Shown here: positions 1 through 64,000 of the stretch, in pieces
How the letters are laid out: every line of letters begins with the position of its first letter
How positions within the stretch are numbered: position 1 is the first letter of the stretch
Assembly: GCA_016218815.1 (NCBI GenBank)
Contig: JACRCX010000104.1
Span: 1 to 64,000, forward strand
Direction: 5' to 3'
DNA: 64,000 nucleotides
Source: Deltaproteobacteria bacterium
Lineage (GTDB): Bacteria > Myxococcota_A > Polyangia > DRWM01 > JAAZOP01
The notes under the pieces: generated by a model
Seen by the model: only the letters and a program-made list of their open reading frames with translations
Database searches by the model: none
What the model was told of the DNA's origin: nothing
Position numbers and translations under genes: made by a program

Positions 1-131
1 GAAGCCGACAAACTCGACCCCCCTGCCTCCTGACCCGGCGCCCGTCCCTGGTCACCCTCGCTGATGGACGCAGACGCTCGTCCCTCGCCAACCGTGACCA
101 GAATCCGCCCCCCGGGCATCAAGAAGCGTGC

Positions 132-3100
132 TCACGCTGACCAACTCGCCGAACAGACGTCCTTGAAGGGTGCCCTTTCGGACCGCGGCATGAAGTCGCC
201 CATCGCCTCGGCGGAGTGCTTGAAGTTCCCGCAGTAGCGGCAGAGCCTCTCCCGCTGGAACCGGGCCTTGTCCTCGTCGAAGTCGGCGAGGCTGGGATGG
301 CCGAGGCCCAGGCCGAGTACCCGGTCGATCCCGCCGGCTGCGCTGCAGGCGTAGTATCCCCGACGGTTCAGCCCGAAGCCGCAGTACGCGGTCACCCAGC
401 AGCCCGCCCCGAAATCCGCATCCCGGAAGCGGGGGTCGTCCATGGGCGCGTCGTTGAAGGGCGTGAAGTAGTCAACGACGGGTCCCGTCTTGAAGGACGC
501 GGTGTCCACGAACGCGTTGGGCGGGAGCGCCACGCGGTCGAGGACGGCTAACGCCTCGGGGGTGCCGTTGGAGGTGATCTGGATGGTGGTCGGTCCGCCA
601 GGCGGGAACGCCCGGCTGATCTCCCGGACGATCTCGGCGAACTGGGGGTGCAGCGTCGGCTCGCCGCCCAGGACGTTCACGAGAGTGAACTGGCGCTGCA
701 GCGCCCGGGCCTGATCGAGAAACGCCTGCACGTGCTCGAGCGACATCATCTCCGACGTGGGCGCCTGGCTGCACGAGCGGTTGCAGGAGCGGCAGTGGAG
801 GTTGCAGGCGTAGGTGATGTCGATCTCGACCCGGTCCAACGAGGTCCGGAACTGCTTGCGGCCCGCCGGAATGACGGCGCCCTCCCGCGACGGCAGCGCG
901 GCCGCATGCGACCAGAACGCGGCGGCACATCCGGGCTCGACCCGCGACGGCATGCAGTTGACGTGGTCCGTCCTGATCGGGTTGCGCGAGACCTCCACCA
1001 GCGGAACGGCGAGCCCCAGGTGCCGATGGTCGGGCAGCCACTCGTACTGCCGGCTCATCTTCACGAACTCGTTGCCGACCACGGTTTCCGCGCGGCGGAA
1101 CTTGAAGTCGTACGGTCCGAGCGCATCGAGAAGGCGCCGGCGGAAGCACGGGAAGCCTCGGTCCAGGCCGCTCCCCCCCTGGCGGGGGTGCAGGAAGTCC
1201 ACCTTGTGGAGCCCGAACCCACCAATCCGCCATTCCTTCCCCAGCGCGAAGTCCGCACCGTAGTTCGCCAGGTCGGCCTTGAGGGCGGCGACGGTCGTGC
1301 TGCGCAACAGCGCGCTCGACCCGTCCAGCAGCAGCACGAACGAGTCGGGGTTGTCGACGAAGTGGCGAACAGCCCGTTCCACGACCGCCAGGGTCGGTTC
1401 GCGCAGCCGGTTGCAGAGCAGCGTCGTTCTGCCCGAGATCGGCGCTACCAAATCCCGGAGCTCGCGCAGCAGCGCCCCCTCCGAGTGGTTGTCGATCAGG
1501 ATGAGCCCCCAGCCTCGATCCGTCTGGCTGAGCAGGCTGCTCAACAGGCGTCGGGCCTGCGCCATGGTCTCCTCGGGCGGCAACAACGAGACGACCACCA
1601 AGTCCTCACCACGCTTGGGGCGGCACCACTCCCGGAAGCTGCCCTGCGCCTCGGGCTGGTCGTCCTGGCCGAGAGGCAGCGCGAGTTGTTCCACGCGGTC
1701 GAGGAGCGTCATCCAGACGTACGGGTCGCGCTTGCGGTAGTTCTGCGGGTGGACGTAGAAGGAACGGTGGTCCCCGCCGCGCAGCGACACGAGACCGCGC
1801 TCCGCCTGCAGGCGCTGGACCGCGCGGTACCAGGTGAGTTCGAGGCCCTCGGTGCTGGCCGCGTTCGGAAGCGGTGCTTGACGAAGGAGACGCCCGCGGT
1901 CGAGGAGGCACATCCGGACCTCGGGCACGAAGCTCGGCGCATCGAACCCGAAGTAGGGCTGGAAGCCGGAACGGCCTGCGTGCTTGATCCCGAAGGCGAC
2001 CGTGAGCGCCTGTGGATGGGCATCGAGGGCGGCCTGCATGTCGGTCAGGAAGGAGTGCTGGCGGTCGTGCCGCCCGATCATCACGTCCACGTCGAGCTGC
2101 AGGATTCGGTCGAACTGCGCCGCGTCGATTCCGTGCAGGTGCGGCACGACCGGGGCGCCCGAGGCCGTGTGCGTGTGCTCCACGTCGAGGCCGAACCAGC
2201 GCCGGTTCACATCACGTGCGACGTCCGGGCCGCAGCGGACAACCCGGTCGACGACGCCCTCGGCGCCCAGACGAACGAGGGTGGCCTCGAAGACGTCGGT
2301 CTGGTCCGAGTCCTGGAACTGGCGGACGAAGTCCTGAGTGCGGCAGTCGTCGACGACCAGCAGCTTCTCGCCGAACAGGTCGGGCCCTTCGAGCTGGCGG
2401 ACGACGTGCGTCACGCATGCGTAGAGGCCCACCGCGTCCTGGCGGCAGCACTTGATCAGCAGCGTCACCGGCTTCCGGCCCCAGGCAGAGCGGTCCGGGC
2501 TGGTCGTCGGCGCCCGCAACGTGACGTCGCGGCATTGGCGGCGGAGCACTTCATCGAACACCTGCCGGGCGAAGTCCTCCAGCCCGTCCAACTCGGGGAG
2601 GTCGAAGTTGTTGATGGCAGCGCGCCGGAGCTTGAGCAGGCGGTCGGGGGGAAGGTGTCCGTGGCGGAGCTGGACGAAAGCCCTCGCGACCATGTTGGCG
2701 AACAACTCGTCGGTGAACGGCTCCGGCTCGTAGTCGACGAGGAGCAGCGAGCCGTCGAGCCTGCGAACGAAGTTGTCCGCCGGGATGTTCCTGAAGATGA
2801 CCTCCATCTCCCAGCATTCCGAGAGGAACGAGATCAGATCGTCCCCGGTGAGGTCCTCGACCGGCCTGCTGGGTTCGAACGGATAGGAGAGGACCCACGC
2901 GCCCTCGACGCGCTCGAGCGCCGCGAGAGCGGCGAAGTGCTTCCGGCCGGCGAAGTCTGGCAGGCGGGAGCCCAGGTACGTCAGGGTGTCGCTCTCCCGT
3001 TGGAGGTCGGGCTGCCGCGCCAGGTGGACCTTGAAGACGCGGCTGCCATCATGGAAGACGACGCCGCTGAAGCCCTCGCCCAGGAAGGAGTAGTCACCGG

Positions 3101-3155
3101 GACGCCACGTCTCGAGCAGCTTCCTCGCCGCGGCTCGCCGGTTGGTATCCGTCAT
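132..3155 (-). CDS. Kinase-like / glycosyltransferase / glycosyltransferase / radical SAM fusion protein
   Basis: A 1007-residue multidomain protein. Residues about 20-150 resemble a protein-kinase-like fold: a glycine-rich loop (LGEGFSGVVF), a candidate lysine in VFKVH, a loop IPADNF and a DFG-like VDYEPEP. The usual catalytic HxD aspartate is not evident. A first glycosyltransferase-like module begins near 227 (LLIKCCRQDA) and has DVDV near the middle. A second family 2-like module begins near 515 (GWGLILIDNHS). The C-terminal radical SAM domain carries CNLHCRSC near 781-793, GGEPTLHP and a SPASM-like cysteine set ending in CRYCGNF. The ATG at 3155 was chosen over a longer frame because it overlaps the preceding stop by 4 bases. 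It is the last gene of a three-gene operon. It probably builds or modifies a glycan or glycoconjugate; the substrate is unknown. Confidence 0.8.
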   Translation of the reverse strand: MTDTNRRAAARKLLETWRPGDYSFLGEGFSGVVFHDGSRVFKVHLARQPDLQRESDTLTYLGSRLPDFAGRKHFAALAALERVEGAWVLSYPFEPSRPVEDLTGDDLISFLSECWEMEVIFRNIPADNFVRRLDGSLLLVDYEPEPFTDELFANMVARAFVQLRHGHLPPDRLLKLRRAAINNFDLPELDGLEDFARQVFDEVLRRQCRDVTLRAPTTSPDRSAWGRKPVTLLIKCCRQDAVGLYACVTHVVRQLEGPDLFGEKLLVVDDCRTQDFVRQFQDSDQTDVFEATLVRLGAEGVVDRVVRCGPDVARDVNRRWFGLDVEHTHTASGAPVVPHLHGIDAAQFDRILQLDVDVMIGRHDRQHSFLTDMQAALDAHPQALTVAFGIKHAGRSGFQPYFGFDAPSFVPEVRMCLLDRGRLLRQAPLPNAASTEGLELTWYRAVQRLQAERGLVSLRGGDHRSFYVHPQNYRKRDPYVWMTLLDRVEQLALPLGQDDQPEAQGSFREWCRPKRGEDLVVVSLLPPEETMAQARRLLSSLLSQTDRGWGLILIDNHSEGALLRELRDLVAPISGRTTLLCNRLREPTLAVVERAVRHFVDNPDSFVLLLDGSSALLRSTTVAALKADLANYGADFALGKEWRIGGFGLHKVDFLHPRQGGSGLDRGFPCFRRRLLDALGPYDFKFRRAETVVGNEFVKMSRQYEWLPDHRHLGLAVPLVEVSRNPIRTDHVNCMPSRVEPGCAAAFWSHAAALPSREGAVIPAGRKQFRTSLDRVEIDITYACNLHCRSCNRSCSQAPTSEMMSLEHVQAFLDQARALQRQFTLVNVLGGEPTLHPQFAEIVREISRAFPPGGPTTIQITSNGTPEALAVLDRVALPPNAFVDTASFKTGPVVDYFTPFNDAPMDDPRFRDADFGAGCWVTAYCGFGLNRRGYYACSAAGGIDRVLGLGLGHPSLADFDEDKARFQRERLCRYCGNFKHSAEAMGDFMPRSERAPFKDVCSASWSA

Positions 3156-3901
3156 GGTGTCCTGCGACGGAACTCGCGGAGCAGTGCGAGGCGGGAATCG
3201 CGGTATGTGGTTCCCTTCCGATTTCGAGCGGTCACGGCTCCCGAGAGCGAGTAGGTCGCCCAGAGCAACTCCTCGCCGAATCGCAGGCGGAGCTCCGCCC
3301 GGCGACGCAGCAGGTCCACGGTCAACCAGTGATCCTCGGCGCTCTTCGCCGGCGGGTAGGCGAAGGCGACGCTCGTGCGGATGATGGTGTTGCACGAGGG
3401 CAGCTCGGCGGCGGGCTCGCCCTCCGCCATGCCGGCGAGGCGCTCGCCGAGGTGGGCAGGTTCGGCGAGCTCGGGTGTCGCGCGATTCACCCGTTCGAGC
3501 ATCCGCCCGTGCTCGCGCAGCCTGTTGCCCAGGAACAGCACGTCGGGGTGGTGCCGGCGCAGCAGTTCGTCGGCGCGACGCAGGACGTCGAGGCCGGCGA
3601 GCTCATCGTCGCAGTCGAGACGCGCCAGGTATGCACCGCCGTCGTACCGGACGCGCACGTCGCGGAGCATCGCGGTCCGCGTCGCCCAGGCCGAGCCGTG
3701 CGCCGTCGAGATGATGCGCAGATCCGGCCGGCCCGCGTACGGCCTGACGGCGGGCTGCCAAGCGTCGGTCGAACCGTCGTCGACGAGGAGCACCTCGACC
3801 GGGCGGGGGATCGGCTCCTGCTCGAAGACCGAGGCGAGCGCCCGCCCGACGCTGGCCGCGCCGTTCCTCATGGCTACGCCGATGACGAGCGGCTCCGTCA
3901 T
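3152..3901 (-). CDS. Family 2 glycosyltransferase
   Basis: A 249-residue GT-A type glycosyltransferase. The N-terminus has the family 2 pattern: GVAMRNGAASVGRALASVF, then VEVLLVDDGSTD. The nucleotide-sugar/metal site is seen as ARLDCDDE near residue 100, a variant of the DxD motif. The start ATG overlaps the stop of the upstream glycosyltransferase by 4 bases (ATGA), and its own stop overlaps the downstream fusion gene in the same way. The three genes are therefore almost certainly translated together. No signal peptide or membrane helix is seen. It probably transfers a sugar in the cytoplasm to a lipid or peptide acceptor; the donor is unknown. Confidence 0.85.
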   Translation of the reverse strand: MTEPLVIGVAMRNGAASVGRALASVFEQEPIPRPVEVLLVDDGSTDAWQPAVRPYAGRPDLRIISTAHGSAWATRTAMLRDVRVRYDGGAYLARLDCDDELAGLDVLRRADELLRRHHPDVLFLGNRLREHGRMLERVNRATPELAEPAHLGERLAGMAEGEPAAELPSCNTIIRTSVAFAYPPAKSAEDHWLTVDLLRRRAELRLRFGEELLWATYSLSGAVTARNRKGTTYRDSRLALLREFRRRTP

Positions 3902-4854
3902 GGCGACTCCCCGGCGACGGAGCGCGGTCGATACCCGAACAGGTGCTGCGCCCGCCGGAGCGATGCTCGTCGGGCCGCCTCGGAGAAGCGCGCCCCATAG
4001 AGCGCGTACAACCGGTCGAGGGCGCGGTGCTTGGCGGCGAGGTCGGTGGTGACGCTCGGCCCACGATGGTGGTGGTGCCGCACGAGGACGGTCGGAACCA
4101 CGACGATCTCCTCGTCGACGCGCACGTCGTCGAGCAGCCGGATCATCAACTCCCGGTCGCAGGAGCCCGTGAACGCCTCGTCGAAGCCCCCGATCCGCGC
4201 CAGCAGTCGGGTCGCGATGAACATGTTGCTGCCCTGGACGCCGGGGTCGCCGATGAAGAACGCCTCGGGCGTGAGGTCTTCCGCAGCGAACGGCCTCGGG
4301 GAGGAACCGCGCTCGTCCACCCACTCGAGGTGGGCGAAGACGGCGACGGTGCGGGGGGCAACCCTGGCCAGGCAGGCGGACAGGTATTCGGGCAGCCACT
4401 CGTCATCGTCATCGAGCAGGGCGATGAACGAGTCGCGCGCGTCGGCCTCGGTGGCGAACTGTTGGATGCCGGTGTTCCATGCGCCGGAGCCGCTGTGCCC
4501 GTGCGTGCGGGCGTTGGCTATCACCTTGGTCGAGAAGAGATCGTCCGGCAGCGCGACGGCGCTCCGCAGCCGGGCGACGGCGTCCTGGATCATGCCGAGC
4601 CGGCCCGAAGCGGCGGCGCCGGCGACGGGTTCGTTGTCGTCGACGATGAGCACGTGGACGTGTCGGGAGCCGCAGTCGGCCTGGGCGTAGACGGAGCGCA
4701 GCGCCCGGTCGACGAGCCACTCGGTCCGACCATGGGCCGTGGCGATGAGGACCAGAACCCGCGGCGCCTGATCCGGGGCCGGCCCTTCCGGGTTCCGAGA
4801 CGATGCGGCGAAGGAGCGCTCCCGCCGGGGTCCCTTGCAGCCGGTGAGCGCCAT
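3898..4854 (-). CDS. Family 2 glycosyltransferase, first gene of operon
   Basis: A 318-residue glycosyltransferase. After a polar leader of about 30 residues comes VLVLIATAHGRTEWLVDRAL, then HVLIVDDNEP and the acidic metal/donor motif ALLDDDDEW near residue 145. HHHHRGPS follows toward the C-terminus. The ATG at 4854 is preceded by a GGAGGGG ribosome binding site; the longer open frame upstream lacks one. It leads the minus-strand operon with a second GT2 and the kinase-like/GT/GT/rSAM fusion. The residues after the start (MALTGCKG) are too weakly hydrophobic to call a lipoprotein signal. Confidence 0.8.
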   Translation of the reverse strand: MALTGCKGPRRERSFAASSRNPEGPAPDQAPRVLVLIATAHGRTEWLVDRALRSVYAQADCGSRHVHVLIVDDNEPVAGAAASGRLGMIQDAVARLRSAVALPDDLFSTKVIANARTHGHSGSGAWNTGIQQFATEADARDSFIALLDDDDEWLPEYLSACLARVAPRTVAVFAHLEWVDERGSSPRPFAAEDLTPEAFFIGDPGVQGSNMFIATRLLARIGGFDEAFTGSCDRELMIRLLDDVRVDEEIVVVPTVLVRHHHHRGPSVTTDLAAKHRALDRLYALYGARFSEAARRASLRRAQHLFGYRPRSVAGESP

Positions 4855-5018
4855 CAGGTCTTCCCCTCCGCGACGATCACGTCTGCCTCGGAGGATACCG
4901 AAGCCACCGCGGAACACAACCGCCCGAGGACATCTCCGTCGGCTCCCGATCCGTGGAAGAGGGAGCGCTGCCCATCTCTCGGGGCGTGAAGCAGACCGCC
5001 GTCGTTGGTGTCGGCGAA

Positions 5019-5693
5019 TCAGTAGTCGTCGGGGGGACGCATCATCTCGTCCACCAACTGGAAGACCTCCACGGCGGATCCGCAGGTCGGGCATGGCGTC
5101 GTTCGCGCGACCTGCGGCCCAAGGGTGTGTCGCAACCAGCCGAAGTACAGGTCCATCAGGCCGTCTGGGGTGAGGGCCAAGCAGCGATTCAGGCGAAGCC
5201 GAGAGAGAAGGTCCTCGTGTATCGTGACGACGTATCGGAAATCGACGAATCCCTCCGGCAGCTCCTCTGTGATGCTGATGGCGCCCTTGGGCAGGTAGAA
5301 CAGGCTGGAGCATCGTCCTTCGATGACGGCCGCTTGGTCCTCGACACCTGTGACGTCTGCCAGCGGGCGAACCAGACCGAGTTGCCGAATCTTGCCGTGG
5401 TCGATGTCGCAACCGCGGGTCAGAAGAACGGCGTACGTGAACCGCGCCGGTACGGCCAGTTTGGCATCCTTGGTGCCGCCGGCAACGGCCGGGGGGATGA
5501 CCGCAGGCATCCCGTCGCCGTGCAAGGTCGCGGTCACGCTCTTGTCCCCTCGCTGCTGTTGCTGCCCTACGTGGACGAGGACCTTCAGTGCCGGGAAGAG
5601 ACACGGGGCCAACTTGATGATATCCCCGGGCCTGACCTTCTCGGCGTCCGGCGCCTGGTAGAAGTCCGGGATGGCGGTATCAGTCGCCGTCAT
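5019..5693 (-). CDS. Unrecognised 224-residue protein of the TIGR04255 cassette
   Basis: I do not recognise the family with certainty. The soluble protein has a conserved-looking core, YAVLLTRGCDIDHGK, followed by VRPL and an aromatic FRYVVTIHEDLL segment. A CPTCGS pair near residue 200 is a possible half of a zinc site. The LLTRGCDI core resembles the SQSCD-type motif I associate loosely with small uncharacterised proteins near defence-type genes; this is memory, not a search result. The ATG lies inside the end of the upstream gene (14-base overlap), so the two are probably translationally coupled. It is third in a TIGR04255-led operon. Confidence 0.65.
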   Translation of the reverse strand: MTATDTAIPDFYQAPDAEKVRPGDIIKLAPCLFPALKVLVHVGQQQQRGDKSVTATLHGDGMPAVIPPAVAGGTKDAKLAVPARFTYAVLLTRGCDIDHGKIRQLGLVRPLADVTGVEDQAAVIEGRCSSLFYLPKGAISITEELPEGFVDFRYVVTIHEDLLSRLRLNRCLALTPDGLMDLYFGWLRHTLGPQVARTTPCPTCGSAVEVFQLVDEMMRPPDDY

Positions 5694-6015
5694 TCGTCTT
5701 CGGGGTCGGGCGGTCAGACGCCGGGGCGCGGGAGAGGACCGACTTCATCGCCGTGACCCGTGCTTGGAACCCGCGACTCCACTGCTGCCGGGCGGCATCG
5801 AGTCGGGCGCTTGCCTCCAAGGCGTGGATTGAGGTTGGAGTTCCGCGGGCCTCGTGGCGCGGATTCAGCGCGATGCTGCGAGGCATGGCTCCGCGTATCA
5901 CCTGATCGATGCTTGCGGCCGTGCGGTTCGGATGCATGGCCGATTCCGTGATCAACCTCGACAGATCAGCATTCGCCATGTTGCCGAAAGTTCCCAGGCA
6001 GGCCAGGACGCCCAT
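5680..6015 (-). CDS. Small unrecognised protein of the TIGR04255 cassette
   Basis: A 111-residue soluble protein with no family I recognise. It begins two bases after the stop of the TIGR04255 gene and overlaps the next gene by 14 bases. This spacing is the main reason for choosing the ATG at 6015 over an earlier in-frame ATG. The first half is mildly hydrophobic (MGVLACLGTFGN); the second half is basic and probably helical. The gene context suggests that the three products work together. Confidence 0.5.
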   Translation of the reverse strand: MGVLACLGTFGNMANADLSRLITESAMHPNRTAASIDQVIRGAMPRSIALNPRHEARGTPTSIHALEASARLDAARQQWSRGFQARVTAMKSVLSRAPASDRPTPKTNDGD

Positions 6016-6016
6016 G

Positions 6017-6805
6017 CTACGGGACCACTTCAGGGCCCATGGCCTCGTGGAGTCCACGCCCGATGCACCATCGAAACAGCCTGCCAGCCTGCTTGTTGAA
6101 CTTGTCGAGGACTTCTCGGACATCGCCCCTCTCCGTCGGGCCCTCGCGGAAGAAGTCGGCATCAACCAGATAGCAGACCTCCTCCGAATCCCGAAGCTTC
6201 GCGAACCCGTGGTAGAGCCGCACCTTCTCGGATGGGTGCTCGAGCCGAATCACGATCTCGCGGCTTGCGCCCTCCGCGTCGTTTTCGAGACCCTCGAATC
6301 CAGGGGCCACCAACTCTCCGAGCAGTTCCTTCCGCAGCAGGGTCGACCACGGTTGGCCATCGACCCCCAGGTCGGAGCGTTGGATCAGGTCGCGGTATCG
6401 AAGGCCGATTCGTTCGAAGCGAGGAACCTGGTACGTGTTGATGAGGATTCCGGTGATGGACTCCAGGCGAGTCCGGAAATCCTCCCAGCGTGAGTACCTG
6501 GTGGACGTTAGCGCCAGGAACTCGCTGGCCAAGCTGATCTTCCAGATGCCGTCTGCCGACAGGAAATCGAACGCCCGACGTGCGAAAGCCCCCGCGTCGA
6601 TCCCCGCCAGGGCAAGCACCTCCGGCGGGATCGGCGGAAATGCAGGCACCTCGTTGACGGTAGGGTAGTCAGCCCGGATCTGGTCCTGGAAGTCAGAGGG
6701 AACGTCCCCCTCGATACGGAGGATCCGCGGGTATCGGAGCTGGCAGATCACCTCCGCCAGGGGGTTGTGGCGGTAGATCACGCGTTCCGACTCGGGGAAG
6801 AGCAT
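6017..6805 (-). CDS. TIGR04255 family protein
   Basis: A 262-residue protein matching the sporadically distributed TIGR04255 family, whose function is unknown. Typical features are an N-terminal VIYRHNPLAEVICQLRYPR, where homologues have a similar NPL.EV..Q..FP stretch, a central WKISLASEFLALTSTRYSRW and FERIGLRYRDLI. The length is usual for the family. The ATG at 6805 has AGGAGG 13 bases upstream, a slightly long spacing. It leads a three-gene minus-strand operon. Members are often carried in small variable cassettes, so a role in defence or stress is possible but unproven here. Confidence 0.75.
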   Translation of the reverse strand: MLFPESERVIYRHNPLAEVICQLRYPRILRIEGDVPSDFQDQIRADYPTVNEVPAFPPIPPEVLALAGIDAGAFARRAFDFLSADGIWKISLASEFLALTSTRYSRWEDFRTRLESITGILINTYQVPRFERIGLRYRDLIQRSDLGVDGQPWSTLLRKELLGELVAPGFEGLENDAEGASREIVIRLEHPSEKVRLYHGFAKLRDSEEVCYLVDADFFREGPTERGDVREVLDKFNKQAGRLFRWCIGRGLHEAMGPEVVP

Positions 6806-7019
6806 GGTCGTCCCACGACCTCCTTGCGATGCAACCCCGCACGCCGCACCGATGTTCCCAGCGGCCGGAGTTGCCGGATGAAACCACACCCCCTTGGGAA
6901 GCGCAACTTGGGTCGCAGGCCCGCCGGCGTCACCCACCGGAAACCAGTCGAGATGGGGCGAGAATCCCACCCGCGTCGGACTGCGTCGACCAAAGGGAGG
7001 AGCAGAGGTGGGGAGAGAA

Positions 7020-8207
7020 TCAGATGCGGGTGCCGGTGACGGGGATGGCCTGGTTGCGGCAGCCGGAGAAGGAGCAGGAGTAGCCGTCGTGGTCGACGTA
7101 GGTGGCGGTGAAGGTGCCTTCGAAGTGGGAGGGGTCGACGACGCCGCCGGGGTCGGGGAAGGCGCCTTGCAACTCGTAGTTCTCGATGCAGCCGCCGCTG
7201 ACGACAACCACGGCGTCGAAGGCGGTGCCGGTGGGGGTGCCGGCCTGGACGAGCTCCATGGGGTTGCCGTCGCTGAGCATGGAGAGGGGCGAGGGGGAGA
7301 TGTAGAGGATCGGGCCGCGAAGCTCGAAGCAGACACGGTTGAAGCTGTAGTTGACGGCGCCCATGGCGCAGCGCTGGGAGACGGTGGTGTCGAGGTCGAA
7401 GCAGCCGTTCCAGAGGCACTCGGGGTGATCGGCGAGGCACTCGGAGAGCCCGCAGTTGACCTCGTGGACGCACATGCCGCCGGTGCCGGCGGCGGGGTCG
7501 CAGGAATCGATGGTGCAGGCTTCGCTGTCGTTGCAGTCGCGCGGGACTTCGGGCTCCTGGCAGCCGAACTCGGGATCGCAGCGGGGGATGCCGTCGCAGA
7601 AGGCGAAGTCGGTGCAGTCGGCGGGGGTGTCGCAGGGCATGGGGGTGTAGCAGCCGCGGTCGGCACCGCAGACCTCGCCGGTCTCGCAGAGGGCGTTGTT
7701 CGCGATGTGCTGGCAGAGGTTGCCGACGACGCAGTCGTCGACGGTGCACCAGAAGGTGTCGTCGCAATCCGCGGCGGTGAGGCACTCGCCGTTGGGGACG
7801 CAGCCGGCGGCGGGATCGCAGCGCTCGAGGGTCTCGCAGAGGGCATCGACGGGCTGGTTCTCGCAGAGGTTGCCGACGCCGCAGGTATCGACGGTGCAGG
7901 CGAAGCCGTCGTCGCAGTCGCCGTCGACGGTGCAGGCACCGGCGATGCAGCCGCGTCCGGGGACGCAGCTCTCGCCGTCGGCGCACATGGCGTCGATGGG
8001 GTTGTGCTGGCAGGTGCGGTCGGCGCCGCAGGAGTCGACGGTGCACTCGAGGGAGTCGTCGCACTCGGCGCTGCTGGAGCAGCGGGTGGACGTGTCGGCG
8101 TGGTCGCCGACTTCGGCGCCGTCGGCCTCGACGTCGTCGGCCTGGGTGGCGGTGCAGCCGGCGGCGAGAACGCCGGCCAGGAGAATGGTGCCGACTCGTC
8201 GTTGCAT
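7020..8207 (-). CDS. Cysteine-rich exported lipoprotein
   Basis: A 395-residue predicted lipoprotein. The signal peptide ends in LLAGVLAAGC (Cys 18), followed by an acidic linker. Residues about 40-260 consist of repeated units with six or so cysteines, of the type CxxDxxCDDGFACTVDTCG, which should be disulfide-rich outside the cytoplasm. The last 130 residues form a separate domain with few cysteines ending in GCRNQAIPVTGTRI. A paralogue with the same layout lies immediately upstream (8241-9086). The binding partner is unknown. Confidence 0.8.
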   Translation of the reverse strand: MQRRVGTILLAGVLAAGCTATQADDVEADGAEVGDHADTSTRCSSSAECDDSLECTVDSCGADRTCQHNPIDAMCADGESCVPGRGCIAGACTVDGDCDDGFACTVDTCGVGNLCENQPVDALCETLERCDPAAGCVPNGECLTAADCDDTFWCTVDDCVVGNLCQHIANNALCETGEVCGADRGCYTPMPCDTPADCTDFAFCDGIPRCDPEFGCQEPEVPRDCNDSEACTIDSCDPAAGTGGMCVHEVNCGLSECLADHPECLWNGCFDLDTTVSQRCAMGAVNYSFNRVCFELRGPILYISPSPLSMLSDGNPMELVQAGTPTGTAFDAVVVVSGGCIENYELQGAFPDPGGVVDPSHFEGTFTATYVDHDGYSCSFSGCRNQAIPVTGTRI

Positions 8208-8240
8208 TTTTCGTCAACTCCTCATCCCAGCTTGCTCGAG

Positions 8241-9086
8241 CTACATCCGCGCGCCGACCACGGCGACGTCCTGCGATGAGCAGGACGGGCAACCCGGGAA
8301 GGTCGCGGTCCAGCGACCGGCGAAGTTGTTGGAGTCGGAGAAGGTGCCGGTAAGGGAGTAGGTGCCGCAGCCCTGGGTGCAGGTGACGGAGAAGGTGGCG
8401 CCGTCGGGCGGGGGCGCCTGGCGCATGGCGCACGGCGCACCCCAGACCTCGAGCTGGGGATCGGTGCGGACGAAGGTGATGGAGTCGATGGAGTAGGTGA
8501 CGCCCGGGCAGGATTGCGACTGGCCCGGGGCGAAGAAGAACTCGCCGCTGTAGTGGACGAGCGGGTCGAAGGTGGTGCTGGAGTCGCCGCCGTCGGTCTC
8601 GCAGCCCTCGCCGGGGACCCAGTCGTAGACGCAGTGGTCGAGCGTCGGGTCGCAGGAATCGTCGGTGCAGACGTTGCCGTCGTCGCAGACGTAGCCGTCG
8701 GGGTCATCGAAGCAGTCGCCGACGATGCACGTCTCTTCGCCGTTGCAGAACACGCCGTCGGAGCACTGAGCGTCGGAGGTGCAGTCCCCCGAGGTGCAGC
8801 CGACGGCTTCGACGCAGCGCTCGCCGGGGGCGCAGAGGGCGTCCAGGGCGGTATGGCCGCAGGCGCCGCCGGCGCGGCAGACGTCCTGGGTGCAGGCGAT
8901 GCCGTCGTCGCACTGGGAGGAGGAGGTGCACCCCGCCTCGGCCTCGGCGTCCGCTTCGGCCGCGACGTCCTCCGCGCGGGCGTCCTCAGGCCGTCCGGTA
9001 TCCGTGACGGCGTCGTCGGGCGGGGCGCAGGCGGTTCCCCACGAGAGGAAACCGACCGCGGCCAGGGTCGTGAGCGTTCGGGGCAT
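8241..9086 (-). CDS. Cysteine-rich exported lipoprotein, paralogue of the next gene
   Basis: A 281-residue protein. The ATG at 9086 has an AGGAGGT site upstream. The signal sequence ends in LSWGTAC, a slightly weak lipobox. An Asp/Ala/Glu-rich linker follows, then about three cysteine-rich units (CDDGIACTQDVC, CSDGVFCNGEETC, CDDGNVCTDDSC). The C-terminal domain of about 110 residues ends in CSSQDVAVVGARM, matching in position and style the C-terminus of the neighbour at 7020-8207. The two genes are 33 bases apart and probably arose by duplication. Confidence 0.8.
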   Translation of the reverse strand: MPRTLTTLAAVGFLSWGTACAPPDDAVTDTGRPEDARAEDVAAEADAEAEAGCTSSSQCDDGIACTQDVCRAGGACGHTALDALCAPGERCVEAVGCTSGDCTSDAQCSDGVFCNGEETCIVGDCFDDPDGYVCDDGNVCTDDSCDPTLDHCVYDWVPGEGCETDGGDSSTTFDPLVHYSGEFFFAPGQSQSCPGVTYSIDSITFVRTDPQLEVWGAPCAMRQAPPPDGATFSVTCTQGCGTYSLTGTFSDSNNFAGRWTATFPGCPSCSSQDVAVVGARM

Positions 9087-9173
9087 CCTCGACCTCCTGC
9101 GAATGAAGAGTAGCGCGTGAACCGGGGGGCGTGCAAACCGGGTGAAGGGTCGGGGTTTGCGCGTTCCGAAGTT

Positions 9174-9215
9174 CGCGCAAAGGACGCAAAGGTCCCGCAA
9201 AGGGCGCAAAGGGGG
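9174..9215. repeat. Octamer-type array, CGCAAAGG units
   Basis: Four copies of CGCAAAGG or close variants stand in the gap between divergent genes. The unit resembles the CGCAGAGA element found at 11.6, 31.3 and 57.1 kb. No coding potential is seen. The rest of the 175-base gap should hold the promoters of both flanking genes, but I see no convincing -10/-35 pair. Confidence 0.6.
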
Positions 9216-9261
9216 AAGGGGCGTCGACAGTTGAGGCGGGGGGCGGGTAGAGTGGCGGGCG

Positions 9262-10389
9262 ATGGGAAGGGTCGGGAGGCTGGTCGTCCTGGTGGTCGGT
9301 GGCACGCTCGCGTCGGGGGCGGCGTGTCCGGAGGGGGTTGGGGGGGTGGCGGGGCCGGAGGAGTCGGCGATCGGGAGGATGTGCGCGGCGGACGTGCCGC
9401 GGGAGGTGCTGGCGGCGGAGGCGATCGCGTCGGCGTACCGGCTGCAGCAGGTGCGCGACCTGCAGCTCGTGGAGACCGGACAGGCGGGCACGTTCCTGGC
9501 GGTGTATCGGCTGGGACCGGAGGACGCTCGACCGCAGGAGCTGTTCGCGGCGACGGTGGTCGAGGAGCCGGGATGCGTGGCGGTGGTGGCGCAGGGCGAG
9601 GCGTGCGACCCGCTGGCGTTCTCGCCGATCTACCTGCCGCGGTTCGGCGAGGGGACGGTGCTGGTGCTGCCGGCGGAGCTGACGGAGTGGGAGGCGATGG
9701 ACGAGCCGGTGGTGACGGCGGGTGTCGTGGCGGCCGCGAGCGAGCCGGAGCCTGGTTTCCCGGAGGCGCGGGCGGTGGGCCGCTGCATCTTCCGGCTGTT
9801 CTCGATCCAGGACGGGCGGCTGGCGCCGGAGACGCTGTTTTCGTGGGCCGAGTCGGCGTACACGGTGGAGTGGGCGCGGAACGGGCGGGAGTACACGACG
9901 GAGACGGCCACGGCGGTGAGCGCGGTGGGCGGTGTGGCGCCGCGCGACCTGACCGCGGAGTCGGTGGTGGCCGATGTCGAGTGCCAGGAGGTGCCGGACC
10001 GGAAGGAGGCGTGCGTCGAGCGGTGCGTGGCGCGGGCGCCAGCGGTGGTGACGGGGGACATTCCGGACTCCGCGGAGGTGTGCGGGACGGAGTGCGCGGA
10101 GGTGGCGGCGGAGCCCGGGCGGTGGTGCGAGGCGGCGGTCGATCGGGTGACGCAGTGGCTGGACGGGCGGGAGGACGAGACGGGGCGGGTGTCGTTCGAG
10201 CCGACGGGGGAGGAAGAGGCGATTTCGCGGCTGGACGCGGAGTGCATCCTGCGGCAGCCGGCGGAGGGGGAGGTTGCGGCGCCGTTGGCGGAGAGGGTGG
10301 AGGGGTGTCGGGTGGGAGAGAACGGGGAAGGGGAACCGGGGAACGGGGAACAGGGAACGGGGAACGGGGAACTAGGAACTAGGAACTAG
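9262..10389 (+). CDS. Putative lipoprotein ending in a repeat-encoded tail
   Basis: A 375-residue protein with no recognised family. The signal sequence VVLVVGGTLASGAAC gives a plausible lipobox at Cys 22. The mature part is rich in Glu and Val, with six or more cysteines between about 245 and 295 that could form disulfides. The last 25 residues (GEGEPGNGEQGTGNGELG) are encoded by a GGAACNN heptamer array, so the natural end may lie before residue 350. The array seems to have overrun the 3' end of the gene. No partner genes are obvious. Confidence 0.6.
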   Translation: MGRVGRLVVLVVGGTLASGAACPEGVGGVAGPEESAIGRMCAADVPREVLAAEAIASAYRLQQVRDLQLVETGQAGTFLAVYRLGPEDARPQELFAATVVEEPGCVAVVAQGEACDPLAFSPIYLPRFGEGTVLVLPAELTEWEAMDEPVVTAGVVAAASEPEPGFPEARAVGRCIFRLFSIQDGRLAPETLFSWAESAYTVEWARNGREYTTETATAVSAVGGVAPRDLTAESVVADVECQEVPDRKEACVERCVARAPAVVTGDIPDSAEVCGTECAEVAAEPGRWCEAAVDRVTQWLDGREDETGRVSFEPTGEEEAISRLDAECILRQPAEGEVAAPLAERVEGCRVGENGEGEPGNGEQGTGNGELGTRN

Positions 10390-10412
10390 GAACTAGGAAC
10401 CGGGAACTGGGA
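10319..10412. repeat. Degenerate heptamer array GGAACNN
   Basis: About thirteen 7-bp units (GGAACGG, GGAACAG, GGAACTA, GGAACCG). The run includes four consecutive GGAACTA units. It covers the 3' end of the preceding gene and the gap to the convergent lipoprotein gene. It is one of five sequence-unrelated arrays in the window with the same 7-bp period. Confidence 0.85.
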
Positions 10413-10428
10413 GAGCGGGGGATGCGGG

Positions 10429-11289
10429 TCAGGGGGAAGAATTGGGGCGGCCCCAAGGGGCGCCGGGCTCGGGCTCATCGGGGAGCAGGTAGACGTCGCC
10501 GAGGCGGGAGAAGACGAGCGAGCTGGTGGTGCTGGGGACGCACGGGTCGGCGGGGGCGGTCGGGCAGTCGACAAGCTGGTAGTCGGCAGAGAGCCGGAGG
10601 GAGTCGGCGGAGGCGTCGAAGGAGACGTCCGTGACGACGGCCTGGTTCCGGGGATCGGTGTCGCCGCCGGCGCCGAAGAGGGCGCGGCGGACGGCGTCGT
10701 CGTCGGAGATCCAGACGGGGTTGGGGTCGGAGTCGGGGAGAAACTCGTAGAGCACCTGGACGGAGGGGCGGTTGGAGTCGAGGGCGGTGCGTTCGAGGAG
10801 CAGCTCGGTCATGCCGTCGGCGTCGAGATCCTCCAGACGGAGGACGCGGCAGGTCTCGCGGCCGTCGACGCAGAAGGCGAAGGCGACGGCGGGCTCGGTG
10901 AGGGCGGGGGAGAAGAGGGCGACGGCTTCGGCGGGGCCGGAGCCGGCGTCGGCGGTGAGGAAGGTCCTGGGGTCGAACCAGAAGGAGACGACGAGGGAGG
11001 CGCATTCCGGATCGGCGAGAGGAGCGGCCTGCCAGGAGCGGATCCAGGCGGCGGCGCGGTCGGCGTCGATCTCGGGGATGTCGGCGGGGGTGAGGTCGGT
11101 GAGGTAGCGGGCCAGAGCTTCGGCGACGACCTGGGCGCCGTGACCCTGGGCCCAGCGCAGGACGTCGTGGGCGTTCATGCACGGGCCGAACTCGACGGGG
11201 GGTTCGGCGGCGGGGGGCGCGGCCGCTTCCGGCTCGGGTGCGCCCGCGTCGGGGGGGGGGGAGGCGTCGGGGGTGGGGGTATGGGTCAT
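10429..11289 (-). CDS. Exported lipoprotein with unresolved start next to tRNA-Leu
   Basis: The first ATG after the tRNA gene (11289) gives 286 residues, but it falls after what looks like the signal peptide. The same frame upstream reads LLLLPALLLLPALLLLSAC, a hydrophobic stretch with a good lipobox (Cys codon at 11326-11328). No ATG, GTG or TTG occurs in that frame between this stretch and the tRNA; the nearest start codons lie inside the tRNA gene. The mature part starts with a Pro/Ala-rich linker and continues as an unrecognised soluble domain with an Asp-rich segment (EDLDADGMTEL). The true start is therefore uncertain. Confidence 0.6.
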   Translation of the reverse strand: MTHTPTPDASPPPDAGAPEPEAAAPPAAEPPVEFGPCMNAHDVLRWAQGHGAQVVAEALARYLTDLTPADIPEIDADRAAAWIRSWQAAPLADPECASLVVSFWFDPRTFLTADAGSGPAEAVALFSPALTEPAVAFAFCVDGRETCRVLRLEDLDADGMTELLLERTALDSNRPSVQVLYEFLPDSDPNPVWISDDDAVRRALFGAGGDTDPRNQAVVTDVSFDASADSLRLSADYQLVDCPTAPADPCVPSTTSSLVFSRLGDVYLLPDEPEPGAPWGRPNSSP

Positions 11290-11329
11290 GCCGGTGGGTT
11301 CGACGGGGCCGGGCGTGGGGGGCGGGCAG

Positions 11330-11380
11330 GCGGAGAGGAGGAGGAGCGCGGGTAGGAGGAGGAGCGCGGGTAGGAGGAGG
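11330..11380. repeat. 18-bp tandem repeat coding for a leucine-rich signal
   Basis: The unit GGAGGAGGAGCGCGGGTA (plus strand) occurs in two full copies and one partial copy. On the minus strand it encodes the LLLLPA units of the putative lipoprotein signal of the 10429-11289 gene. It directly abuts the 3' end of tRNA-Leu, so it may have expanded there and altered the beginning of the gene. Confidence 0.7.
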
Positions 11381-11384
11381 AGGG

Positions 11385-11469
11385 TGGTGCGAGGAGGGGG
11401 AGTCGAACCCCCACGGGTCGCCCCACCGGCTCCTAAGGCCGGCGCGTCTGCCTGTTCCGCCATCCTCGC
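11385..11469 (-). tRNA. tRNA-Leu (anticodon TAG)
   Basis: An 85-base class II tRNA with encoded CCA. The acceptor stem GCGAGGA pairs with TCCTCGC. The anticodon arm is GCCGGC-CTTAGGA-GCCGGT, giving anticodon TAG. A long variable arm follows, then the T arm GGGGGTTCGACTCCCCC. The 3' end ACCA is encoded at 11385-11388. It reads CUN leucine codons. It lies at the upstream edge of a lipoprotein gene on the same strand. Confidence 0.95.
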
Positions 11470-11555
11470 GTTGTTGTCGGGAGAGCCGTGCATTTCGTGG
11501 CGTCCGTCGTTCCTTGGGGTGGGTTGTAGCACAGGGGGGAGGGGGGAGGAACGAA

Positions 11556-11590
11556 TCTCGCGCAGAGACGCGGAGGCGCAGAAGGGGGGA
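11556..11590. repeat. CGCAGAGA-type octamer element
   Basis: Reads TCTCGCGCAGAGACG followed by two degenerate CGCAGAGA units and a G run. It is nearly identical to copies at 31261-31292 and, in reverse orientation, at 57065-57096 inside the SctQ-like gene. It is a dispersed repeat, not coding here. Confidence 0.75.
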
Positions 11591-11859
11591 AAGCGGCGGG
11601 AGGGCTGCGGCGCGATCGCGGCGGAAGGCGGCGGACGGGCGACGGGCTCGTGCTCGGGCATGGGAGTTCGGCTGACGGTCAGCGTGCTCGTGCTCGGGCG
11701 GGGGTCGCGACCCCGTTGCTCGGCGGCGGAAGGGCGACTCGGGGATGTCGCCCTGGCGGATGGCCCCCGGTCGGCATCCGTCGCAGGAGGGTCACGGCCC
11801 GGCGCGCCGTCGCCGGCGACAGGCCCTCGCGCGCGGTGTCGGCCGTCGGCCCACTCCCC

Positions 11860-11882
11860 GCCCGCGGGCCGCAACCGCGGGC
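11860..11882 (-). terminator. Hairpin downstream of the T2SG-like gene
   Basis: A perfect 8-bp stem GCCCGCGG/CCGCGGGC with a 7-base loop lies 7 bases beyond the stop codon of the minus-strand gene 11889-12293. No T tract follows, so it would be an atypical terminator or an mRNA 3' stabiliser. Confidence 0.4.
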
Positions 11883-11888
11883 CTCTCG

Positions 11889-12293
11889 CTAATACATCCC
11901 CACGAACCTGCGGACGACGTCGTCTACGTTCTCCATGATGCCATCGGGACCGGCGGAGCGGACTTCGTTCACAAACCCGGAGTAGCATCGGATGCGGATG
12001 TCCCCTCCCCACACGTCCTTCGCTTGCCCCGGCCTGATCGCGCCGGCGAGCACCAGCTCTGCGGGCGTCGGGCAACCCCTGGTACGCGGCCGGGTCGGGT
12101 AGATCCGGCCCGCCTCGTCGTAGATCTTCTCGACGGCGGCAAGCTGGATCTCGAAAGCAAGATCCTGGAGCCCTCCACAGGTCCGGTCGGCAAGGGTCAC
12201 GCAGGGTTTCGGCGACAAAGGCGACTCGCACGACTCCGTGAGCAACACCACGGCCACAACCATCGTGCGCCTCGCTGCCCCCTTCCAGCCCAC
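11889..12293 (-). CDS. Lipoprotein with type II secretion pseudopilin (T2SG)-like domain
   Basis: A 134-residue protein from a GTG at 12293, which has GGAGGGG just upstream; an internal ATG at 12263 would give 124. The N-terminus has basic residues, a hydrophobic core and LLTESC, a lipobox-like end. The C-terminal half carries the hallmarks of the T2SG domain: GQAKDVWGGDIRIRCY, then SAGPDGIMENVDDVVRR, matching the DPWG.P and S.G.DG...DDI pattern of major pseudopilins. The prepilin cleavage site and long N-terminal helix are absent, so it is probably not assembled into a pseudopilus. No other secretion genes are near. Confidence 0.6.
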   Translation of the reverse strand: MGWKGAARRTMVVAVVLLTESCESPLSPKPCVTLADRTCGGLQDLAFEIQLAAVEKIYDEAGRIYPTRPRTRGCPTPAELVLAGAIRPGQAKDVWGGDIRIRCYSGFVNEVRSAGPDGIMENVDDVVRRFVGMY

Positions 12294-12309
12294 GATCCCC
12301 TCCCCGCGG

Positions 12310-12399
12310 TCAACCTCGCCGCTTCGCCTTCCCGGGCGCCGCCGGCGCCACCTTCGCCACGTCAAGCCCCGCCCGGGTCGTCGTCTTCGTCGTCGCCAT
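12310..12399 (-). CDS. Short basic peptide behind recombinase remnant
   Basis: A 29-residue frame (MATTKTTTRAGLDVAKVAP then a Lys/Arg-rich end). Its ATG is 2 bases beyond the recombinase stop. In intact recombinase loci a further small gene often follows, so this may be a truncated leftover. There is no independent evidence that it is expressed. Confidence 0.25.
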   Translation of the reverse strand: MATTKTTTRAGLDVAKVAPAAPGKAKRRG

Positions 12400-12401
12400 C
12401 G

Positions 12402-12780
12402 CTACGCAGCCTCCTGGGCGAGCAGCAGCGCGCGCACGGTCTCGGGGTACCACGACCGGCCTGACCGCGGCAACAGGCCGCGGGCCATGAGCGCGGCACC
12501 GATCTGGCGCAGGCTCATCCCGGCGGAGCGCAGCTCGGGCGCCGCGGCGATCACCTGCTGGTCGTCTTCGTCGGCTTCCAGATGCACGCCGTCCGGACCC
12601 AGGTGGTAGCTGTAGGGCAGGTCCCCGCCGAGCCGCTCGCCGCGGCCGCGCTTGACGGGCAGGGCCGCGCGCGTGCGGGCGCGGATGAGGGCGCGCTTGT
12701 ACTGCGCGAACACGTCGATGATGCCGCGCATGAGGGCCGCCTCCGGGCCGTCGCCGTTGCGTTGGTGCCATGGTCGCTTC
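12402..12780 (-). pseudogene. C-terminal fragment of a large serine recombinase
   Basis: The translated segment has the post-catalytic helix and recombinase domain of serine site-specific recombinases: MRGIIDVFAQYKRALIRART, KRGRGERLGG, a YSYHLGPDGVHLEADEDDQ stretch and the helix-turn-helix-like MSLRQIGAALMARGLLPRSG. The N-terminal resolvase domain with the catalytic serine is missing. Upstream, the frame continues into unrelated residues to about 12950. It is a decayed trace of a mobile element or invertase, and no attachment site is visible. Confidence 0.7.
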
Positions 12781-12864
12781 CTGCGGTTGCCCGCAGCATA
12801 CCACGACGGGTCGTGAACGCTGACGTCCATCCCGGTCGCCGCTCCACGGAGCGAGCCGTCGCCT

Positions 12865-13422
12865 CTACCGAGGGCGTTTGCAGGTCGACAATTCGTAGAG
12901 CTGTTCGGTGGCGAGGACGAAAACGAGGCAGATCGGATAGCGATAGTCACCGTTCACCGTTCCTGCACCGGAGATGAAGAGCGCGGAGGAATCCCGCGAC
13001 CATCGGACCGTGTGGGACGCGCCGGAGCCCGGGTCTGCCTCCCCCACCGAGATCACCGTGACGGAGGTCCGGCGTTGCCGATCCCATACCAGGATCGTGT
13101 GGTACGTGTCGCGGTCCCGCGACGCCCCAGGTTCGTACGCCACATGGCTCCCGTCAGGCGACGGCTGGTAGGACTGGCCCGGTGTCGGATCGTCGGGACC
13201 GGGATCCGCCCAGCCGGGTACCTCCAGGCCGGGGAACTCCGAGTCATAGGGCGGCAACTTCGCGACGAGGACCGTGGGCCGGTGGAACGGACGAATCCTG
13301 TTCAAGCATCCCGACGTATCGACGAAGATCCAGCCAAGGACGAGGATCCAGCCAAAGACGGCGAGTAGGCACAGAGCGACCGCCCAGAGGCCTACCTCCA
13401 CGGCGATCTTGAGCCTGGGCAT
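12865..13422 (-). CDS. Membrane-anchored protein with WD40/TolB-like C-terminus
   Basis: A 185-residue protein starting at ATG 13422, chosen because a membrane segment of about 30 residues follows directly (VGLWAVALCLLAVFGWILVL). The outside part contains SPDGSHVAYEPG and VRWSRDSSALFISG, the repeated S.DG..+A and WS.D...+ patterns of beta-propeller blades such as TolB/PD40. Only about two blades are present, so it is either a small partial propeller or a fragment. It lies between the recombinase remnant and the protease/DUF5678 pair. Confidence 0.5.
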   Translation of the reverse strand: MPRLKIAVEVGLWAVALCLLAVFGWILVLGWIFVDTSGCLNRIRPFHRPTVLVAKLPPYDSEFPGLEVPGWADPGPDDPTPGQSYQPSPDGSHVAYEPGASRDRDTYHTILVWDRQRRTSVTVISVGEADPGSGASHTVRWSRDSSALFISGAGTVNGDYRYPICLVFVLATEQLYELSTCKRPR

Positions 13423-13548
13423 TCCCTCAGCCAGTGCCGCCTGCCTTGAAGGCCACGAAGCGCTGGGCTCATGCTCGCCCGCATTGCGGCCGAGGGTCAA
13501 GTCGCCCGGCGCGCCGCGCGTCGGTCCGTGCCTCGGCATCGCGGCGCT

Positions 13549-14133
13549 CTATCGTCCGCGCGACTTCTGGCGGGCCTTCTTTGCGTGCTTCCTGGCATCA
13601 TGATCCCGCTCCCTCACGGTTGACGACATCTTGCCGCCGTGGCCCATCACGGGAGCGCGACCGTGGCCCGTGAATGGGAGGGATCCCGGGAAGCCGGGGG
13701 CAGAGATTCGGGGCAGCTCCAACGTCCAGGTCCCGGTCGGTCCGTCGTAGGTGAGGGCCGCATGAGCCAGGAGATCGCGTCCCACGAGCATGACGATGCC
13801 CGGTGCGGCGAGCTCCACTTCGATGACCTGCGCCGTGGTCACCCTGATCTGCGATCCTGGAAACTCGAACTCGACCGCCTTGACCGGCCGCTTCACCTCT
13901 CCGGCGGGCGTATGGCAATCGACGACGGCGATGGTCTGCAGGCCGAGCGCCTTTGTCACCTCTGGCGAGATGCAGGTCATGCTGGCCCCGGTGTCGATCA
14001 GGGCCCAGCCGGAGAACTTGTCGCGCTTGCCGCGGAGGGCCGCGATGGCAGGAGGCACGAAGACATCGACCGACAACCGCGGTCCGACTGCCTGCAGAGC
14101 TTGGGCGTCGCTACGAGACGTACACCGAGGCAT
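13549..14133 (-). CDS. Retropepsin-like aspartic protease
   Basis: A 194-residue protein. The catalytic motif ALIDTGASMTCIS is near residue 45 (Asp-Thr-Gly-Ala), with a second conserved glycine segment IVMLVGRDLLAHAALTYDG near residue 115. These are hallmarks of bacterial retropepsin-like proteases, which act as homodimers. No signal peptide is seen. The C-terminal 35 residues are strongly basic (RKHAKKARQKSRGR), perhaps for nucleic acid or membrane contact. The start overlaps the upstream DUF5678 gene by 23 bases, implying translational coupling. The substrate is unknown. Confidence 0.75.
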   Translation of the reverse strand: MPRCTSRSDAQALQAVGPRLSVDVFVPPAIAALRGKRDKFSGWALIDTGASMTCISPEVTKALGLQTIAVVDCHTPAGEVKRPVKAVEFEFPGSQIRVTTAQVIEVELAAPGIVMLVGRDLLAHAALTYDGPTGTWTLELPRISAPGFPGSLPFTGHGRAPVMGHGGKMSSTVRERDHDARKHAKKARQKSRGR

Positions 14134-14368
14134 TCAGAACCCCCACGCAGTTGGCCGGTGCTGAGGCCGATCGGTCCTCCGTGGTCACCAGCCGCACCAG
14201 AATCTCCTCGGACTTCGTCTTTTGCACACCTTCTGCGTACGCCGTGGCGAAGTCGTCGTACACCCCGATCAGCGTCTCCCCGTGCACCGCGATCCACTTC
14301 CCGGCGTGATGTTCGATCAACTCCTTCCGGTGTTGCTCGAACCACGCTTGCTCGCGTTCCAGTGCCAT
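14111..14368 (-). CDS. DUF5678-type small protein
   Basis: An 85-residue protein with the DUF5678 pattern: WFEQHRKELIEHHAGKWIAV, then GETLIGVYDDFATAYAEG and an EILVRLV strand. The ATG at 14368 follows GGAGGTGC at suitable distance. The 3' end overlaps the retropepsin-like gene. This pairing suggests an adaptor, substrate or inhibitor relation to the protease, but the family function is unknown. Confidence 0.7.
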   Translation of the reverse strand: MALEREQAWFEQHRKELIEHHAGKWIAVHGETLIGVYDDFATAYAEGVQKTKSEEILVRLVTTEDRSASAPANCVGVLNASVYVS

Positions 14369-14559
14369 GAGGCACCTCCTTCTCCGCGGCCCTGATCCGT
14401 CATCCCGACCGCAGAGCCCCCGCGCCGAACAGGGTAGCACCGCTTGCAGCCGGTGTCTGCCACGAGAAGGATCAAGAGGGCAAGGGCACGATTGTCCACA
14501 ACGCCGAGCGGCTGCACGGGACGGACCGGCCTGGACGGGAGCGACGGGCGGTCGGGGTG

Positions 14560-16038
14560 TCAGTCCACGGCGGTGAAGTAGGCGAGGTTCGCGCGGTCGC
14601 CGCCCCAGCGGATGCCGTAGAGGATGGCGAATCCGGAGTCCGCCCACACGGTGTTGTAGGGGCCCGGGGACGGAACCATGCCATAGGAAATGACGCCGGG
14701 CGAGCCCACCGCGACGCCGCGGAGGTCGGTGCGCAGGAAGACGATGTCCGCCTCACTGGTGGAGACGAGCGCGAGCCCGCGGTCGCCGGCGGCGACGCGC
14801 ATGGGATAGCGGCCGATGTCCGGCGTCACCCGGCTACAGACGGGCGGCCCCGTCATCACCCCGGCGTTGTCGAACCAGCCGACGCACGCTTCGGAAGACC
14901 CGCCGGCGAACGTGTCGTAGTGTCCCCAGCCGACGACGTACCTGCCGTCCACCCACTTCACGTCCCCGCCGTGCCCGTCGCTCAACACGCCGGAGGCCGT
15001 CCGCTCGGAGAGGTCGGCGTTCAGGTGCACGAAGCGCGACGCGCAGCTCGGCAGCTCCGGCGAGCTGTTGACGAACGCCAAGACCCCGAACCCCCCGTCC
15101 CCGGACGCGACGTAGGGAGGACCGCCGGTGAAGGCGTCGACCACGATGGGATCGCCCGAGGTGCGTCCCAGCGAGTCGACGAAACGGACGCGCGTGGAAG
15201 ACGGCGGGAGGCCCCAGCCGCCGCAGGAGCCACCCGTCTCGCCGGCGCGCCAGGTCATGATGAAGCCGTCTCCCGCGACGTCGGCGGCGGGCATGCGGGC
15301 GGTGGGGTCCGGCTCGACGAGGACCAGGCTGCCGGCCGGTTTCCCGTCCGGGTCGAGACGCCGGTAGAAGATGCCCCATCCGATCTCCGCGTAGAACAGC
15401 CCGTAACCCGAGCCGGTCCAGACCAGCTCCAGGCCGGGAATCCAGCTCGCCACGTCGTACGTCCAGTCCGGAGGGATGGCGACGCCGTCCAGGCCGAAGC
15501 GCCGGAAGCGGATCCAGAAGTCGTCGTCGCCCTCATGGAACACGGTCGCGAACTCGCGGCCGTTCCAGGTCAGCGGGAGGCGCTCGTACGGCCCGTCGAA
15601 CGGACCCGCGTCGGACACGGGGACCGGAGGGCCGGAGGCCTCGTACGGCGGGACCTCCGGGTCCGGCTCCGGGGGCGGGTCGCCGTCGCCGAGGCGACAC
15701 AGCCAGTCGCAGCCGTCGCCGTTCAGGCGATTCCGGTCGTCGCACTCCTCGCCTTCGTCGACGACGCCGTCGCCGCATTGGGGTCCTTCGGCCGGCGGGG
15801 GAAGCTCGACGTATTCGGGGACGACGTCGGGCCACGAGCGATCGGCGTCCGAGGCGTCGTCCTCGGTCCCGGCGTCGGTGGCATCGTCCGCAGGGTCGAC
15901 GTCCGCGTCGGCTCCGTCCGCCGGCCGGTCCGCGCGCCCATCGGTCGACGCCAGGATCGTGTCGCCGCCGCAGCCGGCCGGGAGGACCGTCCAGGGCCAC
16001 GCGACGGCGATCACCACGAGCGTGCTGCGAGCAGGCAT
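14560..16038 (-). CDS. Exported lipoprotein with one myxococcal cysteine-rich repeat
   Basis: A 492-residue protein from ATG 16038, preceded by GGAGGAG. The signal sequence ends in VLPAGC, and a long Asp/Ala linker follows. One CGDGVVDEGEECDD...NGDGCDWLC repeat (TIGR02232 type) lies near residues 85-120. The remaining 360 residues alternate short strands and Trp/Gly turns (PLTWNGREFATVF, GDGFIMTWRAGE), which looks like a beta-propeller. The paralogue-like gene 16208-17701 lies just upstream on the same strand. It is probably surface-exposed; the ligand is unknown. Confidence 0.75.
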   Translation of the reverse strand: MPARSTLVVIAVAWPWTVLPAGCGGDTILASTDGRADRPADGADADVDPADDATDAGTEDDASDADRSWPDVVPEYVELPPPAEGPQCGDGVVDEGEECDDRNRLNGDGCDWLCRLGDGDPPPEPDPEVPPYEASGPPVPVSDAGPFDGPYERLPLTWNGREFATVFHEGDDDFWIRFRRFGLDGVAIPPDWTYDVASWIPGLELVWTGSGYGLFYAEIGWGIFYRRLDPDGKPAGSLVLVEPDPTARMPAADVAGDGFIMTWRAGETGGSCGGWGLPPSSTRVRFVDSLGRTSGDPIVVDAFTGGPPYVASGDGGFGVLAFVNSSPELPSCASRFVHLNADLSERTASGVLSDGHGGDVKWVDGRYVVGWGHYDTFAGGSSEACVGWFDNAGVMTGPPVCSRVTPDIGRYPMRVAAGDRGLALVSTSEADIVFLRTDLRGVAVGSPGVISYGMVPSPGPYNTVWADSGFAILYGIRWGGDRANLAYFTAVD

Positions 16039-16207
16039 CTTGCACTCCTCCGGGGTACGCAGCCGGTGCGGTCCCCGTTCCCTGATCCTACCTGTGCCAT
16101 GCAGGAGCCGAAACGGATCACGGGGCCGATGGTCGTGACGGTCGCGCCGAGGCGGGATCTGCGTCCCTCGCGGTGTTCCCCTGGCGGCCACGCGTAGGAG
16201 GACGCGG

Positions 16208-17701
16208 CTACTCGCAGCAGCCGGCCCAGGTCAGGGACTCGCTCGGTCCGTCGCCCCCAGGGGGGTAGGCGTCGGGAGCGAGGAGAAGGACGGCGGGGCC
16301 GGCGCGGTGAACGCGGATGGTCGGCCGGCCGAGGTCGCGAGCGCGCTCGACGAGGCCCCATTCGACGACTTCGCCCAGTCGGCCATCGGGCGTGGCGGCG
16401 CGGGCGCGGAAGCTCGCGGCGAGCTGGATTCGGGGCGGGTCGGTCGTGGTGTCCTCGAGGAGTTGGAGATGCCGCCAGGCGACGAGCACGTCGTCACCGG
16501 AAGCTGCGGCTCCCAGCGGCGTCCGGCAGGTCGGGGACTCCTCCGGGTAGGTTTCGAGCACGTCGAGGATGATGGGCTCGCCGGTGGGGACTCCGGCGGG
16601 GTCGAGGAACCGGACGCGCAGCTCGGCGCGGAGGAGGTTTGCGGGTCCGTCGGTCGTATCCCGAGTGACGGGGCCGACGGGCGAGAGGTAGGCCACGGCC
16701 CAGCCCGTCGGGGTTGCGGCCAACGCCGGGACGAGGCACGCCATCGGCCCGGGCGGTGGCACGTCCGGGAGGGCGACGGGAGTGCCGAGCGCCCCGCCAA
16801 GCGCGTCGGACACACGGAACCAGGGCAGCTCCTCGCCGCGGGGGAGGTAGACGAACCCGAGCTCCGGCAGGCTGGTGGTCCCGGTCAGGGCGATTCCGCC
16901 CAGGTCCGTCGTCCGCAGGCCCACGAATCGGCCGGCCGGATCCAGCCCCATGAACGCGAGGAGGCTCGGGTCGTCCGAGGGAAACCGGAGGCAGAGGTAT
17001 CCGCGTCCGAGCCAGACGAGCCAGCAACCGTCGTTGTCCCACGGGTTGTCGTCGAGCAGGGTGCCGGAGGCGTCCGCGAGCACGAAGGCCCCGACGGCGT
17101 GGTGGTCGTCACTGGTCGGCACGACGACGCCGAGGCCGTCGCCGTTCCAGTCCGCCTGGGCGTCCGCCGAGTTTTCTCGGACCATGGCGGTCTCTTCGCG
17201 ACCCGCGAGCGGCACGTGGGTCCAGAGGAGCATGCTGACGAGGTCCGACAGGCCGTGGTACGTCACGTCCTGGAGGAGGATGAAGCCGTCATCGACGAAG
17301 CGTTCGGCGATCGCGGTGCCGTCGACCCAACCTGTGGGACGTGTTTCGGCCGGGCGGCAGGGCGCCGCGGGAGAGCCGGCGGGGCACCAGGCGGGAGGGG
17401 GTTCGGGCGGGGTGTCGCCGAGCAAGGCGTCGAGGCCGACTTCGGCAATGTCGAGGGAGGGCGGGGAGTCGTCCTGGGCGTCCGCGTCGTCGCCGTCGGC
17501 TTCGTCGTCCGCGGAGTCGGAGGCGGCGTCATCGGGTGCCTGGTCGCGCGCACCGCGGTCGTCGGAGGACTGGTCCGGAGAGGCATCGGAGTCGGCGTCG
17601 GGCGCCTCGGGCGACGTGGCGTCGGCGTCGTTGTGGCCGGCGGAGCCGCCGCAGGCGGCGGCCAGCGCGGCGAGGGCGACGGCGGCGAGGACGCGGGGCA
17701 C
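16208..17701 (-). CDS. Exported lipoprotein, propeller-like
   Basis: A 497-residue protein with a GTG start at 17701. The signal peptide ends in LAALAAACGG (Cys 17), then comes a 70-residue Asp/Ser/Ala linker typical of myxobacterial lipoproteins. The mature part resembles the 14560-16038 product in layout, with strand-turn-Trp patterns (VVPTSDDHHAVGAFVLAD, GWAVAYLSPVGP), but lacks its TIGR02232 repeat. It ends in AGCCE. A duplication followed by divergence is likely. The function is not recognisable. Confidence 0.7.
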   Translation of the reverse strand: MPRVLAAVALAALAAACGGSAGHNDADATSPEAPDADSDASPDQSSDDRGARDQAPDDAASDSADDEADGDDADAQDDSPPSLDIAEVGLDALLGDTPPEPPPAWCPAGSPAAPCRPAETRPTGWVDGTAIAERFVDDGFILLQDVTYHGLSDLVSMLLWTHVPLAGREETAMVRENSADAQADWNGDGLGVVVPTSDDHHAVGAFVLADASGTLLDDNPWDNDGCWLVWLGRGYLCLRFPSDDPSLLAFMGLDPAGRFVGLRTTDLGGIALTGTTSLPELGFVYLPRGEELPWFRVSDALGGALGTPVALPDVPPPGPMACLVPALAATPTGWAVAYLSPVGPVTRDTTDGPANLLRAELRVRFLDPAGVPTGEPIILDVLETYPEESPTCRTPLGAAASGDDVLVAWRHLQLLEDTTTDPPRIQLAASFRARAATPDGRLGEVVEWGLVERARDLGRPTIRVHRAGPAVLLLAPDAYPPGGDGPSESLTWAGCCE

Positions 17702-18010
17702 GGGTGAAGCGTGACGTGGGAACGGTCGATGGTCAAGTGGTGGGGGGAAGCTGGACGGGACGCATCAGGCGGATGGGACGCGGCGCCAGGGTTGCGTTCC
17801 AGGGATCCTATCGGGAGGAAGCGGTAAGGGACTGCCAACTCGGTTGGCGGGTCGGCAACTGCCGGTGGCACCGACGCGGCCGCCTGGAGCGCCGTCCAGG
17901 GAGCGTTCCGATCGCGAGTTCGGGTAGTTGCCGGAACAGCGAATTGTCGAGCACGGTTCTGTCGATCCGGTTCGAATCCTGCTAACGTCCAGGGACGAAC
18001 GGAGGACGTC
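17702..18010. promoter_or_regulatory. Divergent intergenic region
   Basis: About 310 bases between two divergently transcribed lipoprotein genes, so it must contain promoters for both. I see no repeat, tRNA or convincing sigma-70 pair. A TTCGAATCC string at 17970 resembles a T loop, but no tRNA folds around it. Confidence 0.4.
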
Positions 18011-18541
18011 GTGGTCGGAGTGGACGATCGGACCGAGCGACGGGCTGCGGCGACCCTTCTGCCGTTGCTGGTTGCGGCGGTCGGCGGATGCTACCAGTCC
18101 TACTTGGATCACGAGGAGTGCGCGCCGGCGCCGATCTGCCTTGATGGGGCAGTTCCCGTGTGCCTGGACGAATTGGCGGTGTCCGACGGAAGTCCCTTTG
18201 ACGACCCAGCCTGTCGGACGATCGAGGTAACGGGCACCGACGACTGCGCAAGCGAGGCCGGCCGGATCCACATCGTCCGCCGAGCGGAGGGCGCGAGCGG
18301 GACGAGGGTCGAGCTCACCGTGATGGAGGTACCATCCGGCGTGACGCTCGGCGGGGATCTCATGCCCAGCGCCACACCGGCCTGTAGGCCGTGCGCCAGC
18401 GGGGTCGGGTACGACAACCCTATGCCGGGAGACACGTACGTTTCGGACCACGGCGGCCCGCCCGGGGCGGATGACCACATCGAGATGACGCTCCGGGGCG
18501 GCGGCGTGCGCTACCGCGTCGTGCTGTGCGCCCACAACTGA
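18011..18541 (+). CDS. Small exported lipoprotein
   Basis: A 176-residue protein starting with GTG at 18011, with GGAGGACGTC immediately before it. The signal LLPLLVAAVGGC gives a lipobox at Cys 27. The mature part holds about ten cysteines and ends in a strand-rich section (HIEMTLRGGGVRYRVVLCAHN). I recognise no family. The next 230 bases hold no gene I can support. Confidence 0.6.
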   Translation: MVGVDDRTERRAAATLLPLLVAAVGGCYQSYLDHEECAPAPICLDGAVPVCLDELAVSDGSPFDDPACRTIEVTGTDDCASEAGRIHIVRRAEGASGTRVELTVMEVPSGVTLGGDLMPSATPACRPCASGVGYDNPMPGDTYVSDHGGPPGADDHIEMTLRGGGVRYRVVLCAHN

Positions 18542-18770
18542 GACGTGTTCATCCTTCTCCTCGGCAGCATCCCGGAATCGACGATCGTGCCGGCCCGGTC
18601 GGCAGGCCGAAGGTCCGCGCGGGTACCTGAGCCTTGCCACCGATTGGTCGGGCTACCCGCGTCGACTGGAGAGCGGGCACGAGGCGCGTCGCCAAGGACG
18701 ACGGAGCAGCGGGGTCCAACGCAATGTCGAACGCCGCAGTCGCGGCCCGAGGGACAAGGAGGGAAGGAAG

Positions 18771-19016
18771 ATGAAGCTGTTGACCGTCGTCGTTGCGCTG
18801 GGGATGCTGATGGGAGCCGTGCCGGCCGCTGCGGACGATCCGGAGGAAGGGGTGCCGTACGCCAACTACACGTTCGGCGATGAGCTCGTCGAGTCGAGCC
18901 TGTATCGCCCGGACCTGGACGCGCTGTACGCGCGCGGCCACCGGCCGACGATCTCGCTCATCAAGATCCGGCAGAACTTCATCAACGAGATGTTCAAGAG
19001 CGGCGAGAATTTGTAG
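18771..19016 (+). CDS. Small secreted protein
   Basis: An 81-residue protein with a ribosome binding site (GGAGGGAAGGAAG) before ATG 18771. The signal peptide probably ends at VPAAADD with no lipobox. The mature 58 residues contain FGDELVESSLYRPD and end in SLIKIRQNFINEMFKSGENL. I recall similar C-terminal motifs in small envelope proteins of myxobacteria, but cannot confirm this. The gene is followed directly by a duplicated hairpin repeat that could end transcription. Confidence 0.6.
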   Translation: MKLLTVVVALGMLMGAVPAAADDPEEGVPYANYTFGDELVESSLYRPDLDALYARGHRPTISLIKIRQNFINEMFKSGENL

Positions 19017-19042
19017 GCGACCGGCAAGACCAGCGGCCGGCG

Positions 19043-19147
19043 CCTGAAGGCGCCGGCTGCACCACGAAGCCTGCTGCGCAGGCTGGGGGGCGGCGACCGA
19101 CGTCTGAAGGCGCCGGCTGCACCACGAAGCCTGCTGGGCAGGCTGGG
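19043..19147. repeat. 60-bp tandem repeat with paired hairpins
   Basis: Two copies, exactly 60 bases apart, of a 45-base core. It begins CTGAAGGCGCCGGCTGCACC and ends GCAGGCTGGGG. The first copy forms two hairpins (GGCGCC-TGAA-GGCGCC and AGCCTGC-TGC-GCAGGCT); the second is slightly decayed. It lies between the small secreted protein and the hydroxylase locus, where it may act as a terminator. The rest of the gap has CCAACAA heptamers at about 19240-19260. Confidence 0.8.
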
Positions 19148-19314
19148 GGACCGGCGACCGGAGGGCCGCCTCCGGACCAACGGCCAAGAACCGACCGCGC
19201 GACGCGCCGCACCTCCGGACCAACAACTCGACCCGATCGACCCACCAACAACCAACAACTCCCCCCCAACTCCTGCTTGCCCGGGGGACCCGAGCGCACC
19301 TACACTCCGGCGCC

Positions 19315-20208
19315 GTGACGGGCGACGGACGTCCCGGGTACGAACGACCTGCGAACCTCGAGGAGGCGCTGGCGCTGTTGGCGCGGCTGGGCGAACACGC
19401 GGTGCCACTGGCGGGGGGCACGGACGTCGCGCTGCGCCTCCGGCACGGGCTCGTGGGCGCGGAGCACACGCTCGTCGATCTGGGATGCATCGACCTGGAC
19501 GGCCTGGAGGAGCGCGGCGACGCGCTGGTCCTGGGGGCGGCGGTGCGCATCGCGGACATCCGGTCGTCGCCGCTGGTCGGGCGCCGCACGCCGCTGCTGT
19601 GCGAGGCGACGGCGGAGTTCGGCTCGCCGCAGATCCGCGGGCGCGCGACCCTGGGCGGGAATCTGGGCAACGCCTCGCCGGTCGCGGACCTCGCCCCGGC
19701 GCTCGTGGCGCTGGGCGCGCGGATCACGCTGGCGTCGCAGGGAGGGACGCGCGAGCTGGCGGTGGAGGACTTCCCGTCGGGTCCGGGGAAGACCGTGCGG
19801 CGGCCGGACGAGCTGATCACGGAGGTGACGGTCCCGTTCCAGCGCGGTCCGGGGGCCTACGAGCGGCTGGTGTACCGGCGGCAGCTCGCGATCGCGGTGG
19901 CGTCGGTGGCGGTGCACATGGAAGTCCGCGAGGGGAGGGTCTCGTGGGCGCGGGTGGCGGCCGGGGCGGTGGCGCCGCGGGTGCTGCCGTGCCCGCGCAC
20001 GGCGGAGGCGCTGCTGGGGATGGCGGCGAACGAGAGCGCGCCGGTGCAGGTCGCGACGGCAGTGCAGGCGCTGGCGACCGAGACCTTTCCGATCAGCGAT
20101 GCGCGGGCGAGCCGGGCGTACCGGGTGGGGGCGCTGGGGGAGGCGCTGCGCGTGGCATTGGGGAGGGTGAGGGGGGAGCAGGGGGGAGTCGTGAGTCGTG
20201 AGTCGTGA
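19315..20208 (+). CDS. FAD-binding subunit of a molybdenum hydroxylase (xanthine dehydrogenase/CO dehydrogenase family)
   Basis: A 297-residue flavoprotein subunit that passes electrons from the iron-sulfur clusters to NAD+ or another acceptor. The FAD-binding signatures are PLAGGTDVAL near residue 30 and TLGGNLGNASPVADLAPAL near residue 115. The C-terminal CO-dehydrogenase flavoprotein domain follows from about 180. The start is GTG at 19315. The last residues (GGVVSRES) are encoded by the beginning of a heptamer array and are probably not functional. It is first in a locus with the fused 2Fe-2S/Mo subunit and XdhC. Confidence 0.85.
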   Translation: MTGDGRPGYERPANLEEALALLARLGEHAVPLAGGTDVALRLRHGLVGAEHTLVDLGCIDLDGLEERGDALVLGAAVRIADIRSSPLVGRRTPLLCEATAEFGSPQIRGRATLGGNLGNASPVADLAPALVALGARITLASQGGTRELAVEDFPSGPGKTVRRPDELITEVTVPFQRGPGAYERLVYRRQLAIAVASVAVHMEVREGRVSWARVAAGAVAPRVLPCPRTAEALLGMAANESAPVQVATAVQALATETFPISDARASRAYRVGALGEALRVALGRVRGEQGGVVSRES

Positions 20209-20247
20209 GATGCGAGCTACGAGCCACGAGCTACCGGCTACCAGCCA
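20187..20247. repeat. Degenerate heptamer array GAGTCGT/GAGCTAC
   Basis: About nine 7-bp units: three GAGTCGT, then GAGATGC, GAGCTAC, GAGCCAC, GAGCTAC, CGGCTAC and CAGCCAT. It starts inside the 3' end of the FAD-subunit gene and fills the gap to the next gene. Confidence 0.85.
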
Positions 20248-20280
20248 TCCGCGGGCGGGCGACGAGATGTTGGTGATCGG

Positions 20281-23200
20281 ATGACGGTGCGGTTCCGGTT
20301 GAACGGGACGGCGGTGGCGCTGGAGGCGCATCCGGCGCGGCGCTTGATCGATGTGCTGCGGGAGGACTTTCGGCTCACGGGGACGAAGGAGGGGTGCGGG
20401 GAGGGGGAGTGCGGGGCGTGTACGGTGCTGATCGATGGCCAGCCGGCGGCGGCGTGCCTGCTCCTGGCGGGGCAGGTCGAGGGGCGGGAGGTGACGACGA
20501 TCGAGGCGTTCATCGCGGGCGACCCGCACGAGGTCGCGCGGCACCTGGTCGAGGCGGGGGGGGTGCAGTGCGGGTTCTGCACGCCGGGGATCGTGCTGAG
20601 CGCGCACGCACTCCTGGAGCGGGAGCCGGCACCGTCGCGCGAGCGGATTGCGGAGGCGCTGGGCGGGCACCTCTGCCGGTGCACGGGCTACGCGGGCATC
20701 GTGGCGGGGATCGAGGCGGCGGCGCGGGCCGGAACGGAGACGGCGGTACGGCCGTCGTTCGGGGCGGCGGTGGGTGCGGCGGTCCCGCGACGCGACGGGC
20801 TGGACCGGGCCTTGGGGCGGATCCGCTACGTCGACGACCTCAGCGAGCCGGGGATGCTGCACGGCGCGGCGGCCTACGCGTGGGTCGCGCACGGCAGGGT
20901 GAAGGCCGTGCACGTGGACGAGGCGCGGGCGGTGCCGGGCGTGGTGCTGGTGGCGACGGCGGCGGACATTCCGGGGCGCAACGAGGTCGGGGCGGTGCGG
21001 GACGATCAGCCGCTCCTGGCGTGGGAGCGGGTGCGGTTCCCGGGCGACCGCGTGGCGCTGGTCGCGGCGCGGACGCGGGAGGCGGCGCGGGAGGCGGCGC
21101 GGCTGGTGCGGGTCGACGTCGAGGCCCTGCCGGCGGTCCACGACCCGGACCTGGCGCTGCGGCCGGACGCGCCCCGAGTACACGAGTTGGGCAACGAGTG
21201 CGCGCGGTACGTGCTGCGGCACGGCGACGCGACGGGGGCGCTCGAGGCGTCGGACGTCGTCGTCGAGGAGATCTTCCGCACGAGCCGGCAGGAGCACGCG
21301 TACCTGGAGCCGCAGGGGGTTTTGGCGGTTCCGGACGCGGACGGGGGCGTCACGGTGCGCGGCTCGATCCAGTGTCCGTACCACGCGCGGGAGAAGGTGG
21401 CGCAGGTGCTGGGGGTGGAGCCGGAGCGGGCGCGAATCGCGCCGACGCCGCTGGGGGGCGGGTTCGGGGGGAAGCAAGACTATCCGAACGAGGTGGCGGC
21501 GTGCGCGGCCCTCTTGGCGCGTCTTTGCGGCAAGCCGGTGAAGCTGGTGTACGAGCGCGACGAGGACATGGCGGTGACGAGCAAGCGTCACCCGTACCGC
21601 ATCCGCACGCGGCTGGGCGCGCGGCGGGACGGGACGCTGCTGGGGGCGAAGGTCGATGCGGTCGCGGACGCGGGCGCGTACGCGGCGATGTCGCCGATCG
21701 TGCTGTGGCGGTCGTTCAACGTGATGGCGGGGCCGTACCGCGTTGCGGGAATCGACATCGAAGCGCGCGCGGTTTTTACGAACAACGTCCCGGCCAGCGC
21801 GTTCCGGGGGTTCGGCCATCCGCAGGCGCTGTTCGCGCACGAGGCGATCCTGGACCGGATGGCGGCGCGGCTGGGTCGCGATCCGATGGAGCTGCGGTTC
21901 CAGAACCTGCTGCGGCCGGGGGACGCCAACGCGACGGGGCAGGTGTTCACGACCGATCTGCACCTGGCGGAGGTGCTGGAGTCGGTGCGGAGGCGATCGA
22001 GCTGGGCGGAGGCGCGGGCGAAGGCGGAGGCGGCGAACGCGCGGGGCGGCCGGTGGCGCCGCGGCCTGGGCGTGGCGCTCTTGCAGTTCGGCTGCAACCT
22101 GGGGGTCGTGGACCAGGAGCTGGACCACGCGGAGGCGGTGCTGCGGGCGCGCTCGGACGGGGTGGTCGAGGTACGGACGGGGCTGACGGACATGGGCCAG
22201 GGGGCTTTGACGGTGCTGGCGCAGATCGCGGCCGACGCGCTGGATCTGCCGCTGGAGCGGATCCGGATGCTGCCGCCGCACACGGGCGAGGTGGGGGACT
22301 GCGGGCCGAGCGCGGCGTCGCGGGTGACGATGGTGGGGGGGATGGCGATCCTGGACGGGGCGCGGCGGCTGCGGGAGAGGCTGGGACTGCCTGGGGCGGC
22401 GGCGCGGGGGGCGATGCACGACCTGGAGCGATGGGAGCGCGCGGTGGCCGAGGCGAGTCCGGAGGGAGAGCCCTTCGACGGTGCTCAGGGCGAGCCGGTC
22501 GAGGTGCGCGGCCGGATGCGCAACGTCTACGGGTCGTGGGAGCCCGCGGTCGGGCAGGGAGACGCGTACGTGGCGTACACGCACGCCGCGGACGTGGCGC
22601 AGGTCGAGGTGGACACGGCGACGGGGCGGGTGCGGGTGGAGAAGGTCTGGGCGGCGTACGACATCGGCACGGTCGTCAATCCTGTGCTGGCGCGGGCGCA
22701 GGTGGAGGGCGGCGTGGTGCAGGGGGTGGGCTACGCGCTGCTGGAGGAGCTGCAGCTTCGCGAGGGGCGGGTCGTCAACGCGAACCTGTCGAACTACCTG
22801 GTGCCGACGGCGCTGGACGTGCCGGAGGTCGACGTCGAATTCGTGGAGGGGTATTCGCCGCCGGGGCCGTTCGGGGCCAAGAGCCTGGGGGAGCCTTCGT
22901 TCGTGCCGGCGGCGGCGGCGATCGCGGCGGCGGTGCGGCATGCGACGGGGCTGCCGGTGACGGAGCTGCCGGCGACGGCGGAGCGGGTGTTCCTGGGGCT
23001 GCGGGCGCGGCGGGAGGCGCCGCCGGCGGTCGTGGTGGCGGCGGGAGAGGGCCGGAGGATGGGCGGGCCGAAGGCGCTGTTGCGGCTGGGGGGCGAGGCG
23101 CTGTGCGTGCGAGTCGCGCGGTCGTTCCTGGAGGGCGGTTGTCCGGAGGTGGTCGTGGTGCTGGGGGCGGGGGGGGACGAGGCGGAGCGGCTGCTGGGAG

Positions 23201-23613
23201 GGATCGGGAGAATCACGACCGTGCGCATCTCCGATCCCTCGGCGCCGATGTTCGCTTCGGTGCGGGCGGGGCTGGCGGCGGCGGAGGGGGCGGGGGAGCG
23301 GGGGGCGTTCGTGCATCCGGTCGACGCGCCGCGCGTGGCGTCCTCGACGGTGTGGGGAATGATCGAGGGGCTGGTGCGGGGCGGCCGGGAGGCCGACGCG
23401 GTGGTGGCGGGGTTCGGGGGGCGGCGCGGGCATCCGGTGTGGATTTCGGGGAGGAGGGTGGGGGAGGTGCTCGAGGCGCCGGAGGGGTACCCGGGGGGGC
23501 TGCGGGGGTGGATGGGGGACCGCGGGTGGGGGATGGAGATCGCGGAGACGGGGGATCCGGCGGTGCTGGACGATTTCGATCGGAGGGAGGACGCGGGGGG
23601 GGGAGGGAGCTGA
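20281..23613 (+). CDS. Molybdenum hydroxylase: 2Fe-2S + Mo-cofactor subunit fused to a MocA-like domain
   Basis: A 1110-residue fusion. Residues 1-150 hold both 2Fe-2S clusters: Cys 39, 44, 47 and 59 for the plant-type cluster, and Cys 97, 100, 132 and 134 for the second. Residues about 165-910 are the molybdopterin subunit of the xanthine dehydrogenase/aldehyde oxidase family (TPLGGGFGGKQDY, AFRGFGHPQA, and GAKSLGEPSFVP with the likely catalytic Glu). Residues about 914-1110 resemble MocA, the molybdenum cofactor cytidylyltransferase (AVVVAAGEGRRMGGPKALL, HPVDAPRVA). An in-frame repeat encodes EPFDGAQGEPV near residue 730. It probably hydroxylates a heterocycle or aldehyde; the substrate is not readable from sequence. 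Confidence 0.85.
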   Translation: MTVRFRLNGTAVALEAHPARRLIDVLREDFRLTGTKEGCGEGECGACTVLIDGQPAAACLLLAGQVEGREVTTIEAFIAGDPHEVARHLVEAGGVQCGFCTPGIVLSAHALLEREPAPSRERIAEALGGHLCRCTGYAGIVAGIEAAARAGTETAVRPSFGAAVGAAVPRRDGLDRALGRIRYVDDLSEPGMLHGAAAYAWVAHGRVKAVHVDEARAVPGVVLVATAADIPGRNEVGAVRDDQPLLAWERVRFPGDRVALVAARTREAAREAARLVRVDVEALPAVHDPDLALRPDAPRVHELGNECARYVLRHGDATGALEASDVVVEEIFRTSRQEHAYLEPQGVLAVPDADGGVTVRGSIQCPYHAREKVAQVLGVEPERARIAPTPLGGGFGGKQDYPNEVAACAALLARLCGKPVKLVYERDEDMAVTSKRHPYRIRTRLGARRDGTLLGAKVDAVADAGAYAAMSPIVLWRSFNVMAGPYRVAGIDIEARAVFTNNVPASAFRGFGHPQALFAHEAILDRMAARLGRDPMELRFQNLLRPGDANATGQVFTTDLHLAEVLESVRRRSSWAEARAKAEAANARGGRWRRGLGVALLQFGCNLGVVDQELDHAEAVLRARSDGVVEVRTGLTDMGQGALTVLAQIAADALDLPLERIRMLPPHTGEVGDCGPSAASRVTMVGGMAILDGARRLRERLGLPGAAARGAMHDLERWERAVAEASPEGEPFDGAQGEPVEVRGRMRNVYGSWEPAVGQGDAYVAYTHAADVAQVEVDTATGRVRVEKVWAAYDIGTVVNPVLARAQVEGGVVQGVGYALLEELQLREGRVVNANLSNYLVPTALDVPEVDVEFVEGYSPPGPFGAKSLGEPSFVPAAAAIAAAVRHATGLPVTELPATAERVFLGLRARREAPPAVVVAAGEGRRMGGPKALLRLGGEALCVRVARSFLEGGCPEVVVVLGAGGDEAERLLGGIGRITTVRISDPSAPMFASVRAGLAAAEGAGERGAFVHPVDAPRVASSTVWGMIEGLVRGGREADAVVAGFGGRRGHPVWISGRRVGEVLEAPEGYPGGLRGWMGDRGWGMEIAETGDPAVLDDFDRREDAGGGGS
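22468..22500. repeat. In-frame CCCTTCGAC...GCTCAGGGC element inside the hydroxylase
   Basis: The core CCCTTCGACGGTGCTCAGGG matches a dispersed element (CCCTTCGACAAGCTCAGGGC type) seen in many unrelated bacterial genomes. Here it is translated as EPFDGAQGEPV in a region that is otherwise Glu/Ala-rich and probably a surface loop. A related copy lies 1.1 kb downstream at 23621. Confidence 0.7.
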
Positions 23614-23620
23614 GGGGAGG

Positions 23621-23645
23621 GCCCTTGGACAAGCTCAGGGCGCCT
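23621..23645. repeat. CCCTTGGACAAGCTCAGGGC element
   Basis: An intergenic copy of the same dispersed element as at 22468, with one central mismatch to the common form. It lies in the 110-base gap before the XdhC-type gene. Confidence 0.7.
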
Positions 23646-23667
23646 TCGGCGGAGGGCGCGGAGATCC

Positions 23668-23717
23668 GACTTACCACTGAGACGCTGAGGGCGCTGAGAG
23701 GAACGCTGAGAAGGCAG
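23668..23717. repeat. ACGCTGAG octamer-type array
   Basis: The units ACTGAGACGCTGAG, GGCGCTGAGAG and AACGCTGAGAAG follow each other. The array resembles the CGCAGAGA elements elsewhere in this window in style but not in exact sequence. It lies directly upstream of the start of the XdhC-type gene. Confidence 0.6.
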
Positions 23718-23723
23718 GGACAG

Positions 23724-24551
23724 ATGACGGACAAGGAGCAGGGGAAGGCGGCGAACGCGGCGGAGCAGGGGGTGGAGACGCTGGACGTGTTCCGGGCGGT
23801 GGTGCGGTACTTGGAGGAAGGGCGTGCGGTGGCGTTGTGCACGGTGGAGGAGACGAGCGGGTCGGCGCCGCGGGAGGCGGGGGCGAAGATGGCGGTGCCG
23901 GACGGGGGGCGGTCGGTGGGGACGGTGGGGGGCGGGGTGCTGGAGGCGCGGATCAACGATCGGGCGCGGGCGTGCCTGGGGGCCGGGCGGGGGGAGACGG
24001 CGGAGCTGGTGCTGGACGAGTCGGCGGAGGGGGGGTTGCCGGCGCAGTGCGGGGGAACGGTGCGGGTGCGGATCGAGGTGCTGGGGGCGCCGCGGCGCGT
24101 GGTGATCTTCGGGGCGGGCCACGTGGGGGCGGCGACGGCGCGAGTGGCGCGCGACGCGGGTTTCCTGCCGCTGGTGCTCGATGACCGTGACGATCTGCTG
24201 GCGCCGCTGGCTGCCGAGGGTTTGGCGGTGCAGGCAGCGGGAGCGGAGCGGGCGGTGCAGGCGGCGGTGCTGCGGAAGGAGGACTGCGTCGTGGTGGTGA
24301 CGCGGGGGCACGCGCACGACGAGCGAATCGTCGGCGACGCGCTGCGCGGGCCGGCGACGGCGTACGTGGGGATGATCGGGAGCAGGCGCAAGGTTGCGGC
24401 GGCGCGGGAGGCGCTGGCGCGGGGCGGGGTCGCGGCGGAGCGGCTGGCGGCGCTGCGGGCGCCGATCGGGCTGGACATCGGGGCGGAGACGCCGGGCGAG
24501 CTGGCGGTGTGCATCGTCGGCGAGATCATCCGGGTGCTGCGCAAGGCGTGA
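23724..24551 (+). CDS. xdhC: XdhC-type molybdenum hydroxylase maturation factor
   Basis: A 275-residue protein. XdhC proteins bind the molybdenum cofactor, help sulfurate it and deliver it to hydroxylases. The N-terminal XdhC/CoxI domain shows ALCTVEETSGSAPREAGAKM and SVGTVGGGVLEARI. The C-terminal Rossmann domain begins RRVVIFGAGHVGAATARVA and contains TRGHAHDERIV, YVGMIGSRRK and the end motif IGLDIGAETPGELAV, all typical. The ATG at 23724 was chosen because the domain starts soon after; no strong ribosome binding site is visible. It completes the locus with the FAD and fused subunits. Confidence 0.88.
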   Translation: MTDKEQGKAANAAEQGVETLDVFRAVVRYLEEGRAVALCTVEETSGSAPREAGAKMAVPDGGRSVGTVGGGVLEARINDRARACLGAGRGETAELVLDESAEGGLPAQCGGTVRVRIEVLGAPRRVVIFGAGHVGAATARVARDAGFLPLVLDDRDDLLAPLAAEGLAVQAAGAERAVQAAVLRKEDCVVVVTRGHAHDERIVGDALRGPATAYVGMIGSRRKVAAAREALARGGVAAERLAALRAPIGLDIGAETPGELAVCIVGEIIRVLRKA

Positions 24552-24556
24552 GCGTC

Positions 24557-24573
24557 GTTTCCGTGCCGGAAAC
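24557..24573 (+). terminator. Weak hairpin after xdhC
   Basis: Stem GTTTCC/GGAAAC with a 5-base loop, 6 bases beyond the stop codon. There is no long T tract. It is a candidate end of the hydroxylase transcript. Confidence 0.3.
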
Positions 24574-24609
24574 TTGACCGATCGGCTCGTCCGCGGTTCC
24601 ATCCGGCCC

Positions 24610-24792
24610 ATGCATGAGCAAAGCCAGGCCACGGTCCGGGAGATGGTGGAGCAGATCGGCGCCATCCTGCGCCGGCAGTCGGAGCTGTTCTCCGAGCAGC
24701 AGCGGCTCTTGGACGAGCTCAACGCGCTGCGGGCGGAGAAGGACGAGCTGCTGGCCGCGACGCATCAGGCGCGGCTGGCCGAGTCGGCCTGA
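24610..24792 (+). CDS. Small coiled-coil protein
   Basis: A 60-residue protein, almost entirely heptad-like helix: VREMVEQIGAILRRQSEL followed by a Leu/Glu/Lys-rich stretch (LLDELNALRAEKDELL). No domain is recognised and no ribosome binding site is obvious. It could be an accessory oligomerisation protein or a spurious frame. The codon pattern (strong G/C third positions) supports translation. Confidence 0.5.
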   Translation: MHEQSQATVREMVEQIGAILRRQSELFSEQQRLLDELNALRAEKDELLAATHQARLAESA

Positions 24793-24820
24793 GCCCGGCC
24801 GGCAGATCGTCCCTGGTCCC

Positions 24821-25933
24821 GTGGTGCGGGGCGCGCCCGCGCGCAAGCCGCGGGGTTTCGGCCTCCCGGTTTCCGCCGGGCGCTTCGTTTTCTTCCTCCT
24901 GCAGGCGCAGACCCTGGTGAACTGCACGACGCGGGACAGCCCGCACGGGGAGGACCTCGCTTCGACCACGCTCGAGGCGGACCCGCGCCTGGACGCAGAG
25001 GCGCAGAGGCGCGGGAGAGAGGACACCCGGGCGGAGGGAGAGGGCAACGCGGACGCCGAGTGGGCGGGCCGCGCGGGGGGGGATGCGGGCGACCTCGCGG
25101 AGGAAGCGGCGGCGGGCGACGGGGGGGCTGACCGCGCCGCGGATGCGGACGACTTCGAGCGGTTCGGGACGAGGGGCGACGACGGGCTCGAGGAGTACGC
25201 GCGGGACGCGGGGGGACCGATCCGGGTCGCGTTCTACGAGGCGCAGGGAGTGGGGGAGGAAGGGCTTCGCGAGGCGTTGGAGGCGCTGGAGGGAGCGGGG
25301 GGGTTCGACGCGGCGATGGTGAGCCCGAGCGAGGTGCGGGGCGGGGAGTTGGAGGGACGCGACGTCGTCGTCTTCTCGGGGGGGATCGGGTCGGTGCAGG
25401 GCCGGCTGCTGGAGGAGAAGGGGAGGCGGATCGTGCGCGAGTTCGTGGGGGCCGGGGGCGGGTACGTGGGCATCTGCGCGGGAGCGTACCTCGCGATGCA
25501 GGGTCCGCGGGAGTACCACCATCTGGAGCTGGTGGCGGCACGGAGTTGGAGCGAGGACGCGTGGCGCCGAGGGATCGCCATGCTGGACGTGGGTCCGGTC
25601 GGCGGCGGCGAGACCCTGGAGCTGTTCTACGCGAACGGGCCCGTGTTCCGGCGCGACCCGGCGGAGGGCCTGGCGCCGTTCGTGCCGCTGCTGGAGTACC
25701 GGGAGGACCAGTACTGCGCGTCGTGCGGAACGAGCGCCGGGGAGCTGCCGGGGACGCCGGCGGCGTTGGCGGCGGAGTACGGATGCGGCCGCATCGTGCT
25801 GTTCAGCCCGAATCCGGTGCTGGCGCGCGGGGAGGCGGAAGCGCATCCGGAGCTGTTCGTCGCGGCGGTGCGTTGGGTGGCGGCGAGGGGACCGGTGGAC
25901 GCCGACCTGTCGTTCGACGACGTGTTCCGGTAG
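24821..25933 (+). CDS. BPL_N / glutamine amidotransferase-like protein, start uncertain
   Basis: The C-terminal 240 residues resemble the BPL_N (biotin-protein ligase N-terminal) class I amidotransferase-like fold: IRVAFYEAQGVGEEGL, then VVVFSGGIGSV, a nucleophile-elbow-like YVGICAGAYLA with Cys, and VLFSPNPVL near the end. The region from 24821 to about 25190 is Asp/Ala-rich, includes a CGCAGAGG repeat near 24990 and lacks a clear start. GTG at 24821 gives 370 residues, of which the first 125 are doubtful. A hydrophobic FVFFLLQAQTL near the beginning could be a weak export signal. Confidence 0.6.
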   Translation: MVRGAPARKPRGFGLPVSAGRFVFFLLQAQTLVNCTTRDSPHGEDLASTTLEADPRLDAEAQRRGREDTRAEGEGNADAEWAGRAGGDAGDLAEEAAAGDGGADRAADADDFERFGTRGDDGLEEYARDAGGPIRVAFYEAQGVGEEGLREALEALEGAGGFDAAMVSPSEVRGGELEGRDVVVFSGGIGSVQGRLLEEKGRRIVREFVGAGGGYVGICAGAYLAMQGPREYHHLELVAARSWSEDAWRRGIAMLDVGPVGGGETLELFYANGPVFRRDPAEGLAPFVPLLEYREDQYCASCGTSAGELPGTPAALAAEYGCGRIVLFSPNPVLARGEAEAHPELFVAAVRWVAARGPVDADLSFDDVFR

Positions 25934-25975
25934 TTCCGGATCGGCTTGCATCGGTGGGGTGGGGCGGGGTAGAAA

Positions 25976-25998
25976 CCGGCAGATTCCGATTCTGCCGG
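25976..25998 (+). other. Hairpin just upstream of the H1-tail/VOC start
   Basis: A perfect 8-bp stem CCGGCAGA/TCTGCCGG with a 7-base loop. It ends 6 bases before the GGGGAGGTG ribosome binding site of the next gene. It may terminate the BPL_N transcript or modulate translation of the following gene. Confidence 0.45.
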
Positions 25999-26016
25999 AG
26001 AATGGGGAGGTGAAGC

Positions 26017-27108
26017 ATGGCCAAGCCGAAGAAGGTCGCGAGGAAGGCGGTGCGCAAGGTGACGAAGGCGGCGGGGAGGAAGCCCGCACGCAAGGTCGTC
26101 GCGAAGAAGCCGGCGCGCAAGGCGGCGCCGAAGAAGCCCGCGCGCAAGGTCGCGGCGAAGAAGCCGGTGCGCAAGGTCGTCGTGAAGAAGCCGGTGCGCA
26201 AGGCGGCGCCGAAGCCGGTGCGGAAGCCTGTGGCGAAGGTCGCGGCGAAGGCAGCGAGCAAGGCTCCGGCGCGGCAGGCGGCACGGAAGCCGGCCGCGAA
26301 GGCGGCGCCGGCGACGGCTGCGGCGACGGCTGCGGGGAAGGCGATTGCGGCGGGGCGGTTCTGCTGGCACGACCTGATGGTGCCGGACGTCGACGCGGCG
26401 CTCGGGTTCTACCGCGGGCTGTTCGGCTGGACGACCCAGGCGATGGACATGGGGCCCGCGGGGACGTACCAGATGTTCGCGGCCGGGGGCGTCACGTTCG
26501 CCGGGGCGGCGAAGCTGCCGATGCCGGGGGTGCCGCCGCACTGGCTGCCCTACGTGGGAGTGGCGGACATCGACGCGGCGTGCCGAACGGCGCAGGCGGG
26601 CGGTGGAGCGGTGATCGTCCCGCCGATGCCGATCCCCGGGGTCGGGCGGTTCGCGGTGCTGGCCGATCCGACGGGCGGGGCGCTGTCACCGATCCAGCTC
26701 GACGGCCCGCCGATGCGTGACCTGGACCAGCCGCCCGCGGTTGGGATGGTGGGCTGGAACGAGCTGGTGACGCCGGACCCGGCGAAGGCAGGGCCGTTCT
26801 ACGCGGCAGTCTTCGGCTGGAAGGTCGCGGCGGCGCCGATGATGGGCGGGATGCAGTACGAGCTGTTCATGCGCGGCGAGGCGATGGAGGCGGGTCTGAT
26901 GAAGACGCCGCCGGGGGCGCCGGCGGATCGCGGGGCGTGGATGGTGTACTTCAACGTGGACGACGCCGACGCGATGACGGACCGGGCGCGGGCGCTCGGC
27001 GCCGCCGTGCTGATGGCGCCGTTCGACGTGCCCGAGGTGGGTCGCATCTCGGTCGTGGCCGACCCGCAAGGCGCGGTGTTCGGGCTGTTCCGTCCGGTGA
27101 TGAGCTAG
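26017..27108 (+). CDS. Histone H1-like tail fused to two VOC (glyoxalase/bleomycin-resistance) domains
   Basis: A 363-residue fusion. Residues 1 to about 110 are a Lys/Arg/Ala/Pro tail made of KKPARKAAP- and KKPVRKVV-type repeats, as in eukaryotic H1 C-termini and bacterial H1-like proteins. Residues about 112-230 and 245-362 are two VOC repeats (FCWHDLMVPDVDAALGFYRG and GWNELVTPDPAKAGPFYAAV at their starts; VLADPTGGALSPIQ and VVADPQGAVFGLF at their ends). Many double-VOC proteins of this type are of unknown substrate. The tail should bind DNA or another polyanion. GGGGAGGTG precedes ATG 26017. Confidence 0.85.
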   Translation: MAKPKKVARKAVRKVTKAAGRKPARKVVAKKPARKAAPKKPARKVAAKKPVRKVVVKKPVRKAAPKPVRKPVAKVAAKAASKAPARQAARKPAAKAAPATAAATAAGKAIAAGRFCWHDLMVPDVDAALGFYRGLFGWTTQAMDMGPAGTYQMFAAGGVTFAGAAKLPMPGVPPHWLPYVGVADIDAACRTAQAGGGAVIVPPMPIPGVGRFAVLADPTGGALSPIQLDGPPMRDLDQPPAVGMVGWNELVTPDPAKAGPFYAAVFGWKVAAAPMMGGMQYELFMRGEAMEAGLMKTPPGAPADRGAWMVYFNVDDADAMTDRARALGAAVLMAPFDVPEVGRISVVADPQGAVFGLFRPVMS

Positions 27109-27154
27109 GCGAGGCTGGCGCCCCAGACCGAGGAGTCCGGAAGCCGGCCAAGGT

Positions 27155-27178
27155 GAGGTGGGGAGGCCGGCTGGAGAG
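27155..27178. repeat. 24-bp direct repeat, left copy flanking the GH31 gene
   Basis: Begins GAGGTGGGGAGG, then CCGGCTGGAGAG. The right copy at 29846-29869 differs at one position. The copies lie in the same orientation on either side of the GH31 gene, 2.7 kb apart. The sequence is purine-rich, so a low-complexity origin is possible. Confidence 0.6.
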
Positions 27179-27225
27179 ACGGGGAGGGGAGGGGCGTCAC
27201 ATAGGGCTCCGAAAGCGGAAATCGG

Positions 27226-27231
27226 TATACT
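27226..27231 (+). promoter_or_regulatory. Possible -10 box of the GH31 gene
   Basis: TATACT stands 7 bases before the ATG at 27239, in an AT-richer patch of this GC-rich region. If used, the transcript would start at or next to the ATG, so it would be leaderless. There is no good ribosome binding site, which agrees with this. A matching -35 is not evident. Confidence 0.35.
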
Positions 27232-27238
27232 GGCGTCC

Positions 27239-29824
27239 ATGAAACGCACCGCGCGTGTTGTGGTGGTTGCCCTGCCCTGTTTGTTCTTGGCCTCCTGCAG
27301 TTCGGAGAGCCCGGCCGGCGACGTGGTCGTGGGCGAGGGGCCGGCGGCGGCGACGGTGACGCGGTCGCCGTTCGACCTGCGCGTCGAGCTGGCGGGCGGA
27401 GCCGACTGGGTTGCGCCGGGGTCGGACGTGCCGGAGCTGGGCCTCTTGTCGTTCGGCGCGTACTCCACGCGGATGAACCCCGCCCGCTACTACGACCCGA
27501 TGGATCCGGCACCGGGCTCGTGGATCCGGCCCGGCCGCGTACGTTCGGCGACGGTGGAGGGCGAGCACGCGGTGCTGGACGTGGAGATCGACCCGCTGGT
27601 GGGGGAAGGGCTGGACGTCGAGCTGACGAGGCGGTGCGATCGGACGCCGGAGGAGGGGCCTGCGACTCGTTGCTGGACGACGGTGAGCGTGCGTGTGCGG
27701 GAGCCGGGCTCGGTCGCCTTCACGCGCCTGGCGTGGGCGCTGGAGCCGGGCGAGGGCTTGTACGGGCTGGGCGAGCGGTTCGATGCGCCGGAGGCGCGGG
27801 GACGCCGGCACGCGATGCAGATGGAGCTGGCGGACTCGGAGTCGAACCTGAACGAGGTGCACGTGCCGGTGCCGTGGGTCGTCTCGACGCGGGGCTATGC
27901 GGTGCTGGTCGAGGACACGCATCCGGCGGGCTTCGACCTGGGGGCGACGGAGGCGAACGTGGCGACGGCGACGTTCGCCTCGGTCGGGTTCACCTTCCAC
28001 GTCGTGACGTCGCCCGATCCGTGGGTATTGGCGGGCGGCGTGGCGGCGCTGACGGGTGCGGCGCGGATTCCGCCGGTGTGGGCCTTCGGGCCGCAGCTTT
28101 GGCGCAACGAGCTGGCGGACGGGGCGGAGCTGCTGGCGGACGCGGCGGCGATCCGGGCGAACGACCTGCCGGTGTCGGTGCTGTGGATCGATAACCCGTG
28201 GCAGACGGCCTACAACGACTTCACGTTCAACCCCGTCCAGTTCCCGGGGGCGGAGGCGATGATCGGGCAGCTCCACGACGCGGGCTACAAGGTGCTCGCG
28301 TGGTCGACGCCGTACCTGGACAGCTCCGACGATTCGGAGGTGCACGCGGGGATGAACCCCGACACGGGCGGGCTGTTCGAGGAGGCCGACGCGGCGGGGC
28401 ACTTCGTGCAAAACAGCTCGGGCCACGCCGCGCAGTTCCCGTGGACCAGCGGGAAGACGGGAGCGATGATCGACTTCACGGGGGAGGCGGCGCGCGCGTG
28501 GTGGACGCAGACCGCGCGGCGGGCGACGGGGCTGGGCATCGATGGGTTCAAGCTGGACTACGGCGAGCTGACGGTCAGCCTGGTGGGATCGCGCTTGGGG
28601 TTGCGCTTCGCCGACGGCTCGACGGAAGCGGAGACGCACAACGTCTACTCGACGCTCTACCACCGCGCGTACCGCTCGGCGGTCGATGCCGATCGTCCGG
28701 ACGGTTTCCTGATCGGCAGGGCCTCGACGCTGGGCGGCCAGCAGGAGGTCGATTGCATCTGGCCGGGGGACCTTGATTCGGACCTCTCGTATCCCGGCGA
28801 CGAGACGCCGGACGGGCCCTCGGTGGGCGGTCTGGCGTCGGCGGTGCACGCGCTGCAGTCGCTGGCGGTGTCGGGCTTCCCGACGTTCGGGTCGGACACG
28901 GGAGGGTTCCGCAACGGGGCGCCGACGAGCGAGACGCTGGTGCGGTGGGCGGCGCACACGGCGTTCACGCCGGTGATGCAGCTCGGGGGCGGGGGCGACT
29001 CGCACAACCCCTGGGACACGGTGCAGTTCCCGGAGGCCTGGGTGCTGCCGGCGATGCGCAAGCTGATGAAGCTGCACCAGCAGCTCTTCCCGTACCTGTA
29101 CGTGCTGGTCTGCGAGGCGGCGGCCGCGCCGTCGCGGCCCTCGGTGATGCCGCTGGGCCTGGCCTATCCGGACGACGCGGCGGCGCGGGAGGACGACTGC
29201 GCATACCTGCTGGGGCCGCGGGTGCTGGTCGCGCCGGGCTGCCGCGGCGAGGATCCGCGGCGGGTGCACCTGCCGGCGGGGACGTGGGTCGACTGGTGGA
29301 CGGGGGACGTGTACGCGGGGCCGACGGACATCGATGCGCCGAACCCGGTCGACGCGGCGCCCGTGTTCCTTGCGGCCGGCGCGATCGTGCCGATGTTGCC
29401 GGCGGAAATCGACACGATGGTCGAGACGGGCGCGGCGGACGCGGTCGATCCGGGCGATGCGGCGGGGCCGCACCGGCTGCGGGTCGTGCCGCCGCCGGTG
29501 GGCGAGACGGCGACGTGGAGCATCGATTCGGTTCCGACCGACCCGGCGCCGGACTACGTGGGCGTCATCGAGGAGGTCCGCGTGACGGCGGGGACCGATT
29601 GCGTGGAGCTGAGCGTCACGCAGCTCGACGAAGGCGCGGCCGTGGTGCTGGAGCTGGACTGGCAAGTGGTGTCGGCGGACGCGCCGGGACGGGTGGAGGG
29701 GGGAACCTTCACGGAGGCGCCGGACGTCGAGACGGTGCTGGACGGCTGCGATGGGTGCTGGTTCCACGACGGGACGACGGGGAAGGTGTTCGCGTCGCCG
29801 GTGCCGGAGAGGGTTTGCCGGTGA
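27239..29824 (+). CDS. GH31 family glycoside hydrolase lipoprotein
   Basis: An 861-residue predicted lipoprotein; the signal ends in LFLASC (Cys 20). The GH31 family cleaves alpha-linked sugars by a retaining mechanism. Motifs in order: EGLYGLGERFDAP near 180, LWIDNPWQTAYNDF near 320, the nucleophile segment GIDGFKLDYGE with Asp 440, and the acid/base segment FGSDTGGF with Asp 553. The C-terminal 150 residues are beta-rich (LPAGTWVDWWTG) and then unlike the family core. It is probably anchored to the outer membrane and acts on extracellular or periplasmic glycans. The exact sugar cannot be read. No carbohydrate transport genes are adjacent. Confidence 0.88.
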   Translation: MKRTARVVVVALPCLFLASCSSESPAGDVVVGEGPAAATVTRSPFDLRVELAGGADWVAPGSDVPELGLLSFGAYSTRMNPARYYDPMDPAPGSWIRPGRVRSATVEGEHAVLDVEIDPLVGEGLDVELTRRCDRTPEEGPATRCWTTVSVRVREPGSVAFTRLAWALEPGEGLYGLGERFDAPEARGRRHAMQMELADSESNLNEVHVPVPWVVSTRGYAVLVEDTHPAGFDLGATEANVATATFASVGFTFHVVTSPDPWVLAGGVAALTGAARIPPVWAFGPQLWRNELADGAELLADAAAIRANDLPVSVLWIDNPWQTAYNDFTFNPVQFPGAEAMIGQLHDAGYKVLAWSTPYLDSSDDSEVHAGMNPDTGGLFEEADAAGHFVQNSSGHAAQFPWTSGKTGAMIDFTGEAARAWWTQTARRATGLGIDGFKLDYGELTVSLVGSRLGLRFADGSTEAETHNVYSTLYHRAYRSAVDADRPDGFLIGRASTLGGQQEVDCIWPGDLDSDLSYPGDETPDGPSVGGLASAVHALQSLAVSGFPTFGSDTGGFRNGAPTSETLVRWAAHTAFTPVMQLGGGGDSHNPWDTVQFPEAWVLPAMRKLMKLHQQLFPYLYVLVCEAAAAPSRPSVMPLGLAYPDDAAAREDDCAYLLGPRVLVAPGCRGEDPRRVHLPAGTWVDWWTGDVYAGPTDIDAPNPVDAAPVFLAAGAIVPMLPAEIDTMVETGAADAVDPGDAAGPHRLRVVPPPVGETATWSIDSVPTDPAPDYVGVIEEVRVTAGTDCVELSVTQLDEGAAVVLELDWQVVSADAPGRVEGGTFTEAPDVETVLDGCDGCWFHDGTTGKVFASPVPERVCR

Positions 29825-29845
29825 GGGGGAGAGGGGGCATGAGGA

Positions 29846-29869
29846 GAGGTGGGGAGGACGGCTGGAGAG
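29846..29869. repeat. 24-bp direct repeat, right copy flanking the GH31 gene
   Basis: GAGGTGGGGAGG then ACGGCTGGAGAG, one mismatch from the copy at 27155-27178. It lies in the 58-base gap between the convergent GH31 and exported-protein genes. Confidence 0.6.
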
Positions 29870-29882
29870 GGGGGGAGGGGAA

Positions 29883-31142
29883 TCAGAAGGTGAAGGGGAA
29901 GGTGATGAAGAGCTTGTGCTCGAAGCCGCCCCAGCGGCCGTCCCAGTCGCCGACGGGCGGGGAGAACTCATAGGCGACGTCGAGGGTGACCACCAGGAAG
30001 CGGACGCCGCCGCCCAGGCGCAGGAACGGGCGGGGGTCGAAGCCGTGGTCCTCGGGCATGCGGTCGTTGATGAGCTGGAGGGCGGCGCCGAAGAAGAAGT
30101 GGTAGTCGCCGAAGTAGTCGAAGAAGCCCGGGCGTCCGTCCTGGGGGAACCAGGTGAAGGTGAGGGGGAGTTCGAGCGCGCCGGCGAAGTCGCCCTCGAC
30201 GCCGACCTCCATACGCCATTTGGGGCGGAAGGCCCAGGCGAACAGGCCGCGGAACCAGACGCGGCTGGCGGGGTCGCCGGCGTCGAGCGTGACCCACGTA
30301 CGGCCGGTTTCCGCGCCGGTGTCGGGATCGCGGTCGATGCGCTGGGTGCGGGCCCAATCGACGGCGGCGCCGATGCCGAAGACGATGCCCCAGTTGCGCG
30401 GGGCCTGGTAGTCGCCCTCCACGGCGGCGACCTCGACCGGCGCGGCGAGGTCGGCGACGACGGAGCCTTCGACGACGGTGCGCCCCGCGGACTCGATCGC
30501 TTCCCCGGTCACCGGGGCCTCGGGCCGCTGCGGCGAGATGGTCTCCACACGCATGCGCAGGTCGGGGGCGCCGGCGAGGAGCGGGCCGGGCTGGAAGGAC
30601 ACGGCGCGCCCGCGGGGCTGGTCGAGCAGCCGGTTGAGCAGGAACGTCGCCTGCGGATAGGTGAGGGTCGCCTCGCGTTCGAGGCCGGCGGTATCGCCGA
30701 GCACGCGCACGTGGACGGCGGCGGGGATGCCGGGGAGGAGCGGGACGCGGAGGAGTACGCGATCGTCGTACGGACCGCCGGGCAACGGCAGATCCGGCGG
30801 GCGCTCGACGGCGAGCGGCGCGCCATCGACGTCGGCCTCCAGCCGCCACGCGCCGCGCGCGCCGAACGCGAGGGCCAGTTCGCCGCCGGAGGGCGAGGTC
30901 ACGGTGAACGAGATGCCGACGTGGGCCATACGCGCGCCCTCGCCGAACGCGACGTCGTAGGCGGCGGCATCGACGCGGACGTCGGCGGGGCCGACCGGGA
31001 TCGGCCCGGCGAGGACGGGGAGGTCGGAGTCCGAGGTCGAGGCACGGGTGGGGGAGGAGGCGGCGAGCGAGAGCAGCAGGGGTGCCGCGACGAGCGCGGC
31101 GAGGCGACGAGGGGCGATGCGAGTGGGTACGAGGTTTGCCAT
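29883..31142 (-). CDS. Exported protein with probable beta-barrel C-terminus
   Basis: A 419-residue protein with a cleavable signal peptide (APLLLSLAASSPTRAS). The first 220 mature residues are beta-rich, with AHVGISFTVTSPSGGELAL and ADVDGAPLAVERPP. The second half alternates hydrophobic and polar residues in strand-like runs with many aromatics (FRGLFAWAFRPKWRMEVGVE, FFFGAALQLIND) and ends in FITFPFTF. A terminal Phe and amphipathic strands are usual for outer-membrane beta-barrels. No named family is recognised. Confidence 0.6.
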   Translation of the reverse strand: MANLVPTRIAPRRLAALVAAPLLLSLAASSPTRASTSDSDLPVLAGPIPVGPADVRVDAAAYDVAFGEGARMAHVGISFTVTSPSGGELALAFGARGAWRLEADVDGAPLAVERPPDLPLPGGPYDDRVLLRVPLLPGIPAAVHVRVLGDTAGLEREATLTYPQATFLLNRLLDQPRGRAVSFQPGPLLAGAPDLRMRVETISPQRPEAPVTGEAIESAGRTVVEGSVVADLAAPVEVAAVEGDYQAPRNWGIVFGIGAAVDWARTQRIDRDPDTGAETGRTWVTLDAGDPASRVWFRGLFAWAFRPKWRMEVGVEGDFAGALELPLTFTWFPQDGRPGFFDYFGDYHFFFGAALQLINDRMPEDHGFDPRPFLRLGGGVRFLVVTLDVAYEFSPPVGDWDGRWGGFEHKLFITFPFTF

Positions 31143-31260
31143 GTCGAGCGCTCCGTCCGAATCCCCCGTCCGCCCTCCCCCGCTGTGCCCGGGGGTGCCA
31201 ATCAAACGATTGTTGGGCTGAGATGTCAAGTGTGGCGGTGGGCGGCGGCAGGGAAGGGAA

Positions 31261-31292
31261 TTCTCGCGCAGAGACGCAGAGACGCAGAGGGG
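31261..31292. repeat. CGCAGAGA octamer element
   Basis: TTCTCGCGCAGAGACGCAGA followed by a third octamer and a G run. It has the most regular three-unit form in this window. It lies between divergent genes, in a 244-base gap in which I see nothing else convincing. Confidence 0.8.
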
Positions 31293-31386
31293 AAAGGCAG
31301 GACCCGCGTGGGGGGTCCCGATGGCCCGCGTGGCAGACGCCGCGGCGGGGTGCTACGCTTGGACGCGGTCGACGGAGGTTGCGCGA

Positions 31387-31758
31387 GTGATCGGGGCCGG
31401 CGGACGAGGTGGCGGAGGCGCTTGGTCGCGGGCGGCAGCGGCGGGGGCCCGGACGTTCCGCCTTCGCGCCCGGTTCGTGCCGGACTACCTCGCAGGCCCG
31501 CCGGAGGGGCCGGAGATCGTTCTCACGGTGATCGGGTTGAACTCCAAGCGGTACGCGACGGCCGCATACGACGAGCGTTCGCTGCCGCCCCCCTACACCG
31601 ACGAGCCGCCCCCATGGGAAACGTGGGCCGTCGACGTGGAGTGCCTGCAGGACGACACCCTGCTCGTTCTGCTTCGCGCCGAGTTGGAGGTCCGCCACTC
31701 GTGTGACGTGTTCAGCTCCCTGCCGCTGCTGCTCGACGACTTCGGGTTCGATCGCTGA
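31387..31758 (+). CDS. Small hypothetical protein
   Basis: A 123-residue frame from GTG 31387. The first 25 residues are Gly/Ala-rich. The rest has a credible amino-acid mix (EIVLTVIGLNSKRYATAAY, VDVECLQDDTLLVLLRAELE) and ends in LLLDDFGFDR. No family is recognised and no good ribosome binding site is seen. It fills a gap otherwise lacking genes, which is part of the support. Confidence 0.4.
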   Translation: MIGAGGRGGGGAWSRAAAAGARTFRLRARFVPDYLAGPPEGPEIVLTVIGLNSKRYATAAYDERSLPPPYTDEPPPWETWAVDVECLQDDTLLVLLRAELEVRHSCDVFSSLPLLLDDFGFDR

Positions 31759-31800
31759 CGAGGACCTCGCGGCGCGCCCTTGGTGTGGCGAACCTATCCG

Positions 31801-31830
31801 TTGAATCCATCCACGTTGTGCTGCTAGTGT
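31801..31830 (+). promoter_or_regulatory. Possible sigma-70-type promoter for the M4 protease
   Basis: TTGAAT (31801) and TAGTGT (31825) are separated by 18 bases in an AT-richer patch about 90 bases before the start codon. The -10 match is modest. Confidence 0.3.
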
Positions 31831-31918
31831 TCTGGTTTACTTGTCGTGACGCCAACTTGGGGGGTCAGCGACAGTTGGGGGGGGAACGCGCGTCGTCGCG
31901 AAGGAGGAGGACACGGCC

Positions 31919-34624
31919 ATGGGATTGAGGCTCGTTTTGCCACGGGGTCGAGGGACGTTGCGGGGGGTCGGCGCCGGTCGCTCGTTGCTTGGGGCGCTGG
32001 TCGCCGCCATCATCGGCTGGGGCTGCTCGGACGACGCCGGGAACTCGGGCGGGTCGGACGCCGACGCGGACCTGCCGGATGGGGCGTCGGACGCCGACGC
32101 GGCTGGGGACGGGGGCGACGGCGAGTCCCTGGTGGAGCCCGACCCTGCGAACGAGGCTGTGGAGCGGCTCATTCGGGAGTCGGAGATCGAGCCGGAGTTG
32201 CGGGTCGAGGGCGGCGTTGCGGCCTTCGTAGCGGTCGAGGTCCCGATCCCGGCGGGCGTGGTGGGGGACCCGGTCGCGAGTGCGCTGGACTTCCTGGAGC
32301 GGTACCGCGAGTTGTATCGCCTGACCGATCCGGCTTCGCAGCTGTACCTCGAGCGGATCCGAATCGACGAGGACCGGGCGGAGGGCGCGGTCGGCGACGG
32401 CCGGCACATGACGTTCGCGCAGCGGGACCAGGGAATCCCCGTGTTCGACGCGCAGCTTGCGGTGCACCTCCGGGGGGACCGGGTGGTCATGACGAACGGC
32501 CACTACCTTCCGGAGATCCGGCCCTTCCCGGCGCCGAGCCTGGACGGGGACGAGGCGACGGAGCAGGCGCTGCTGGCGATCGCGGGCACCGACCTGCGGC
32601 GGGGCGGGGAGCCCGCGCTGACGATCTTCAACCTGGGGCTGGTGCGCAACGAGCCGCCGGTGGCGGCCGAGACGCACCTGGCGTGGCGGGTGAACATCCT
32701 CGGCCTGGGCGAGGACGGCGCGTTCGTGGACTGGCTGTGCATGGTGGACGCCTTCGACGGCGCGGTGCTGCTGGCGATGGCGGACGAGGAGGGTGACGCG
32801 GCGAGCAAGGACTTCGACATCGAGACGGTCAACCACACGACGTCGAGCTACTGCTGGAGCATGCCGGACGAGAACGACGACGACTACTGGTTCGACGAGG
32901 ACGGCGAGGACGGCTACCCGGGCGCGGGCAGCGACTCGTACCTGGACGGGCAGCACGCCTACGACTTCGCGCACGAGGTGTACGACTTCTACTTCGGCCG
33001 GTACCACCGCCACTCGCTGGACGACGACGAGGTGCAGGCCGAGATCATGGTGCACGTGGCCGCCCCCACCACAGGGGCGTGGGACTGGAACAACGCCCAG
33101 TGGACGAGCGGCTGCGAGGAGATATGGTTCGGTGACGGCTGGTCGACGCTGGACACGCTGGCCCACGAGTGGAGCCACGGCATCGACTCCTACGAGGGGA
33201 ACCTGACCTACGCCTTCCAATCAGGGGCGCTGGACGAGAGCTTCGCCGACATCTCGGGGGCGATGGTGGACGACGCGGACTGGCTGGTCGGCGAGGACAT
33301 CGAGGGCGGGGCGGGCGGGCCGCTGCGGAGCATGTCGAACCCTGCGGCCTACGGCGACGCCGACCACTTCTCGGACTACGACCCGCCATCGGGCGGCGCG
33401 GTGCTGGCCAACGACTACGGCGGGGTGCACACCTTCAGCGGGATCATCAACAAGGCGTTCTACCTGCTCGCGGCGGGCGGCGATCACCACGGTCACCACG
33501 TGGACGGGATTGGGCGGACCAAGGCGGGGGCGCTGTTCTACTGGACGCTGGTCTCCGGCGTGACGAGCAACTCGGACTTCCGCGACGTCCGGGACCTGGT
33601 GGTGACGACCGCGAAGGCCTTCCGTGACGCGCCGGCGGAGATCGGCGGGCCGCTCTACGGGATCACCTCGCTCGACGTCTGCGCCGCGCGGAACGCGTTC
33701 GCGGCGGTGGGCATCGCGGTCGGTTACGGGGACGCGGACTGCGACGGGACGCTCGACTACCATGACCCCGACGGAGACAACGACAAGGTGCCGGACACGC
33801 AGGACAACTGTCCGGACAACGCCAACTTCGGGCAGGTGGACACCGACGGCGACGGCGAGGGGAACGTCTGCGACGACGACAACGACGGCGACGGCGTCCT
33901 GGACGGGGCGGACAACTGCCCTGTCGTGGCGAATGCGGATCAGGATCAGGACCACTGCCTGGACGACGACGGGGACGGCTGGATGAACTTCGACGACAAC
34001 TGTCCCACCCTGTGGAACCCCTTGTCCGAGCAGAAGGACACGGACCTCGACGGCCTGGGCGACGACTGCGACGACGACGACGACGGCGACGGGGCGGCGG
34101 ACGGAGCCGACAACTGCCCGCTGGTGCCCAACGTCGGGCAGCTCGACTCGGACGGGGACGCGGTCGGAGACGTGTGCGACAACTGCCCGTCCGTCGCGAA
34201 TGACCAGACGGACTGCGACGAGGACGGCATCGGCCTGGCGTGCGACCGCAGCGGCGATCACATTCCGCTCTCCCCCGCGGGATGCAACGTACTGCCGTAT
34301 TTCGAGGCGACCCGGGTGGGGTTCGTGAACCCCGGGGACCTGGTCCAGATCGCGGGTTGCTCCGGCTGCTCGGACTGGCTCCTGCCGGAGTTCGAGCTGG
34401 CGGTGACGATCCAGATCGACGCCCTGGCGGCGGTCTCGATCGTCGACGACCAGGGCCGGATGGTGGCGCGGGGCGATCCGCTGAATCTGCAGACCTTGAC
34501 GTTCCGCCCCAAGGCCAGCTTCTGGTACCGGGCTCCCGGCTCGAGTGCCGTACCCTTCCAGGGGACCAGCTACTTCCTGATGGGGCCGCCCGGCCCTCCG
34601 GCCAACGTCACGGTCGCCCACTGA
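31919..34624 (+). CDS. M4 (thermolysin-type) metalloprotease with thrombospondin type 3 repeats, lipoprotein
   Basis: A 901-residue exported zinc protease. The signal ends in AAIIGWGC (Cys 36), followed by an Asp-rich linker. Residues about 80-275 are a propeptide-like (FTP/PepSY) region. The catalytic domain has HEWSH at 416-420 and the third zinc ligand Glu 440 in DESFADISG, exactly the 24-residue spacing of thermolysin. GGVHTFSGIINKAFYLL follows. Residues about 610-790 contain DTDGDGEGNVCDDD-type calcium-binding thrombospondin type 3 repeats. The last 110 residues are a beta-rich module. AAGGAGGAG precedes ATG 31919. It probably degrades extracellular or prey proteins. Confidence 0.9.
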   Translation: MGLRLVLPRGRGTLRGVGAGRSLLGALVAAIIGWGCSDDAGNSGGSDADADLPDGASDADAAGDGGDGESLVEPDPANEAVERLIRESEIEPELRVEGGVAAFVAVEVPIPAGVVGDPVASALDFLERYRELYRLTDPASQLYLERIRIDEDRAEGAVGDGRHMTFAQRDQGIPVFDAQLAVHLRGDRVVMTNGHYLPEIRPFPAPSLDGDEATEQALLAIAGTDLRRGGEPALTIFNLGLVRNEPPVAAETHLAWRVNILGLGEDGAFVDWLCMVDAFDGAVLLAMADEEGDAASKDFDIETVNHTTSSYCWSMPDENDDDYWFDEDGEDGYPGAGSDSYLDGQHAYDFAHEVYDFYFGRYHRHSLDDDEVQAEIMVHVAAPTTGAWDWNNAQWTSGCEEIWFGDGWSTLDTLAHEWSHGIDSYEGNLTYAFQSGALDESFADISGAMVDDADWLVGEDIEGGAGGPLRSMSNPAAYGDADHFSDYDPPSGGAVLANDYGGVHTFSGIINKAFYLLAAGGDHHGHHVDGIGRTKAGALFYWTLVSGVTSNSDFRDVRDLVVTTAKAFRDAPAEIGGPLYGITSLDVCAARNAFAAVGIAVGYGDADCDGTLDYHDPDGDNDKVPDTQDNCPDNANFGQVDTDGDGEGNVCDDDNDGDGVLDGADNCPVVANADQDQDHCLDDDGDGWMNFDDNCPTLWNPLSEQKDTDLDGLGDDCDDDDDGDGAADGADNCPLVPNVGQLDSDGDAVGDVCDNCPSVANDQTDCDEDGIGLACDRSGDHIPLSPAGCNVLPYFEATRVGFVNPGDLVQIAGCSGCSDWLLPEFELAVTIQIDALAAVSIVDDQGRMVARGDPLNLQTLTFRPKASFWYRAPGSSAVPFQGTSYFLMGPPGPPANVTVAH

Positions 34625-35105
34625 GGAGTCGGGCGAGATCGCGCTCGAGGCGGCCGGGGTGGGTACCGCGCCAGAAGACGCGATGGCAGGAAGGGCAGCG
34701 GGAGAAGCGGGTCTGGGTCTTGGCGACGAAGGGGGGGACCCACGCGGCGGCTTCGGCGGCGGCGGCCTCGCGCAGGGGCGCGTTGCAGTAGGCGCAGCGG
34801 GTGAAGCGGGCTGTGTCCGGGGGCAGGTCGAATCGTGCGGCGACCTCCCGGAGCTGGCCGGACAGGTCGTTCGCATCGATGCGCAGGACGGCCAGGCGGC
34901 GAAGGGCGAGGCGGGCGGCGCGGCGGCGGTGGCGGGTGAGAAAAAGGCGCGATTCCCCGCGCAGGAGCGCGAGCAGTTCGTCCTCGTCGTCGCCGGTCCA
35001 GTCGGCGGCGTCGGCGCCCAGGAGGCGAAGCCAGCGGGCGAGGCGGCCGAGCATGCGGTCGATGCGCAGGGGGGGGAGAGGGGGGAGGGGAGGGAGAGGG
35101 GGCAC
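34608..35105 (-). CDS. Mut7-C family protein
   Basis: A 165-residue protein. After a low-complexity Pro/Leu start (from a purine-rich DNA tract) comes RIDRMLGRLARWLRLLGADA, the usual beginning of Mut7-C. The C-terminal zinc ribbon has CAYCN and CPSCHRVFWRGTHPGR. Mut7-C domains are related to PIN-like nucleases and are proposed to be RNases. The true start may be near the LRIDRML segment, which would remove about 12 residues. It overlaps the end of the convergent M4 gene by 17 bases. Confidence 0.8.
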   Translation of the reverse strand: MPPLPPLPPLPPLRIDRMLGRLARWLRLLGADAADWTGDDEDELLALLRGESRLFLTRHRRRAARLALRRLAVLRIDANDLSGQLREVAARFDLPPDTARFTRCAYCNAPLREAAAAEAAAWVPPFVAKTQTRFSRCPSCHRVFWRGTHPGRLERDLARLLSGRP

Positions 35106-35121
35106 GAAGGGGGAGTTTAGG

Positions 35122-35157
35122 GGTTCTTGGTTCTTGGTTGTTGGTTATTGGTTCCGA
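35122..35157. repeat. Degenerate heptamer array GGTTNTT
   Basis: Five 7-bp units: GGTTCTT, GGTTCTT, GGTTGTT, GGTTATT and GGTTCCG. It is followed by a GAACACGAGCACGAACACG-type run to 35180. It lies between the Mut7-C and ATP-grasp genes. The complement (CCAACAA) recurs at 19240-19260. Confidence 0.85.
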
Positions 35158-35206
35158 CCACGAACACGAGCACGAACACGGCGTTGTCCCGGAACGGGGG
35201 GGCGAA

Positions 35207-36229
35207 TCAGGGGCGGCGGGGGGAGCGGCGGCGGGCGAGGGAGAGGATGTGGACGAGGAGGCCGGGCCAGTCGCCGCCGGCGCGGGACCAGGCGCGGGCG
35301 AGGCCGGCTTCGGGGCCGAGGTCGGGGTTGGCGTTGACCTCGAGGACGAAGGGACGGCCGCGGGAGTCGAGCCGCACGTCGACGCGGGCGTAGTCGCGGC
35401 ACCCGGTGAGGCGCCAGGCGGCGAGCGCGTGGGCCCGCAGCGCGGTGCGCGTTTCGCGCGGGAGGGGGCGGGCGGGAATGGGCTTCGTGCCGCGATCCTC
35501 GACCTGGCCGGTCAGCCACTTGGCCTCGAAGGTGACGATCGCCGGCCGGTCGGGCGGCATGGCGGAGAAGTCGATCTCGCCGAGCGGGAGGACCTTGGGA
35601 TTGCGGCCACCGACGAGCGAGATGTTGAGCTCGCGACCGTCGACGAAGCGCTCGACGAGGGCGGACTGGCGGTAGCGGCGGTGGACGAAGGCGATGCGGT
35701 CGCGCAGCTCGGCGGACGAGGCGACGACCGAGCGGCGGTCGATGCCGCAGGAGGCGTCCTCGGTGGCCGGCTTGACGATGGCGGGCAGCGAGGACCATCC
35801 CTGCGGCCGGCGGCGCGGGGGCACGACGACCCAGGCGGGGGTCGGGACGTGGGCCCTGCGGAGGCACGTCTTGACGGCCGGCTTGTCGCGGCACAGGGCG
35901 AGGGCCGCGGGGGGGGACCCGGTGTAGGGGATGCCGAGCCGTTCGAGAAACGCGGGCAACGCGGGTTCGAGCGCGGAGTCGCCCAGGGGCGCGTCGCAGA
36001 CGTTGAGGACGACGTCGGGGGGCTGGCAGACCAGGAGGGCGAGGGTCGAGCGCGGGTCGTCGCCCAGGCCCAGGTCGACGAAGCGGGCGCCGAGCTGGCG
36101 CAGGACGACCCGGGCCGCGCGCACGGTGCGCAGCGTGTCGGCGTCCGACAGCAGGTCACGCGCCGCGCCGCGCGCCATCTTGTGATGCTTGCCGTACAGG
36201 ACCCCGACCGAAACGCCCCGCCAGTCCAT
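35207..36229 (-). CDS. D-alanine-D-alanine ligase-like ATP-grasp enzyme
   Basis: A 340-residue ATP-grasp ligase. It shows the preATP-grasp start MDWRGVSVGVLYGKHHKM, the central GIPYTGSPPAALALCRDKP, the ATP-binding AIVKPATEDASCGID, the strand-loop VDGRELNISLVGG and the C-terminal metal site FVLEVNANPDLG. This layout is the one of Ddl and its relatives that join amino or hydroxy acids. The ATG at 36229 follows AGGAGGAAGCGG. It is the third gene of an operon with a Fic-like protein and a GNAT acetyltransferase. A housekeeping Ddl would normally lie with cell-division genes, so this one probably modifies another molecule. Confidence 0.85.
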   Translation of the reverse strand: MDWRGVSVGVLYGKHHKMARGAARDLLSDADTLRTVRAARVVLRQLGARFVDLGLGDDPRSTLALLVCQPPDVVLNVCDAPLGDSALEPALPAFLERLGIPYTGSPPAALALCRDKPAVKTCLRRAHVPTPAWVVVPPRRRPQGWSSLPAIVKPATEDASCGIDRRSVVASSAELRDRIAFVHRRYRQSALVERFVDGRELNISLVGGRNPKVLPLGEIDFSAMPPDRPAIVTFEAKWLTGQVEDRGTKPIPARPLPRETRTALRAHALAAWRLTGCRDYARVDVRLDSRGRPFVLEVNANPDLGPEAGLARAWSRAGGDWPGLLVHILSLARRRSPRRP

Positions 36230-36245
36230 CCGCTTCCTCCTCACG

Positions 36246-36317
36246 GGGCTTCGGGCTTCAGGCTCCAGGCTTCGGGATCCGGACCCTGCAGCCTGAAGCC
36301 CGGAGCCTCCAGCCTCA
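36246..36317. repeat. Degenerate heptamer array GGCTTCA, with inverted half
   Basis: About ten 7-bp units. The left part runs GGGCTTC, GGGCTTC, AGGCTCC, AGGCTTC; the right part is its complement (GCCTGAA, GCCCGGA, GCCTCCA, GCCTCAG). The two halves can pair as a long imperfect hairpin. The array covers the whole gap between the GNAT stop and the ATP-grasp start, so mRNA folding may set the ratio of the two products. Confidence 0.85.
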
Positions 36318-36842
36318 GTCCTTCACCTCGCAGATCAGGATCAGCAGATCGTCGTCGTCCGCGTAGAAGCGCTCGACGCGCCCGGCCGGGAGGTAGCCGA
36401 CGCGCTGGTAGAAACGGCACGTCGCATCGTAGTCCTGCTTGCTGGAGGTCTCGACGCGGAGCCGGCGCCCGCCCGCGGCCCGCACCGCGCGCTCGACCTC
36501 GGCGTGCAGCGTACGTCCGCATCCGGCGCCGCGGACGGAGGGTGCGACGGCGATCCAGTAGAGGTCCCAAGTGCTGCGGGTCATGGGGGTCGGGCCGAAG
36601 CAGGCGTAGCCGACGGGCGGCCCGCCGGCCGAGGTCTCGGCGACGAGCACCTTGTAGTCGTCGGCTCCCGGGGGGGGACCGGCGGCCAGTTCGACCAGCT
36701 CGACGGCGCAGGCCATTTCGGCGGGGCTGAAATTCTCCACCGAGCGAATCAGCGACTCGAGCGATGCGACGTCGGCCGGACGGAGCGGGCGCACGACGAT
36801 GTGCCGCTCCGGGGCGGCGCTTGCGGCGGCGACTTCAACCAA
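36315..36842 (-). CDS. GNAT family N-acetyltransferase
   Basis: A 175-residue acetyltransferase. Acetyl-CoA motif A is seen as LYWIAVAPSVRGAGCGRTLH near residue 110, followed by RLRVETSSKQDYDATCRFYQ and VGYLPAG, typical of the C-terminal half of the fold. The start overlaps the end of the Fic-like gene by 8 bases, and the ATP-grasp gene follows after a 72-base repeat array. Probable acetylation of an amine on a small molecule or peptide; the target is unknown. Confidence 0.8.
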   Translation of the reverse strand: MVEVAAASAAPERHIVVRPLRPADVASLESLIRSVENFSPAEMACAVELVELAAGPPPGADDYKVLVAETSAGGPPVGYACFGPTPMTRSTWDLYWIAVAPSVRGAGCGRTLHAEVERAVRAAGGRRLRVETSSKQDYDATCRFYQRVGYLPAGRVERFYADDDDLLILICEVKD

Positions 36843-37605
36843 CCAGCATCCTGCGGTGTTCGGTGAGCTTGGTCCACGAGCGGAGGGAGTTGTCGGCGGA
36901 CTCTTCGATCATGGCGGACAGGTCTTCGGGCTCGCCGCGAAGGCTTTCGTAGTAGCGGTGGCGGTCGGTCGAGTGCACGACGACGGGGAAGAAGCCGTGG
37001 TGCAGGAGCACGAGGTTCATCAGCAGGCGGCCGATCTTGCCGGAGTGGCTGGGGAAGGGGAACGCCTCCATGAAGCGGTGGTGGAGGATGACCGCGGCGG
37101 AGAAGGGATGATGGCGGCGGAAGTCGGCCGAGTCCGACCAGGAGACGATGCGTTGCATGCGGTAGGCGATGCGGTCGGGCGGGGCGATGTCGTGGAAGTA
37201 GAGACGGTGGATGGGGATGTCCCGCCGGTAGCAGCTCGTGTGGGGATCGTCGGCATCGCCGACGAAGTGGTGGTACAGGCCGCGGACGAAGTCCATGCGG
37301 ACGCGCAGCTTCTTCCGGCCGGACTCCTCGCGCACGAGGCGGACCGCTTCCAGGTGAAGGCGCAGCTCGCGGTAGACCGGGAGCAGTCCGGAGTCGACGG
37401 GGTTGACGCCCGCGGCCGCCTCGCGCACCTCGTCGATCTGCGTGACCAGGCCTTCCAGGGCGGAGTCGTGGTGGACCCAGGAATACTCGACCCAGCGGTG
37501 GAAGCCCTCGCGCTCGGCGACGCGTAGCCGGGCGAGCCTTCTCCTCAGCACGGCCGTCTGGGCTTCGATCTCGGGATATCGTTCCTTCATCGCGTGGCCG
37601 GCCAT
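36835..37605 (-). CDS. Fic-domain protein with altered active site
   Basis: A 256-residue protein (251 if the ATG at 37590 is used). The N-terminal half has HDSALEGLVTQIDEV, matching the S.IEG..+T segment of Fic proteins. The core is HRFMEAFPFPSHSGKIGRLL then MNLVLL. Aligned with the Fic motif HPFxxGNGRxxR, the catalytic His becomes Phe, the Asn becomes Ser and the first Arg becomes Lys; Gly and the last Arg remain. Fic enzymes transfer AMP or other phosphates using that His, so this member may be inactive, regulatory or use another chemistry. It leads an operon with a GNAT and an ATP-grasp ligase. Confidence 0.75.
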   Translation of the reverse strand: MAGHAMKERYPEIEAQTAVLRRRLARLRVAEREGFHRWVEYSWVHHDSALEGLVTQIDEVREAAAGVNPVDSGLLPVYRELRLHLEAVRLVREESGRKKLRVRMDFVRGLYHHFVGDADDPHTSCYRRDIPIHRLYFHDIAPPDRIAYRMQRIVSWSDSADFRRHHPFSAAVILHHRFMEAFPFPSHSGKIGRLLMNLVLLHHGFFPVVVHSTDRHRYYESLRGEPEDLSAMIEESADNSLRSWTKLTEHRRMLVG

Positions 37606-37772
37606 ACGCGACGGCCGTCGGAGCGAGCATATCGGAACGTGACGCGGCAAGCAACAACATCATCCCAAAGCGACGTAATAACTCATGAAACATGCGACGG
37701 CCTTGTGGCTTCGCGGTTGGATGGTATCCTGTCCGGGTAACGGCGCCCGACCGGCGCTGGAGGAGGCGGACG

Positions 37773-40232
37773 ATGGCATCACGGGGTGTCCGGTTGTCCT
37801 GGCACGTCGGGTCGTTGGCCGTCGCGGTCCTCCTGGGGTGCGGCCTGAACACGGCCGGGGAGTGGCCGCCCGAGGCGGGCGACGTCCCGCCGGACGGCGG
37901 GGACGGCGAGGTCATCCGTCCCGACGACGGGGGACCCGATCGGGAGGACGGCGAGGTCGACCGGGGCGAGGCGGACGTGGAGGATGACGGGGCGGACGGG
38001 GACGAGGTTGGTGGCGACGAGGGGACGGAGGACGTCGTCGAGGAGGCGGGTCCTGTTTGCGGGAACGGCATCTTGGAGAGCGGGGAGGAGTGCGACGACG
38101 GGCCGGCCAACAGCGACACGGAGCCCGGCGCGTGCCGCATGGACTGCCGCCTCTTCCGCTGCGGCGACGACGTGATCGATGCGGGGGAGGAGTGCGACGA
38201 CGGGCCGGCCAACAGCGACACGGAGCCCGGCGCGTGCCGCATGGACTGCCTGCTCTTCTCCTGCGGCGACGGCGTCATGGATCCGGGCGAGGCATGCGAC
38301 GACGGCAACACGACGGGCGGGGACGGGTGCGAGGCGGACTGCAGCCTCATCACCTGCGGCGACGGCGTCGTGCAGGGGCTGGAGGAGTGCGACGACGGCA
38401 ACGCGAACGACACGGACGACTGCCTGACGACGTGCGTCGCGGCGTCGTGCGGCGACGGCTTCGTGTGGGCGTTCCACGAGGCGTGCGACCTCGAGCCGCC
38501 GCTGCCGTGCGACACGGTCTGCGGCACGGCAGGGGAGCAGTCGTGTGTGGACTGCGCGTGGTCCACGGAGTGCGCGCCACCGGCGGAGTCGTGCAACGGC
38601 GGGGACGACGACTGCGACGGGGAGACGGACGAGACGTTCACGTGCATTCCGGGCGCGGGGCAGGCTTGCACGATGGGGTGCGGGTCGGTGGGCTCGCAGA
38701 GCTGCACCGCGGCCTGCCTGTGGGACGCCTGCGTGCCGCCGGCGGAGGCGTGCAACGCGCTGGACGACGATTGCAACGGGGAGACGGACGAGACGTTCGC
38801 GTGCGTGACGGGCGCGACGCGGACGTGCACGACGTCGTGCGGGTCGACGGGGACGCAGGACTGCTCGGCATCCTGCGCGTGGGGTGCCTGTGTGCCGCCG
38901 GCGGAGGTGTGCAACGGGGCGGACGACGACTGCGCTTCCGGCTGCGACAACGGGTTCGCCTGCTGCGCGGGCGGAACGACGTCCTGCACGACGACCTGCG
39001 GCTCGACGGGCAGCGGGGCATGCACGGCGTCGTGCGCGGCCCCCGCGGCGGCGGCGTGCACGCCGCCGGCGGAGGTGTGCAACCGCGCGGACGACGACTG
39101 CGACGGGGAGACCGACGAGACCTTCACCTGCGTGCGCGGAGCCGCGCGACCGTGCACCACGACCTGCTCGACGACCGGCACGGAGAACTGCGACGCGACG
39201 TGCGTGTGGGGCGCCTGCGCGCCGCCGGCGGAGGTCTGCAACGCGGTGGACGACGACTGCGACGGCGCGACGGACGACGGCTTCGCCTGCGTGTCCGGGG
39301 CGAGCCGGACGTGCACGACGACGTGCGGCAGCACGGGCACGCAGTCGTGCAGCTCCTCCTGCGCCTGGGGTGCGTGCGGGGCGCCGGCGGAGACGTGCAA
39401 CGGGCGGGACGACGACTGCGACGGCGCGACGGACGAGGGGCTGGCGTCGTGCAACGACGCGTGCGCCAACGCGATCGACATCTCGAGCCTGTCGTCGGTG
39501 ACGGGGACGACGAGCGGGGGTTCGAGCGACAACGCGGTTTGCGCGTCCGGCTGCGGGAGCACGACGGCACCGGACGTCTGGTACCGCTTCACGCTGGGCG
39601 CGGCGGAGGTCGTGTACCTCTCCGTGCTGGGGGCGACGTGGGACACGGTGCTCGACGTCCGCCGCGGGACGGCGTGCGGGTCCCTGACGGCCCAGGCGTG
39701 CATGGACGACTCGTGCGGTACGAACCAGTCGCAGTGGGCGGGGATGCTCGCCGCCGGCACCTATTACGTGGCGATCGACGGCTGCGCCACGGCGGACGCG
39801 GGGGCGTTCACGCTGGCGTACCTGCACTCGCCGTGTCCCGGCGCGCTGGCCGTGGCGGCGGCGGGCCGGCAGTCGGGAAATAGCTGCGGCGACGGCAACG
39901 ACACGACCTCGGGGACCTCGTCCTGCGGCGGATCGAACAGCGAGGAGATCCCGTACTTCTTCCCGTTGTGTCCCGGGGCGCACACGGTGCACGCCGACGA
40001 TTGCGACGACGGGGCGGGCTGGAACGCGTCGGTGTACATCCGGCGGGGCGGGGGCGGAACCTGCGGCGGCACGGCGGTGGACTGCAGCGGCCCGGGCGGG
40101 TGTGGGTTCATGGACCCGCGGGCCTCGGTCGAGGCCTCGGTCACGGGTCCCGATCTGATCTTCGTGGTCCAGGACGGCTGGTCGATCGGCGGGAACGCCT
40201 GCGGGAGCTTCGGGCTCGATCTGGCCTGGTAG
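37773..40232 (+). CDS. Large cysteine-rich lipoprotein (myxococcal repeats + MopE repeats)
   Basis: An 819-residue lipoprotein; the signal ends in VAVLLGC (Cys 23). An Asp/Glu/Gly linker follows. Residues about 95-240 hold four TIGR02232-type repeats (CGDGVMDPGEACDDGN). The first two are near-perfect copies of each other even at DNA level (38090-38150 and 38190-38250). Residues about 270-560 hold eight MopE-type units (CNGxDDDCDGETDE). The C-terminal 260 residues form a beta-rich module starting NDACANAIDIS. GGAGGAGG precedes ATG 37773. It is probably surface-anchored and may bind metal through the Asp-rich repeats. Confidence 0.85.
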   Translation: MASRGVRLSWHVGSLAVAVLLGCGLNTAGEWPPEAGDVPPDGGDGEVIRPDDGGPDREDGEVDRGEADVEDDGADGDEVGGDEGTEDVVEEAGPVCGNGILESGEECDDGPANSDTEPGACRMDCRLFRCGDDVIDAGEECDDGPANSDTEPGACRMDCLLFSCGDGVMDPGEACDDGNTTGGDGCEADCSLITCGDGVVQGLEECDDGNANDTDDCLTTCVAASCGDGFVWAFHEACDLEPPLPCDTVCGTAGEQSCVDCAWSTECAPPAESCNGGDDDCDGETDETFTCIPGAGQACTMGCGSVGSQSCTAACLWDACVPPAEACNALDDDCNGETDETFACVTGATRTCTTSCGSTGTQDCSASCAWGACVPPAEVCNGADDDCASGCDNGFACCAGGTTSCTTTCGSTGSGACTASCAAPAAAACTPPAEVCNRADDDCDGETDETFTCVRGAARPCTTTCSTTGTENCDATCVWGACAPPAEVCNAVDDDCDGATDDGFACVSGASRTCTTTCGSTGTQSCSSSCAWGACGAPAETCNGRDDDCDGATDEGLASCNDACANAIDISSLSSVTGTTSGGSSDNAVCASGCGSTTAPDVWYRFTLGAAEVVYLSVLGATWDTVLDVRRGTACGSLTAQACMDDSCGTNQSQWAGMLAAGTYYVAIDGCATADAGAFTLAYLHSPCPGALAVAAAGRQSGNSCGDGNDTTSGTSSCGGSNSEEIPYFFPLCPGAHTVHADDCDDGAGWNASVYIRRGGGGTCGGTAVDCSGPGGCGFMDPRASVEASVTGPDLIFVVQDGWSIGGNACGSFGLDLAW

Positions 40233-40250
40233 GGACCTCGCGTCGAGAGT

Positions 40251-40292
40251 CGACAGGCAACAGGCAACAGGCGACAGGCGACAGGCGACGGT
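40251..40292. repeat. Degenerate heptamer array CRACAGG
   Basis: Six 7-bp units: CGACAGG, CAACAGG, CAACAGG, CGACAGG, CGACAGG and CGACGGT. It lies 20 bases after a stop codon and before the radical SAM gene. Confidence 0.85.
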
Positions 40293-40341
40293 CGAGGGGC
40301 GGCGGGCGGCGGGGGCGGGCGGCGGGCCAGGGAGGCGCGGG

Positions 40342-42810
40342 ATGGGCGAGCGGAGGGGTGGGGAGGGGCTGCGGGTCGCGCTGGTCGGGCGGCGGCTGCC
40401 GGACAACGAGAACCTGGGCCTGGGCTACCTGCGTGCGGCGTTGGGCGAGGCCGGGTTCGCGGCGGAGACGCACGTGCTCAACGGGGCGGCGGACGTCGCG
40501 CGCATCGGGGCCGCGCTGCTGGCGCGGCCGCCGGGACTGGTCGGGCTGTCCCTGGCCGACGGGGGGTCGGCGTTGCTGCCGCTGGCGCTGGGGGAGCTGC
40601 TTCGCGCGCGCGGCTACGCCGGGCACGTGACGTGCGGCGGGGCGTTCGCGACGCTGGCGCGGCGGTGGCTGCTCGATCGCTACTCCTGGCTGGGGAGCGT
40701 GGTGCGCTTCGCGGGGGAAGTGCCGCTGTGCGGGCTGGCGGCGCGGCTGGCGGCGGGGGGGGCGGCGGCGGGGGTGCCCGGGGTGACGACGCGGGAGGGG
40801 GACGGGCCGCCGGCGCCGGTGACCGACGAGTCGCCGCTGCGGCTGCGCGCGGTGCGCGACGAGCTGCCGCGCATCCTGGGGCACGGCGCGGCGCACATCG
40901 CCGCGACCCGGGGGTGCCTCGGCCGCTGCCTCTACTGCGGTCCGGCGGCGATCCAGGCGCAGGAGCGGGAGGAGGGACGGCGCGACGGGATCGCGCCGGA
41001 GGAGCTGGCACGCTGCGGCGTCGGGGGAGTGCGCCGGCGGCGGCTGGACGACGTGTGCGACGAGATGGCCGAGCTGTGGCGCGGGCGCGGCGTCCGCTAC
41101 TTCTACTTCGTCGATGAGCACCTGCTGCCGTACGAGGAGCGCGAGGCGCTGGACTTCCTGGAGGCGTGGCGCGCGGGGCTGCGGCGCCGGCGCGTGGGGA
41201 AGCTCGGCATCGGAGGGATGTTGCGGGCCGACCGGCTGACGCCCGCCGTGGTCCGCTCCTTTGCGGCGGCGGGGCTGGTGCGCGTGTTCCTGGGCCTGGA
41301 GTTCGCGACCGCTGGGGAGGCGAAGCGCTCCGGGCGCCGGGCGCCCGGGGCCGCGGAGCTGGACCTAGTCCGCGAGCTGGCGGCGCTGGGCGTGGTCACG
41401 GTCTCCAACCTGATGCTCGTCCATCCCGAATCGACCCCGGAGACGCTCGCGGCGGGCATCGACTTCCTGTCGCGGATTCCGGCGGGCTCGTTCGAGGCGA
41501 CGCGGATGATGGCCTACCAGGGCACGCGGCTGTGGGAGCGGCTGGGGCGGGAAGGGCGCCTCGACGGCAACCCGCTGCGGTGGGGCTACCGGCTCGACGA
41601 CCCGGTCGTGGAGCGGTTCTCGAGGCTCTTCACCCGGCTCCGGGCCGAGGTTTTTTCCGACTACAGCATCGGGTACCGGACGCACGACGCGCACCTGGCG
41701 TGCGCCCTGCAGCAGCGGCTCGGGCGGCGAACGCCGGCGGGGCTGGCGGAGCGTCTCGAGCGCGTCCGCGGGGCGGTGAACGCGTTGTACGTCGAGGCCT
41801 ACCGCGAGGCGCTGGCGCTGGCGCGCGGGGGCGATGACGCGGCGAGTCGCGAAGCGCTGCTCCGACGGGCGGGGGTGCAAAGCCGCCGCCTGGGGGCGGA
41901 GCTGGAGGGGATCGAGGCCGGGCTGTTGGCGGGACGTCCGGGGGCGCGGCTGCTGGCGCCGATGCGAGCGGCGGCGGCGGGGGCGATCTCGTTCTGCCTG
42001 CTCGCCGGGGGGGCGACGTGTTCGCGCAGCCCGGAGCGGCCGGGCGGCTCGACTCCGCAGCCGGAGTCGGCGGTCCGGGACGACGGCGCGACGGAGGCGG
42101 GGCGGGAATCGCCGCGCGGGAGCGAGGGCGGCGGGGCGGAGGATGCAGCGGCGAGGGAGGAGGAGGCGGGGGAGGCGGAACCGGAGGCGGCGGCAGCGGA
42201 GGCTGGGGGCCCGGAAGCGATCGAGTGCACGGACGAGCGCCGGGCGGCGGACAGCGACGCGTTGCGCAAGCGGGTGGGAGAGGTGGACTCGTGTTTCTCG
42301 GGTTCGGTGCGGGTCTTGGAGGCGACTCCGCAGGTCCTGCGGACGTTCGCCGATGCGGAGGCCGAGCGGCCGCCGAGCGGCGGGGCATACCGGGTCGGCG
42401 AGGACGGCCGCGTCTACGCATACCAGTTCGCGGGCGACTCGGCGGGCTCCGGGTTCGGCCTGCGCACCTGCGACGCGGACACCGGGCGGCGGAGCGAGAA
42501 GCGACTGGCGGAGGCGTTGGAGGGTGAGTCGTACCCGTGCGCGGGACCCTACCTGGACGTCGCGGGTGGGGCGCAGGAGGAGATCCGGCGGATGACGGGG
42601 CGGGTCGGGTCCTGCGGGCGTCAGGGAGGCTACGGCGGGATGGACTTCGAGATCGTGCTGGACGGGACGGGGGCGGTGGTGGACGTCCGGGGCACGGGCG
42701 ATGGCGACGCCTCGGAGGTGCAGCGCTGCGTGCGCGAGGCGCTGCGCGGGCTGTCGTTCCCGTGCCTCGCGGACTTCGAGATCTGCCCGGAGTTCGTGAT
42801 CATCGAGTGA
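40342..42810 (+). CDS. B12-binding-type radical SAM protein fused to a complete lipoprotein
   Basis: An 822-residue frame. Residues 1-165 resemble the cobalamin-binding Rossmann domain (VALVGRRLPDNENLGLGYLR, VGLSLADGG). The radical SAM cluster is at Cys 192, 196 and 199 (TRGCLGRCLYCG), and the TIM-barrel continues to about 470. At residue 541 an in-frame ATG begins MRAAAAGAISFCLLAGGATC, which looks exactly like a lipoprotein signal peptide. It is followed by a Glu/Ala linker and a C-terminal domain with paired Cys (VDSCFSGSV, CVREALRGLSFPC) similar to the TonB-like/AgmX-type C-terminus. It may be one bitopic protein, or two proteins using an internal start at 41962. Confidence 0.8.
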   Translation: MGERRGGEGLRVALVGRRLPDNENLGLGYLRAALGEAGFAAETHVLNGAADVARIGAALLARPPGLVGLSLADGGSALLPLALGELLRARGYAGHVTCGGAFATLARRWLLDRYSWLGSVVRFAGEVPLCGLAARLAAGGAAAGVPGVTTREGDGPPAPVTDESPLRLRAVRDELPRILGHGAAHIAATRGCLGRCLYCGPAAIQAQEREEGRRDGIAPEELARCGVGGVRRRRLDDVCDEMAELWRGRGVRYFYFVDEHLLPYEEREALDFLEAWRAGLRRRRVGKLGIGGMLRADRLTPAVVRSFAAAGLVRVFLGLEFATAGEAKRSGRRAPGAAELDLVRELAALGVVTVSNLMLVHPESTPETLAAGIDFLSRIPAGSFEATRMMAYQGTRLWERLGREGRLDGNPLRWGYRLDDPVVERFSRLFTRLRAEVFSDYSIGYRTHDAHLACALQQRLGRRTPAGLAERLERVRGAVNALYVEAYREALALARGGDDAASREALLRRAGVQSRRLGAELEGIEAGLLAGRPGARLLAPMRAAAAGAISFCLLAGGATCSRSPERPGGSTPQPESAVRDDGATEAGRESPRGSEGGGAEDAAAREEEAGEAEPEAAAAEAGGPEAIECTDERRAADSDALRKRVGEVDSCFSGSVRVLEATPQVLRTFADAEAERPPSGGAYRVGEDGRVYAYQFAGDSAGSGFGLRTCDADTGRRSEKRLAEALEGESYPCAGPYLDVAGGAQEEIRRMTGRVGSCGRQGGYGGMDFEIVLDGTGAVVDVRGTGDGDASEVQRCVREALRGLSFPCLADFEICPEFVIIE

Positions 42811-42938
42811 GGGGCTTGACGGGGGGCGGGACTCGCGCGAAGCTCCGCCCCGGCCTGCGGAGCGGAGCACGGCGACCGATGGACGGTCGGACCGGCTTGT
42901 TTCCGCAAGAGTGTCCGGGGCCGGAGGAGGGAGTGACG

Positions 42939-43214
42939 ATGCGGACGGCAATGATCCTGATCGTGCTCGGACTCGCGGTGGGTGCGTGCAAGAAGGGCGG
43001 CGGCATGGTCGGCGACATCGAGGCTTGGGGCAACGCCTCCTGCGAGTGCAAGGACAAGGCCTGCGCGGAGAAGCAGAAGGAGGAATTCAACAAGCTCGAG
43101 AGCAAGTACCATGACGAGCTGGACAAGATGAACGACGAAACCGAGAAGAAGCTCGACTCGATCCTGGAGAAGGCCAACGGGTGCCTGTCGAAGTTCGACG
43201 TCTCGGCCGGCTAG
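42939..43214 (+). CDS. Small coiled-coil lipoprotein
   Basis: A 91-residue lipoprotein. GGAGGAGGGAGTGACG precedes ATG 42939; a GTG six bases earlier is also possible. The signal ends in LGLAVGACKKGG. The mature part starts with a Cys pair (CECKDKAC) and continues as a charged helix with heptad pattern (EFNKLESKYHDELDKMND), ending in GCLSKFDVSAG. It is probably a small envelope lipoprotein. It converges on the VWA lipoprotein gene, with a shared hairpin between the two. Confidence 0.7.
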   Translation: MRTAMILIVLGLAVGACKKGGGMVGDIEAWGNASCECKDKACAEKQKEEFNKLESKYHDELDKMNDETEKKLDSILEKANGCLSKFDVSAG

Positions 43215-43227
43215 GTTTCCGCGCGGA

Positions 43228-43254
43228 CCCGATCATCAGATGATGATGATCGGG
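43228..43254. terminator. Bidirectional terminator hairpin
   Basis: A perfect 11-bp stem CCCGATCATCA/TGATGATCGGG with a 5-base loop, placed between two convergent genes. Its right half is also the last codons of the minus-strand VWA gene (Pro-Ile-Ile-Ile-Ile-stop). It is positioned to terminate transcription from both sides. There is no T tract on either side. Confidence 0.6.
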
Positions 43255-44333
43255 TTGCACTCCCACATCTCATCGACGATCGTCTGCAACGCGGCCGTGA
43301 GGTCATCGATGTTGCCGGCGGGGATCCACCGACCGAGCACGGTGCCGCCGTTCTCGGCGATGGCGGTGAGCTGCGTCTCGCTCACGCCTTCACCGAAGCC
43401 GATGACGAACGTGCGCACCTGGCGCGAGTCGCGCAGCGCCAGCGTGCTGGCGACGAGCGATTCGGTCACGATGGTGTCTGCCGCCGCCGCGCAATCGAAC
43501 ATGCAGCGCCACGGGGTGGGGCTGCCCAGGCAGCGGGTGGCGCAGTCGTCGTAGCACGTGTCGACGCCGTCGGACACGACGAGCAGCGCGTTGTGGTACG
43601 CGGGATCGTAGAGGCCCGACTCGGTTTCGGTGGTGAGGGCCTCGAAAGCGAAGGCCAGGGGCGTGTTGCCGTCGGGGCCGTGGGACGCGAAGTAGCCATC
43701 GACGGAGGCGGCGCTGGCGGTGGGGACCGGATCGATGACCATGCCATCGATGCTGCAGTCGCCGTCGGTGGGGAAGAGGCCCATCCCCCATTGGATGTCG
43801 GCGGCGGCAGGGCTGGTCATCACGGCCTGCATCGCGGTGCGGGCCTGGTCCCATTTCGAGGCCCCGCCGCTCGCGGGGGTTTCGGACATGCTGCCCGACT
43901 GGTCGATGAGCACGAAGATGCGCAGCAGGCACGGCGCGTCGCACAGGCCGGAGTCGGTGCTGCAGCGCGTGCCGGCGGCGCAGTCGGTCTGCTCCCAGCT
44001 CGAGCCGTCGGCGGCGCAGCGGCGCTGCGTGTCGTCGTCGACGCACTCGGACTGTCCCGGAGGGCAGACGGTCGTGACGCAGGCCCCCAGCCGGCAGGAC
44101 TGTTCCGGCCAGCACGACTCGAGCACCTCGGCCAGGTGCGTGTCCGGATTGCACCGCAGGAGATCCCGCCCGTCGGACGAGCAGTACGGCGTGGTCGAGA
44201 CGCAGCCTCCCGATTCCGACGCTTCGCCGCCGCCGTCCCGGGGCTGCGAGTCCCCGTCCTCCGGCGAACAGCCGGCGAGCGACCAGCCGAGCGCGAGCAC
44301 CGTGGCGAGGGTCGGGCGCAGGGTCCGTTTCAT
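43236..44333 (-). CDS. VWA-domain lipoprotein
   Basis: A 365-residue lipoprotein from ATG 44333 with GAGGTGTGACC upstream. The signal ends in LGWSLAGC (Cys 22). Residues about 40-135 are cysteine-rich. From residue 138 a von Willebrand factor A domain shows the MIDAS motif VLIDQSGSMSE, the conserved Thr in DGNTPLA and the Asp in VVSDGVDTC. The end is NPIIII. Probably a metal-dependent adhesion or assembly module on the cell surface. Confidence 0.85.
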   Translation of the reverse strand: MKRTLRPTLATVLALGWSLAGCSPEDGDSQPRDGGGEASESGGCVSTTPYCSSDGRDLLRCNPDTHLAEVLESCWPEQSCRLGACVTTVCPPGQSECVDDDTQRRCAADGSSWEQTDCAAGTRCSTDSGLCDAPCLLRIFVLIDQSGSMSETPASGGASKWDQARTAMQAVMTSPAAADIQWGMGLFPTDGDCSIDGMVIDPVPTASAASVDGYFASHGPDGNTPLAFAFEALTTETESGLYDPAYHNALLVVSDGVDTCYDDCATRCLGSPTPWRCMFDCAAAADTIVTESLVASTLALRDSRQVRTFVIGFGEGVSETQLTAIAENGGTVLGRWIPAGNIDDLTAALQTIVDEMWECNPIIII

Positions 44334-44442
44334 GGTCACACCTCCGCGAGCCGTGGCGAAGCCGTCGGGGCTCCCTGCGTATGATACGCGGTCGCCGGCG
44401 GCTGGCAAGGACGCGCGCGTTCTTCGTCTTTCGCCCCGGCGG

Positions 44443-45738
44443 TCACTGGCCCGACTTGCCGGAGGAGGAGAGGTGGCGCTCGACGCTGCGCCAGTGGCCC
44501 TCGAGGCCCTCGACGGAGGCGAAGGCGCGCATCGCGGGCGCGTCGCGGCGGAGGGCCTCGGCGTCGTAGCGGACGAGGGAGCTGCGGACGAGGAAGGTGT
44601 GGACGCCGAGCGGGGAGGCGAAGCGGGCGCCGCCGCCCGTCGGGAGGGTGTGGCTCGGCCCCGCGACGTAGTCGCCGACGACCTGGGGGGTGCCGTAGCC
44701 GACGAACACGGCGCCGGCGGCCCGGATGCGTCGCAGGAGCGGGTCGGGCTGGGCGACGGAGAGGACGAGGTGCTCGGGCGCGAGGTGATCGGCGATGGCG
44801 GCGGCCTCGTCGAGCGACCGGGCGACGAAGATGGCGCCGCGGGATTCGAGCGCCTTGCGGGCGATCGTGGCGCGCGGCAGCGTCTCGACCTGCTCGTCGA
44901 TCGCCGCGGCGGTGCGACGGGCGAGCGCGCCGTTGTCGGTGACGAGGATCGCGGTCGACAGCTCGTCGTGCTCCGCCTGCGCGATCATGTCCGCGGCGAG
45001 GACCTCGGGCGACGACCCGGCGTCGGCCACGATGAGGATCTCGCTCGGCCCCGCCAGCATGTCGATGCCGACCTCGCCGTAGACCGCGCGCTTGGCGGCG
45101 GTGACCCAGCGGTTGCCGGGGCCGACGACGAGGTCCACCTGCGGGACGGTTTCGGTGCCGACGGCGAGAGCGGCGATGGCCTGGGCGCCGCCGAGGTCGA
45201 AGACGCGGTCGACGCCGGAGGCGCGGGCGGCGTGCAGGACTTCCGGTCCGGGCGACGGCGTGGCCAGCAGCACCTCCTCCACCCCGGCGACGCGTGCCGG
45301 GACGACGTTCATGATCACGCTGGAGGGGTAGCGCGCGGTGCCGCCGGGAGCGTAGACGCCGACCCGGCGCACCGGTCGCACGAGCTGGCCCAGCAGCATG
45401 CCCTCCTCGCGATAGGTCCAGGAGGGTTCGAGCTGCCGGCGATGGTACGACCGCACGCGCTCGACGGTGCGATGGATCGCCTGGCGGACGTCCGGGGCGA
45501 CGCGTTCGACGGCGCGGTCGAGCGCCGGGCGGGCGACCTCGATCGTGGTGAGGACGCGTCCCTCGAACTTCCCGGTCAGCTCGCGGAGCGCCTCGTCGCC
45601 GCGGGCGCGCACCGCCTCGATGATCCCCCGCACCTCGACCTCGCAGGCGGCGAGGTCGCGCCAGCCGCGCTCCGCGATGCGCGCCAGCAGCTCGTTGGCC
45701 TGCGGGGAAGGTATTTCCAGGATGGGTACCGTCGTCAT
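44443..45738 (-). CDS. hisD: Histidinol dehydrogenase
   Basis: A 431-residue enzyme that oxidises L-histidinol to L-histidine in two NAD+-dependent steps, the last reactions of histidine synthesis. Typical family stretches: RPVRRVGVYAPGGTARYPSS, DLGGAQAIAALAVGTETVP, VVGPGNRWVTAAKR, the zinc-site region AQAEHDELSTAIL, and GAVFVGYGTPQVVGDYVAGP near the C-terminus. The length is normal. The ATG at 45738 follows GGGAGGG. It is isolated from other his genes and divergent from cysS, with 110 bases for both promoters. Confidence 0.95.
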   Translation of the reverse strand: MTTVPILEIPSPQANELLARIAERGWRDLAACEVEVRGIIEAVRARGDEALRELTGKFEGRVLTTIEVARPALDRAVERVAPDVRQAIHRTVERVRSYHRRQLEPSWTYREEGMLLGQLVRPVRRVGVYAPGGTARYPSSVIMNVVPARVAGVEEVLLATPSPGPEVLHAARASGVDRVFDLGGAQAIAALAVGTETVPQVDLVVGPGNRWVTAAKRAVYGEVGIDMLAGPSEILIVADAGSSPEVLAADMIAQAEHDELSTAILVTDNGALARRTAAAIDEQVETLPRATIARKALESRGAIFVARSLDEAAAIADHLAPEHLVLSVAQPDPLLRRIRAAGAVFVGYGTPQVVGDYVAGPSHTLPTGGGARFASPLGVHTFLVRSSLVRYDAEALRRDAPAMRAFASVEGLEGHWRSVERHLSSSGKSGQ

Positions 45739-45848
45739 CGCCACCCTCCCGTCGTGCGCCCGCCGGCGGGCCGGCTGCCGCCCGCCCTTGGCAACCACCG
45801 CCGCGATGGACTAGGTTTCCGGCGTGCCGCAGGAGGGCGCTCGGCCCG

Positions 45849-47357
<1,509 letters not shown>

Positions 47358-47405
47358 CGAGGGGCGGGCGCGCTTGCGCGGGCGAATCGATTCGGAGCGG
47401 CGGTG

Positions 47406-49034
47406 ATGGCGGAAGAAGCGACCGGGACGGCGACCGACGGCAGTCTTGCCGAGAAGCCGCTGCCCGAGCTGCTCGCGCGGCTCGACGGCGAGCGCTTCAC
47501 GGGCGGCCTCGAGCTCTCGGTGAACAACCGGACGCACCGCGTGGTGCTGGCCGAAGGCCGCGTCCTCCGGGTGCAGCTCGCGGTGCCGGTCGAGCCGCTG
47601 GGACGGCTCCTGATCGATCGCGGTTTGATCGATGGGGAGGGGCTGGATCGCGTGCTCAAGCGGCAGCCCGCGACGGGCCGCATGCTCGGCGAGCTGCTGG
47701 TCGAGGAGGGCCGGATCACGGCAGAGGCTTTGGAGGAGGCGCTCGGCCAGCAGGTGCGACGACGGCTGCTGCGCCTGTTCCTGGCCGGGGACGGCTCCTA
47801 CCGTCTGCTGGGCGGCGCCGACGTGCAGGGCGGCCGCGGCGGTCCGGCGCACCCGGTGGACGCGCTGACGGTGCTGCCCGAGGGCGTGCGGAATTCGGTG
47901 AGCGCCGACGAGTTGGAGGTGCGGCTGCAGAAGCGGATGGGGGGCCGGGCGGCGAACGTCCGGCGCGGGGCCGACTGGTCGCGGCTGGGATTCTCGCCGG
48001 CCGAGCAGAGCGCGTGCCGCTTCCTGGCGCGGGGTTCCTGGGACGCGACCGTGGTCCGCTCGGTGCCGCCCGAGCACCGGCCCACGCTGCTGGTGGCCGC
48101 AACCTGCCTGTTCGCGGCGGGGTTCATCACGATGGAGGCGCCGTCCATCGTTCCGCCGCTTGACGCCCCGACGCAAGGCGGCACGGCCGAGTCGCTGCGG
48201 CGGGAGATCGTCGAGCTGCACGCGAACCTGAAGGATCGCACGTTCTTCGAGCGGCTCGGCGTGTCCGAGACCGTCTCGCCGCAGGAGCTGAACGACCGCT
48301 ATCTCGAGCTGGTCAAGCGGTACCACCCGGACCGGGCCGTGCGCCACGGGTTGACGGACATCACGGATCAACTCGAGGAGATCCTGATGTCGATTCGCGA
48401 GGCGTTCGAGACGTTGAACGACCCCGCGCTGCGGGAGGCCTACGCGGCGAAGCTGGGGGGGGGCGGGAGGTCGGTGCCGAGCGACGTGCGGGAGCTGGTC
48501 GACCGCGCGGTCTCGGCCGAGCACTCGTACCAGCTCGCGGTGGTGCTCGAGCGCCAGCACAAGCTGGAGGAGGCGCAGAAGGCGGCGGACGAGGCGTTGC
48601 GGGTCGCGCCCGGGCAGGGCGAGTACGACTGCATGGCGTTGTGGCTGAAGGCCGCCCGGCGGCCGCCGAAGGCATCCGTGGAGGACCTCGTCCAACCGAT
48701 GATGGCGGCGGCGGCGGCGGCGACGAAGCACGAGCGGGCGCAGATGCAGGCGGGGCGGCTGCTGCAGCGGGCGGGCCGCCCGAACGAGGCGATCGAGTTC
48801 TTCCGGCGGGTGCTGGTGCTGAACCCGCAGAACGTCGACGCGGCCCGCGAGATCCGGCTCGCGGAGATGCGAACGAGCCGTGCGCCGCCGCCGTCCCACG
48901 GCGGCGGCCTCCTGGATCGGCTGCTGCGGCGCAAGGCGGGACCGAAGGGCGAGCGTCGACGGGCCGCGGGGAAGCGGAGCGGGGTCGGGACCCGGCGATC
49001 GGTCCGCACGACCGGGGCGCGAAATCGTCCTTGA
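47406..49034 (+). CDS. PATAN (DUF4388) / DnaJ / TPR regulatory protein
   Basis: A 542-residue protein with three parts. Residues about 10-100 match PATAN/DUF4388 (LPELLARLDGERFTGGLELS). Residues about 275-350 are a J-domain (FFERLGVSETVSPQELNDRY, then KRYHPDR with the HPD tripeptide). Residues about 365-490 are TPR-like helices (EEAQKAADEALRVAPGQGEY, ..LNPQNVDAAREIR). The C-terminal 40 residues are highly basic. PATAN/DnaJ/TPR combinations are typical of myxobacteria and are thought to act in protein interactions or signalling. GTG at 47403 is an equally possible start. Confidence 0.85.
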   Translation: MAEEATGTATDGSLAEKPLPELLARLDGERFTGGLELSVNNRTHRVVLAEGRVLRVQLAVPVEPLGRLLIDRGLIDGEGLDRVLKRQPATGRMLGELLVEEGRITAEALEEALGQQVRRRLLRLFLAGDGSYRLLGGADVQGGRGGPAHPVDALTVLPEGVRNSVSADELEVRLQKRMGGRAANVRRGADWSRLGFSPAEQSACRFLARGSWDATVVRSVPPEHRPTLLVAATCLFAAGFITMEAPSIVPPLDAPTQGGTAESLRREIVELHANLKDRTFFERLGVSETVSPQELNDRYLELVKRYHPDRAVRHGLTDITDQLEEILMSIREAFETLNDPALREAYAAKLGGGGRSVPSDVRELVDRAVSAEHSYQLAVVLERQHKLEEAQKAADEALRVAPGQGEYDCMALWLKAARRPPKASVEDLVQPMMAAAAAATKHERAQMQAGRLLQRAGRPNEAIEFFRRVLVLNPQNVDAAREIRLAEMRTSRAPPPSHGGGLLDRLLRRKAGPKGERRRAAGKRSGVGTRRSVRTTGARNRP

Positions 49035-49136
49035 CCCTGACGCTCCGTAAACTCAAACTATAGTGTCCGGGTCGTGTGCGCCGCGGGGTGTTCTCGCGCG
49101 GCACCCGCCGGGACCGGGGATGGGCAAGCGGGACGG

Positions 49137-49781
49137 ATGAAGGGGTATTTCGTCGTCATCGAGGGGATCGACGGTGCGGGCACGACGACCCAGTCTCGGC
49201 TCCTGCACGAGGCGCTGGTGCGCGAGGACGTGCCGGTGCACCTGACGGCGGAACCGAGCGACGGGCCGGTGGGGGTGGTGATCCGGCAGGCGCTGTCGGG
49301 ACGGCTGGTGGTCAAGGGCATGTCGGGACTGCGGGCGCCCGGGTGGACGACGATGGCGCTGCTGTTCGCGGCGGACCGGATGGACCACCTCGATTCGGAG
49401 ATTTTTCCCAATCTGGCGGACGGGATCACGGTGCTCTCCGACCGCTACGTCTATTCCAGCCTGATCTACCAGACGGAGACCTCCGGGGATTTCGGCAACC
49501 TGCCCTGGGTGGAGAACATCAACCGGCTGGCGCCGCGTCCGGATTTGACGATCGTGCTCGACGTGACCTCGGCGGAGGCGACGCGCCGCCGCCGGCATCG
49601 GCGTGAGGTCGAGCAGATCTACGACGACCGGGAGCTGCAGGAGCGCCTGGGGCTGAGGTACCGCGAGCTGCCGGCGCGGTATCCGGGGGACCGGATCGAG
49701 TTGATCGACGGGAACGGCGAGACGCAGGAGGTGCACCGGGCCTGTCTGGCGCTGGTGCGGGGCCTGCGCGGTTCGCGGTAG
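49137..49781 (+). CDS. tmk: Thymidylate kinase
   Basis: A 214-residue enzyme that phosphorylates dTMP to dTDP. The P-loop is EGIDGAGTTTQS, in which the normally conserved Lys of GKS/T is Thr 16. I recall the same form in other deltaproteobacterial thymidylate kinases. The DRYVYSSLIYQ segment and a lid-like Arg cluster (RRRRHRREVE) are present. ATG 49137 was chosen because the kinase begins directly after it. It is followed at 48 bases by three exported-protein genes on the same strand. Confidence 0.88.
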   Translation: MKGYFVVIEGIDGAGTTTQSRLLHEALVREDVPVHLTAEPSDGPVGVVIRQALSGRLVVKGMSGLRAPGWTTMALLFAADRMDHLDSEIFPNLADGITVLSDRYVYSSLIYQTETSGDFGNLPWVENINRLAPRPDLTIVLDVTSAEATRRRRHRREVEQIYDDRELQERLGLRYRELPARYPGDRIELIDGNGETQEVHRACLALVRGLRGSR

Positions 49782-49829
49782 GGTCGGGTGACCGTTGGGA
49801 CAGCGGCCGGGCGGCCGCGGGAGGGTACG

Positions 49830-52800
49830 ATGAGGAAGCATCACGGGTGGACGGTCCGCTTCGCGGCGCTCGGGGGGGCGTTGGCGATCCTGGCAAGCGC
49901 GCCGCCCGCGGCGGCGCAGACCCAGATCAAGCCCTACATGCTCCTCATCTTCGACAACTCGGGCAGCATGGACGGCGCGCCGCTGACCCAGGCCAAGACC
50001 GCCGTGAGAAACATGGTCAGCTCGGCCGGCGACGTCATCTTCGGGCTCGAACGCTTCCAGTGCACGTGCACGACCTGCACCGCGGGCGCCTGCACATGGC
50101 GTGGCTGTTCCTCCGGGCTGTCCTGCCCGACGCCGAACGGCGTGTACCGCGCGAACGAGGGCCAGATCCTGGCCGGCTTCGCGGAGGACAACCAGACGCA
50201 GGTCCTGCGCTGGGTCGACGGGACGTGCACCGGCGGGGACGCCGGCGCGGATCCCGAGCTGTGGGCGGTGACCTGGACGCCGCTGCACGGGTCGTTGGAC
50301 ACGGCCCTCATGTACTACCGCGACGGGGGAACGTGGGTATCCACCGCCTACACCAGCGCCATCTCGACGGACCCCTACCGCGGCTGCCGGCCGTACTACG
50401 TGATCATGCTGACCGACGGCGACGAGACCTGCGGCGGCTGCCCGCAGAACGGCGCGACGGCGCTGCGCTCGACGCGGATGACCACCCTGCCCTGCGTCAC
50501 GGTGGCGGACTGTTGCCCGGCCGGGACCTGCCGCACGAGCGGCGCGGGGACGCCTTCCTGCACGGGCAGCCCGGGGCGCTGCCAGTACGACGTCATGACC
50601 TGGGACATCGGCTTTCGCACGGCCGTCCCGTACGCGACGATGGAGAACATCGCGATCGCGGGCGGCACCGATTGTCCCGGCACGAACCGGGCGTGCTACG
50701 CCAGCGACGCCACCAGCCTCTCCGCGGCCCTTTCCGACATCGTCGCCAGCAGCGTCCTGGTCGAGATCTGCGACGGCGCCGACAACGACTGCGACGGGCT
50801 GATCGACGAGGGTTTCGTCAAGTACTGCAACCGGCCGAGCCATCCGGCGCAGGACCTCTGCGCGGATCCCGGCGAGACGCTGTGCGACGGCATCGACAAC
50901 AACTGCGACGGGCGCACCGACGAGGGCCTGCTCAACGCCTGCGGCACGTGCGGCGCGACCCCCACGGAGATCTGCAACCTGCTCGACGACGATTGCGACG
51001 GCTCGGTCGACGAAGGCGGCGTGTGCGGCACCTGCATCCCGGCCGCGGAGGTCTGCGACAACGCGGACAACGACTGCGACGGGCTGACGGACGAGGGAAT
51101 CACGCGGCCGTGCGGGACCTCGATCGGGCAGTGCACGCCCGGCACGCAGACCTGCTCCGCGGGAACCTGGGGCACCTGCGCGGGCTCGACGCCGCCCACC
51201 GCCGAGCTGTGCAACAACCTGGACGACGACTGCGACGGACGGACGGACGGCTTCTCGCGGACCTGCGGGACGGACGTGGGGGTGTGCGAGTTCGGCGCCG
51301 AGGTGTGCACGGCGGGCGCGTGGTCGGGAACGTGCGTCGGCGCGTACAACGGCAGCACGGAAGTCTGCAACTTGCTGGACGACGACTGCGACGGCTCGAC
51401 GGACGAGGGCGATCCGGGCGGCGGGGGCGAGTGCGGCGGATCCGTGGGCGAGTGCCTGCCCGGCATCCGCCACTGCATCGGCGGGACGCTGGTGTGCGGC
51501 GGCGGCTCGGAGCCGACGCCGGAGCTGTGCGACAACCGCGACAACGACTGCGACGGGTTCACGGACGAGGGCAACCCGGGCGGCGGCGGGGCGTGCTACT
51601 CCGGGCCGGTGGGGACCGAGGGCGTCGGCGTGTGCGAGGGCGGCGTCGAGCGCTGCCTGGGCGGCGCGCTCGCCTGCGACGGCGAGGTGCTGCCGCGACC
51701 GGAGGACTGCAACAACCTGGACGACGACTGCGACGGCTCGACGGACGAAGGGCTGACGACGGGCGGTACCTGCGGCACGGACGCCGGCGAGTGCACGGCG
51801 GGGGTGCAGGACTGCGTGGGTGGGGCGTGGGTCTGCCGCGGCGAGGTCGGGCCGGGGACGGAGATCTGCGACCTCCTGGACAACGACTGCGACGGGAACA
51901 CGGACGAGGGCAACCCTGGCGGCGGCGAGGCGTGCGGCTGGAGCGCGGATCCCGCCACGTGGGATCTGGGCATCTGCGAGCCGGGGCTCACCGACTGCGT
52001 CGCCGGGTCGCTCGACTGCATCGGCGTGATCGGGCCGGACACCGAAGAGTGCAACGGCCTGGACGACGACTGCAACGGCCTGACCGACGACGGGCTCGGG
52101 CTGGGCGACCCCTGCGGGACCGAGGAGGGCGAGTGCGAGCCCGGCACGATGGCGTGCGTGGACGGCAGGACGGAGTGCGTCGGAGGCCGCGGCCCGGCGA
52201 CCGAGATTTGCGACTGCAACGACAACGACTGTGACGCGGAGACGGACGAGGACGATCCGTGCGGCGGCGGAGGCGCGGCGTGCATCGAGAGCAGCCCCGA
52301 CGCTTGCACTTGCGTGGAGCTGTGCGACCCGGACATCGAGTTCCCCTGCCCGGTCGGCTACACCTGCGAGGACGCTCTGAATCCCGAGGACCCGACAGCG
52401 TACTACTGCGTGCCGGTAAGCACCACATGCGGAACGGTGACCTGCAACTCCTGCCAGCGCTGCGACCCGGCGACGACGACGTGCGTTCCGAACGTCGAGT
52501 GCGCGGACTGCCAGGAGTGCAACCCCGTCACCGGGCGGTGCGACCTGATCTGCGCCGGCTTGTCGTGCACCGCGCCGCTAGTATGCGTCTGCGACGAGTG
52601 CCTCCCGCCGGACTGCTACACGACGGGGTTCGAGTGCGAGCCGACCGAGGACTGCGAGCCCGACCCGACCACCGGGCGCGGCCACTGCGTACCGAACGAC
52701 TGCTACGAGGTGTCCTGCGCGCCGCCGCAGTTCTGTCGCGACGACGCGGGATGCTCGCCCAGCACGCCGGAGGGCTGCTGCCACGACCCGTGCGAACTGA

Positions 52801-53276
52801 TCGACACCTGCCCCACCGGAGAGATCTGCTACGACGGGGTGTGCGTGGACGATCCGCATCTGTGCACGCCCGCCTGCCCGCTCGGCCAGGTCTGCGTCGA
52901 CGGAGAGTGCGTGGACGACACCTGCGGCGCCGTCGAGTGCGCGTGGCCGCTCGAGTGCGATCCGGACACGGGCGACTGCGAGGAGCCGCCGTGCTGGGAT
53001 CTCACCTGCCCGGAGGGCTACGAGTGCCGCGACGGGACGTGCTTCGAGAACTCCCACCCGGCCGACGACCAGGACGGCGGGGGCGACGGAACGACGGCCG
53101 ATGCGACCGGCTCCCAGGTGATCGCCACGGGCGCCGGCGGCTGCGCGTGCCGGGCGTCCGGCGGCTCGTCGTCGGGCGGCGCGCTCGGCCTGCTCGGCCT
53201 CGTCGGACTGGGCCTCCTGCTCCGGGTGCGCCGGCGGAACTCCCGCGCGGCGCCCACCCCGGCGGGGCGCGGGTAG
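49830..53276 (+). CDS. VWA / MopE-repeat surface protein with MYXO-CTERM-like tail
   Basis: A 1148-residue secreted protein. The signal peptide ends in APPAAAQT. The VWA domain starts with the MIDAS motif MLLIFDNSGSMDG (about residue 45) and continues to about 310. Then follow twelve or more MopE-type units (CDGADNDCDGLIDEG and relatives) to about 815 and a further cysteine-rich part to about 1070. The end has GGCACRASGGSSS, a hydrophobic stretch LGLLGLVGLGLLL and RVRRR, the layout of MYXO-CTERM sorting signals. It is probably anchored on the surface and binds metal ions. It is the second gene of the tmk group. Confidence 0.9.
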   Translation: MRKHHGWTVRFAALGGALAILASAPPAAAQTQIKPYMLLIFDNSGSMDGAPLTQAKTAVRNMVSSAGDVIFGLERFQCTCTTCTAGACTWRGCSSGLSCPTPNGVYRANEGQILAGFAEDNQTQVLRWVDGTCTGGDAGADPELWAVTWTPLHGSLDTALMYYRDGGTWVSTAYTSAISTDPYRGCRPYYVIMLTDGDETCGGCPQNGATALRSTRMTTLPCVTVADCCPAGTCRTSGAGTPSCTGSPGRCQYDVMTWDIGFRTAVPYATMENIAIAGGTDCPGTNRACYASDATSLSAALSDIVASSVLVEICDGADNDCDGLIDEGFVKYCNRPSHPAQDLCADPGETLCDGIDNNCDGRTDEGLLNACGTCGATPTEICNLLDDDCDGSVDEGGVCGTCIPAAEVCDNADNDCDGLTDEGITRPCGTSIGQCTPGTQTCSAGTWGTCAGSTPPTAELCNNLDDDCDGRTDGFSRTCGTDVGVCEFGAEVCTAGAWSGTCVGAYNGSTEVCNLLDDDCDGSTDEGDPGGGGECGGSVGECLPGIRHCIGGTLVCGGGSEPTPELCDNRDNDCDGFTDEGNPGGGGACYSGPVGTEGVGVCEGGVERCLGGALACDGEVLPRPEDCNNLDDDCDGSTDEGLTTGGTCGTDAGECTAGVQDCVGGAWVCRGEVGPGTEICDLLDNDCDGNTDEGNPGGGEACGWSADPATWDLGICEPGLTDCVAGSLDCIGVIGPDTEECNGLDDDCNGLTDDGLGLGDPCGTEEGECEPGTMACVDGRTECVGGRGPATEICDCNDNDCDAETDEDDPCGGGGAACIESSPDACTCVELCDPDIEFPCPVGYTCEDALNPEDPTAYYCVPVSTTCGTVTCNSCQRCDPATTTCVPNVECADCQECNPVTGRCDLICAGLSCTAPLVCVCDECLPPDCYTTGFECEPTEDCEPDPTTGRGHCVPNDCYEVSCAPPQFCRDDAGCSPSTPEGCCHDPCELIDTCPTGEICYDGVCVDDPHLCTPACPLGQVCVDGECVDDTCGAVECAWPLECDPDTGDCEEPPCWDLTCPEGYECRDGTCFENSHPADDQDGGGDGTTADATGSQVIATGAGGCACRASGGSSSGGALGLLGLVGLGLLLRVRRRNSRAAPTPAGRG

Positions 53277-53287
53277 GGAGGCGGGCC

Positions 53288-56014
<2,727 letters not shown>

Positions 56015-56034
56015 ACCGGGTGGAGCTCCAGGCC

Positions 56035-56637
56035 ATGAAGGACCCCGACATCGATCCCCGCGATCGCGGCCCCCGTCCAGGCCCGGCGAGCCTCGCGCTC
56101 GCCGCGCTCGCGCTCGCGTTCTCCCTGGGCGCGCTCCTCCGCTGTTCGGGCGGCCCGCCGCCGGACGAGCCGCGACCCGTGCCCGAGGGCGACGCGGGCC
56201 CGATCATCCAGCCGCCGCCGGACGGGCCGGCGTTCTCCGCGTGTCCGGAGCCGGTGGCAGGCGCGACGATCACGCGGGCCGAGCTGACCGCGTTCCTGGA
56301 CACGACCTTCGCCGCCTTCACCGGCCGCGTCCGCGTCTCCGCCGTGCTCGACCGCCAGGGCGCCGGCGCCCGGCTGCTCGGCTGGCGCATCGTCTCGATC
56401 GACCCCGAGCTGCGCTGCGGCCCCTTCGGCGTCCGCGAGGGCGACGTGGTCACCTCCGTCAACGGCCTGCCGATCGCGATGCCCGAGGAGGCCCAGGCGG
56501 CATGGGACTCCCTGTACGAGGCCACTTCCGTCACGCTGGACGTCATCCGCGGCAGCGTCGAGGAGCCGGTCACCGTGATCGTGATCGACGAGCCGGTCGC
56601 GATCACGAACGACGGCGTGACTCACCCGGGGCCCTGA
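56035..56637 (+). CDS. Membrane- or lipid-anchored PDZ-like protein
   Basis: A 200-residue protein 20 bases after the FGE-like gene. The N-terminal hydrophobic segment LALAALALAFSLGALLRC ends in a Cys that is a poor lipobox, so it may be an uncleaved anchor. The C-terminal 110 residues resemble a PDZ domain of the GspC type: LGWRIVSIDPELRCGPFGVR, EGDVVTSVNGLPI and VTLDVIRG. It may bind partner secretion or surface proteins from the same operon. Its 3' end overlaps the convergent SctQ-like gene by 16 bases. Confidence 0.75.
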   Translation: MKDPDIDPRDRGPRPGPASLALAALALAFSLGALLRCSGGPPPDEPRPVPEGDAGPIIQPPPDGPAFSACPEPVAGATITRAELTAFLDTTFAAFTGRVRVSAVLDRQGAGARLLGWRIVSIDPELRCGPFGVREGDVVTSVNGLPIAMPEEAQAAWDSLYEATSVTLDVIRGSVEEPVTVIVIDEPVAITNDGVTHPGP

Positions 56638-57791
56638 GGCGCGCGCAGCTCGGTTACCTCCACGGCCAGCTCACCCTCGAGATCGATCAGCCGTCCCCGT
56701 GCGACGGGAACCCCGTTGGCCAGGAGCTCGACGGCCCCGGCCGGGCTGCGGCGCAGACCGACGACGGTCCCGACCTCGAGCGCGGCCAGCTCGCCGACGG
56801 TCATCGTCAGGCGACCGGCCACCGCCGCCACCTCGATCGGAACGTCATCGATCGCGGCACCCGCTCCCGCCGCGGAAATCACCTCGGTGCGATCGCTCCC
56901 CTGGGTCGACATCGCGTCCCTCCCTTGTCCGGCCCGCGCCGGCGGCCCCTCGATCGTCCAGGTCTCCGCGGCGTTGGCGCGACATGGCCATCGCAGTCCC
57001 CCGACCGCGAGCCACCCGGTTCCCGTCCCGTCACCCGCCGGTCCCCCCTGCCCTTCCTGACCTTCCCCTTCTGCGCCTCTGCGTCTCTGCGCGAGAAGTG
57101 CCCCCGCCCCCTCCCGAGCCTCATCCAGCACGACCGCGTCGCCGGGAGCCAGCGCGCGCAGCTCGCGCCGTGCGACCCGGCCGCGGGCCACGACCACCGC
57201 GGCCTCGAGCGGCACCCCGGCCAGCCAGCCGGGAAGCCCTCCGGACCGCGGCCGCGTCCCGCCCGGCACGACGTGCACCGTCGCCCGGCCGACGGTGTCG
57301 CCGACCAGCAGGCGCAGCGAGAGGCCGACCGCCCCGCCGGACTCCGGAGGTCCGGCGCTCGCCCGGTGCAGGTCGACCAGCTCCACGGGTCGGCCCGTGG
57401 CGGCGAGCGCGGCCAGGCAGCGCAACGCCTGGAGGGTGAGTACCCCCGCCACCGCCTCCGCGCCGTCCTCTTCCGGCAGGGCCCAGGCATCGATCCCGAG
57501 GCCAGCGGCAGCGACGGCCGCCGCCACGCGACCCTCGACGCGCAACACGAGCGCCGCGCCGTCCGCGTCGCGCAGGTGGACGCACCAGCCGCTCTCGACG
57601 TCCTTCGGACGCGGAGCGGGCGCGGGTTCGAGGCCCAGCAGCCGGATCGGAAGACCGAGCGGCCTGCCGATGGCGGCGAGGGCGCCGGGGCGATCCGGAG
57701 TCTCGCGCAAGGCGCCGAGCACGGTGTCGCGCGCGGCGACGAACGCCCGACCCGTGCTCGGCCAACGCACCGCTCGTCGTTCTCCGCTCAT
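56622..57791 (-). CDS. Type III secretion C-ring protein, SctQ/FliM-FliN like
   Basis: A 389-residue protein. The C-terminal 75 residues are a SpoA (FliMN_C) domain: PIEVAAVAGRLTMTVGELAALEVGTVVGL is split over several strands, with GVPVARGRLIDLEGELAVEV after it. An upstream region about residues 200-290 looks like a first SpoA domain (LPGWLAGVPLEAAVVVARG), interrupted by a repeat-encoded insert (LLAQRRRGAEGEGQEGQ). SctQ proteins form the cytoplasmic sorting platform of type III secretion. The start overlaps the stop of the SctP-like gene. No ATPase, needle or export-gate genes lie near. Confidence 0.75.
   Translation of the reverse strand: MSGERRAVRWPSTGRAFVAARDTVLGALRETPDRPGALAAIGRPLGLPIRLLGLEPAPAPRPKDVESGWCVHLRDADGAALVLRVEGRVAAAVAAAGLGIDAWALPEEDGAEAVAGVLTLQALRCLAALAATGRPVELVDLHRASAGPPESGGAVGLSLRLLVGDTVGRATVHVVPGGTRPRSGGLPGWLAGVPLEAAVVVARGRVARRELRALAPGDAVVLDEAREGAGALLAQRRRGAEGEGQEGQGGPAGDGTGTGWLAVGGLRWPCRANAAETWTIEGPPARAGQGRDAMSTQGSDRTEVISAAGAGAAIDDVPIEVAAVAGRLTMTVGELAALEVGTVVGLRRSPAGAVELLANGVPVARGRLIDLEGELAVEVTELRAPQGPG
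57065..57096. repeat. CGCAGAGA octamer element inside the SctQ-like gene
   Basis: On the minus strand it reads TCTCGCGCAGAGACGCAGAG followed by GCGCAGAAGGGG, nearly identical to the intergenic copies at 11556 and 31261. It is read through in frame, adding the sequence LAQRRRGAEGEG. The gene stays open. Confidence 0.85.
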
Positions 57792-58384
57792 CCCGTCCCG
57801 TCCTGCTCCTGGCGCTCCCGCTCGTCCCCGGCCTGCGGGTCGCGGCGGCCTCCCTCGTCCGCGTCGAACCGTTCCAGGGTGATGCCGCGCGATGCGAGGG
57901 CCTCGCGGACGTCGTGCTCCCGCGCGCGGATCCGGTCCAGCGGCCCGGTGGCGGGGGCGTCGAGCGTCACGTCGAGGACGTCGCCGCGGAGGAAGAATGC
58001 CATGCGCAGGCCGGCGAAGTCACCTCCATCGACGGTGAAGCGCAGCCAGGCGTCGTGACGACCCGTGGCGGCCTGGACGCCGTCGAGCCCGACGTCGGGC
58101 AGCGGAGGCGGGGCCGCGGCAGGCCCGGGGGGCGGAGCGGTTCCACCGTCCGTGGAGTGCTCCCGCGCGGCGGCGCGGACGGCGGTCGCTGCCAGCCGTA
58201 GCGAATCGGTCTCGGGGCCGAGGTCGGCGGGCCGCGAGGCCGGCCGCGGGGCGCGCTCGAGGATCTCGCTGAACCGGCGGCGCGGCGGCGCGCCCGGATC
58301 GTCCTGGCGCGGCCGGCGGTCCTCGCCCGGCTGGCGCGGCGGGGCCGAGGTTTCGTGTCCTCCGGCGGGTCGGCAGTTCGTCAT
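57788..58384 (-). CDS. SctP/FliK-like protein
   Basis: A 198-residue protein directly upstream of, and overlapping, the SctQ-like gene (ATGA). The first 85 residues are Pro/Arg/Ala-rich and probably disordered. The C-terminal 110 residues (GRHDAWLRFTVDGGDFAGLR, VLDVTLDA, then a helix and GITLERFDADEGG) resemble the compact C-terminal domain of SctP/FliK substrate-specificity switch proteins. The pairing with SctQ supports this, since the two are neighbours in many type III loci. The similarity is weak. Confidence 0.5.
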   Translation of the reverse strand: MTNCRPAGGHETSAPPRQPGEDRRPRQDDPGAPPRRRFSEILERAPRPASRPADLGPETDSLRLAATAVRAAAREHSTDGGTAPPPGPAAAPPPLPDVGLDGVQAATGRHDAWLRFTVDGGDFAGLRMAFFLRGDVLDVTLDAPATGPLDRIRAREHDVREALASRGITLERFDADEGGRRDPQAGDERERQEQDGTG

Positions 58385-58479
58385 GGCGGCGATCCATCGC
58401 GCCGCCGGGGCGGAGCGTTGCGTCCGGGTACCGTGCGAATCGTTTGCGTTTCGGGTCCCGGTCGATCTAGAAAGGCATC

Positions 58480-59757
58480 ATGGATCCCTACCTGGGTCAG
58501 GAGATCCTAGGCCAGTTCCGGATCATCCAGAGGCTCGGCCAGGGCGGAATGGGATCGGTGTACAAAGCCGAGCAGCCGTCGATGGACCGCCTCGTGGCCG
58601 TGAAGATCCTGCATACGCGGCTGGCATCGCGGCCCGATCTCGTGACGCGCTTCAAGCGCGAGGCGCGGGCGATGAGCCGACTGACGCACCCGAACACGGT
58701 GCGCGTCTTCCTCTACGGCGAGATGGAGATGGGGGGGGCGCTGTACATCGTGATGGAGTTCCTCGACGGCCCCGACCTCATGCGCGCGATGCGTCGCGAG
58801 GGGCCGATGGACGTCCCGCGCGCGGCGAAGGTGATGATCCAGGTCTGCGGCGCGCTCGAGGAGGCGCACAACGCGGCGATCGTGCACCGGGACCTGAAGC
58901 CCGAGAACATCGTGCTCACGACCCAGGGCGGTATCGCGGACTTCCCCAAGGTGCTCGACTTCGGCCTGGCCAAGATCCGGGACATGCCGCAGCACCGCGT
59001 CGGCGGCCCGATCCTGACGCAGCAGGGGATGGTCTTCGGCACGCCGGAGTTCATGTCGCCCGAGCAGGCGCAGGGGATCGAGCTGGACCGTCGCACGGAC
59101 ATCTACTCGCTGGGCGTCATCTTCTACGAGCTGATCTCCGGGAAGCTGCCGTTCAAGGTCAACAACCCGATGGACTTCGTGGCTCACCACATCAAGTCGC
59201 CGCCGATCCCGATCCCGGAGCGCGCCCCGGACCGCACCTTCGGTCCCCTCACCTGGCCGGTGATCGCCCGGGCGCTGGAGAAGGACCCGGCGAAGCGCTA
59301 CCAGACTGCCGTCGAGTTCGCCGGCGCGTTGACCACCCTGCTGGACGGGCAGAACGTGTCGCAGGCGACGTTCTCCGTCCCGCCTGCAGCGCCGGCACCC
59401 GCCTCGTCCTTGTCCGGGATGGACACCGCCCGCATCCCCGCCGTCCGCGCGGCGCCCGCCGGGGCCCCGGCGACGGCGCCGCGCATCGCTCCGCAGCCGG
59501 CAGCCCCGGCCGAGCCGGCGGTGCCCGCGGCCGCGGCCGCGCGCACTGCCCCTCACGCCCCCGTGCAGGCCGCGCCAGCGCCCGCACCAGCGCCCGCGCC
59601 GGCCTCGCAGCCGGCGGGCGTCAGCCGCGGCGTGGTGCTCCTCCTCGTCGCCATCATCGCGGCGCTCGTCGTCGCCCTGATCGCGGTCTTCGCGACCAAG
59701 TCCCCCGCGCCGCCGCCCGAGCTGCCGCCGCACGTGCGTCAATTGCCGTTCGTGTGA
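58480..59757 (+). CDS. Membrane-anchored Ser/Thr protein kinase (Hanks type)
   Basis: A 425-residue kinase. Motifs: the glycine loop LGQGGMGSVYKA (19-30), the ATP-binding Lys 42, HRDLKPEN (136-143, catalytic Asp 138), DFGLAK (160-165), GTPEFMSPEQA and DIYSLGVIFYEL. A Pro/Ala linker of about 95 residues follows. One membrane helix (VVLLLVAIIAALVVALIAVF) is near residues 386-406, leaving only about 18 residues outside, so there is no extracellular sensor. It phosphorylates cytoplasmic targets. It is divergent from the SctP/SctQ-like pair and convergent with the HtrA/Clp/HAD operon. Confidence 0.95.
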   Translation: MDPYLGQEILGQFRIIQRLGQGGMGSVYKAEQPSMDRLVAVKILHTRLASRPDLVTRFKREARAMSRLTHPNTVRVFLYGEMEMGGALYIVMEFLDGPDLMRAMRREGPMDVPRAAKVMIQVCGALEEAHNAAIVHRDLKPENIVLTTQGGIADFPKVLDFGLAKIRDMPQHRVGGPILTQQGMVFGTPEFMSPEQAQGIELDRRTDIYSLGVIFYELISGKLPFKVNNPMDFVAHHIKSPPIPIPERAPDRTFGPLTWPVIARALEKDPAKRYQTAVEFAGALTTLLDGQNVSQATFSVPPAAPAPASSLSGMDTARIPAVRAAPAGAPATAPRIAPQPAAPAEPAVPAAAAARTAPHAPVQAAPAPAPAPAPASQPAGVSRGVVLLLVAIIAALVVALIAVFATKSPAPPPELPPHVRQLPFV

Positions 59758-59784
59758 CCGGGATCCGCGCGCGCCCGGGCGCCC

Positions 59785-60426
59785 CTACTTCCGTCCGGCT
59801 GCCCCGAGGACGTCCTCGACGACGCGAAGCAGCGTGTCGGGGGTTTCCTGCCGCACCGCGTGAAGCCCGACCGAGCGCGCCGCGGCGACGTTGTCCTCCA
59901 GGTCGTCGACGAACAGGCAGCGCTCGGGCCGCAGCGCGCGGCGCTCGAGGAACGTGGTGAAGAACCGCGGATCGGGCTTCTCCAGGCCCACCTCGCAGGA
60001 GAGGTGCAACCCGTCAAACCACTCCGTCCAACCCCAACGCCGGCGAATCGACTCCCAGTGCAGCACGTCCGTGTTCGAGAGCAGGAACAGGGGCCGCACG
60101 CCGCGCACGCGCCGCAGCGCGTCCACCGACGCGGTGTTCTCGGAGAACACGTCGCACCACGCCTCGACGAACGACTCGTACGGCCACGTGCACCCGAGGT
60201 GCTTCTCGAACGCGGCGTGGAAGCCCCGCGCATCCAGCTCGCCGCGGGCGAAGCGGTGGTAGGTCGCCTCGGCGAACACCACCTCGGGGTCGTCGCCTGC
60301 CGGCGCCGCGACGACCTCGCGCAGGCGGCGCAGGAAGCGCCCGACGTGCAGGCGCACCAGCACGTTGCCCAGATCGATGAGTAGCGCGTCCAGGTCGGAG
60401 AGCCGCACGGGGCTGGTCGCGTTCAC
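59785..60426 (-). CDS. HAD-family hydrolase
   Basis: A 213-residue enzyme of the haloacid dehalogenase superfamily. Motif I is LIDLGNVLVRLH (the second Asp of DxD is Asn, so phosphatase activity may be altered). Motif II is LFLLSNTDVLHWE, motif III is the Lys in VGLEKPDPRFF, and motif IV is CLFVDDLEDNV. The GTG start at 60426 overlaps the stop of the Clp-like gene by 4 bases (GTGA). It is the third gene of the HtrA/Clp/HAD operon. The substrate is unknown. Confidence 0.85.
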   Translation of the reverse strand: MNATSPVRLSDLDALLIDLGNVLVRLHVGRFLRRLREVVAAPAGDDPEVVFAEATYHRFARGELDARGFHAAFEKHLGCTWPYESFVEAWCDVFSENTASVDALRRVRGVRPLFLLSNTDVLHWESIRRRWGWTEWFDGLHLSCEVGLEKPDPRFFTTFLERRALRPERCLFVDDLEDNVAAARSVGLHAVRQETPDTLLRVVEDVLGAAGRK

Positions 60427-62810
60427 TTCGCCACGGGCTTCCGGTCGGGCGCCGCCGGAGCCGGGGGCGGCGCCGCAGACGGCTCGATCCGTACGCGCAG
60501 CTCGGCGCCCTCCGCGTCGAACGCGATCCGGTCGCCGGCCTTGGCGTCGCCGCCCAGGAGCATCTGCGCCAGGCGATCGAGGACCTCGCGGCGCACGACG
60601 CGGCGCACGGGGCGCGCGCCGAACTCCGGCGCGTCGCGGCGGGAAACCACCCACGCATCGACGGCCGGCGTGAAGGAGACCTCCACGCCCAGCGGACGCG
60701 CCAGGCCGGACGCCTCGTCCAGCGACAGCCGGGCGATGGCGCGCAGCGCGTCGTCGGACAGCGGTCGGAAGATCACGATCTCGTCGATGCGGTTGAGCAG
60801 CTCGGGCCGGTACGACCCGAGCAGCGCCTCGCGCATCGGCTCCTCGAGGTCCTCGCCCGGCTTGGCGTGCAGCGCGAGCATGCCCCCGACGTTGGTGGTC
60901 ATCACCACCACGCAGTGGGTGAAATCGAACAGGCGTCCCCGGGCGTCGCTGAGCCGACCGTCCTCCAGGAGCTGGAGCAGGATGTTGTGCACGTCGCCGT
61001 GCGCCTTCTCCATCTCGTCGAGCAGCAGGACCGAGTACGGCCGGCGCTTGATCGCCTCGGTCAGCACGCCGCCCTCCTCGGAATCCTTGTAGCCGGGAGG
61101 GGCGCCCAGCAGCCGGGCGACCATGTGCGCCTCGCGGAACTCGCTCATGTCCAGCCGGATCAGGCTCTGCGGGTCGTCGAACAGCGCCTCGGCCAGCTTG
61201 CGCGCCAGCTCCGTCTTCCCCACCCCCGTCGGTCCGGCGAAGAGGAACGACCCGATCGGCCGGCGCGGGTCGCGCAGGCCGAGCCGGCCGCGGCGCACGG
61301 CCCGGGTGACGCGGGTCACCGCGTCGTCCTGGCCCTTGATCGACTTCCCGAGCGTGTCGTCCAGCGCCCGCAGGCGGTCGGCCTCGCCGCGCATGAGCCG
61401 CGCGACCGGGATGTGCGTCCAGTTGCCGACCGTCTCGGCCACGTCGTCGCCGTCGATCGCCGGCCGGCCGGCGGAGGCGGCACGCGCGGCGGTGGAGTCC
61501 AAGAGGTGGATGGCGCGGGCCGGCAGGGCCGGCTCCTGGAGGTAGCGCTTGCCCAGCGTCCGGGCGGCGTCGAGGGCGTCCTTGGGGATCTCGAGGCCGT
61601 GGTGCCGGGCGAGGATGCCGCCCTGTACGGCGAGGATCGCGGCCAGATCGTCGCTCGACGGCTCCGCGATCGGAACGGCCTCGAACGCGTCCAGGAGCCG
61701 TCGTGCCTTGTCCTTCAGCCGTTGCGCGTCGTCGGGCGTGCCGAGCATCGCCATGCGCAGCCCGTGGCGCTCCGCGAGGTCGGCGAGGATCTCGTCCAGG
61801 CCGACGCCGGAGGTGGCGTTCTCCAGCATCGACGCATCGGGGATGCAGAGCAGGATGCGGTCGGCGTTGGACCGCAGCGCCTCCTCCAGCTTCGTCAGCC
61901 GGTCCTCCAGATCGCCGCGGGCGCGCGTGCCGGCGAGCAGCGAGACCAGGTCCAGCGCGGCGGCGGTCGAGGGGAGCCCGGCCGCCGGGCCGGACGAGGC
62001 GCCGGCCGACCCCGCCAGCTTCGCCAGCACCTCGGCCAGCACCGTCCTGCGGCCGCACCCGGACGGCCCGGCCAGGAAGGCGCAGCGCACGGTCCGCTGG
62101 CGCAGGACCGAGAGGACGGAGGAAACCTCGACCGCACGGCCGACGATCGGGGCGCGGCCCGCCGCGGCGCGCAGGGAGACGGTCCAGGGGACGGGCGGCG
62201 GAGCGCCGCCGGACTCCAGCGCCGGGACCGAGCCGGGCGCCGGGGTCGACGGCCCGGGAGCGGCGCGAGGGACGGCGGCGTGCGCCACGGTCGTCGCCTC
62301 GAGCTCCCGGGCGGCGGGAAGCACGCCCGCGGGAACGGTGGGCGCCGCTCCGGTGGCGGCAGGGCCCGAAAACGGCCCGGCCGTCTCCACCGCGGCGGCC
62401 AGCTCGGACGCCCGCAGCTCGAATTCGGAAAGTACCCGCTCCACCTCGGGCGAGCCGCAGCGCAGGGCGGCGACGGCCAGGGAGGCGGGGGTGAGGAGAG
62501 CTCCGGGGCCGGCGGCGGCCAGGGACAGCCGCGCGACGAGACGCTCGTCGAGGATGGGGCGCAGGCCGGCGGGGCCGCGCTTGCGCCGCGCCAGCGTCAC
62601 CTCGGCGAAGGAGGTCAACAGCCGCGGGTCCACCGCACGCCGCTCGACCGCCGTCCGCAGCTCGTCGCAGGCGGGAAACAGCACCGCCAGGACGTGCAAG
62701 GGCGTGATCTCCCCCTGCTGCCCCAGCTCGGCCTGCGCCAGCGCCTCGGCCAGCGCGTGGCGGGCAAAGGGGTCCAGGCGGCCCGCGATCTCCGGCGGGA
62801 CGACGGTCAT
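60423..62810 (-). CDS. ClpA/ClpB/ClpC-like AAA+ unfoldase with degenerate first ATPase domain
   Basis: A 795-residue protein of the double-AAA Clp class. An N-terminal ClpN-like repeat region lies at about 8-150 (EITPLHVLAVLF). The first AAA module (about 215-410) has a broken Walker A (GPSGCGRRT, Lys replaced by Arg) and a poor Walker B (ILLCIPDAS). The second (about 470-790) is intact: GPTGVGKTELARKLAEALF near 523, SVLLLDEMEKAH, LLQLLEDGRL and the ARPVRRVVRREV sensor-2 area. No clear ClpB middle coiled coil is visible. The ATG at 62810 overlaps the stop of the HtrA gene. It probably unfolds or remodels proteins using one active ring. Confidence 0.85.
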   Translation of the reverse strand: MTVVPPEIAGRLDPFARHALAEALAQAELGQQGEITPLHVLAVLFPACDELRTAVERRAVDPRLLTSFAEVTLARRKRGPAGLRPILDERLVARLSLAAAGPGALLTPASLAVAALRCGSPEVERVLSEFELRASELAAAVETAGPFSGPAATGAAPTVPAGVLPAARELEATTVAHAAVPRAAPGPSTPAPGSVPALESGGAPPPVPWTVSLRAAAGRAPIVGRAVEVSSVLSVLRQRTVRCAFLAGPSGCGRRTVLAEVLAKLAGSAGASSGPAAGLPSTAAALDLVSLLAGTRARGDLEDRLTKLEEALRSNADRILLCIPDASMLENATSGVGLDEILADLAERHGLRMAMLGTPDDAQRLKDKARRLLDAFEAVPIAEPSSDDLAAILAVQGGILARHHGLEIPKDALDAARTLGKRYLQEPALPARAIHLLDSTAARAASAGRPAIDGDDVAETVGNWTHIPVARLMRGEADRLRALDDTLGKSIKGQDDAVTRVTRAVRRGRLGLRDPRRPIGSFLFAGPTGVGKTELARKLAEALFDDPQSLIRLDMSEFREAHMVARLLGAPPGYKDSEEGGVLTEAIKRRPYSVLLLDEMEKAHGDVHNILLQLLEDGRLSDARGRLFDFTHCVVVMTTNVGGMLALHAKPGEDLEEPMREALLGSYRPELLNRIDEIVIFRPLSDDALRAIARLSLDEASGLARPLGVEVSFTPAVDAWVVSRRDAPEFGARPVRRVVRREVLDRLAQMLLGGDAKAGDRIAFDAEGAELRVRIEPSAAPPPAPAAPDRKPVAK

Positions 62811-63955
62811 TGCGGGACCTCCGTCGGGACGACCGTGACGTGTGCCGTGCCGCCGTCCCGCCAGACCTCGAGGTCGACGGGACGGCCGATCGCGGCGGTG
62901 GACACCGTCCAGGAGAAAAGAGCGGGACGATCGACCGGCTCGCCGCCGAAGCCGAGGATGACGTCGTTGGGACGCAACCCGCCTTGCGCGGCGGGGCCGT
63001 CCGGAACGACGTCCACGACGACGACGCGGCCGGCGCCGGCGACGGGCGAGGGCGGGATGCCGAGGCGCCGCACGTCTTCGGCCTCCAGCTTGCGCCACAG
63101 CACGCCGAGCCAGGAGCGTGCGATGTCTCCGTGGGCGACGATCTGCGGCAGCACCTGCTTGACCATGTTGATCGGAACGGCGAAGCCGATCCCTTGGCCC
63201 TCGGCGGTGATCATCGTGTTGATGCCGATCGCCCGGCCTTCCAGGTCGACGAGCGGACCGCCGGAGTTGCCCTGGTTGATCGAGGCGTCGGTCTGGATGA
63301 AGTCCGCGTACCCCGGTGTGTCGGCCTGCACCTCGCGTCCGACCGCGGAGATGATGCCGGCCGTGACCGTGTTGGCGAGCCCGAGCGCGTTGCCGATGGC
63401 CACGACGTAGTCGCCGACGCGCACGCCGTCCGAGTCTCCCAGCTCCAGCGGCGCCAGGCCCTCGACGTCGATGTCGAGCACCGCCAGATCGACCCGCTCG
63501 TCCTTGCCCACCAGCTTGGCGGGCGCCTCGCGGCCGTCGTCGAGTTGCACGGAGATGACGTCCGCGTGGTCGATCACGTGGTTGTTGGTCAAGATGTGGC
63601 CCTCGGCATCGATGATGAAGCCGGAGCCGAGCGATTCGGCGGTGCGCGGCACCCAGTACCGTCGGCCCCACGGGTCGACCATGATCTGCCGCGTCTGCTG
63701 GGCGGCAACGATGTTCACCACCGACGGCCGGATGCGCTGGATGAGCGGGGCGAGCGACGGCAGGGGACCCAGGACGCGCGGCACGTCGTCGACGGCTGCC
63801 GCCGCATCGCCCCCGGTCGCGGGAACGGGCGGCGGCAGCGGAGCCACCGCGGCATCCGCAGCGGGAACGGGCGGCGGACCCGAGTCGCCCGCGCCTCGAC
63901 CACAGCCCGCGGCGAGCACGCCGAAGGCCGCCAGGACGGGAAGTCGCCGGTGCAT
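62807..63955 (-). CDS. HtrA/DegP-type serine protease, lipoprotein, one PDZ domain
   Basis: A 382-residue exported protease. The signal ends in FGVLAAGC (Cys 18), unusual for HtrA proteins, which are normally periplasmic or membrane-spanning. A Pro/Ala linker follows. The catalytic triad is His 126 (TNNHVID), Asp 156 (RVDLAVLDI) and Ser 231 (NQGNSGGPL). The single PDZ domain begins near 285 and includes VPDGPAAQGGLRPNDVILG. It leads the HtrA/Clp/HAD operon; each gene overlaps the next by 4 bases. The promoter would lie at 63956-64000 or beyond the window. Confidence 0.92.
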   Translation of the reverse strand: MHRRLPVLAAFGVLAAGCGRGAGDSGPPPVPAADAAVAPLPPPVPATGGDAAAAVDDVPRVLGPLPSLAPLIQRIRPSVVNIVAAQQTRQIMVDPWGRRYWVPRTAESLGSGFIIDAEGHILTNNHVIDHADVISVQLDDGREAPAKLVGKDERVDLAVLDIDVEGLAPLELGDSDGVRVGDYVVAIGNALGLANTVTAGIISAVGREVQADTPGYADFIQTDASINQGNSGGPLVDLEGRAIGINTMITAEGQGIGFAVPINMVKQVLPQIVAHGDIARSWLGVLWRKLEAEDVRRLGIPPSPVAGAGRVVVVDVVPDGPAAQGGLRPNDVILGFGGEPVDRPALFSWTVSTAAIGRPVDLEVWRDGGTAHVTVVPTEVPQ

Positions 63956-64000
63956 GATGAAGAGCCCGCCTAGCAGCGCTCGCGCACCACCTGCACGTAG

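Follow-up and report, generated by a model that had tools for sequence, protein, structure and literature searches.

A putative glycan assembly cassette joining a pseudokinase, two glycosyltransferase-like domains and a Twitch-type radical SAM domain in one protein

Results

Gene organization and limits of the cassette

The window, i.e., the whole stretch of 64,000 nucleotides analysed here, corresponds to the initial 64 kb of contig C55, which belongs to a genome of 7.3 Mb (83% complete). Near its beginning, three genes are encoded on the minus strand with neighbouring frames sharing 4 bases per pair, exactly as in the three-gene operon described in an earlier note made from the sequence. The four modules which that note recognized in the product of the last gene, i.e., a kinase-like N-terminus, two glycosyltransferases and a C-terminal radical SAM domain, were likewise borne out together with their boundaries. 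The features are as follows.

3898 to 4854, minus strand: GTA, GT2 glycosyltransferase of 318 amino acids with the motif LLDDDDEW (Pfam GT2, E 1.7e-7)
3152 to 3901, minus strand: GTB, GT2 glycosyltransferase of 249 amino acids with the motifs RLDCDDEL and SAEDHW (Pfam GT2, E 6.1e-10)
132 to 3155, minus strand: fusion protein KIN-GTC-GTD-rSAM, 1007 amino acids (same fusion in L018 and L043)
2490 to 3155, minus strand: KIN, predicted protein-kinase-like pseudokinase, residues 1-222 (profile match to protein kinases; HRD aspartate missing in 19 of 19 family members)
1620 to 2486, minus strand: GTC, glycosyltransferase-like, residues 224-512, DxD motif QLDVDVM (DxD in 15 of 15 members; without family match)
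861 to 1619, minus strand: GTD, GT2-like, residues 513-765, degenerate DxD motif LLDGSSALL (GT2 match below cut-off; aligns with relatives that pass GT2)
135 to 878, minus strand: rSAM, predicted radical SAM domain of the Twitch type, approximately residues 766-1007 (alignment covers 760-1007; Pfam match, model pLDDT 88.8)
141 to 4920: cassette conserved relative to L018 (84% DNA identity; ends aligned)

Because the window opens at the contig start, just 131 bases are known downstream of the fusion gene. In L018, a groundwater Deltaproteobacteria MAG, an 85% identical fusion protein is preceded by the same two glycosyltransferase genes, and DNA similarity to the window is confined to a block whose borders lie 66 bases upstream of GTA and within the last codons of the fusion gene. 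A third fusion protein (about 45% identical) with the same three-gene order is encoded in L043 (genome G319), which represents another family of the same phylum. Thus, the domain order that the earlier note had proposed to look for elsewhere occurs in two further genomes.

The location of the fusion gene at a contig end and the loss of catalytic residues from GTD and KIN might point to an assembly fusion of separate genes, an objection already raised in the earlier note, or to a decaying pseudogene. Identical architectures in two other genomes at 85% and about 45% identity argue against either explanation, and so do the dN/dS values relative to L018 (KIN, 0.42; GTC, 0.23; GTD, 0.17; rSAM, 0.21; GTB, 0.21; GTA, 0.20). 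Every module of the cassette is under purifying selection. We consider both an artefact and a decayed pseudogene refuted by the homologous fusions and the dN/dS values, the residual probability being practically nil.

A gene encoding a HEPN_LA2681-TPR protein overlaps the fusion gene of L018 by 4 bases. It was rejected as an operon partner because DNA identity stops at the end of the fusion gene and a full-length match is absent from the window genome, in which one weak match covers residues 125-168. The two genes located upstream of GTA in the window have a G+C content of 63.9% compared with 72.0% elsewhere; one of them is a member of TIGR04255, a family termed sporadically distributed by NCBI.

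Transmembrane segments were not detected in any of the three cassette proteins (maximum KD19 value, 1.28), and the conserved block contains no carrier or flippase gene. These findings bear on the glycolipid or capsule unit that the earlier note had envisaged as product. The cassette might be a surface-glycan (capsule or LPS) island whose glycosyltransferases make a lipid-linked or surface glycan repeat to be oxidized by the radical SAM domain, with transport genes located elsewhere. Sporadic cassettes that are rich in GT2 genes and have probably moved horizontally are a typical feature of surface-glycan variation, and glycosyltransferase clusters of similar, surface-glycan-type logic have been described for jumbo cyanophages (PMC7824862). 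By contrast, neither a priming glycosyltransferase nor a flippase, a polymerase or a transmembrane protein was seen in the conserved block or the examined flanks. A surface glycan is therefore kept as a possible, though somewhat unlikely, product.

The KIN domain

A full-length AlphaFold model of the fusion protein, calculated from two sequences, reached a pLDDT of only 30, and the assignments of KIN, GTC and GTD are therefore based on sequence. A Pfam scan of the single fusion sequence did not match a kinase family. A profile of 13 KIN members matched protein kinases in the PDB (best E 1.3e-5), and all 60 hits listed were kinases, which is in line with the kinase-like N-terminus postulated earlier. 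KIN of the window displays a glycine loop (GEGFSGVV) and a VFK lysine (VFKVH), with FRNIPADN where HRDxxxxN is expected and DYE where DFG is expected. Across the family, the position of the HRD aspartate is occupied by asparagine (17/19), serine (1/19) or cysteine (1/19) and never by aspartate (0/19). Classical phosphotransfer by KIN is unlikely because this residue is missing in all 19 members, and the phosphorylation of an acceptor suggested in the earlier note loses ground accordingly. KIN thus appears to be a pseudokinase for which nucleotide binding is possible.

The glycine loop, the VAIK lysine, the metal-binding asparagine and the DFG aspartate are present in most members, a pattern that would also suit an active atypical kinase which phosphorylates, AMPylates or otherwise modifies the acceptor independently of the HRD aspartate. 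SelO-like chemistry provides a precedent for such a transfer mechanism. Specifically, the glycine loop and the VAIK lysine are kept in all 18 members covering that region, and the DFG aspartate is kept in all members. However, the catalytic aspartate is replaced throughout, the DFG glycine is gone in the rSAM-fused clade, the metal-binding asparagine is also lost in L043, and KIN is the domain of the cassette with the weakest constraint (dN/dS 0.42), which makes an active enzyme very improbable. KIN shares the four kept elements and the kinase profile match with protein-kinase-like pseudokinases; it differs from them by the family-wide replacement of the HRD aspartate and by always residing in or beside multi-glycosyltransferase proteins.

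The glycosyltransferase domains

GTA and GTB both pass the Pfam GT2 cut-off, and their acidic motifs (DDDD and DxDD, respectively) are conserved. GTC has no match in Pfam or the PDB; a GT-A fold is inferred for this domain because of its conserved DxD motif and its context. GTD of the window matches GT2 below cut-off (residues 535-570, E 0.22) and lacks DxD, whereas its relatives pass Pfam GT2 and keep the motif. DxD of GTD is lost only in rSAM-fused proteins (LDGSS, LDPGD) and present in all others. The earlier idea that both glycosyltransferase domains of the fusion protein add sugars is weakened by this lineage-specific loss in GTD.

GTA and GTB resemble the GT2 enzymes (PF00535) of exopolysaccharide clusters; the cassette differs from such clusters in having no transport or polymerase genes, in the missing family match of GTC and in the below-cut-off, DxD-less GTD. 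Another comparison is with the multidomain glycosyltransferases of chlorovirus PBCV-1 such as A064R, soluble proteins in which several glycosyltransferase domains and a tailoring domain are arranged in series on one polypeptide. These proteins are not known to contain a pseudokinase or a radical SAM domain.

The radical SAM domain

Pfam detects a radical SAM domain at residues 780-872 of the fusion protein (E 3.6e-9), and sequence-profile matches span only the core. The CX3CX2C motif (CNLHCRSC) is aligned across all rSAM members. A model derived from an alignment of 42 sequences (window, L018 and 40 relatives from viral contigs) reached a pLDDT of 88.8. In its C-terminal part, C166 is followed by a hairpin (168-176), C178, two helices (179-188 and 202-215) and C213xxC216; C166, C213 and C216 are invariant among the 42 sequences and C178 is conserved in at least 90% of them. 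Cysteines on either side of a β hairpin and two more after the second helix constitute the Twitch layout (PMC6231123). Based on this model, rSAM is of the Twitch type with a putative site for one auxiliary cluster. In two viral-contig proteins (L054 and L055), the same rSAM is fused to an N-terminal domain that looks glycosyltransferase-like by eye.

The best Foldseek matches of the model in the PDB are SpeY (E 6.3e-6), BtrN (8.4e-5) and BlsE (1.4e-4). The TM-score relative to SpeY is about 0.5, and rSAM is therefore related to these folds but not the same. SpeY (spectinomycin) and BtrN are dehydrogenases of aminoglycoside-type pathways and BlsE likewise acts in an antibiotic pathway, the substrates of these enzymes being sugars, cyclitols or sugar nucleosides. 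Common to rSAM, BtrN (butirosin) and SpeY are the CX3CX2C core and the Twitch domain, with near full-length Foldseek alignments. By contrast, BtrN and SpeY are stand-alone enzymes that act on small cyclitol or aminoglycoside intermediates, whereas rSAM of the window is fused behind glycosyltransferases and shares only 14-17% identity with them. Moreover, fold and function of SPASM/Twitch enzymes are hard to predict by sequence similarity (PMC6231123).

Many SPASM/Twitch radical SAM enzymes are RiPP maturases (PMC6231123), and several RiPP-maturase families are among the weak NCBIfam matches of rSAM. It is thus conceivable that a peptide or protein recognized by KIN is the carrier on which the glycosyltransferases and rSAM act, in a RiPP pathway or in peptide or protein glycosylation, and the earlier note had named a modified peptide among the potential products. 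However, the 84% identical block has no space beyond its three genes, and neither a small conserved ORF for a precursor peptide nor the lipid carrier that had been sought as an alternative is present in that block, although a precursor might be encoded at a distance. Likewise, the closest folds that align over nearly the full length belong to sugar- or cyclitol-active enzymes. Both findings weaken the peptide model, which we regard as distinctly unlikely.

A modular family with variable fusions

About 20 loci were compared using HMMs of the six modules. GTA, GTB, KIN, GTC, GTD and rSAM co-occur in six genomes, yet in different fusions. The window, L018 and L043 encode GTA, GTB and KIN-GTC-GTD-rSAM; L044 encodes GTA, a separate rSAM and GTB-KIN-GTC-GTD; L019, a plasmid of Salinivibrio kushneri, encodes GTA and GTB-KIN-GTC-GTD with rSAM as convergent neighbour; and L147 encodes GTA, GTB, KIN-GTC-GTD and two separate rSAM proteins. 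The order GTA, then GTB, then KIN-GTC-GTD is constant in this type, whereas rSAM is either fused to the C-terminus, encoded immediately downstream (L147) or between GTA and GTB (L044), or convergent (L019). This recurrence in different fusions (Rosetta-stone evidence) suggests that the six modules act together. In a GTC tree, the six loci form one clade (100/99), and the three fused proteins form a subclade within it (99/95), which is consistent with one fusion event.

Separate from this clade in the tree is a sister type with a methyltransferase (MTase), a single protein of about 1,800-2,000 amino acids with the architecture GTA-MID-KIN-MTase-GTC-GTD, often including a polysaccharide deacetylase domain and adjoined by a SLOG gene in several loci. 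A third type combines GTA-KIN-MID with RibA-NADAR, asparagine synthase and an N-acetyltransferase. In the sister systems, other tailoring enzymes such as methyltransferase and polysaccharide deacetylase thus take the place of rSAM.

Distribution and neighbourhood

GTC is rare, being found in 8 of 318 genomes of the class and in 5 of 379 genomes of a phylum sample. The cassette is of sporadic occurrence, and it is probably mobile, given the different surroundings of the window and L018 outside 141-4920. A tblastn search of INPHARED phages gave no match, and none of the viral contigs searched encodes the whole fusion protein or GTC.

The cassette of L018 is flanked by a PDC-M01/PtuA-like pair, a DruE-like gene and an integrase-like gene (identified by eye). 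Relatives are located near BrxH/BrxD/PglZ (L025), BrxC (L051), type I restriction genes (L029), MkoB (L028) and ZacC/Hhe (L050). With BrxD present in 27 of 144 genomes of the class, we estimate that proximity to BrxD within 10 kb would arise by chance at a rate of the order of 0.05% per locus. The frequent location of cassette relatives beside defence genes is suggestive, the scanned neighbours having been picked by eye. Only partial matches of the cassette proteins to PADLOC models were obtained (rSAM core to pVip; kinase loop), and none of the known anti-phage systems covered by these models matched over most of the protein length.

Discussion

The sequence findings and the modular system described above are well established. 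Glycan assembly coupled to radical sugar oxidation is the best-supported reading of our data, and we give it about an even chance. The cassette would be a soluble, cytosolic multi-glycosyltransferase assembly line in which GTA, GTB and GTC, whose acidic metal-binding motifs are intact, add sugars in turn to an acceptor. KIN, which keeps nucleotide- and metal-binding residues and lacks the catalytic base, probably serves as a scaffold, a nucleotide sensor or an acceptor holder, and GTD, catalytically degenerate in the rSAM-fused lineage, would probably bind the growing chain. Thereafter, rSAM would remove a hydrogen atom from a carbon of a sugar or cyclitol and in this way most likely oxidize a hydroxyl group to a ketone, in the manner of BtrN and SpeY. 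The product would be soluble. Channelling between these steps is suggested by the correspondence of gene order and domain order across split and fused versions. The third type counts against this reading as RibA-NADAR and asparagine synthase are not obviously parts of a sugar pathway.

In view of its sporadic occurrence, its probable mobility and the frequent location of its relatives beside defence genes, the cassette may yield a product used in conflict or for varying the cell surface. A role in defence or competition is a weaker inference than glycan assembly with radical oxidation. At its most specific, it would mean that pseudokinase-centred, colinear multi-glycosyltransferase assembly lines on defence islands make a diffusible aminoglycoside- or oligosaccharide-like metabolite for phage defence or competition, and that their tailoring step can be swapped between a Twitch rSAM, a methyltransferase together with a deacetylase, and RibA-NADAR together with asparagine synthase. 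We consider this extended model rather doubtful.

The combination of domains is as unusual as the earlier note had claimed. Neither a fusion of glycosyltransferase, radical SAM and pseudokinase domains nor a NADAR/GTP-cyclohydrolase/glycosyltransferase cluster was found in the open-access literature. The cassette is therefore apparently undescribed, which is not proof of novelty. Functions that usually belong to separate enzymes are united on one chain, i.e., sugar transfer at several steps, a pseudokinase that has this character throughout its family, and a radical oxidase of the sugar type. If the product of the cassette is a new oxidized sugar compound, the family could guide genome mining for aminoglycoside-like chemistry in Myxococcota, and the role of a pseudokinase inside a glycan assembly line would become accessible to testing.

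Other genes in the window

5019-6805, - strand: gene pair of low G+C content, immediately upstream of the cassette
7020-9086, - strand: neighbouring genes for two similar-looking, Cys-rich predicted lipoproteins
20281-23613, + strand: xanthine-dehydrogenase-like subunits and a cofactor-related domain in one protein (1110 aa)

The low-G+C pair, possibly island cargo, encodes a TIGR04255 family protein and a 224-aa product without a match. The lipoprotein pair had no family match. In the 1110-aa protein, residues 3-908 correspond to xanthine-dehydrogenase-like FeS and Mo subunits and the C-terminal residues 916-1104 to a molybdenum-cofactor nucleotidyltransferase-like domain.

Relatives at other loci

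L147:1607-4073: two radical SAM paralogues in tandem, within a split cassette version
L054:9140-10711 and L055:9221-10705: glycosyltransferase-like and radical SAM fusion proteins on viral contigs
L028:8236-14900 and L050:7248-14097: pseudokinase-glycosyltransferase gene, then genes for a RibA-NADAR fusion, asparagine synthase and N-acetyltransferase

Beside the L147 tandem lies a gene that looks QueC-like on visual inspection. Both viral fusions, whose N-terminal domains were read by eye, carry a radical SAM domain of the same family as that of the cassette; the family alignment took in 40 viral-contig members in total. The gene set shared by L028 and L050 apparently constitutes a distinct biosynthetic operon.
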